34,692 nucleotides of DNA from an uncultured Bacteroidota bacterium (GTDB lineage: Bacteria > Bacteroidota > Bacteroidia > Chitinophagales > Chitinophagaceae): contig CAIJNJ010000042.1 in assembly GCA_903821975.1 (NCBI GenBank), forward strand, positions 1 through 34,692. Reading direction: 5' to 3'. The notes below the pieces were generated by a model, which saw only the letters and a program-made list of their open reading frames with translations, searched no databases and had not been told where the DNA came from. The translations under genes were made by a program, and so were the position numbers. The stretch's first letter is position 1; each line of letters opens with the position of its first letter. Below are positions 1 to 34,692 of the stretch, in pieces.

Positions 1-228
1 GATATGAGCGCTATGGGCGGCGGTATGAGCTTCTATGGTGCTATTCCCGACAATTACAAAGTAGCAATAAATGGTAACCACAAACTGATAAGCAAAATAC
101 TGAAAGCAGGTAAAGACCAGCAAATACAATTGGCCAAGCAAGCATATGACCTTGCGATGTTATCGCAGGGCATGCTCACCGGCGCAGACCTCACAGAGTT
201 CGTGAACAGGAGCATTGAGCTGATATAG
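1..228 (+). CDS. htpG: Molecular chaperone HtpG (Hsp90 family), C-terminal fragment; 5' end lies outside the window
   Basis: Frame is open from base 1 (D-MSAMGGGMSFYGAIPDNYKVAINGNHKLISKIL...LTGADLTEFVNRSIELI*), a typical Bacteroidota HtpG C-terminus; followed by a strong terminator hairpin. Confidence 0.85.
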   Translation, partial: DMSAMGGGMSFYGAIPDNYKVAINGNHKLISKILKAGKDQQIQLAKQAYDLAMLSQGMLTGADLTEFVNRSIELI

Positions 229-299
229 TTATTGTAATTGGGAATTTGGGATTTGTAATTTGGATTGTTTTTTGATTCTTCCCATTGTCGGATATAATT

Positions 300-334
300 A
301 ACCCCTGATCGCCTTTGGTGATCAGGGGTTTTTA
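300..334. terminator. Rho-independent terminator between convergent htpG and the PDZ gene
   Basis: AACCCCTGATC-gcctttggt-GATCAGGGGTT followed by TTTA; 11-bp perfect stem. Confidence 0.85.
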
Positions 335-355
335 GTTTGTTCGATTTTCGAGTGA

Positions 356-1066
356 TTACCACCTGCCGCGTTCGCACGAATTGCATGGTGCACAACCACA
401 GCCTTTTGTTTCTTTGGTCAATACAACATCGCGGGTTTCTGTTCCGTCAAAGTCTTTAATCGTCACAGACACTTTATCTCCTGCTTTGTAATTGCCCAAT
501 ACCTGGAGCAGATCATCAGAGTTAGCTATGTTGTGATCATCTATTTTTGTAATGAGGTCACCAGGCATAAGCCCCATTTTATCAGCTGCACTACAAGGAA
601 TTACTTGTTCTATTGCAGCGCCAGCCATACACTCATCATCAACCCGCACACCTAGCATACCCTTCATAGGCATTTCCCCGGTATAGCTGTTTACTTTTAC
701 ATGCTCTATCTCTGCTACCGGTGCAGGTGGCGGTGGGGCTATGTAGTTAATGATGATCCTGTGATCTTCATTTTTAGGAATTTTAACGGTGGCCACAAGG
801 CTGTCATTTACATATACGTCCCCGTCCTTGATATTCACTATTGCCGTAGCCGAGCGGTCATCAAGGGAAATTGTTTCATCAACACGTGGTACGGCACGTT
901 TCACTACATGGTGTTTCGCCATGCTTTTACCATGATGCTTATGGTGTTTCGTATTGGAAACCATGGTGTTACATGGGCTGCGTTTTACTTTTGAGGTTTG
1001 CGCAAACCCCGTGCTGCTGTTAAATACTGTAATCAGTACCAGCAATGCTATAATGTATGTTTTCAT
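356..1066 (-). CDS. Secreted PDZ-domain protein with His-rich N-terminal region and Cys-rich C-terminal tail
   Basis: Signal peptide MKTYIIALLVLITVFNSSTGFAQ; PDZ-like core (GMLGVRVDDE...GAAIEQVIPCSAADKMGLMPGDLITKIDDHNIANSDDLLQVLGNYKAGDKVSVTI); HHKHHGKSMAKHH and CGCAPCNSCERG motifs. Confidence 0.8.
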   Translation of the reverse strand: MKTYIIALLVLITVFNSSTGFAQTSKVKRSPCNTMVSNTKHHKHHGKSMAKHHVVKRAVPRVDETISLDDRSATAIVNIKDGDVYVNDSLVATVKIPKNEDHRIIINYIAPPPPAPVAEIEHVKVNSYTGEMPMKGMLGVRVDDECMAGAAIEQVIPCSAADKMGLMPGDLITKIDDHNIANSDDLLQVLGNYKAGDKVSVTIKDFDGTETRDVVLTKETKGCGCAPCNSCERGRW

Positions 1067-1118
1067 AAGAAATGCGTTTAAATCTGTAAATGATGATAAA
1101 AAAACCGAGCCATGAGTG

Positions 1119-1158
1119 TTTAAGTTAAAGGGTTAAAGAGTTAAAGGGTTAAAAGGGT
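1119..1158. repeat. Short degenerate tandem repeat, unit ~gttaaag
   Basis: gtttaagttaaagggttaaagagttaaagggttaaaagggtg in the intergenic region. Confidence 0.75.
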
Positions 1159-1250
1159 GATCGGTTACGTTCGACTTCGCTCAGGATGAATGGGAGGGTA
1201 TTATTCATTTTCTACATTTTTAATTACTTTACTGCCTTAATAAATGATTT

Positions 1251-2825
1251 ATGAAGAACTTATTCCGCATTTTACCTGTTGTGCTTGCCGTTTTCTTTAT
1301 GTCGTTCAAAGGCGATAAATCCGACAAGCCGGATATGCATGTTGTAGACCAGATAAAGAACGAAGGCTATAACCATTCGCAGGTAATGGAGACATTATTT
1401 GAACTTACCGACGTGAACGGGCCAAGGCTCACCGGCTCTACCGGCATGAAGAATGCGGAGAAATGGGCGAGCGAAAAGCTCGCAGGCTGGGGGTTGGAGC
1501 ATGCAGCCATAGAGCCATGGGGTGGTTTTGGTAAGGGATGGGAAATTAACAAAAGCTACGTGGCTATGACCGCACCATATTATCAGCAATTGATAGCCGT
1601 GCCACGGGCATGGACACCCGGCACTAACGGCCTGGTGAGTGGCAGCGCGGTGTTGGTGAAAATAGACAGCGCGCCCGATATGGAAAAATATACCGGAAAG
1701 CTCAGGGGTAAAATAGTGGTGCTGTCAATGAATGTAGAACCTAAACTGAATTTTACGCCCGATGCAAAACGCCTTGCGGATACCGACCTGGTGAAAATGG
1801 AGCAGGAAAAAATGCCTGTTGAAACGCCAAAGGATACTGCTAAGAAACCCGCACAACCACGTATGTCTCCTGTCAATAGGAGAAAGATGATTGATTCCTT
1901 CCTTTATGCAGAAGGTGCTACTGCTGTAGTAAGCGGTGGCAGGGGAACAATGGGCACTGTGTTTACATCCAATGGCGCATCGCGCGCATGGGATGCAAAA
2001 CCCGTATTGCCGGAAATGGAAATGGGTTATGAGCACCTTGCAAGGTTGATAAGGCTACTGGATGCGGGTAAAGAAGTCTCGCTGGAGATGGACACAAAAA
2101 CAACTTTTCTTATGGCAGACTCTGTAGAAAATGTAGTTGTTGCCGAAATACCGGGCACTGATCCCAAACTGAAGGATGAACTGGTGATAATAGGCGGCCA
2201 TATGGATAGCTGGCATGCTGCTACCGGTGCCACAGACAATGGTATGGGCTCTGCCGTGATGATGGAAGTAGCACGTATTCTTAAGGCTATTGATGTAAAG
2301 CCACGTCGCACCATACGCATAGTGTTGTGGAGCGGCGAGGAGCAAGGACTGTTGGGATCAAGAGGATATGTGAAGAACCATTTTGGCAACAGGCTCACTA
2401 TGGAACTGAAACCGGAACAGGAAAAGGTGAGCGCTTATTACAACCTTGACAATGGCGGTGGCAAGATAAGAGGCATCTATGCGCAAAACAACGAAGCCGT
2501 AGTACCTATTTTTAAAGAGTGGCTGAAACCATTTGCGGATTCAGGTGCAACAACAGTGACGATAAAGAACACCGGGTCTACAGACCATATCTCATTTGAT
2601 GAGGTAGGTATACCCGGCTTCCAGTTCATACAGGATCCGCTGGAATATGGCACCCGCACACATCATACCAATATGGACAGCTACGATCGCGCCAGCAAAA
2701 GCGACCTGATGCAGGCTTCTGTGATCATTGCTTCATTTGTGTATAACACTGCCATGCGTGATGAAAAAATGCCCCGTAAACCTTTGCCTAAAGTGAACCC
2801 TTCGACGACGAGCTATATGAGATAA
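1251..2825 (+). CDS. M28-family zinc metallopeptidase (secreted)
   Basis: Signal peptide; PA-like insert; M28 motifs GGHMDSWHAATGATDNGMGSAVMMEVARIL, LWSGEEQGLLGSRGYV, NTGSTDHISFDEVGIPGFQFIQDP. Confidence 0.9.
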   Translation: MKNLFRILPVVLAVFFMSFKGDKSDKPDMHVVDQIKNEGYNHSQVMETLFELTDVNGPRLTGSTGMKNAEKWASEKLAGWGLEHAAIEPWGGFGKGWEINKSYVAMTAPYYQQLIAVPRAWTPGTNGLVSGSAVLVKIDSAPDMEKYTGKLRGKIVVLSMNVEPKLNFTPDAKRLADTDLVKMEQEKMPVETPKDTAKKPAQPRMSPVNRRKMIDSFLYAEGATAVVSGGRGTMGTVFTSNGASRAWDAKPVLPEMEMGYEHLARLIRLLDAGKEVSLEMDTKTTFLMADSVENVVVAEIPGTDPKLKDELVIIGGHMDSWHAATGATDNGMGSAVMMEVARILKAIDVKPRRTIRIVLWSGEEQGLLGSRGYVKNHFGNRLTMELKPEQEKVSAYYNLDNGGGKIRGIYAQNNEAVVPIFKEWLKPFADSGATTVTIKNTGSTDHISFDEVGIPGFQFIQDPLEYGTRTHHTNMDSYDRASKSDLMQASVIIASFVYNTAMRDEKMPRKPLPKVNPSTTSYMR

Positions 2826-2846
2826 TTTTACTTACAATTCTTTACC

Positions 2847-3887
2847 GTGAAACAATGGTTTGCATTTTTTTTGTTTGTAATGACTATTGCCTCTTGCAGA
2901 GAAAGAACAAGGGTGAGTCAAAGAGCTTTGCAAAAGGAAAGTTCATTTCCAAAGCTTACTTGCATAGATACAGTTTCGTCTACTGAGTTCATACCTACGT
3001 TACAGCACGGATTGCCGAAACATAAAAATGTAATTTATTCGGCAGCATTTTTGTATGCTTGGAATGAGCTCCAAAATAAGATTGAAGGAAAAATTAATAT
3101 CCCTGATAGTAACCATGACCTTAAGTTAATAGCACAATCACAAAGCTATATAGGTACTTTATCAAAAGGTGAATACATAACGGATGTCACTCACGCTGAA
3201 GATGTTGTTGCTGTATCGGCCATATTTAAAATAGGTTTGCCATTCAAAATAGATATGGATACCGTGGAGAATGGATTGGTCTTTGGGGGGAAGCATGTTA
3301 AGGCATTTGGTATGTCATCTTACAGCGAAAGAGTAGCGAATCAAATTGAGATACTTTATTATGAAAATGATGACAAATTCATCTTGAAAATTTTGCCGGC
3401 AGATTCAAATGATGAGATTACTGTAGCCAAAGGGTTTAACGCTAATACTAATTTTGATGCAATCTTGCAGACGATAAAGTTTTCCATTGATGTGGCTGAA
3501 AGAGAACGAGGAAAAAGGAGAGATGATGGGATGTTCATATTGCACGATGGAGATATAGTTCTATTGCCTGTAATGAAGTTCAATTATTTAGCAAATTATA
3601 AGAGTATTATTGGTGCGCATATTTTTGCTAAGAATAAGACATTGACGATAGAAAAAGCCAATCAGAGAAACGCATTTCTAATTGATGAACATGGTGCGAA
3701 AGTAGAGAGTGAAGCGGAAATGACTGTTTCGACAGACTCTGTAGGTCCTATGGTAACTCAACGCGCACAACGTGACAGAAAATTAGTGCTGAATAAAGAG
3801 TTTGTTTTGTTTTTAAAAAAGCACAAAGCATCAAACCCTTATTTTATGATGCTGGTTTCAAATGCCGACATAATGGTTCCACGATAG
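2847..3887 (+). CDS. Divergent serpin-like lipoprotein (GTG start)
   Basis: Lipobox-like N-terminus (MTIASC); serpin-like segments in the right order: KNVIYSAAFLYAWNEL, VVAVSAIFKIGLPFKIDMDTVENGLVFGGKHVKAFGM, NQIEILYYENDDKFILKILPADSND, LPVMKFNYLANYKSIIGAHI, KANQRNAFLIDEHGAKVESEAE, and C-terminal LVLNKEFVLFLKKHKASNPYFMMLVSNADIMVP. Confidence 0.6.
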   Translation: MKQWFAFFLFVMTIASCRERTRVSQRALQKESSFPKLTCIDTVSSTEFIPTLQHGLPKHKNVIYSAAFLYAWNELQNKIEGKINIPDSNHDLKLIAQSQSYIGTLSKGEYITDVTHAEDVVAVSAIFKIGLPFKIDMDTVENGLVFGGKHVKAFGMSSYSERVANQIEILYYENDDKFILKILPADSNDEITVAKGFNANTNFDAILQTIKFSIDVAERERGKRRDDGMFILHDGDIVLLPVMKFNYLANYKSIIGAHIFAKNKTLTIEKANQRNAFLIDEHGAKVESEAEMTVSTDSVGPMVTQRAQRDRKLVLNKEFVLFLKKHKASNPYFMMLVSNADIMVPR

Positions 3888-3907
3888 TTGGAAGGATCGT
3901 CTGGCGA

Positions 3908-4771
3908 TTATCTCCACCAACGAACATTTTCCCCATTTACTGCCCGCCTGCTTTTCGGCGTTTCAGGGGCTGAAAAATAGGCGTCACGGTAGTCCTGCCA
4001 GCCATTCATCAGGTATTTATCAGATGGGCTGAAGCCACCTGCACCTTCATCGAGGTCGCCGCAGGCAGGGATGCGGTAGTCGCCCCAGTTGCATCTTTTT
4101 ACGCTATCTATCTTATATCTTTTCCAGACAGCGGTAACCTGGTTATTACAGTAGCTGTCCGAAATGTTATTGAGGTTATCGTAAAAGATATGCTGCTCCG
4201 AGTCAAGGTAGAACCTTGTGGCCAATCTGCCGGTTATCGTGCCACTGTTGGGTACTGTAGTGTCTTCTGAAAAGTTTATGTCGCAATAAATGGCACCTTG
4301 CTTAAAGGTTATTTCATTTTTTTTGTTGCCTGGTTGTGGTACGATCATAGTAGTCATCCCCCTGCTGACCTTCGCCTTTGTAACAGTTATTGTTCCGTGA
4401 AAATTCCGAACACTGTCCTTTACTTTTGTTTTTCCATAAACAATATAGCGGGACGCGTTTCCGGTGTCCTTTTTTACCGTTAAATAGTGAATATAGAAGC
4501 GTTGATAATTCCTGCCGATAAACCCATATGGTTCCGGGAATTTATCGGTCAGTTCACCTTCAAAAACGAGTTTTCCATCTGAGTTGTGTTCATTCGTCAG
4601 TATCTGGATACTGTCGCTGCGCCATAATTTGCTCAGGTCATATTTCTTAATGGCTAGCGTAAAATCGGCAGAATCCGCAAGCCCGGCATAGGCAGTATTG
4701 CCGGCTGATAAAAATGCAGTAGCAACAACTATAAATACAAACAACTTCATAAAATACGATCTATTTACCAT
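3908..4771 (-). CDS. Hypothetical secreted protein
   Basis: Long ORF with signal peptide (MKLFVFIVVATAFLSAGNTAYA); overlaps the end of the upstream GH92 ORF by 11 bp; no family recognised. Confidence 0.7.
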   Translation of the reverse strand: MVNRSYFMKLFVFIVVATAFLSAGNTAYAGLADSADFTLAIKKYDLSKLWRSDSIQILTNEHNSDGKLVFEGELTDKFPEPYGFIGRNYQRFYIHYLTVKKDTGNASRYIVYGKTKVKDSVRNFHGTITVTKAKVSRGMTTMIVPQPGNKKNEITFKQGAIYCDINFSEDTTVPNSGTITGRLATRFYLDSEQHIFYDNLNNISDSYCNNQVTAVWKRYKIDSVKRCNWGDYRIPACGDLDEGAGGFSPSDKYLMNGWQDYRDAYFSAPETPKSRRAVNGENVRWWR

Positions 4772-7073
4772 GCTTATCGCTCATATAAAAAACTAATTCC
4801 CCGCCATTCATGATCTCTGAATGGGTGATGTAATTGCGGTCGAGCGCATTGCCATTTAAGGTTACTTTTTTAACGTACACATTCTTGTCGCTTTGGCCAT
4901 TTGCTGTAATGGTGAATGTTTTCCCGTTTTCCAGGTACAGTAGCGCTTTATCCATTGCAGGGCTGCCTAAGGCATAATTCTCAGAGCCGGGAGCTACAGG
5001 GTAAAAGCCAAGGGTACTGAGAATATACCAAGCACTCATTTGCCCGCAATCATCATTGCCGCCAAGGCCATCCGGGGTAGGGTGGTACATCTTCTTCAGT
5101 ATCATGCGTACACGTTCCTGTGTTTTCCAGGGTTGGTCGGTCCAGTTGTAGAAGTAAGCGAGGTGATGGGATGGTTCATTGCCATGCACATAGTTGCCTA
5201 TAATACCGTCCCGGGTTATGTCCTCGGTTTTGGCAAAAAAGCTATCCGGCAATTGCATCGTGAATAACGAATCAAGATGTTGTGTGAAACGTTTTTTACC
5301 ACCCATCATTTTAATAAGTTCGGCAGGTGCATGTGGCACATACAGGCTGTAGTTCCATGCATTGCCTTCTATAAAGCCCGGTTCATCGGTATTAAGTACA
5401 TCAAAGTCTTTCTTGAAGGTACCGTCACTCATGCGTGGGCGCATATAACCAGATGATGGGTCGTAGACGTTATGGTAATTTTCAGAGCGTTTTATGAACT
5501 CGTCATACACATCTTTCCTGTTCAGCTTTTGCGCCATCTGTGCTATACACCAGTCGTCATAAGCATACTCCAGTGTTTTGGATACCGACGATCCGTTTTT
5601 ATCTTCCGGCACGTAGCCCAGTCTTATATAGTATTCAAGGCCATCATAGCTTTTGTGATTTGCGGTAGCTATACAGGCGTTGAGTGCACGGTTAGGGTCA
5701 AAGTGCGTATTGCCTTTTACCACAGCATCCGCAATTACCGATACTGCGTGATAACCGATCATACACCAGTTCTCATTGGCAGAGTTGCTCCATACCGGAA
5801 GCATATGTTCGGCGCTCTGGTCGTAATGAGCCAGCATAGAGCTGATCATATCCGAGTTGCGCTTTGGCTGGATAATATTGAGAAGCGGGTGTAGCGCCCT
5901 GTGCGTATCCCAAAGGGAGAAAGTGGTATAATTGGTAAAGCTGTGGTCTGTAGCGCCTACGCTGAGATTTGAGTTGTGTTTATTCTGGTCCAGTCCGCGG
6001 TATTCGCCATTTGCATCCATGTATACTGTCGGGTTTATGAATGCATGGTACATCGAGGTGTAGAAATTCTCTTTTGTTTCTTTATCTGCAGTGATCTGTA
6101 TCTTCATCAGTTCATGCTCCCAAGCCAACTGGCCTTTATTTTTCACTTCATCAAAATCCCACCTTGGCGCCTCGGTAAGTAAGTTCTTAACTGCATTGAC
6201 CGTGCTGACCGGGGAGATGGCGAACTTTATTTTTATTTTCTCTCCTTCTTCGGTTTTGAAATCAAAGTATGCCCTTATTTGTTTGCCTGCGATTTCAGGG
6301 AAATTTTTCGATTGGTCAAATTTCCCCCAGAAGCCTTTGTAAACTTCTTTCTTAGAAGTGTTTTGATAACCATAGCTTGTAAATGGTTTTGAGAACGTCA
6401 TGGCAAAGTACACAGTGCGGGTGCGCGCCCAGCCGTTGGTTTGCCGGTAGCCGGTAATAAGCGTGTCGTTCTCAATTCTTATGTACGTCCATACATTTTT
6501 ATCCGGGTAGTTGTATATGCCGTATACTGCATCGAGGATGATATGTGCCTGGTCGCTTTTCGGGAAAGTATACTGGTGAAAACCTACGCGTGTAGTTGTG
6601 GTAAGTTCGGCAAGTATCTTATACTTATCCAGCATTACTTTATAATAATCGGCCTGTGCCACTTCTGTGCTATGTGAGAAACCCGAACGGAAGCCACCTT
6701 CCGGATGATCTGCTGTGCCGGGATTTAATTGCAACAGACCTGTTGTCGGCATAATAAGAAAATCACCCAGATCGGAATGACCGGTGCCGCTGAAATGCGT
6801 ATGGCTGAAACCTACTATTGTTTTATCCTCGTATTGATAGCCTGCGCAGTATTTGTACACATCTTTATTGTAGTGCCCGTCTATTTCATAGGGTATAGTG
6901 TCTGTTTCCGGGCTAAGCTGAACAGACCCAAACGGTACTGTAGCGCCGGGATAAGTATGCCCCATCTTTTCGGTGCCAATGATCGGCTTTACATATTGTA
7001 GGTACTGCTCATCCTGTGCGGATGCACAAAGATTCAAGAGCAATAAAACAGGCAGTAATATTTTTTTCATCAT
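4761..7073 (-). CDS. GH92-family alpha-mannosidase (secreted)
   Basis: GH92 features: YLQYVKPIIGTEKMGHTYPGATVPFGSVQLSPETD, GFSHTHFSGTGHSDLGDFLIMP, FSLWDTHRALHPLL, EGNAWNYSLYVPH, GNEPSHHLAYFYNW, GGNDDCGQMSAWYILSTLGFYPVAPGSENYALGSP. ORF track start at 7094; start probably at MMKKILLPV (7073/7070). Confidence 0.93.
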   Translation of the reverse strand: MMKKILLPVLLLLNLCASAQDEQYLQYVKPIIGTEKMGHTYPGATVPFGSVQLSPETDTIPYEIDGHYNKDVYKYCAGYQYEDKTIVGFSHTHFSGTGHSDLGDFLIMPTTGLLQLNPGTADHPEGGFRSGFSHSTEVAQADYYKVMLDKYKILAELTTTTRVGFHQYTFPKSDQAHIILDAVYGIYNYPDKNVWTYIRIENDTLITGYRQTNGWARTRTVYFAMTFSKPFTSYGYQNTSKKEVYKGFWGKFDQSKNFPEIAGKQIRAYFDFKTEEGEKIKIKFAISPVSTVNAVKNLLTEAPRWDFDEVKNKGQLAWEHELMKIQITADKETKENFYTSMYHAFINPTVYMDANGEYRGLDQNKHNSNLSVGATDHSFTNYTTFSLWDTHRALHPLLNIIQPKRNSDMISSMLAHYDQSAEHMLPVWSNSANENWCMIGYHAVSVIADAVVKGNTHFDPNRALNACIATANHKSYDGLEYYIRLGYVPEDKNGSSVSKTLEYAYDDWCIAQMAQKLNRKDVYDEFIKRSENYHNVYDPSSGYMRPRMSDGTFKKDFDVLNTDEPGFIEGNAWNYSLYVPHAPAELIKMMGGKKRFTQHLDSLFTMQLPDSFFAKTEDITRDGIIGNYVHGNEPSHHLAYFYNWTDQPWKTQERVRMILKKMYHPTPDGLGGNDDCGQMSAWYILSTLGFYPVAPGSENYALGSPAMDKALLYLENGKTFTITANGQSDKNVYVKKVTLNGNALDRNYITHSEIMNGGELVFYMSDKHGK

Positions 7074-7074
7074 T

Positions 7075-7575
7075 TTATCTGCAGGAAGGTTCATGTTTCA
7101 CCGGAAAATTAACGGAATTTGCTATGAAACAGAAATGATGCGCCTTGTCATGCAGCTCATTTGCTTTATCTATCATTGTTTTGTCCGTAATGGTTACAGA
7201 TGGGTGAAGTGTTACCTCTGAAAAATGTCCGCCACTTCCCGGTGTTACCACCAGTGTGCCGGTCGCATGATCTGTATAGTCTGTTACTACAATGCCGGCA
7301 TCAGCACAAAGGTGCAGGTACCACAGCATATGGCAGGTACTAAGAGAGGACAGCAGCATATCTTCCGGGTTGTGTTTCGTTACATCGCCACGGAATGGCG
7401 CATCTGCTGAGCCCAATATATCCGGTTTGTGCTCTATCGATATCGTATGCTCACGGCCATAAGCAGTATAGCTGCTTGTGCCCTCGCCTTTATTGCCCGT
7501 CCATTTTACGATTACTGAGTAGTTATGTGTCATTGCAATCCTTTTAAAACTAGTTTCAAAGATACGTTTACTCAT
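7075..7575 (-). CDS. OsmC-family protein (peroxiredoxin-like)
   Basis: HNPEDMLLSSLSTCHMLWYLHLCADAGIVV matches the OsmC/Ohr core with its conserved cysteine; start may be MTHNYSVIVKW (7533). Confidence 0.85.
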   Translation of the reverse strand: MSKRIFETSFKRIAMTHNYSVIVKWTGNKGEGTSSYTAYGREHTISIEHKPDILGSADAPFRGDVTKHNPEDMLLSSLSTCHMLWYLHLCADAGIVVTDYTDHATGTLVVTPGSGGHFSEVTLHPSVTITDKTMIDKANELHDKAHHFCFIANSVNFPVKHEPSCR

Positions 7576-7576
7576 G

Positions 7577-7600
7577 ACTTACGACTCACGACTTACGACT
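7577..7600. repeat. Short tandem repeat, unit ~cttacgactcacga
   Basis: gacttacgactcacgacttacgactcc between the OsmC gene and acs. Confidence 0.6.
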
Positions 7601-9515
7601 CCCTCCCGCCTTTTATTTCATCTACAATTGCCGGGTCAAGGAGTGTAGAGGTATCCCCGAGGTTTGCCATATCTCCTTCTGCTATTTTTCGCAGTATGCG
7701 GCGCATTATTTTCCCGCTGCGGGTTTTCGGCAGGCCTGTTACAAATTGTATCTTGTCCGGTCTCGCTATAGGCCCTATGATTCGTGTTACCGTTTGCGTA
7801 ATATCTGCCTGTGTAAGTTGCTTGTCCTCAGGTATTGCGTCCATGATCACATAGGCATAGATGCCTTGCCCTTTCAGGTCGTGCGGGTAACCTACCACTG
7901 CACTTTCCAGCACACCTGTATGCATGTTTATAGCATTCTCCACCTCGGCAGTGCCTATGCGGTGGCCGCTTACATTCAGCACATCATCTACGCGGCCGGT
8001 GATGCGGTAAAAGCCCTGCTCATCGCGGTAGCAGCCGTCGCCGGTGAAATACATATTGTCGTAGGTTGCAAAATAATTCAGCCTGCAGCGATCATGGTCG
8101 CCATATGTTGTGCGGATGATGGACGGCCAGGGAAAGCGTATGCACAAATTGCCGCTCACATCATGGCCGGTTATTTCTTTGCCCTGCTCGTCTACCAATA
8201 CCGGTTGTATACCGGGAAGTGGTAAAGTCGCATAACTGGGTTTGGCCGGCGTAATACCCGCCATGTTTGAGATCATTATGCCGCCTGTTTCAGTTTGCCA
8301 CCACGTATCTACAATAGGGCAGCGCTTTTTCCCGATGTGTTCATCATACCAATGCCACGCCTCTTCATTGATGGGTTCACCAACAGTGCCTAACACTTTA
8401 AGGCTGCTGAGATCCTTTCCTTCAAGTGGTTGCAGGCCATATGCCATCAGGCTGCGTATGGCTGTAGGTGCCGTGTACAATATGTTTACCTTATGCTTGT
8501 CTGCAATATCCCACAGACGACCGGCATCCGGCCATGTGGGCAGCCCTTCAAACATTAGAGAGGTGCCACCTGCACAAAGCACACTGTATACTATGTAGGT
8601 GTGGCCTGTTATCCAGCCAATATCCGCTGTGCAGAAATGAATATCACCGGGCTTGTACTGGAATACATTTACAAAACTATAAGTGGTGTAAACCATGTAC
8701 CCGGCAGAGGAATGTACTACTCCCTTGGGCTTGCCGGTAGAGCCGGATGTATAAAGAATGAAGAGCGGGTCTTCTGCGTCCATTTCTTCAGCTTGCACTG
8801 TTGGGTTACCCTGTTGCTCCACTTTTTTCACTTCATCATCCCACCATACATCCCTATCCCTTATCATGCTCACAGGCGTATGCGTGCGCAGGTAAACAAT
8901 GACCCGCTTTACAAACGGGCAGGTAACCAGCGCATCATCTATGGTATTCTTCAGCGGGATATCTTTCCCGCCGCGGTAGGCACCATCACCGGTGATGATG
9001 TATTCCGCCTTTGCATCCTGCAATCGGTCTGAGATACTCTGTGCACTGAACCCACCGAAGATAACGGAATGTATGGCGCCTATCCGTGCGCAGGCAAGCA
9101 TGGCAATAGGCAATTCAGGCACCATGCCCATATACAGGCATACACGATCGCCTTTAGTAACACCATTGTTTTTAAGTACCTGTGCAAACTGGTTTACCTT
9201 AAAATGAAGCTCGTTATAGGTGATCACCCTGTGCGCTTCATCCTTGCTGTTGGGTTCCCATATAAATGCAGGCGTGTTGCCTTTATCGGTGAGGTGACGG
9301 TCTATGCAGTTCTCGGTAATGTTTAGCTTGCCGTTGATGAACCATTTTATATCCGGCTTTTTAAAATCCCACTCCAGTACTTTGTCCCATTTCTTCCGCC
9401 AGAGAAATTGCTCCGCGATGTCATTCCAGAATTGTTCCGGTTGGTCAACACTCTTTTTATAGGCTTCTTTATATTGTTCGTAAGATGTTACCTGGAAGGG
9501 ATATGCCATTTTCAA
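7593..9515 (-). CDS. acs: Acetyl-CoA synthetase
   Basis: AMP-binding motif YTSGSTGKPKGVVHSSAGYMVYT, VDTWWQTETGGIMIS, YFTGDGCYRDEQGFYRITGRVDDVLNVSGHRIGTAEVE, LPKTRSGKIMRRILRKIA; full length 640 aa. Confidence 0.97.
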   Translation of the reverse strand: MKMAYPFQVTSYEQYKEAYKKSVDQPEQFWNDIAEQFLWRKKWDKVLEWDFKKPDIKWFINGKLNITENCIDRHLTDKGNTPAFIWEPNSKDEAHRVITYNELHFKVNQFAQVLKNNGVTKGDRVCLYMGMVPELPIAMLACARIGAIHSVIFGGFSAQSISDRLQDAKAEYIITGDGAYRGGKDIPLKNTIDDALVTCPFVKRVIVYLRTHTPVSMIRDRDVWWDDEVKKVEQQGNPTVQAEEMDAEDPLFILYTSGSTGKPKGVVHSSAGYMVYTTYSFVNVFQYKPGDIHFCTADIGWITGHTYIVYSVLCAGGTSLMFEGLPTWPDAGRLWDIADKHKVNILYTAPTAIRSLMAYGLQPLEGKDLSSLKVLGTVGEPINEEAWHWYDEHIGKKRCPIVDTWWQTETGGIMISNMAGITPAKPSYATLPLPGIQPVLVDEQGKEITGHDVSGNLCIRFPWPSIIRTTYGDHDRCRLNYFATYDNMYFTGDGCYRDEQGFYRITGRVDDVLNVSGHRIGTAEVENAINMHTGVLESAVVGYPHDLKGQGIYAYVIMDAIPEDKQLTQADITQTVTRIIGPIARPDKIQFVTGLPKTRSGKIMRRILRKIAEGDMANLGDTSTLLDPAIVDEIKGGRES

Positions 9516-9663
9516 TTCTATTTAACTACAACTCATAATAAGTTACTATCCAAAAATAGAAAGTAATGGGTAAAAAATCACATGACTATGGTCAGGAAAT
9601 AAAACCAGCCTTCAACGGCGGAATGGGTTTGTTAAAATAGTTGGGGGATGTATAGATATGCAC

Positions 9664-9885
9664 TTAGGCATATTTCAATATTTCTACTTCAGCACCTTCT
9701 GCTACGGCCCGTTTTGTTTTTTTCTGAACCTCAATCGCAGCTTCAGAATCTATATAAAAATGGCCACAGTTCTCACATACCTCTCCCGGTACATCCCTGA
9801 TAATGATAAGGTGTCCTTTCATTTCAAAGGTCAGTGTATCAATCCCTGCCAGTGTAGTTCCGTTCTTGCAAATAATACAGTCCAT
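9664..9885 (-). CDS. YgiT/MqsA-type zinc-finger protein (antitoxin-like), apparently orphan
   Basis: MDCIICKNGTT...GHLIIIRDVPGEVCENCGHFYID: paired CxxC with the VPGEVCENCGE-type motif typical of YgiT-type antitoxins. Confidence 0.8.
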   Translation of the reverse strand: MDCIICKNGTTLAGIDTLTFEMKGHLIIIRDVPGEVCENCGHFYIDSEAAIEVQKKTKRAVAEGAEVEILKYA

Positions 9886-9897
9886 TGTGGATTTATT

Positions 9898-9939
9898 TTA
9901 TAAGCTACGAGCGCTGAATTTGATACTATCACAAGGCAT
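9898..9939 (-). pseudogene. 13-codon ORF, possible N-terminal remnant of a DUF4258-type toxin upstream of the YgiT-like gene
   Basis: Minus-strand ATG CCT TGT GAT AGT ATC AAA TTC AGC GCT CGT AGC TTA TAA = MPCDSIKFSARSL*, 12 nt upstream of the zinc-finger ORF; resembles the usual N-terminus of DUF4258 partners (…SI-[IK]-FS-x-H-A…). Confidence 0.35.
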
Positions 9940-9984
9940 TACGCAAATTTACGATAATTATTATGTTTTATGCAATTTGAAAAC

Positions 9985-11220
9985 CTATGCACTCTTCAAC
10001 GACGGATCAACTGTCTTTGTAGCGCGGATAGCCGGGTACCATGCGGCTAAAATGCCTACGGTAAGGATGGTTACTATTACCAGTGCCAGGTCCGGTACCT
10101 GTATTTGTACGGGGTATGAGGGTACAAGAAAGTCTCCCTGCAATTTTATGAACCCGAATTTTTGCTGGGCAAGGCAGATCGCTGTGCCCAACAATATACC
10201 GGACGCTCCACCGGCAAGCGCCCATAAAACGCCTTCCAGCACAAATATTTTCCTGATAGCGGCAGGGTTTGCACCCATGGCTTTTAGTATGGCAATGTCT
10301 TTTTGCTTTTCTATAACCAGCATAGAGAGTGCCCCTACCATGTTGAAAGAGGCAATAAATAATACAAGTAGCAAAATGGCGTACACCGCCCATTTTTCAC
10401 CGCCCATTACCATATACATGGTCCTGTTTTGCTCATAGCGGGTCTCAATGCGATATCCGTTGCCAAAGAGTTGTTGCAATTGCTCTTTTACCTTGTCCGC
10501 GGTACCCGGCATCGTACTTATCTCGATAGATGAATACTTACCTTCTGCATGAAAGAGTTCCTGTGCCAGCGATAATGGCGCCATTATATATTTGCTGTCA
10601 AATTCGTCCTGCACCTTGAATACACCGGATGGGTGCAGCCGTAACACCTGGTATGCGTTTGTGGGATCTGCCTCAGGATTGGTGACAGTGGGGTTAGGGT
10701 AGTACATCTCCACCTTGCTGTCGGTGAAATTGATGTCTATACCCAGCTCGTTGATAACGCGCGCGCCTGCAATAGCGGTGTGGTGAACAACAGAAACAGA
10801 ATCATCGCCATGCGTGATGTATTTTTTTACATCATTTACGGCAAAGTAATTTTTGTCAATCCCCTTAAGGGTTACGACTTTCATCTGTGTGTTATCATCG
10901 TCGTTGGCAAGCAGGTTATCTTCTATAACAGTAGTCAAATTTTGCACGCCACTGATCTGCTTTATAGCATTTAGTTGGGTTGAATCAGTTTTGAAAAATT
11001 TACCCCTTGTTGCAGATATTCTCAGGTCCGGGTAAAAAGCTTTGTACGTATCTTTTACTACTGATTCAAGGCCGTTAAAAACAGAGAACACAATGATCAT
11101 AGCCGCGCTGCTCACCGCTATGGCTACCATACTTATGCGGGACAATATAGGCACAGCATTGGCAGAGCGCTTGCCACGCAGGTATCTGAAAGCCAATTGC
11201 CATATAAGAGTGCGGTCCAT
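9985..11220 (-). CDS. FtsX/LolC-like ABC transporter permease
   Basis: N-terminal AFRYLRGKRSANAVPILSRISMVAIAVSSAAMIIVFSVFNGLE and C-terminal FIASFNMVGALSMLVIEKQKDIAILKAMGANPAAIRKIFVLEG, as in LolC/E-type permeases. Confidence 0.9.
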   Translation of the reverse strand: MDRTLIWQLAFRYLRGKRSANAVPILSRISMVAIAVSSAAMIIVFSVFNGLESVVKDTYKAFYPDLRISATRGKFFKTDSTQLNAIKQISGVQNLTTVIEDNLLANDDDNTQMKVVTLKGIDKNYFAVNDVKKYITHGDDSVSVVHHTAIAGARVINELGIDINFTDSKVEMYYPNPTVTNPEADPTNAYQVLRLHPSGVFKVQDEFDSKYIMAPLSLAQELFHAEGKYSSIEISTMPGTADKVKEQLQQLFGNGYRIETRYEQNRTMYMVMGGEKWAVYAILLLVLFIASFNMVGALSMLVIEKQKDIAILKAMGANPAAIRKIFVLEGVLWALAGGASGILLGTAICLAQQKFGFIKLQGDFLVPSYPVQIQVPDLALVIVTILTVGILAAWYPAIRATKTVDPSLKSA

Positions 11221-11225
11221 TAAAG

Positions 11226-11606
11226 TTATTCTGCTGCCGGGTCCTGCGATTCGCGGTCTTTTTTTATTTTTTTGAACAGCTCATCCATTTTAAAAACATG
11301 ATCGAGTGTATCATCAGAGAAAAATGCGAGATCCGGCACACGCCGCAACTGGTTTTTAACCTGCTGTCCCAGCAGTTTACGCCATTCCCAGCTACGTTCT
11401 TTTATTTTATGAAGCAATGCGGGAACATCCTTTACCTGGAAAAAGCTGAGATAAACGCGGGCTTCGAGCAGGTCGGGTGTGATCATCACTTTGGATATCG
11501 ATACCATACCGCCATCCACTATATTCATTCCTTCTTTTTGAAATATGCTGCTTAGTTCTTCCATTACCAGTTTGCCTACCTGTTTCTGCCTCTTATTTTC
11601 TTCCAT
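11226..11606 (-). CDS. rbfA: 30S ribosome-binding factor RbfA
   Basis: RQKQVGKLVMEELSSIFQKE...VSISKVMITPDLLEARVYLSFF...RRVPDLAFFSDDTLDHVFKMDELFKKI. Confidence 0.93.
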   Translation of the reverse strand: MEENKRQKQVGKLVMEELSSIFQKEGMNIVDGGMVSISKVMITPDLLEARVYLSFFQVKDVPALLHKIKERSWEWRKLLGQQVKNQLRRVPDLAFFSDDTLDHVFKMDELFKKIKKDRESQDPAAE

Positions 11607-11729
11607 ATTTGGTTTTATTAGCGGATAAAGTTATGAATTATATCGCTCCATTGCCGAAAAGCAGGGATATACATCCGGCTGCAACGTGATTTAGCTATTA
11701 TTTACTAAATTCGTACCTCATCTAATAGT

Positions 11730-12626
11730 ATGAAAAGATCATTTTTAGCGATATGTTTTGGCGGCCTGTTTTTTGCCGGTTGCAAGGAAGTACCACCGGA
11801 TATCAATTTTGGTAATTCAAGGGCTACAGATACCACTTATGTTGGCCCGGTGCCTGCAACTACGGATCCACATAATGTTTTGGTTGAGGAATTTACCGGG
11901 GAAAGTTGTGTGAACTGCCCGCAGGGCCATGCCGTATTAGATTCTGCCGAAGTGCACAATCCCGGCCGTGTGAATGTGATCGCTCTTTTCGAGGCGGACG
12001 GCTCTTTGGATACGCAGCCCCCTTCCGGCGCCGCATATGATTTCAGAAGTAATACAGCAAAGGCAATAGCAAACAGCGCGATATACAATGGGGTCAATCA
12101 ATTGCCGAGCGGCGGTATAGACAGGGTGCCCGTTTCCGGCACTACCGTTATCGGTTATAGCAGTTGGGCCGGGGATATAACCGGGAGGTTATCCACGCCC
12201 GATTCTCTGAACTTGGGCATTTCCAGTACGTATAATGCTGCCAGCAACACCGCTACTATAATAGCCACAATTACATATACCCAGGCTGTGTCTACGGCGC
12301 AGAATTTATCTATAGTTGTTGTGCAGGACAGTATCATTGATTACCAGGCTTTCCCGCTTGGTAAAACGGATTCCACTTACCTGTTCAACGATGTTTTCCT
12401 TGGCATGGTAACAACGGTTCCTTTTGGCGATCCTGTGTTAGATACCATTCCTACCAAAGTGGCCGGCAGGTTTTTGCAAACTGTATACTCCTATAAGCTT
12501 CCGGCTTTCGCTCAGGGCGCGGTCAATCCGGCCAACTGCAGGGTTATAGCTTTCGTTAATGCACCGGGTACAACGGGAGACTACCGCATCATGCAATCCG
12601 CGCAGACCAAATTAATGGGACCATAG
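11730..12626 (+). CDS. Omp28-related outer membrane lipoprotein
   Basis: Lipobox FAGCK; HNVLVEEFTGESCVNCPQGHAVLDSAEVHNPGRVNVIALFE is typical of the Omp28 family in Bacteroidota. Confidence 0.8.
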   Translation: MKRSFLAICFGGLFFAGCKEVPPDINFGNSRATDTTYVGPVPATTDPHNVLVEEFTGESCVNCPQGHAVLDSAEVHNPGRVNVIALFEADGSLDTQPPSGAAYDFRSNTAKAIANSAIYNGVNQLPSGGIDRVPVSGTTVIGYSSWAGDITGRLSTPDSLNLGISSTYNAASNTATIIATITYTQAVSTAQNLSIVVVQDSIIDYQAFPLGKTDSTYLFNDVFLGMVTTVPFGDPVLDTIPTKVAGRFLQTVYSYKLPAFAQGAVNPANCRVIAFVNAPGTTGDYRIMQSAQTKLMGP

Positions 12627-12671
12627 TTTAAGGCAAAAGTTAAAACCCAAACTCCAGGTGATTACATATCA

Positions 12672-13694
12672 TTGCTGATGAGAAATACCAGATCGATATC
12701 TTTTATAGTGTTTGCCTGCCTTTTTATAGCAGCCTGTGGCGGCAATAAGAACGAAGACGGACAAAAGCGAGCTGTAACGACAGATACTGTAGTCGTAAAG
12801 CCTGCTGCGGTCCCTGTATTTGATGCAGACAGTGCTTATGTCTATGTGGGCAGGCAGGTGGCTTTTGGCCCACGCATACCCGGCTCTGCGGCCCAAAGCG
12901 GGTGTGCTGCATGGATGGATGCTATGCTTAAAAAAGTATGCGATACTGTTTACAAGCAAGATGTGCATGTAAAGGGTGGCGATGGCAAATCATTGCCCTG
13001 TATCAATCTTATAGGTGTTATTAATCCTAAAGCAACTAAGCGTATCCTTTTTCTTACACACTGGGACAGCCGCCCATGGGCCGACCAGGATACGAAAGAT
13101 AAAGACAAGCCCATAATAGCAGCCGATGACGGCGCCAGCGGGGTGGCTGTGTTGCTGGAGATAGCAGGCGCGCTTAAAGCACATGGCCTGCCGGTATCCA
13201 TTGGCATAGACATTCTTTTCACCGATGTAGAGGATTATGGCCGTAGCGAGTGGGGCGAAGATTCTTACTGCTTGGGTACGCAATATTGGGCAAACCACCC
13301 GCACATAGCAGGTTACAAGGCTGATTTTGGGATATTGCTTGATATGGTCGGCGCGCATGGTGCCCAGTTCCCTATGGAAGCCAGCTCTACTATATATGCA
13401 GGAGACGTGCAGCAAAAAGTGTGGCGTGCGGCAAGCGATGCTGGTTATTCATCCTTCTTTCCATATGCTCCGGGTGCAGAAATTACAGACGACCATGTGC
13501 CCGTAAATAAGATCGCAGGCATACGCACCATTGATATCATTAACCTCACGCCCGATCCGCAACGCCCCTTTGCTCCACACTGGCATACCCATGCCGATGT
13601 TATGGACATCATTGATAAAAGCACGCTTAAGGCTGTAGGACAAACTTTGCTGCAGGTGATCTGTGAGAATGCCGGATCAATGGCGAATAATTAA
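12672..13694 (+). CDS. M28-family glutaminyl-peptide cyclotransferase-like lipoprotein
   Basis: FIAACGG lipobox; GPRIPGSAAQ, LTHWDSRPWADQDTKDKDKPIIAADDGASGVAVLLEIA, LFTDVEDYGRSEWGEDSYCLGTQYWA. Confidence 0.88.
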   Translation: MLMRNTRSISFIVFACLFIAACGGNKNEDGQKRAVTTDTVVVKPAAVPVFDADSAYVYVGRQVAFGPRIPGSAAQSGCAAWMDAMLKKVCDTVYKQDVHVKGGDGKSLPCINLIGVINPKATKRILFLTHWDSRPWADQDTKDKDKPIIAADDGASGVAVLLEIAGALKAHGLPVSIGIDILFTDVEDYGRSEWGEDSYCLGTQYWANHPHIAGYKADFGILLDMVGAHGAQFPMEASSTIYAGDVQQKVWRAASDAGYSSFFPYAPGAEITDDHVPVNKIAGIRTIDIINLTPDPQRPFAPHWHTHADVMDIIDKSTLKAVGQTLLQVICENAGSMANN

Positions 13695-13784
13695 ATAAAG
13701 TGTTATCTTTTATATAAACGTAATGTATACGGCCTATCTCTGTTTGCAGAATAGTATATTTGCCGGAATAAATTTTAAGACAAG

Positions 13785-14510
13785 TTGAAGTACCGTAATG
13801 CCGTCCTGATCGTTTTGCTGGTTATCATAGCCGACCAGTTGCTTAAGTTTTATATAAAGACCCATTTTGCCAATGGGGATGATGTAAAAATAATGGGCAA
13901 TTGGTTCCGGTTGCATTTTATTGAGAACGAGGGCATGGCTTATGGCATGAAACTGAGCGAATCGGTAGTGGGTAAGCTGTTGCTATCCACGTTTCGGTTG
14001 GTAGCGGTTGTTTTCGGTTTTTACCTGCTGCACAGGCTGGTGAAAAAAAACTATGGCAAGGGCGTTATCATTTGCGGTGCGCTGATACTTGCCGGCGCGC
14101 TGGGTAACCTTTTAGACAGTATCTTTTACGGACTCATTTTTACAGATAGTCCGTATTCCTGCTTTTCTGGCAATTACGAAAGCCTGCACAGCATGATACA
14201 GACCCATAACCAGGTGGCTGTGGCCCATCTCACCAGTTTCGGGCATGGGTATGGAAAATTTTTACAAGGCAAGGTTGTAGACATGCTTTACTTCCCTATA
14301 GTGGAAACCAAACTGCCGGGCTGGGTGCCGTTCATGGGCAATAAGAATTTTATATTTTTTGAGCCGGTCTTCAATATAGCCGATGCCGCCATTTCCGTGG
14401 GTGTTCTTACGCTTGTATTCTTTCAGAAACGACTCATCCATAAACATACTGAAGTAAGCGCTGCCGGTCATTCCACAGTCGCAGATAATACAGTTGCAGA
14501 AAACCAATAA
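13785..14510 (+). CDS. lspA: Lipoprotein signal peptidase (TTG start)
   Basis: IADQLLKFYIKTHF, FIENEGMAYGM, GALILAGALGNLLDSIFYG, GKVVDMLYFP...FNIADAAISVGV: LspA catalytic-Asp boxes. Confidence 0.95.
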   Translation: MKYRNAVLIVLLVIIADQLLKFYIKTHFANGDDVKIMGNWFRLHFIENEGMAYGMKLSESVVGKLLLSTFRLVAVVFGFYLLHRLVKKNYGKGVIICGALILAGALGNLLDSIFYGLIFTDSPYSCFSGNYESLHSMIQTHNQVAVAHLTSFGHGYGKFLQGKVVDMLYFPIVETKLPGWVPFMGNKNFIFFEPVFNIADAAISVGVLTLVFFQKRLIHKHTEVSAAGHSTVADNTVAENQ

Positions 14511-14524
14511 ACTACAAGGCTATA

Positions 14525-14625
14525 GTTGCCCCGATCTTCAGATCGGGGTTGAGAATTAAGAATGAACGGCTTTAGCCTAAATATGTATACTATTCATTGA
14601 TTCCTCACCTGAAGACCGGGGCAAC
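14525..14625. repeat. 17-bp inverted repeat, arms 14525-14541 and 14609-14625
   Basis: GTTGCCCCGATCTTCAG / CTGAAGACCGGGGCAAC, one mismatch (G-U in RNA). Confidence 0.8.
14529..14548 (+). terminator. Hairpin downstream of lspA (possible terminator or repeat-derived hairpin)
   Basis: CCCCGATC-ttca-GATCGGGG perfect 8-bp stem 19 nt after the lspA stop; no strong U tract. Confidence 0.5.
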
Positions 14626-14696
14626 CACTATCTCCGAAATATTTTTTTGTATATTGTGAGTGCTAAAGGAATTTTCCATCCTTTTATTTATTACCT

Positions 14697-14981
14697 ATGG
14701 AAGAGGAACTTTTATCAATAACCGTATGGCTTGCTGGTCGCAGTTATCGCCTGCGCATAAAACCCGAGGAAGAATCTGCTGTGCGTAAAGCCGTGAAGCT
14801 TGCAGATACAAAGGTGAATGAAATGCGCACACATTATGCAGGCAAGGATGACCAGGATTTTATGGCCATGACCTTATTAAGCTATGCGTCAGACAGCGCT
14901 ATTGAATCTTTCAACAACCCGTTGCTGCAGGAAGAATTAAATAAACTATCGAAGAAGATAGATAAGGTTATCGGTTCTTAG
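14697..14981 (+). CDS. zapA: Cell division protein ZapA
   Basis: ITVWLAGRSYRLRIKPEEESAVRKAVKLADTKVNEMRTHYAGKDDQDFMAMTLLSYA fits the ZapA family and size. Confidence 0.85.
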   Translation: MEEELLSITVWLAGRSYRLRIKPEEESAVRKAVKLADTKVNEMRTHYAGKDDQDFMAMTLLSYASDSAIESFNNPLLQEELNKLSKKIDKVIGS

Positions 14982-16288
14982 TTTTTCAGTGAGTCCGCCA
15001 TCACTTCCATCTTGCTGCCTCTCGATCCTTTGATGAGTATGGAGCTGTTTTCTGGCATGTGCGCTTTTATATAAGCTGCCGCATCTGTTGAATTTTCAAA
15101 CCAGGTGTAGGCGCCTTTTATTTCTTTAAATTCTTTGCCCACCAGTATCACATCCTTCCATTCGTAGTTAGATATAAGCGCTACCAGTTCACGGTGTTCA
15201 TTCAGTTCTTCGGTGCCCATTTCTTTCATGCCGCCTATCCACAGCATTTTGTTGGGGAGATCTGCTTCAGCAAAGTTGAGTATGGCTGCACGCATGCTTG
15301 TAGGGTTGGCATTGTAGGCGTCCAGTATAATTTTGTTCGTTCCTTTTTGCAGCCATTGCGATCTGCTGTTGTCGGGGTTGTATGCAGCGAGCGCGGTTTT
15401 TATTTCGTCAATAGATATGCCGAAGTGAAGTCCAACAGCTACAGCGGCCATTACATTCGGCGCGTTGTATGCACCCACGAGGTGGGTATCTAATGTTGTT
15501 TCGGTATGCGAGGTGAGCATGGCTATCTGTAAGAACACGCCACTCATTATGGGCCGGCCTATATATTCCGCATTAGCGCGGCCGTATGTGATCTGTTGCT
15601 TTATATCATGCGCCATTGATACAAGGTAATCGAGGTCTGCATTGCGGAAGATAGCGCCATCGTTTGCACGCAGATAATCGTAAAGCTCACCCTTGCCCTT
15701 ACGCACGCCCTCTATGCCGCCAAAGCCTTCTATATGGGCTTTGCCGCAGTTGGTAATGATGCCGTGCGTAGGCATGGCTATTTCGCAGTATGATGCTATT
15801 TCTTTTTGGTGGTTAGCGCCCATTTCTATGATCGCCATTTGCGCATCTCTTTTTATTTTCAGCAGGGTGAGTGGTACACCTATATGATTGTTAAGGTTCC
15901 CTTCAGTGGCATAGGTAACGAAGCGCCTGCTGAGTACAGCAGCCACAAGCTCTTTGGTTGTTGTTTTGCCGTTTGATCCGGTGATGGCAATGAAAGGTAT
16001 ATTGAATTGCTGGCGGTGATAACGGGCCAACTGCTGTAAGGCTGTGAGCGTATCATTAACCACGATGCAGCGGTCGTTTATGGCATATGCGGGGTTGTCT
16101 ATTACTACATATGCCGCTCCTTTTTCCAACGCTTCCTGTGCGAATTTATTACCGTCAAAATTGCCGCCGCTCAATGCAAAGAAAATACACCCTGCCTGTC
16201 CGGCAGGCAGGCCTGGCACAAGCTTTCGTGTGTCTGTTTGTATAGAAGGGTATTGCAGGTATATCTTGTATAGTTCGTTGATCTCCAC
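14978..16288 (-). CDS. murF: UDP-N-acetylmuramoyl-tripeptide--D-alanyl-D-alanine ligase MurF, carrying an in-frame 7-aa palindrome-encoded insert
   Basis: FIAITGSNGKTTTKELVAAVL, EGNLNNHIGVPLTLL, IIEMGANHQKEIASYC, LDAYNANPTSMRAAI, WIGGMKEMGTEELNEH. Confidence 0.95.
   Translation of the reverse strand: MEINELYKIYLQYPSIQTDTRKLVPGLPAGQAGCIFFALSGGNFDGNKFAQEALEKGAAYVVIDNPAYAINDRCIVVNDTLTALQQLARYHRQQFNIPFIAITGSNGKTTTKELVAAVLSRRFVTYATEGNLNNHIGVPLTLLKIKRDAQMAIIEMGANHQKEIASYCEIAMPTHGIITNCGKAHIEGFGGIEGVRKGKGELYDYLRANDGAIFRNADLDYLVSMAHDIKQQITYGRANAEYIGRPIMSGVFLQIAMLTSHTETTLDTHLVGAYNAPNVMAAVAVGLHFGISIDEIKTALAAYNPDNSRSQWLQKGTNKIILDAYNANPTSMRAAILNFAEADLPNKMLWIGGMKEMGTEELNEHRELVALISNYEWKDVILVGKEFKEIKGAYTWFENSTDAAAYIKAHMPENSSILIKGSRGSKMEVMADSLKN
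16191..16211. repeat. 21-nt palindromic element inside murF
   Basis: CCTGCCTGTCCGGCAGGCAGG, 10 pairs around a central C (one G-T). Confidence 0.9.
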
Positions 16289-16311
16289 GCTGTGCGATTT
16301 AGTGTAAAAAT

Positions 16312-16345
16312 AAAGAACCCTCCCGATAGTTGGGGAGGGTTCTTT
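16312..16345 (-). terminator. Rho-independent terminator downstream of gldJ (symmetrical hairpin)
   Basis: AAAGAACCCTCCC-gatagttg-GGGAGGGTTCTTT; 13-bp perfect stem, T-rich on the minus-strand side. Confidence 0.9.
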
Positions 16346-16365
16346 TATACTAAGTTATTTTGAGA

Positions 16366-17901
16366 TTATCTTTTGTGCCTTTTCTGTGCACCGAAACTGT
16401 TACCGCCTGGCTCAGTGTTGCCATCCGGGCTGGCCCAACGATCCATTACACAACGGAAACCGATAGTGCTGCTGGAAAGGTTGCCCTGCATATACCTGCG
16501 TGTGCCCGGTGATAACCAGTAAGCGCGGTCTGCCCATGAACCACCTTTGTATACTTTGGTAGAGTCATTGATAAGGGTGTTTGTTCCGTATGAATAAGTG
16601 TATTGTGATAAGCTGTCACCGTCTTTGTAGCTGTTCAGGTCTCCGCTGCGTGTTTCATAACGGCCGTTAGCCTGTATTTCAGCAGCGGTAACGTCCTGGT
16701 ATGGGATATGACCGATAGTATCTTTTTCTTCGAGGGTACCATCGTCCTGTAATTTCGGGCGGGTATATTTATTACCGCGGAAAGGACGGAACTCATCAAC
16801 ATCTTCGTGTGAATCAGGACGGTAAGTATCCATTACCCACTCGTTAACGTTACCGGCCATGTTATACAAACCGAAAGCGTTTGGCAGGTAAGAACGTACA
16901 GGAGCGGTCGCATCTGCGTTATCGTTCAGGCCACCGGCAACACCCATCGCATCACCTTTGGCACGCATGTAGTTACCTTCAAATTCGCCCTGGTATTGGT
17001 TATGTAAACCATAACGGGTAGTATTCTTTGGGCCCCATGGCAGCGTGTTGCGGTCTGTAACAACTTCCTCACCACGACGGCGTTTGTTTTCAGGAGTCGG
17101 GTTATTACCTATAAGGCCAAGAGCAGCATATTCCCACTCAGCTTCTGTAGGCAGGCGGTAGTCAGGAAAGAATACACCATCACCTAAATTATAATTACGC
17201 CCACCTGAACCGTTAACGTCAAGGTCTTTTTTCTTTTTACCGTTACCGTCATATTGTTGCGTAAGGTAAGTTTCGGTGGTAAATACGTCTTCATTCGACT
17301 GTGTGGCATTAGGCTTTAATGCACCAACTTTGATAAGCGCAAACTCGTTCACACGGTCTGTACGCCATTGGCAGAAATCAGTAGCCTGGTACCAGTTAAC
17401 ACCTACCACAGGATAGTTGTTATATGCTGAAGCACGGAAATAATATTTTACGTTAGGCTCATTGTATGCAAGTGCAGAGCGCCATACTGTAGAGTCAGGT
17501 GTTTCTTTCTGGATCAACTCAGGATAGTCAGCGCCGTATACGCGGGTCATCCAGTATATCCACTCACGGTAGCTTACGTTTGCCACTTCGGTCTCATCCA
17601 TATAAAAAGAAGAAACAGTAACGGTGCGCCTTTGGCTGTTGTTTTCCAAAGTCGGCATTTCATCATCAGTAGCTCCCATAGTGAAACGACCGCCCTGAAC
17701 AAATACCATTCCTAATGGTGTAGGCTGCCCTTTATAATCAACAACTTCATAACCACCAAAACGTTTGTCGTTCAGCGGCCACCCGGTTACCTGCGATACA
17801 TTATTGCCTTTTCCTTTTTTAGCAGAAGACTTTGAGCATGCAGAGAAAAAAGTAGCTGCCCCTAAGCAAAGTAAGCTGATACCAATGAATTTTCTTTTCA
17901 T
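16366..17901 (-). CDS. gldJ: Gliding motility lipoprotein GldJ (SUMF1/FGE-like fold)
   Basis: Lipoprotein signal LGAATFFSACSKSS; MVFVQGGRFTMGATDDE, SFYMDETEVANVSYREWIYW, DYRLPTEAEWEYAAL, NMAGNVNEWVMDTYRP, KVYKGGSWADRAYWLSPGTRRYMQGNLSSSTIGFRCVMD; adjacent to murF and porU/porV as in other Bacteroidota. Confidence 0.92.
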   Translation of the reverse strand: MKRKFIGISLLCLGAATFFSACSKSSAKKGKGNNVSQVTGWPLNDKRFGGYEVVDYKGQPTPLGMVFVQGGRFTMGATDDEMPTLENNSQRRTVTVSSFYMDETEVANVSYREWIYWMTRVYGADYPELIQKETPDSTVWRSALAYNEPNVKYYFRASAYNNYPVVGVNWYQATDFCQWRTDRVNEFALIKVGALKPNATQSNEDVFTTETYLTQQYDGNGKKKKDLDVNGSGGRNYNLGDGVFFPDYRLPTEAEWEYAALGLIGNNPTPENKRRRGEEVVTDRNTLPWGPKNTTRYGLHNQYQGEFEGNYMRAKGDAMGVAGGLNDNADATAPVRSYLPNAFGLYNMAGNVNEWVMDTYRPDSHEDVDEFRPFRGNKYTRPKLQDDGTLEEKDTIGHIPYQDVTAAEIQANGRYETRSGDLNSYKDGDSLSQYTYSYGTNTLINDSTKVYKGGSWADRAYWLSPGTRRYMQGNLSSSTIGFRCVMDRWASPDGNTEPGGNSFGAQKRHKR

Positions 17902-17936
17902 AATTAAGCTGAAATATTTACACTAATTAGTAAGTA

Positions 17937-17958
17937 CCTGCCTGCCCATGAGGCAGGC
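17937..17958. repeat. CCTGCC-family palindrome upstream of gldJ
   Basis: CCTGCCTGCCCATGAGGCAGGC with GCCTGCC/GGCAGGC arms. Confidence 0.75.
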
Positions 17959-18096
17959 GTTCTTTAAAAGCCGTTACAATGTTACCGCATTCTTTTGAAA
18001 TTTTCAAGCTTTCACGGCCTAAGTGTTAAAAAAAATGTTTTTTTCTTTTTAAAAGAATATAATATCTTCAAAAAAATCTCGTTGTTATTACGTTAA

Positions 18097-18151
18097 GATA
18101 CCATTCAGGCTGCAATTTTAACACATTAATTACTTAATTTTGAATGGTATC
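18097..18151. promoter_or_regulatory. 11-bp perfect inverted repeat spanning the putative porU promoter
   Basis: GATACCATTCA (18097-18107) ... TGAATGGTATC (18141-18151); TAATTTTG (18135-18142) fits the Bacteroidota -7 box TAnnTTTG and overlaps the right arm; no clear -33 TTTG. Confidence 0.5.
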
Positions 18152-18184
18152 CCTTCTCTTAAAAGTTTAAAATAATATAAATAA

Positions 18185-21100
18185 ATGAAAAAATTCATAT
18201 CAACGGTTATTTTGTTGATCAGTTTATTGATTTCACAGCATTTATTTGCTTTTGCCCAAACTTACCAGGTAAACACCAGGGATATCCATAACGGGTATAT
18301 CACGGAGAAGGTTTGGCTTAATAATTATGCGCTGCCTAAAGTAACCATATCCGCTATTACCTATGATGCCAATGTAGCATTGCCAAAGAAGGCTAAATTG
18401 TCTGACCCCTCTGCAATGCAGGTGGTACTGGGCATGGAGCGCAACCGGCCATTTGCTATAGTGCATGTACCTGTTTATGTTGCCGCTGCTGAGGGTAAAG
18501 TAAACCGGGTAAGCGGCTTTGCATTATCAGTAGAGGAACAGCCGGACACAAGGAATAGCGGCAGTGCTGCAAGAACCACAGATGTTGCCAATTCGGTACT
18601 GGCCCAGGGCACATGGTATAAAATAGGTATCACCAAAACAGGCTTTTACAAGATCGATTACAGTTTCATTTCAGGACTGGGTGTGACGCCTTCAAGTATC
18701 AATCCTGCCAACATACGCATAATGGGTAATGGTGGTAATATGCTGCCGGAGAATAATGCCGTAGCACGGCCATCAGACCTTGTGGAAAATGCCATACTGG
18801 TAAATGACGGTGGCGACAATGTCTTTAACACCGGCGATTATGTTGTTTTCTATGGTGTAGGCCCCCAGTCGTGGGATAAGGACAGTACCAACCAGCGTTT
18901 CAACCACCGTAATAATCTTTATACCGATACTGCTTATTATTTTATTTCGTTCGACCAGGGAGCCGGGCTGCGCATATCGCAGCAGGGTTCTGAAGCCAGC
19001 GGAAATAAAACGGTAACTGATTTCAACTACTACGATGCACACGAACAGGACCTTGTAAACCCTGCAGGCATAGGTAAACTGTGGTATGGCGAAGAATTTG
19101 CACAACAACTCTCAAACACTTCGCAGACGTTCAGCTTTGATATGGGCGTTAATGTATCCAGTATATACTGCAAGGTGCAGTTTGCAGGTACTTGTGACGT
19201 AGGCGGAAGCATGATCGTTATATCTGTGAACGGCAATGGCATGGGCACAGGCGGGCTTACCGCTACTTCCGGTGACGATGTTATGGCCTTCACTTCAGTG
19301 TCGGGCAGTGTTGCATGCAACTCGCAGGTGGCTAATGTCAACATCAACTACCTTCCCGGTGATGCTACAGGCATAGGGTACCTATATTATATTGAACTGA
19401 ATGCCCGCAAGTCGCTGACCATGACCGGAGACCAGATGAACTTCCGCGACTGGCAGAGTGTAGGTGCAGGGAATGTGGCCAATTACCAGCTACAGGGCGC
19501 CAACGGCAGCACACAGGTTTGGGACGTTACCTATCCGCAGGTCCCTTTGATCATGAACGGCTCACTCAGCGGCAGCACTTATACTTTCACGCAGGATGCT
19601 GCAATGCTGCACCAGTTTGCCGCAATGAACAGCACCAATTTATTCACGCCAAAATATTCCGGAACAGTACCTAATCAAAACCTGCATGCGCTGGGACAGG
19701 CAGATCTTATAATAGTAACCCATCCCGATTTTTTATCGCAGGCACAGCAACTGGCAGATTACCACAAGAGCCATGATAACATGCGTGTGGCGGTGGCTAC
19801 TACCGACCAGGTGTATAACGAGTTCTCATCTGGCGGGCAGGATATATCTGCGATCAGGGACTTTGCCCGGATGTTCTTTAAGCGTGCGGGTACAGACAGC
19901 ACACAAATGCCACGTTACCTGCTACTGTTCGGCGGTGCCTCTTATGATTACAAGAACAGGATAGCTGACAACAGCAACTTTGTACCCGTGTATGAATCAG
20001 CACAGGCGCTTAATGACATTGACGCATTCTCAACAGATGATTTCTTCGGTTTCCTTGATGACAATGAAGATATCGGTAATCCATCGATAGCAAATACGCT
20101 TGATGTAGGTGTGGGCCGCCTGCCTGCAAGAAGCCAGGATGAAGCAAATGCGCTTGTGACTAAAATAACCAGCTATGCACAGCCTGCAACACTGGGGCCA
20201 TGGCGCATCTCCGCATTATTTGCCGCAGATAACAACGACAATGCCGGCCCGCACATGGAAAATGCGGAAGATATGGCAGCAACGGTGATGAGCGCCGCTC
20301 ATAATCTTTACAATGAAGATAAGACCTACATAGATGCTACACCTGTGATCAATACACCTGCAGGTGCACGCTGCCCTGATATCAATGCCGAGATAGACAA
20401 CGATGTATTCAAGGGCGTGTTCATGATAAACTACAACGGCCATGGCAATACACAGGTATGGGCCGATGAACGCATACTGACGCAGGATGACTTTAATAAC
20501 TGGAGCAATGCAAACATGCTTCCGTTCATGGTTACGGCCACCTGCGATTTCGGACAGTTTGATCATCCGCAATATGTATCTGCCGCTGAGCAAATGGTTT
20601 TGCGCGCAGGCGGTGGGGTGATCTCTGTACTTACCACCACAGCCGCAGTTTATGCAGACTATAATGTGTATATCAATTCACAATACCTGGCCGCACAGTT
20701 TGCGCGTGATGCCAACCATAGGTGGAATACGTTTGGCGATGCGAGCCGCATAGGCAAGAACGTCACTTACAGTTCTGTTGACTCCACTAATGCAGATGAG
20801 CTGTCTAACTTCCGCAAGTTCTCCCTGCTTGGTGATCCTGCGCTTACGCCCGATTTCCCGCAATACAGTGTGGTACTCGACAGCGTGATCGACGGGGCTA
20901 CGCTGGAACATGCAGATACGGTAAAAGCGCTTGGTGCCTATGTGATGCATGGCAGCGTACGTGACTACAACGGCAATGTGCTCGACAATTTTAACGGGCT
21001 GCTTTCCGTTTCCTTTTTTGATAAGCCTACCGTTGTTACAACTATCAGCGGCACCAATGAAAAGTTCAACCTGCAAAACAGTGTTGTATATAAAGGAAGG

Positions 21101-21931
21101 GTATCAGTTACCAACGGCCTCTTCACTTTTACATTCATCACACCCAAGGACATCAATTATGTATACGGTACCGGCAAGGTGAGCACCTATGCTGAGAACG
21201 GTGTTACCGATGCTGCAGGATGCGATACCTCAATAAAGGTGGGTGGCTTTTCTGCCAACCCTGTACTGAGCACAGCACCACCGGTAGTAAAGGCCTATAT
21301 AGGCGACAGCCTGTTCCTTAACGGCGGCATTACCGGCAGTAACACTTCTTTGTTCGTATCCCTGTTCGACTCCACAGGTATCAACGTTTCCGGCAATAAT
21401 GTGGGGCATGACCTTACCGCGGTACTTGATGGCAATGTAGAGGTGCCTTACATACTGAACGACTATTACGAAACAGCGCCCAATACCTACCAGCGCGGAT
21501 ACGTGACCTACCCGCTGAATGGCATTGCCGATGGTAAACATACCATAACCGTAAAAGCATGGGATGTAAATGATAACGTAGGCGAGGGCTCCGTCGACTT
21601 TACCGTAATAGATGGTAAAGTGGTGGACATCCAGAACCTGATGAACTACCCTAATCCTTTCAACAATACCACGCACTTTGTTTTTGAACACAACCACCCC
21701 GATGAACAGCTTGATGTGAAGATATACATCTATAATACAAGCGGCGCCCTGGTAGATGTGATAAAGCAATCATTTACGCCCACCGGCAGCAGGAGCAGCG
21801 AACTGACCTGGGATGGTACCGACAATCAGGGGGCAAGATTGCCATCAGGTGTGTATGTGTACCGTATAAATATATCTACAGAAACAGGTTTTCAGTCGAC
21901 TGCATACCAAAAACTGGTAATTGTGCGTTAG
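18185..21931 (+). CDS. porU: Type IX secretion system sortase PorU (C25 gingipain-like)
   Basis: 1248 aa; LAQGTWYKIGITKTGFYKIDYSFIS, QADLIIVTHPDFLSQAQQLADYH, ISAIRDFARMFF, YLLLFGGASYDYKNR, MINYNGHGNTQVWADERIL, TATCDFGQFD; C-terminal GVYVYRINISTETGFQSTAYQKLVIVR resembles the T9SS CTD/FlgD-like fold. Confidence 0.95.
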   Translation: MKKFISTVILLISLLISQHLFAFAQTYQVNTRDIHNGYITEKVWLNNYALPKVTISAITYDANVALPKKAKLSDPSAMQVVLGMERNRPFAIVHVPVYVAAAEGKVNRVSGFALSVEEQPDTRNSGSAARTTDVANSVLAQGTWYKIGITKTGFYKIDYSFISGLGVTPSSINPANIRIMGNGGNMLPENNAVARPSDLVENAILVNDGGDNVFNTGDYVVFYGVGPQSWDKDSTNQRFNHRNNLYTDTAYYFISFDQGAGLRISQQGSEASGNKTVTDFNYYDAHEQDLVNPAGIGKLWYGEEFAQQLSNTSQTFSFDMGVNVSSIYCKVQFAGTCDVGGSMIVISVNGNGMGTGGLTATSGDDVMAFTSVSGSVACNSQVANVNINYLPGDATGIGYLYYIELNARKSLTMTGDQMNFRDWQSVGAGNVANYQLQGANGSTQVWDVTYPQVPLIMNGSLSGSTYTFTQDAAMLHQFAAMNSTNLFTPKYSGTVPNQNLHALGQADLIIVTHPDFLSQAQQLADYHKSHDNMRVAVATTDQVYNEFSSGGQDISAIRDFARMFFKRAGTDSTQMPRYLLLFGGASYDYKNRIADNSNFVPVYESAQALNDIDAFSTDDFFGFLDDNEDIGNPSIANTLDVGVGRLPARSQDEANALVTKITSYAQPATLGPWRISALFAADNNDNAGPHMENAEDMAATVMSAAHNLYNEDKTYIDATPVINTPAGARCPDINAEIDNDVFKGVFMINYNGHGNTQVWADERILTQDDFNNWSNANMLPFMVTATCDFGQFDHPQYVSAAEQMVLRAGGGVISVLTTTAAVYADYNVYINSQYLAAQFARDANHRWNTFGDASRIGKNVTYSSVDSTNADELSNFRKFSLLGDPALTPDFPQYSVVLDSVIDGATLEHADTVKALGAYVMHGSVRDYNGNVLDNFNGLLSVSFFDKPTVVTTISGTNEKFNLQNSVVYKGRVSVTNGLFTFTFITPKDINYVYGTGKVSTYAENGVTDAAGCDTSIKVGGFSANPVLSTAPPVVKAYIGDSLFLNGGITGSNTSLFVSLFDSTGINVSGNNVGHDLTAVLDGNVEVPYILNDYYETAPNTYQRGYVTYPLNGIADGKHTITVKAWDVNDNVGEGSVDFTVIDGKVVDIQNLMNYPNPFNNTTHFVFEHNHPDEQLDVKIYIYNTSGALVDVIKQSFTPTGSRSSELTWDGTDNQGARLPSGVYVYRINISTETGFQSTAYQKLVIVR

Positions 21932-22015
21932 TAGGTACAAACCGCAATTAATTATTGAAAAATGAGTAAAATGGAATATTTTTGCAAAAATTATAAAATT
22001 TATAATAATAACAGG

Positions 22016-23191
22016 ATGGTAAAACAATTTGCTTTAATTGGGTTAACGCTATTTGCGGGTGCAGTAACAACAGATGCCTTGGCACAGAAGGCTAATTTGA
22101 ACGGCACCAGCAGCAGCTTTGTTACCACTGCGGTACCGTTTTTAAGAATATCACCAGATGCCCGTGCGGGTGCAATGGGGGATGCTGCGATAGCAGTGAG
22201 CCCGGACCCAAATGCGCAGTACTGGGATGTGGCCAAAATACCATTCACAGATAAGAATTATGGCTTATCCATGACCTATACCCCATGGCTTAAGGACCTT
22301 GTGCCTGATATCTTCCTCGCTTACCTGGCCGGCTATGCCAAGTTTGGTGAGAACAATGACAAGGCCATCAGTGCATCTATGCGTTATTTCTCGCTCGGTA
22401 ATATTAATTACACAGACGGACTGGGTAACCCTATAGGTACCGGGATGCCAAGGGAATATTCATTTGACGCCGGTTACTCACAAAAACTTTCCGAATTTTT
22501 ATCTACAGGTCTTACTTTACGTTATATACATTCGGCTATCGCCTCCGGTGTGAGCTATGTGCCGGGTGGTGGTGATTACAGGCCGGGTAACGCATTCAGT
22601 GCAGACCTCGGTTTTTATTACACCAAGAAGCACGAAGTAACCGATGACAAGAGCCGCACATTCAGCTTTGGCGCAGTAGCCAGCAACATAGGCTCTAAAA
22701 TATCTTACAACTCCAGCCGCAAAGATTTCATACCCATGAACCTGGGCGTGGGCATTGCGTATACATCACAATGGGATGCTTATAACAAGATCACCTTTGC
22801 ACTGGACCTGAACAAACTGCTGGTGCCTGTGCTTAATTATGCCGGCAGCGATACTTCGGTAACTGTGGTGAACGGTATCTTCACTTCGTTCAAGACAGGT
22901 AACCAGGTACAGGAAATAGATGCATCATTTGGCGCTGAATACTGGTACCAGAATACGATCGCATTCCGCGCGGGTTACTTTTATGAGAACCCTAATAACG
23001 GCGACCGCCAGTATATTACCTGCGGCCTGGGTGTGCGTTACAACATCTTCCTGCTGAATGCTTCTTACCTTGTTCCGCAGGGATCAGGTACTACGCGTAA
23101 CCCATTATCCAATACTTTGCGTTTCTCCCTGATATTCGAATTCAACAAGCTGGAAAAAGCGCCTGCTTCTGCTGATGATAGCAAGGAATAA
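22016..23191 (+). CDS. porV: Type IX secretion system outer membrane channel protein PorV
   Basis: VPFLRISPDARAGAMGDAAIAVSPDPNAQYWDVAKIPF...GLSMTYTPWLKDLVPDIFLAYLAGYAKF; follows porU. ORF track start 21962; signal peptide start MVKQFALIGLTLFAGAVTTDALAQ at 22016 is more likely. Confidence 0.95.
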   Translation: MVKQFALIGLTLFAGAVTTDALAQKANLNGTSSSFVTTAVPFLRISPDARAGAMGDAAIAVSPDPNAQYWDVAKIPFTDKNYGLSMTYTPWLKDLVPDIFLAYLAGYAKFGENNDKAISASMRYFSLGNINYTDGLGNPIGTGMPREYSFDAGYSQKLSEFLSTGLTLRYIHSAIASGVSYVPGGGDYRPGNAFSADLGFYYTKKHEVTDDKSRTFSFGAVASNIGSKISYNSSRKDFIPMNLGVGIAYTSQWDAYNKITFALDLNKLLVPVLNYAGSDTSVTVVNGIFTSFKTGNQVQEIDASFGAEYWYQNTIAFRAGYFYENPNNGDRQYITCGLGVRYNIFLLNASYLVPQGSGTTRNPLSNTLRFSLIFEFNKLEKAPASADDSKE

Positions 23192-23276
23192 CCCCCCGGC
23201 CCCCTACAGGGGGAGTGCTTTGAGATCAAGATATTGAGCTTTTAATCATTGATAAAACAGTTTACAAATCATAGAT

Positions 23277-23306
23277 AGCCCCGCATTATTAGCGGGGTTA
23301 TTTTTT
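23277..23306 (+). terminator. Rho-independent terminator after porV
   Basis: CCCCGC-attatta-GCGGGG followed by TTATTTTTTT. Confidence 0.85.
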
Positions 23307-23347
23307 TGCGGATTTTTTCAACAGAAGACTTCTCGCAAAGGCGCAGA

Positions 23348-23367
23348 CCTGCCTGCCGGTAGGCAGG
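23348..23367. repeat. CCTGCC-family palindrome
   Basis: CCTGCCTGCCGGTAGGCAGG, palindromic with one G-T pair; it interrupts a ctcgcaaaggcgcaga/ggcgcaaa sequence. Confidence 0.85.
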
Positions 23368-23516
23368 GGCGCAAATAGCAATGTGTAATGGTATCGTGTT
23401 TTAAAGACCGCCAAGGTAAGTTGTAACAAACCAGTAATTACCAAATACTTCCTGCTCACTTTTTTGATGTCCCATTTTTATCCTCCTTCGCTATCGGGTA
23501 TCGAAAATAGCTTCGG

Positions 23517-23549
23517 TGCCCCATTTTCTGAAAAAATAATAATGGGGCA
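23517..23549. repeat. 9-bp inverted repeat within a cluster of CCCCAT motifs
   Basis: TGCCCCATT (23517-23525) / AATGGGGCA (23541-23549); further cccatt copies nearby at ~23470, ~23596 and ~23608. Confidence 0.6.
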
Positions 23550-23998
23550 TGGTTGCTTGTAACTAATTGATAATCATCATTTATGGATTTTGGCGACGCC
23601 CCATTTACACCCCATTGTGACCCTATTGTCTGAACCGGGATTCTTCGTGATTTAAGGATTTTCATGATTGATAACCCCGTTTTTTGTTTGCTGCCGATGA
23701 CAATTTGTGGTTACGTCCTTGTGGCAATAAATGTTTCTCGCAAAGGACGCGAAGATAAACCGCAAAGGTCGCAAAAAAGAGCTACGGCGGTCACGACCTC
23801 CTTCGCCCGATAGCCTTCGCTACGTGCCTTCGCTCAGGCTACGGCAGTTGATAAAAGCGATGGCTATTGAAAGAAAACGGCTATAGCGGTAACAAAGTTC
23901 GGGTGGGGATCTGAAAGAAAAAAACCGAGGTTTTATGATAGTGCGTTTTTTGTGCTATCACAGAACGCTGTGTGTCTGTGACAGAAATTTCTTTGCAG

Positions 23999-24016
23999 TC
24001 CCGATAGCTATCGGGA
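23999..24016. repeat. 18-bp perfect palindrome
   Basis: TCCCGATAGCTATCGGGA. Confidence 0.9.
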
Positions 24017-24030
24017 TTGCGGGTTTGAGT

Positions 24031-24110
24031 GGTTTTTGCAGGTTCGCCAATCTGATACCGATAGCTATCGGTAGGCATCCTCAAGGACGTAGTCGGAGAC
24101 TACGCCCAAC
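24031..24110. repeat. Dispersed palindrome-bearing repeat, copy A
   Basis: gtttttgcaggttcgccaatctgaTACCGATAGCTATCGGTAggcatcctcaaggaCGTAGTCggaGACTACGccca; near-identical to copy B at 24782-24856. Confidence 0.9.
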
Positions 24111-24132
24111 GAAACGTAAATCTTGGTATCAA

Positions 24133-24705
24133 TTATTCAGGCTTTGAATTCTTTAACTGTATCCGTAATCTTCTGATCTCTTTATGTTGGTTGCAATCAT
24201 ATTGATTTGCGTTTACAAAAACCCGGTCATTTATTATTGTCAAACTGTCTATCGCAAAACTATCCGGAATAAAATCTTCATTAGTAAATTGGTATCCGTT
24301 AGCATTGTAGGTAATTATGGCTTTATGTGGCTGAAAACAGTTACCACTTGAGTAGGGTGGTGTGATCCAGAATGTGACGATGGCATCCTGGCCATACTTG
24401 CCGCTTAAATGTGTAAAATAAAGGGTGTCAAAATCCACACACAAAATATTACCGTCTTTGATTTCTGAATTCGTCATGTCCGGTAATTTATCGCTGCTGC
24501 AATAGCCCTTTTTACGATAATAGGCATACACCAATTTCTTTGCAAGATTGAAAGTAAGCGAAGGTGCATGATGTGTTGATTTCCCAATACCACCTATAGA
24601 AATTACAGTGTCCACAACGGGCATCTTTGTTGAGATAATATTTTCCTGTGCGTGTATTGAACTACTTAATAATAGCAGGAACACAGTCAATAAGATATAC
24701 TTCAT
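24133..24705 (-). CDS. Hypothetical secreted protein
   Basis: Signal peptide MKYILLTVFLLLLSSSIHAQ; 190 aa; no family recognised. Confidence 0.7.
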   Translation of the reverse strand: MKYILLTVFLLLLSSSIHAQENIISTKMPVVDTVISIGGIGKSTHHAPSLTFNLAKKLVYAYYRKKGYCSSDKLPDMTNSEIKDGNILCVDFDTLYFTHLSGKYGQDAIVTFWITPPYSSGNCFQPHKAIITYNANGYQFTNEDFIPDSFAIDSLTIINDRVFVNANQYDCNQHKEIRRLRIQLKNSKPE

Positions 24706-24781
24706 TTAATGAGGGTTGCTGCAAATATATTAATGTTCCCAATTGTAGTGACGCGCTTTTGAGGCTACGCCCAAAGGTAGT

Positions 24782-24856
24782 AGTTTTTGCAGGTTTACCA
24801 ATCTGATACGATAGCTATCGGTAGGCATTTTTCGGCTAGTCGGAGACTACGCGCAG
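24782..24856. repeat. Dispersed palindrome-bearing repeat, copy B
   Basis: agtttttgcaggtttaccaatctgataCGATAGCTATCGgtaggcatttttcggcTAGTCggaGACTAcgcgca. Confidence 0.9.
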
Positions 24857-24861
24857 AAGGC

Positions 24862-25332
24862 TTAACGGGAATTGATACGCTTGCCTTTAAATATCTGATG
24901 CTCTTTCGTATCATTTATCACTGCGTCAACATTTTGCTCGGAGAATAAACTATCATTCTTTTCAAACCGGAAATTTAACAACCAGACACTTCTTTTATTT
25001 GCCCCCCCTTGTTTATAAAAACTATGAGTATTTATTTTAAAAACGCTGAAAGTATGACTACAAATAAATTCACCATTAAGATAACTGTAGAATAAAGAAC
25101 GATTACAAAATTTAATCGAATCCTTATCTGTTCTTATTACTAGTATTGTATCAATAAAACTTGTGTCAACATTTGCAGGTAAAGCATTGTATTGCGTATA
25201 ACCTATATAACGTACTGTATCATTTATGTTTTTACCATAGTAATTTGCTTGATTTATTGAACTAGCGTCGGGGCTTGAGCACATAGAAAATAGTAGAGCA
25301 AACATCAACAAAAAGAAAGCTGTTTTTTTCAT
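24862..25332 (-). CDS. Hypothetical lipoprotein
   Basis: Lipobox MFALLFSMCSS; 156 aa; no family recognised; looks AT-rich. Confidence 0.7.
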   Translation of the reverse strand: MKKTAFFLLMFALLFSMCSSPDASSINQANYYGKNINDTVRYIGYTQYNALPANVDTSFIDTILVIRTDKDSIKFCNRSLFYSYLNGEFICSHTFSVFKINTHSFYKQGGANKRSVWLLNFRFEKNDSLFSEQNVDAVINDTKEHQIFKGKRINSR

Positions 25333-25367
25333 GATTTAGGGTTTAGCAGCTAACTGATCTTGAGGGT

Positions 25368-26567
25368 TTAATCTTCCGTATCAAAGCCATTAACAACGGG
25401 TACGCCTTTTACGATGCTGTATATGGCGGGCGCCTGGTGGTAAATGCTGTTGGTGAATTTATTACCGAGGACAATGATGGTCATGTTGTCTTTAATGAAG
25501 CGGTAGAAGGAAGTGTTGTTGCCATGCCACCAGCCATTGTGGTAAATGACCTTGTTGCCATTGGCATAGCAGAGCATGCGCCAGCCAAGTCCGTAGTTTT
25601 TTATACCGGGTTTCTCGAATGAGCAGGGGCCGTAAGCCAGTTCTATGGTCTCATTGCTGAGCAGTTTGTTCTGGTAAAAAGACTGGTCCCAGCGATACAT
25701 ATCTTCCGGGGTGCTGTAAATGCCTTTGTCGCCATAGATACCATCTGCAAACATATCGGGCTCGCGGCGCCAGTTAAACTTATAGCTGATAGCAGCCTCG
25801 GCAGGCAGCCCGGCGGCGGGGTTGTAAACGAACGTATGCGCCATGCCCAGCGGCTGGAAAATATATTTAGACATGAAGTAGCTGTAATTCATATCGGTAA
25901 CGCGCTCTATGACCATAGCAAGGATGGCGAAATTGGTATTGCAGTATTTGAAGCGGCTATTGGGCCGCGACTCCACTGCAGGCTTGTGCTGCACCATCAG
26001 GGCCAGCATGGCGGCATTGGTGATGGGTGTGGCGTTGTTCTTGTTATAGAGGGGCACCCAGCGCGTATAATCGGGCAGGCCGGAACGATGGTCGAGCAGC
26101 ATCTTTACAGTGATGTTGGGGTAGGGGAACTCATGTATATAGTGCTGCACAGTTTCGTCCAGGTCCAGGTATTTATGGTCGTAGAGGTATAAGATAGCAG
26201 CGCCGGTAAATGTCTTGGACACAGATGCGAGCTGGCATGATGAATTGACACCAAGCGGTATTTTCTGCTCTTTGTTGCTGTAACCAAAATAACGCTCGTA
26301 GATCACCTTGCCCTTGTTGGCTATAAGCACGCTGCCGTTGAAGCCTGCGCGCACCTGCTTGCGGTAGTATTCATCCAGCTGCGCGATGATGTTGCGGCTT
26401 TCGGGGCTGGTGGTATCGTAAGTAAAAGGGGCAACGGGCGCTTTAATGGGGGCTTCGTGAAATTTGCTGCTATTCGTGCGGGCCGAGGCGGGCTGGGTTT
26501 CTGAATGACAGGCGATCAATAAAATGGATAAAACGGTAACCAGTATATTAGAAGGTTTCAAACGCAT
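25368..26567 (-). CDS. Serine hydrolase, class C beta-lactamase/PBP-like lipoprotein
   Basis: LIACHS lipobox; SxxK LASVSKTFTGAAILYLYD; YxN FKYCNTNFAILAMVIE; YHNGWWHGNNTSF. Confidence 0.9.
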   Translation of the reverse strand: MRLKPSNILVTVLSILLIACHSETQPASARTNSSKFHEAPIKAPVAPFTYDTTSPESRNIIAQLDEYYRKQVRAGFNGSVLIANKGKVIYERYFGYSNKEQKIPLGVNSSCQLASVSKTFTGAAILYLYDHKYLDLDETVQHYIHEFPYPNITVKMLLDHRSGLPDYTRWVPLYNKNNATPITNAAMLALMVQHKPAVESRPNSRFKYCNTNFAILAMVIERVTDMNYSYFMSKYIFQPLGMAHTFVYNPAAGLPAEAAISYKFNWRREPDMFADGIYGDKGIYSTPEDMYRWDQSFYQNKLLSNETIELAYGPCSFEKPGIKNYGLGWRMLCYANGNKVIYHNGWWHGNNTSFYRFIKDNMTIIVLGNKFTNSIYHQAPAIYSIVKGVPVVNGFDTED

Positions 26568-26613
26568 ATTTTCTCTTTACAGTACGGCAATTTAATGTTT
26601 CTGCAATAGTAGT

Positions 26614-27201
26614 TTAATTAGTTAATTCAATTTTAACAAATCCGATCATATCATCAATTAATTCATAATAGCATTGGTTGAGCTGGTAATAGTTGGTAAC
26701 AAATGTTTCGTATGCTTTTTCTATGGGCGGCATATGCTTCGCCCTGCGTGCCAGGCCGTTCAGCGCCCGCTCCATACCCTTTAATGTGCGGTAATTATAC
26801 AGCCAGTTATGTTCTCTCATATACGGGAAGTAGGCCGCGAAATCGGGCGGAAAATATTTTGCGTTCTGCTCTAATTGTTGATAACACGTAAGGGTAAACT
26901 GCAGCAGGGCTTCCTGCGTGGAAAAATACTTAGGGTCGCTGGCGAGGTAGTGGTCGAAAAGGGTATCCATTATAGCGCCTGCATATAGCCGGTAATCTGT
27001 ACGGAACAGCAGCTTGGCGCGCTGTGTAGCAGGGTGGGTATCGGCATAGGCATCTATTTTGCGGTGCAGCATCACCCCTTTTTTTATTTCATCCGGGTAC
27101 TGCTCCAAAGCTACTTTGCCCTTAACATGATCTCCTATCATATTGCCGGTAAGTATATCTCCATTGCCAAACGAAAGGAACGCATGCCCCAGGTAATTCA
27201 T
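26614..27201 (-). CDS. ACP phosphodiesterase (DUF479/AcpH family)
   Basis: MNYLGHAFLSFGNGDILTGNMIGDHVKGK...GVMLHRKIDAYADTHPATQRAKLLFRTDYRLYAGAIMDTLFDHYLA. Confidence 0.9.
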   Translation of the reverse strand: MNYLGHAFLSFGNGDILTGNMIGDHVKGKVALEQYPDEIKKGVMLHRKIDAYADTHPATQRAKLLFRTDYRLYAGAIMDTLFDHYLASDPKYFSTQEALLQFTLTCYQQLEQNAKYFPPDFAAYFPYMREHNWLYNYRTLKGMERALNGLARRAKHMPPIEKAYETFVTNYYQLNQCYYELIDDMIGFVKIELTN

Positions 27202-27317
27202 AGCTGCAATTTACGGGTAAATGTGAGAATATGAATGTTGGTAAATGGTATAGCAGGTAATAGTGCTCCTATGTAAAATAAATCGTAACTTTAAGGGTCA
27301 TTAATTTTGAGAAAAAA

Positions 27318-27680
27318 ATGATCATCACAACTGATACAAAAGGGAAAGCGTCGAAAATTGTTTCTGAAATATTCAAGGACAACGATGCAACATTATCTCT
27401 TAAATTTTCCAGATTGGAATCGGGCAACAACGTTTATCTTTTCAGGTATCCTGTTTTATTTCAAATATCACAGGAAGGAGATGGAACTATAATAGAAAAT
27501 GAGCAGTTAGATATTTTTGCGGCAGGCAAATCAATAGCTGAAGCCAAAAGCGAATTGTCATATCAATTTGACCATACTTATAAAAGGCTGAATGAATTGA
27601 AGGACGCGCAGTTAAGCCCCAAACTTCTATTGGCAAAAGAGTATTTTAATTTTATTATTAAAGCAGTAAGTAATAAATAA
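27318..27680 (+). CDS. Putative antitoxin-like partner of a HicA-like ORF
   Basis: 120 aa; FQISQEGDGTIIENEQLDIFAAGKSIAEAKSELSYQFDHTYKRLNELKDAQLSPKLLLAKEYFNFIIK has the 'ly-aGksieEAleeLkeei..lyeel' pattern of antitoxins near HicA-like genes; directly abuts the toxin-like ORF. Confidence 0.55.
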   Translation: MIITTDTKGKASKIVSEIFKDNDATLSLKFSRLESGNNVYLFRYPVLFQISQEGDGTIIENEQLDIFAAGKSIAEAKSELSYQFDHTYKRLNELKDAQLSPKLLLAKEYFNFIIKAVSNK

Positions 27681-27962
27681 ATATCATCTCTGCCTGCTAA
27701 AAAAGTAATTGCAAGTTTACTTAAAAAAGGTTTTATAGCAAGTGATAGCCACCATCATTATTTTGAGTTTTGGTACAACGGCCAGTTAGTTTCCAGAACT
27801 TATACCAGCCATAGCGGGGGCGATATTGATGACTACCTGATAAGCGCCATGAGAAAGCAATGTTGCATGGACAAAACGTTTTTTATAGACTTTGTGAAAT
27901 GTACCAAATCTGAGGAAGATTACATCAAGGTGCTAATAGATCAAAAGCTTATCATTTTATAG
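27681..27962 (+). CDS. HicA-like toxin-type protein with non-canonical start (ATA) or in-frame stop fusion; absent from the ORF track
   Basis: Translation from 27681: (I)SSLPAKKVIASLLKKGFIASDSHHHYFEFWYNGQLVSRTYTSHSGGDIDDYLISAMRKQCCMDKTFFIDFVKCTKSEEDYIKVLIDQKLIIL*. HicA-like layout: K..i..LlkkGF, H.yf, Sh..gdi.d.li..M.kQc.l.k..F.d.v.C..s.e.Y. Confidence 0.6.
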   Translation: MSSLPAKKVIASLLKKGFIASDSHHHYFEFWYNGQLVSRTYTSHSGGDIDDYLISAMRKQCCMDKTFFIDFVKCTKSEEDYIKVLIDQKLIIL

Positions 27963-27964
27963 GC

Positions 27965-30118
27965 TCACATTATTTTCTCAAGGTCTTCCTGCATAGCTTT
28001 CAGCTCGATGGCACATTTTTCCAAAGAGACCATTTGCGCATCATTGAGCTGGAATGGTGTGGCCCTGTTTTCGTTATATTCGGTGATCTTAAGTTGCATA
28101 TCAGGGTTAAGGCCCGGGAGTTGCTTCATTATCGTATTGAACAAGCCAAGACATTCATTGATCCTTTTTTGCTGTGCGGGGTCGGCAACAATGGCTTGCG
28201 TGGCTTTCTTCTCGTCCTGCTCCAGGTGTATATTATTAAGGTCGCGGGTGATGCGCACATTGTAGGTGATGAGATCGTAGTATACCACCGACTTCTCCTT
28301 GCCGGGATCTTCCATATACCGGTTGAAGGAATCGAAAACGTTACTGTTCTTTGATTCGGATATTCTTTTATACCGCGTCCAGGTTGTGGTGCGCTGCTCG
28401 GAATAAAAGGTACAGATAAAATAATCGTAATTGCTCTGTATAGCATCGGCAAGATGCGAGGGCAGCCACTTTTTATCCCATGTAGGCAGCAGTGCAAATC
28501 CCGAGACCACCGCAAGCAATGCGCCGCCTATTGTACAGAGCGCCCTTGTGACCATAAGGGTATCGTTATATGCCAGCTCTATGTTGAACAGCAATACAAG
28601 ATTGAGTGTGATGACAAAGACGGCAATGGCATACTTCTTCTTGATATAGTATACCATAAGCACGAACGTAAGGAACAAGATGGCTTCCTTGATATGCAGC
28701 CCTGCGGGAAGGTGCAGCAACAAACTGCCCGTGATGCCACCGAGTAATGTACCGATGACACGGTCGCGCGCTTTTTGGAAGGTAGCACCGAAATAAGGCT
28801 GTATCACGATCATGACACTGAACGGCAGCCAGTAGCCGTGGTCTATGTGGAACCATTTGTATAAGAACAGGGCCACGGTAGCAGCGATAGCCGAGCGCAG
28901 CGCATAGCGCGTGGTATGCGAACTGGTATTGAACAACACACGCAGGCTGCTGAACAGGTACTTGGGCCGCAGCACAAAAATTGTTTTCAGGAAGGAGTAA
29001 GACCTATACACCGGTATGTCTTTTCCCATTTGGTCTATACGCAGTATTGCATTTTCCAGAAGGCGCACGGTGCGGTCTGTGAGTTGCAATATCCTGTAAA
29101 TGGCGCGTACCTGGTTTTCGCCGGCAGGTAAGGGATACTGGCGTATGAGCATGGTGAGCTTTTTAAGCCGGTTGATGTGCGATACCGCGAGCAGCTTTTC
29201 TTCGGGTTTCAGCGTAATTACAAATACGGAGATACGGTTTACCGCTTCCTTCATGGCGCTGAAGAGGGTAGCGGCTTTTACACGCAGGGCTTCGTCCAGT
29301 TCACGGATGGAGATGTGCTCCATCTCGTCGCCCATAGCTATGACATTCACAGCTACAAGGCCGGCGGTTTTGCGTAACAGGGCCAACTGGTACTGCTGCT
29401 TGTCTTTGGCATCTACCTGGTGGGCCATACGGCCGTAGAACTCGTATGAGTTGTCGATGGCAGTGCGCACATCTTTTTCTTTAACGAGGATGTCTTCTGC
29501 AAACTCTTTCCTGCTTTTATCGGTGCCGCCACGCGAGATGGTAGTTACCAGCAAGCCTATGGAGCGCCAGATGAGCGCTATCTGTCGCCTGAAAGGCTCT
29601 TCAGCAGGCATTAATAAAGAGGCGAACAAGCCCACGATCACCGGCCACGCTGCACCTATGGCTACCAGTACCAGCCGGTGCTCTATAGCAGGCATGCCCT
29701 TACCCGGGAAGGCATTGCTGAGAATGAACATCATGTACACGCATATAGCGAGTCCGCTGGCCCGGTCACCAATGTTCTTTAACAGCGTAGCGATATAACC
29801 CGCAACGAACATGCTCACCACACTCAGCCATACATTATTGCCGGTTACCGTTCCCAGCGTGGAGAACAACATGGCCAGCACCGCACCCGATAATAGTGTG
29901 CGCACGCGCCATGCGAAGGAGCCTTTCATCTCTACCCATGATACAGCCTCTGCAGTAAGTGTTATCCATAATGCATCGCCAAGCCTGTTGGTAGCAAGGC
30001 CCCATATTACCGGTAAAGTACCGGATAAGGCCATGCGCACGCCCCAGCTGATGAGCGGCTCGAAGCTCTCATTTTGCATGAGCCGGTTTATGCGCTTATA
30101 TGACCGGAGGTAGGACAA
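27965..30118 (-). CDS. FUSC-family inner membrane protein (YccS/aromatic acid exporter-like); TTG start
   Basis: Two hydrophobic blocks around a cytoplasmic region; YALRSAIAATVALFLYKWFHIDHGYWLPFSVMIVIQPYFGATFQKARDRVIGTLLGGITGSLLL is a classic FUSC motif. Confidence 0.9.
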   Translation of the reverse strand: MSYLRSYKRINRLMQNESFEPLISWGVRMALSGTLPVIWGLATNRLGDALWITLTAEAVSWVEMKGSFAWRVRTLLSGAVLAMLFSTLGTVTGNNVWLSVVSMFVAGYIATLLKNIGDRASGLAICVYMMFILSNAFPGKGMPAIEHRLVLVAIGAAWPVIVGLFASLLMPAEEPFRRQIALIWRSIGLLVTTISRGGTDKSRKEFAEDILVKEKDVRTAIDNSYEFYGRMAHQVDAKDKQQYQLALLRKTAGLVAVNVIAMGDEMEHISIRELDEALRVKAATLFSAMKEAVNRISVFVITLKPEEKLLAVSHINRLKKLTMLIRQYPLPAGENQVRAIYRILQLTDRTVRLLENAILRIDQMGKDIPVYRSYSFLKTIFVLRPKYLFSSLRVLFNTSSHTTRYALRSAIAATVALFLYKWFHIDHGYWLPFSVMIVIQPYFGATFQKARDRVIGTLLGGITGSLLLHLPAGLHIKEAILFLTFVLMVYYIKKKYAIAVFVITLNLVLLFNIELAYNDTLMVTRALCTIGGALLAVVSGFALLPTWDKKWLPSHLADAIQSNYDYFICTFYSEQRTTTWTRYKRISESKNSNVFDSFNRYMEDPGKEKSVVYYDLITYNVRITRDLNNIHLEQDEKKATQAIVADPAQQKRINECLGLFNTIMKQLPGLNPDMQLKITEYNENRATPFQLNDAQMVSLEKCAIELKAMQEDLEKIM

Positions 30119-30124
30119 TGTTTA

Positions 30125-30220
30125 GTTGAATGGTTGATAAGTTGATAAGAGATAAGTTGAATGGTTGATAAGAGATAAGTTGATAAGTTGAATGGTTGAT
30201 TGGTTGATAAGTGATGGGTT
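30125..30220. repeat. Degenerate tandem repeat, core GTTGATAAG / GTTGAATG
   Basis: Exact GTTGATAAG at 30133, 30141, 30164, 30179 and 30203. Confidence 0.85.
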
Positions 30221-30227
30221 GAAGTGC

Positions 30228-30280
30228 ATTGAGCCATTAAGCCATTTTGTTATTGAGCCATTACCATCATTGAGCCATTA
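30228..30280. repeat. ATTGAGCCATTA repeat, 3 exact copies (30228-30239, 30252-30263, 30269-30280)
   Basis: Read directly; the third copy lies in the last codons and stop of the TlpA-like gene. Confidence 0.9.
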
Positions 30281-30746
30281 CATTATCAACAATTTTACTT
30301 ATTTGCTTTGTGGTGATGGTGCCTTCAATGAATTTTTTGAATTGCTTGCTGGTAGAAACAATAACGGTGGCGGGAATCGAGCCCTGCCATGAATCGTCGA
30401 TCTTGGGGATGAATGTATTTGGGTTTGTTTCTGAGAGCCAAACGACTTCGGGGGTGATGTTCTTCTTTTTCAGGAACCCTTCCAGCTTGAAGGTATTATC
30501 ACCTTTAAAATCAAGGCTGACGAGCAATACTTTTACCGGCATATTTGCATACTTCACTTGCAATGTATTGAACTCGGGCAGCTCAGCAACACATGGGGCG
30601 CACCATGTAGCCCAGAAGTTGATGATATACAGGGTGTCTTTTGACGAGGTGCGGTGTATGATATCGTCAGCGGTGTACTGGGCAATTTGTGCTTTTGCCG
30701 TAATGGTGCAGGTGATAATTGTAATGAGAAGAATGAATTTTTTCAT
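30267..30746 (-). CDS. TlpA/thioredoxin-like protein (periplasmic)
   Basis: Signal peptide MKKFILLITIITCTITAKA; YIINFWATWCAPCVAELPEFNTLQ (CAPC active site). ORF track start 30803; 30746 fits the signal peptide better. Confidence 0.88.
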   Translation of the reverse strand: MKKFILLITIITCTITAKAQIAQYTADDIIHRTSSKDTLYIINFWATWCAPCVAELPEFNTLQVKYANMPVKVLLVSLDFKGDNTFKLEGFLKKKNITPEVVWLSETNPNTFIPKIDDSWQGSIPATVIVSTSKQFKKFIEGTITTKQISKIVDNVMAQ

Positions 30747-30912
30747 GGATGGCTGAAATTGGAATGGGTAAATGTATGAAGGAATGGCCATCGGGAAAGG
30801 CATCCATGTTTGTATATCGTCATATTTTAAAATTACAAAAACTTGCGGATTCGGCGGATAGTAGTAGCATATAGCCCGTTTTTTTAGGTTTTTATATTAA
30901 GTTTGTTCCCTT

Positions 30913-32451
30913 ATGGACAAGATAGCTTCATTAAAAGAAAAAAATAAACAAGCGCTGAAAGGCGGTGGTGATAAACGTATAGAAGACCAGCATAAAAAAG
31001 GAAAGCTTACTGCACGGGAGCGGTTACAATTATTATTGGACGAGGGTTCTTTTGAAGAGATAGGTAAGCTGGTAACACATCGCAGCAGGGACTTCGGTAT
31101 GGAAAAGGAAGTGTATCCCGGCGATGGGGTAGTGACGGGATATGGAACGGTGAATGGCAGGCTTGTGTACGTTTATTCGCAGGACTTTACGGTGTTTGGT
31201 GGTAGCCTTTCTGAAACGCACGCAGAGAAGATCGTGAAGATAATGGACCTTGCCATGCAGAACGGGGCACCTGTGGTAGGGCTCAATGACAGCGGTGGCG
31301 CGCGTATACAGGAAGGTGTTGTGTCGCTTGGCGGATATGCCGATATATTTTACCGTAATGTAAAGGCATCGGGGGTGGTGCCGCAGATATCTGCGATCAT
31401 GGGCCCATGCGCGGGTGGTGCTGTTTATTCTCCTGCTATAACAGATTTTATACTGATGGTGGAGAACACCTCTTATATGTTCGTGACCGGTCCGAATGTG
31501 GTAAAGACGGTAACACATGAGAATGTGACCAGCGAAGAATTAGGTGGTGCAAATACGCATGCTTCGAAATCGGGGGTGACACATTTTGCATGTGCCAATG
31601 AAGTGGAATGCATAGAACATATCAAGCAGTTGCTGAGCTATATGCCGCAAAACTGCGAAGAGGATGCTCCCGTTTACAGTTATGATATTGCAGATGAGTC
31701 GCGGCCGGGACTGAATAACATAGTGCCTGCAAACCCGAACCAGCCATACGATATAAAAGAAGTAATAGCGGAGATCGCAGATACAGATTCATTCCTTGAG
31801 GTGCATAAACAATATGCAGAGAATATAGTAGTTGGTTTTGCACGCCTCGGTGGCCGCAGCATTGGTATTGTGGCTAACCAGCCTGCATACCTTGCCGGTG
31901 TGCTGGATATCAATTCCAGTAAAAAAGGTGCGCGCTTTGTGCGGTTTTGCGATGCGTTCAATATCCCGTTACTGGTGATCGTAGATGTACCGGGCTTCCT
32001 GCCGGGTACTGACCAGGAATGGAACGGCATTATAGTGAACGGTGCTAAACTGTTGTATGCGCTAAGTGAGGCTACTGTGCCTAAGGTAACAGTGATCACC
32101 CGCAAGGCTTATGGCGGGGCTTATGATGTAATGAATTCAAAGCACATAGGCGCAGATCTTAATTATGCATGGCCTACTGCAGAAATAGCCGTAATGGGAG
32201 CAAAAGGTGCTGCCGAGATCATTTTCAGGAAGGAGATACTGGCTGCGGAGGATAAAGATGCGAAACTGAAAGAGAAGGAAGCTGAATATATAGAGAAGTT
32301 TGCCAATCCATACGGAGCTGCCGCAAGGGGCTTTATCGATGAAGTAATAATGCCCGATGAGACACGCTCAAAACTGATAAAAGGCTTTAAGATGCTGGAA
32401 CACAAAGTGGTAAAGATGCCAAAACGCAAACATGGCAACATACCTCTTTAA
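30913..32451 (+). CDS. Acyl-CoA carboxylase carboxyltransferase (beta) subunit, propionyl-/methylmalonyl-CoA type
   Basis: [153 protein letters not shown]. Confidence 0.96.
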
Positions 32452-32484
32452 AAACAGTGTAAATGATAGCGGAAGGGGCCGGCT

Positions 32485-32553
32485 CTATGAAGTAAATGCC
32501 AATGAGATGATCAGCAGATAGATAAAGAGTAGGATGAATAGAGTCTTTTTCAT
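32485..32553 (-). CDS. Candidate 22-aa hydrophobic small protein
   Basis: ATGAAAAAGACTCTATTC...TTTACTTCATAG = MKKTLFILLFIYLLIISLAFTS*; below the ORF-track size cutoff. Confidence 0.35.
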   Translation of the reverse strand: MKKTLFILLFIYLLIISLAFTS

Positions 32554-32658
32554 ATTTGTAGGTTTAGAGAGATACATACAATACTAAGGGTGTATATAAC
32601 AATTTCTGTGCCACATTTATGAATTGCAATGCGGAGGGTATATAATACTTATTATGAG

Positions 32659-33837
32659 CTATTCCGGGTTGTTTCTTAAAGCAAGAAAATAGACGATCAC
32701 GACACTTGTAATAACGGCTGTGACCATAAATACAGCAACCGCTCCAAGCCGGTACCAGATAAACCCTGCAAGGCTGCTGGCGATCAGGGTGCAGACACTT
32801 TGGAAGCCGGTATAGGTACCAATGGCGGTAGCCGTATCCTTCCTGTCTGAAATATTGGATATCCAGGCTTTACTGATGCCATCTGTTGCAGCTGCATACA
32901 TGCCGTAAAGAAAAAACAGCACGAAGAACAGGTATAAGTTATGGTTAAAGGCCATACCGAAATACACAGCTGCAAATACCACCAATCCGAATAAGAACAC
33001 GTTCTTCAAGCCCAGACGATCGCCGAGCTTACCCAGCGGGTAGGAAAAGAAAGCATAAACGAGGTTGTAAAAAATGTAGACACCTATTGCATCTGTATCG
33101 CTGAAGCCTTCTGATTTTATTTTTAGCAGCAGGAACATATCCGAGCTGTTGAAGAGGGCGAATAATAATAAACCGATCACTACCTTGCGATAAGCTACAG
33201 GACTTGTTTTCCAGTATTTTATAAAATCTAAAAAATGGGTTTTGGTTTTGTTTTCTTTAGGTTCGTATTTCTTGTCTTTGATCAGGAATGTGCAGGCAAT
33301 AGAGATGATGCCGGGCAGGAAAGCAATAAAGAAAAGGGCTTTATACCGGGCAGGATAAAAATACAGGAACAATAAAGCAATGGCCGGGCCAATAACCGCA
33401 CCCAATGTATCCATGCCTCGATGAAACCCGAACACTTTACCTTTTGTTGCGGTAGTGGCCTCATCTGAAAGCATGGCATCACGTGCGCCTGTTCTGATGC
33501 CTTTCCCAAGACGATCGAGCGACCTGGCGGAGAATATCCAGGCTGTGAAAGTGAACAGGCCCATCATGGGTTTGGAAAGGGCGCTGAGTGCGTAGCCTAA
33601 TCTTACAAACGGGAGCCGCTTACCGGAGTTGTCGGATAGTTTTCCAAAATAGCCTTTGCTGATTCCTGCAGTAGCCTCTGCACAACCTTCCAAAACACCT
33701 ATCAGGAAGATAGAAAAATTTATGCTCCTCAGGTATATCGGGATGATGGGATACAGCATCTCGCTGGATACATCTGTAAACAGGCTAACAAAAGATAACA
33801 GCCATATGGTACGTGTGATCACTTTCACGGGGAGCAA
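32659..33837 (-). CDS. MFS transporter
   Basis: LLSFVSLFTDVSSEMLYPIIPIYL, GKLSDNSGKRLPFVRLGYALSALSKPMMGL, RSLDRLGKGIRTGARDAMLSDEATTATKGKVFGFHRGMDTLGAVIGP. Confidence 0.92.
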   Translation of the reverse strand: MLPVKVITRTIWLLSFVSLFTDVSSEMLYPIIPIYLRSINFSIFLIGVLEGCAEATAGISKGYFGKLSDNSGKRLPFVRLGYALSALSKPMMGLFTFTAWIFSARSLDRLGKGIRTGARDAMLSDEATTATKGKVFGFHRGMDTLGAVIGPAIALLFLYFYPARYKALFFIAFLPGIISIACTFLIKDKKYEPKENKTKTHFLDFIKYWKTSPVAYRKVVIGLLLFALFNSSDMFLLLKIKSEGFSDTDAIGVYIFYNLVYAFFSYPLGKLGDRLGLKNVFLFGLVVFAAVYFGMAFNHNLYLFFVLFFLYGMYAAATDGISKAWISNISDRKDTATAIGTYTGFQSVCTLIASSLAGFIWYRLGAVAVFMVTAVITSVVIVYFLALRNNPE

Positions 33838-33928
33838 ATAATACCTAAAGATGAGACTATTTCAGCACAGGCAGAAGATGTAAGTCCCTTTTTTAAAAAA
33901 CATTTCACATCATTAGATGGCACAGCAC

Positions 33929-33936
33929 TATTTTTG
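33929..33936 (+). promoter_or_regulatory. Possible -7 box (TAnnTTTG) immediately before the GTG start of the UbiA-like gene
   Basis: TATTTTTG 4 nt upstream of the GTG at 33941; no convincing -33 box. Confidence 0.3.
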
Positions 33937-33940
33937 CACC

Positions 33941-34692
33941 GTGAAGTTTATCACCCGCCTTATTGACCTGGTTCTGTATACAAGCCTGTTCACTGCCTGC
34001 TGCGCTACCGGCCTGTGCATGGCTACAGAGCGGCTCATCACCAATGTTTCGCCACCATTAATTAATAAGCTGCATATACTGGTTTTTGGCAGTACGCTGC
34101 TGGTGTACAATACGCCACGAATAATACGGAGATCTAACCTTAAAAGGCTTCAGTACAGGCAGTTATATCATTTCTTTTTTTTCGTGGGAATAATATTGAC
34201 CGGTGTCGGCTTATGGGGACAATTACTTTGGGTGCAGGCTGCTGCTGTAGCATTAGGCATTTTTGCTTTTGCTTATTTTTTACCCATACTGCCATTCAGT
34301 ACTAAAAAGCGGCTCCGGGATTTTGGCGGATTGAAGATCATTGTGCTGGCAAGTGTATGGACCATCGCGACTTCTGTTTTGCCAATGCTCTACTGGCAGA
34401 AAAATATCGGTAGTTACCCTTTCGAAATACTGGTAAGGCTTGTATTCATTTTCACACTGTGCATCATCTTTGATATACGCGATATGCAGACAGACCTGAC
34501 TAACAATATCAGTACGCTGCCTCATAAAGTTGGCATCAGGAACAGTTATCGCCTGATAAATACGGCATTGGTACTCTTGGTTGTTCTGAGCGTTGTTCAG
34601 TATATACGTCATCCATATCCTATGCGGTTTACGGGTGCAATACTTACTGCCGTGATCACGTGGATCGTTGCCCGGTATTTGCAGAAACGGCC
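33941..34692 (+). CDS. UbiA-like prenyltransferase-family membrane protein (partial, runs off the window)
   Basis: Open GTG-initiated frame to the window end: VKFITRLIDLVLYTSLFTACCATGL...LVFIFTLCIIFDIRDMQTDLTNNISTLPHKVGIRNSYRLINTALVLLVVL...; FDIRDMQTD resembles the second Asp-rich UbiA motif. Absent from the ORF track. Confidence 0.7.
   Translation, partial: MKFITRLIDLVLYTSLFTACCATGLCMATERLITNVSPPLINKLHILVFGSTLLVYNTPRIIRRSNLKRLQYRQLYHFFFFVGIILTGVGLWGQLLWVQAAAVALGIFAFAYFLPILPFSTKKRLRDFGGLKIIVLASVWTIATSVLPMLYWQKNIGSYPFEILVRLVFIFTLCIIFDIRDMQTDLTNNISTLPHKVGIRNSYRLINTALVLLVVLSVVQYIRHPYPMRFTGAILTAVITWIVARYLQKR

Follow-up and report, generated by a model that had tools for sequence, protein, structure and literature searches.

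The locus raises the question of what an ATA codon is doing at the head of an otherwise intact, toxin-like reading frame that begins directly behind the stop codon of another gene. The frame may belong to a toxin that has lost its start, to a toxin made from a weak start, or to a pair misread in the assembly, and the answer depends on what the encoded protein is and on how its relatives begin.

The two genes and their reading frames

The sequence is from an uncultured Chitinophagaceae bacterium (Bacteroidota), assembly GCA_903821975.1. Positions 1-34,692 of contig CAIJNJ010000042.1 were analyzed on the forward strand, and this whole stretch of 34,692 nucleotides is called the window. The genome comprises 570 contigs and is 82% complete with 3.6% contamination, figures that mark it as metagenome-assembled. 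Another genome of the family, G231, is Ilyomonas limi, as recognized by a protein with 100% identity. The ATA rests on one assembly, and the species is represented by one genome. The features are:

27202..27964, no strand: cassette-bearing interval between an acyl-carrier-protein phosphodiesterase gene and a FUSC-like gene; 41-222 bp without the cassette in ten genus mates
27318..27680, + strand: antitoxin-like upstream gene, 120 aa, intact, short form; the profile of its relatives matches at E 1.8e-46
27678..27680, + strand: TAA stop of the antitoxin gene, abutting the ATA (gap 0, same frame); the layout is TAA ATG in relatives L079, L005 and L007
27681..27683, + strand: ATA codon at the site of the toxin ATG start in relatives
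27681..27962, + strand: HicA-like toxin frame, 93 codons plus TAG, with no canonical start before codon 57
27690..27692, + strand: CTG, codon 4, in frame; candidate near-cognate start by sequence, whose product would be nearly full-length
27849..27851, + strand: ATG, codon 57, the first in-frame canonical start, within the second helix of the structure model

The initial annotation described a frame open for 93 codons after the TAA of the 120-aa ORF, with ATA as its first codon and its first in-frame ATG at 27849, that fits its family from the first residue. The sequence bears out the first two points and alignment with relatives the third. The product runs ISSLPAKK...LIIL and ends at a TAG at 27960-27962. 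When ATG, GTG and TTG are all considered, the earliest start is still the ATG at 27849, so the gene was rightly called hidden: a gene caller limited to these codons would miss the toxin. On the predicted structure, a product initiated at 27849 would lack too much of the domain to be a complete toxin. The in-frame CTG at 27690-27692 is a near-cognate start absent from the initial annotation. Judged by sequence comparison, the toxin frame is more than a chance open frame, as indicated by its family match from residue 1, its bias at codon position 3 and the invariant positions that it keeps.

A HicA-like protein and its partner

The 93-aa product matches the Pfam family HicA_toxin (PF07927) at 16.7 bits (E 0.0079), below the cut-off of 27 bits, and is thus outside the family by Pfam's own rule. 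Its relatives score 18.7 bits or have no match. Comparison of profiles is more telling. The family profile, aligned with hhalign to a canonical HicA profile built from six HicA proteins of relatives, gives a probability of 97.9 and an E-value of 5.4e-13 over 71 columns. The structure model of the toxin (pLDDT 90.7) has the order alpha-beta-beta-beta-alpha followed by two further helices, and so contains the dsRBD-like fold by which HicA proteins are recognized. The best three matches of the model in the PDB are all HicA proteins, 6g26 (two chains) and 1whz, with probabilities of 0.95-0.98 and TM scores by target of 0.66-0.68; their E-values are only about 0.1, and the fold match was therefore weighed by ranking and probability. 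A histidine of predicted catalytic type, H25, in the first hairpin region is kept in the window and in most relatives. From these sequence and model comparisons we take the toxin to be a HicA-superfamily protein belonging to a subfamily without a name in the libraries searched. The HicA-like assignment, made initially by motif, thus stands on profile-profile and fold evidence and falls short of Pfam's curated cut-off. NCBIfam and PADLOC yielded no family, and when the family profile was searched against the sequences of solved structures, only weak, unrelated matches came back.

The cassette shares with type II HicAB systems a small alpha-beta-beta-beta-alpha protein with a conserved histidine in the hairpin region (HicA, PF07927), a two-gene organization, the profile and fold match, and a patchy distribution. 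It differs from them in several ways. In E. coli HicAB the toxin gene comes first (PMC5535158), whereas in the window it is second. The window toxin has two additional helices at its C terminus, with a C-P/T-x-S motif, and scores below the Pfam cut-off, its ATG is replaced by ATA, and its partner has no HicB match in Pfam. A literature search found no report of a toxicity or antitoxicity test for this HicA-like subfamily.

The partner, a putative antitoxin, varies in length among the relatives: some have a protein of about 100-150 aa, and many have one of about 310 aa. The 120-aa protein of the window is a short form without the N-terminal domain of about 190 aa present in many relatives, and this extra domain has no Pfam match above cut-off. 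Long partners of about 310 aa are found in L026, L038, L050, L061 and others; the short form occurs in the window, L003, L004, L007 and L037. The window partner matches no Pfam family, HicB and PF12910 included. Two of its relatives match the PHD_like antitoxin family PF12910 weakly (E 3e-4 and 0.014), both below the curated cut-off. When the shared C-terminal domain was modelled and compared with the PDB, the HicB structure 6g1c appeared at rank 50 with a probability of 0.20, and the putative antitoxin 3k6q had a probability of 0.51. On this model the domain is not clearly HicB.

The Bacteroidota -7 element has the form TAnnTTTG. The sequence TAATTTTG at 27302-27309 matches it only 9 bases 5' of the antitoxin ATG, so that the leader would be very short if this element is used. 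A sigma-70 promoter scan performed no better than on shuffled sequences.

Start codons, distribution and insertion site of the cassette

Relatives were sought at genus, family, order and class level and in a species-level genome collection. A contig scan with the window protein alone as query found nothing. In the relatives the toxin gene immediately follows a homologue of the window's upstream gene, and the pair occurs in Chitinophagaceae (Chitinophaga, Ilyomonas, Flavihumibacter), Cyclobacteriaceae, Bacteroidales, Aquimarina and other Bacteroidota. The initial annotation had proposed asking whether ATG occupies the position aligned with 27681. It does: the toxin start is ATG in 38/38 relatives (36 paired relatives plus L078 and L079), aligned to the window ATA or one codon away, and a non-canonical start is found in none of them (0/38). 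The spacing between antitoxin stop and toxin start is -1 in most (TAATG), with -4, 0 and other short values elsewhere, and the antitoxin stop may be TAA, TGA or TAG. In most relatives the two genes occupy different frames and overlap by TAATG or ATGA; L079, L005 and L007 have them in the same frame, with the ATG immediately 3' of the antitoxin stop.

The relative nearest to the window toxin is L079, with 61% identity over 85 aa; it is also its sister in the tree (support 96/83). Its junction reads ...GCA TAA ATG GCA... against ...AAA TAA ATA TCA... in the window, with equal frame and spacing. Because all 38 relatives have ATG at this site and the layout of L079 is identical, the ATA is read as a replaced ATG.

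Ten genus mates lack the cassette in this interval, and their acyl-carrier-protein phosphodiesterase and FUSC-like genes lie 41-222 bp apart; in the window the two genes are separated by 767 bases. The cassette has a GC content of 0.33-0.37 (~34%), and the flanks about 0.46-0.54 (~50%). In the tree the window toxin clusters with those of other genera, apart from the rest of its own genus, whose members are scattered. The short distance between the flanking genes in genus mates and the low GC of the cassette indicate that it was probably acquired horizontally, with loss in the genus mates as the alternative. The pair is adjacent and conserved, with a short overlap, a patchy spread and an insertion in an otherwise conserved neighbourhood; as far as sequence can tell, it is a two-gene toxin-antitoxin cassette.

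Relatives of the pair were absent from annotated phages, and the plasmid collection gave one remote match. The sole relative from a viral collection, L078, is on an IMG/VR contig classed as viral; the pair is present there and the toxin starts with ATG.

Explanations of the ATA codon

The explanation that we consider probable is that a horizontally acquired cassette lost its toxin start by a change from ATG to ATA, which abolished or strongly lowered toxin synthesis. In the relatives, where the toxin ATG is seen at the antitoxin stop or overlapping it, ribosomes that finish the antitoxin would restart on that ATG. In the lineage of the window this codon, by comparison with the relatives, became ATA, presumably in a single G-to-A step; slippage within the AATA repeats nearby would be a less simple route. 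The antitoxin would still be made, and the remaining toxin frame may have stayed intact either through lack of time since the loss or through continued translation of traces of product. Such a change would be an unremarkable evolutionary step in a familiar type of system, here in a HicA subfamily without a name. RNA folding across the junction gave no unusual structure (z 0.34), and no masking of the start by structure is therefore proposed.

The condition of the toxin frame bears on the age of such a change. The frame contains no stop or frameshift. Differences between the window and L079 toxins are concentrated at codon position 3 (0.63, vs 0.29 and 0.24 at the other positions). Of the positions invariant in four close relatives, the window toxin keeps 30/37, the same number as the apparently intact toxin of genome G568 under the identical test. 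In a neutral simulation, the probability that no stop arose and that all 30 positions were retained was 11% at 0.03 and 2.5% at 0.05 substitutions per site; a loss of the toxin, if complete, must therefore be recent. The non-synonymous distance on the window branch, from a three-taxon comparison, is about 0.21 for the toxin and about 0.30 for the antitoxin. Both genes show a long window branch, that of the toxin being no longer than that of the antitoxin. The toxin is thus not more relaxed than the antitoxin, and there is no positive sign of its decay; dN/dS is not estimable because dS is saturated. These comparisons suggest either a recent loss or continued synthesis of some product.

The second of these states leads to the alternative that termination-reinitiation on the AUA at 27681 or the CUG at 27690 still yields a low level of toxin, the weak start being a selected attenuator of dose. 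Coupled initiation at the ATA had been among the options of the initial annotation and is a possible reading. The antitoxin stop directly abuts the ATA, and the frame is undamaged. Reinitiation requires an overlap or a very short distance between stop and start, and the distance here is short enough (PMC10666635). Natural AUA starts exist in Staphylococcus aureus, in infC, ccpN and citZ; the ccpN and citZ AUA reporters give about 10-30% of AUG in that species (PMC13009471). The S. aureus genes, like the window toxin, have AUA at the start site of an otherwise intact gene, and the citZ AUA is likewise restricted to one strain lineage (PMC13009471). At the S. aureus sites, however, initiation has been measured and mostly accompanies an extended Shine-Dalgarno motif, on whose pairing at least infC, cvfC1 and ccpN rely (PMC13009471); the window site is known from sequence and has no such motif, and Bacteroidota are without Shine-Dalgarno pairing (PMC6847099). 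The near-cognate ATT yields about 0.3% of ATG in E. coli, a value cited in PMC10666635. The base at -3 of the ATA is T, vs the favoured A. An AUA start is also not a trait of the family, since every one of the relatives uses ATG. Low-level synthesis from AUA or CUG is on balance unlikely, and its stricter form, in which a selected AUA start, reached only by ribosomes restarting after the adjoining antitoxin stop, sets the dose in a phylum that does without Shine-Dalgarno pairing, is slightly less likely again. If true, it would be a genuine non-canonical start under selection that is invisible to gene callers.

It is more doubtful still that the ATA is a consensus, strain-mixture or sequencing error and that most cells carry ATG in an ordinary bicistronic pair. 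The fragmented genome and the functional appearance of everything except this one codon are compatible with an error. The rest of the cassette, however, shows no damage of the kind that indel errors leave, and a wrong single base is uncommon in the consensus of assembled contigs, which makes an error at exactly this base unlikely a priori. That the cassette is a relic in which neither gene functions and decay is still pending is very improbable. The long window branch of both genes and an antitoxin without the N-terminal domain of its close relatives L079 and L026 would fit a relic, but the antitoxin frame is conserved and open throughout, and short antitoxins also occur in the intact pairs L003, L004 and L007. 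Readthrough of the TAA to give an antitoxin-toxin fusion, which the initial annotation had entertained, is rejected as having next to no likelihood. The two genes do share one frame with a single stop between them, but TAA is the stop codon least prone to readthrough, the searches turned up no fused relative, and even the same-frame relatives have ATG straight after the stop. Since the frames mostly differ and a start lies at or near the stop in all relatives, readthrough is not the way of this family; the TAATG overlap and the variable stop codon argue against it as well.

Of the four options in the initial annotation, loss of the toxin start is consequently the best supported, by ATG in 38/38 relatives, by the TAA ATG of L079 and by broken or missing toxins elsewhere. 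In the window's subclade, the pair L037 (G662 C233, 1501-1773) has a TAG in place of a conserved TGG (W) codon of the toxin and an open antitoxin. In the window's genus, antitoxin homologues L076 (G011) and L077 (G019) have no toxin downstream. Disarming with the antitoxin retained thus appears to recur, in few cases that each come from one assembly. A further candidate for a broken toxin, L033, matched weakly and was left out of the count. The window cassette would represent a possible route by which an acquired toxin-antitoxin module is disarmed, with the antitoxin kept and the toxin frame still intact, and the relatives would represent other stages, a nonsense toxin and an antitoxin alone. 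The locus also exposes a HicA subfamily below Pfam cut-offs whose partner exists in short and ~310-aa forms, and it is a natural setting in which AUA reinitiation in Bacteroidota could be tested cleanly.

The junction between the genes is altered in Chitinophaga sp. YR627 (L044) by a tandem duplication of ~88 bp of the antitoxin 3' end, located between antitoxin and toxin; it is the duplicate, and not the first copy, that overlaps the toxin start.
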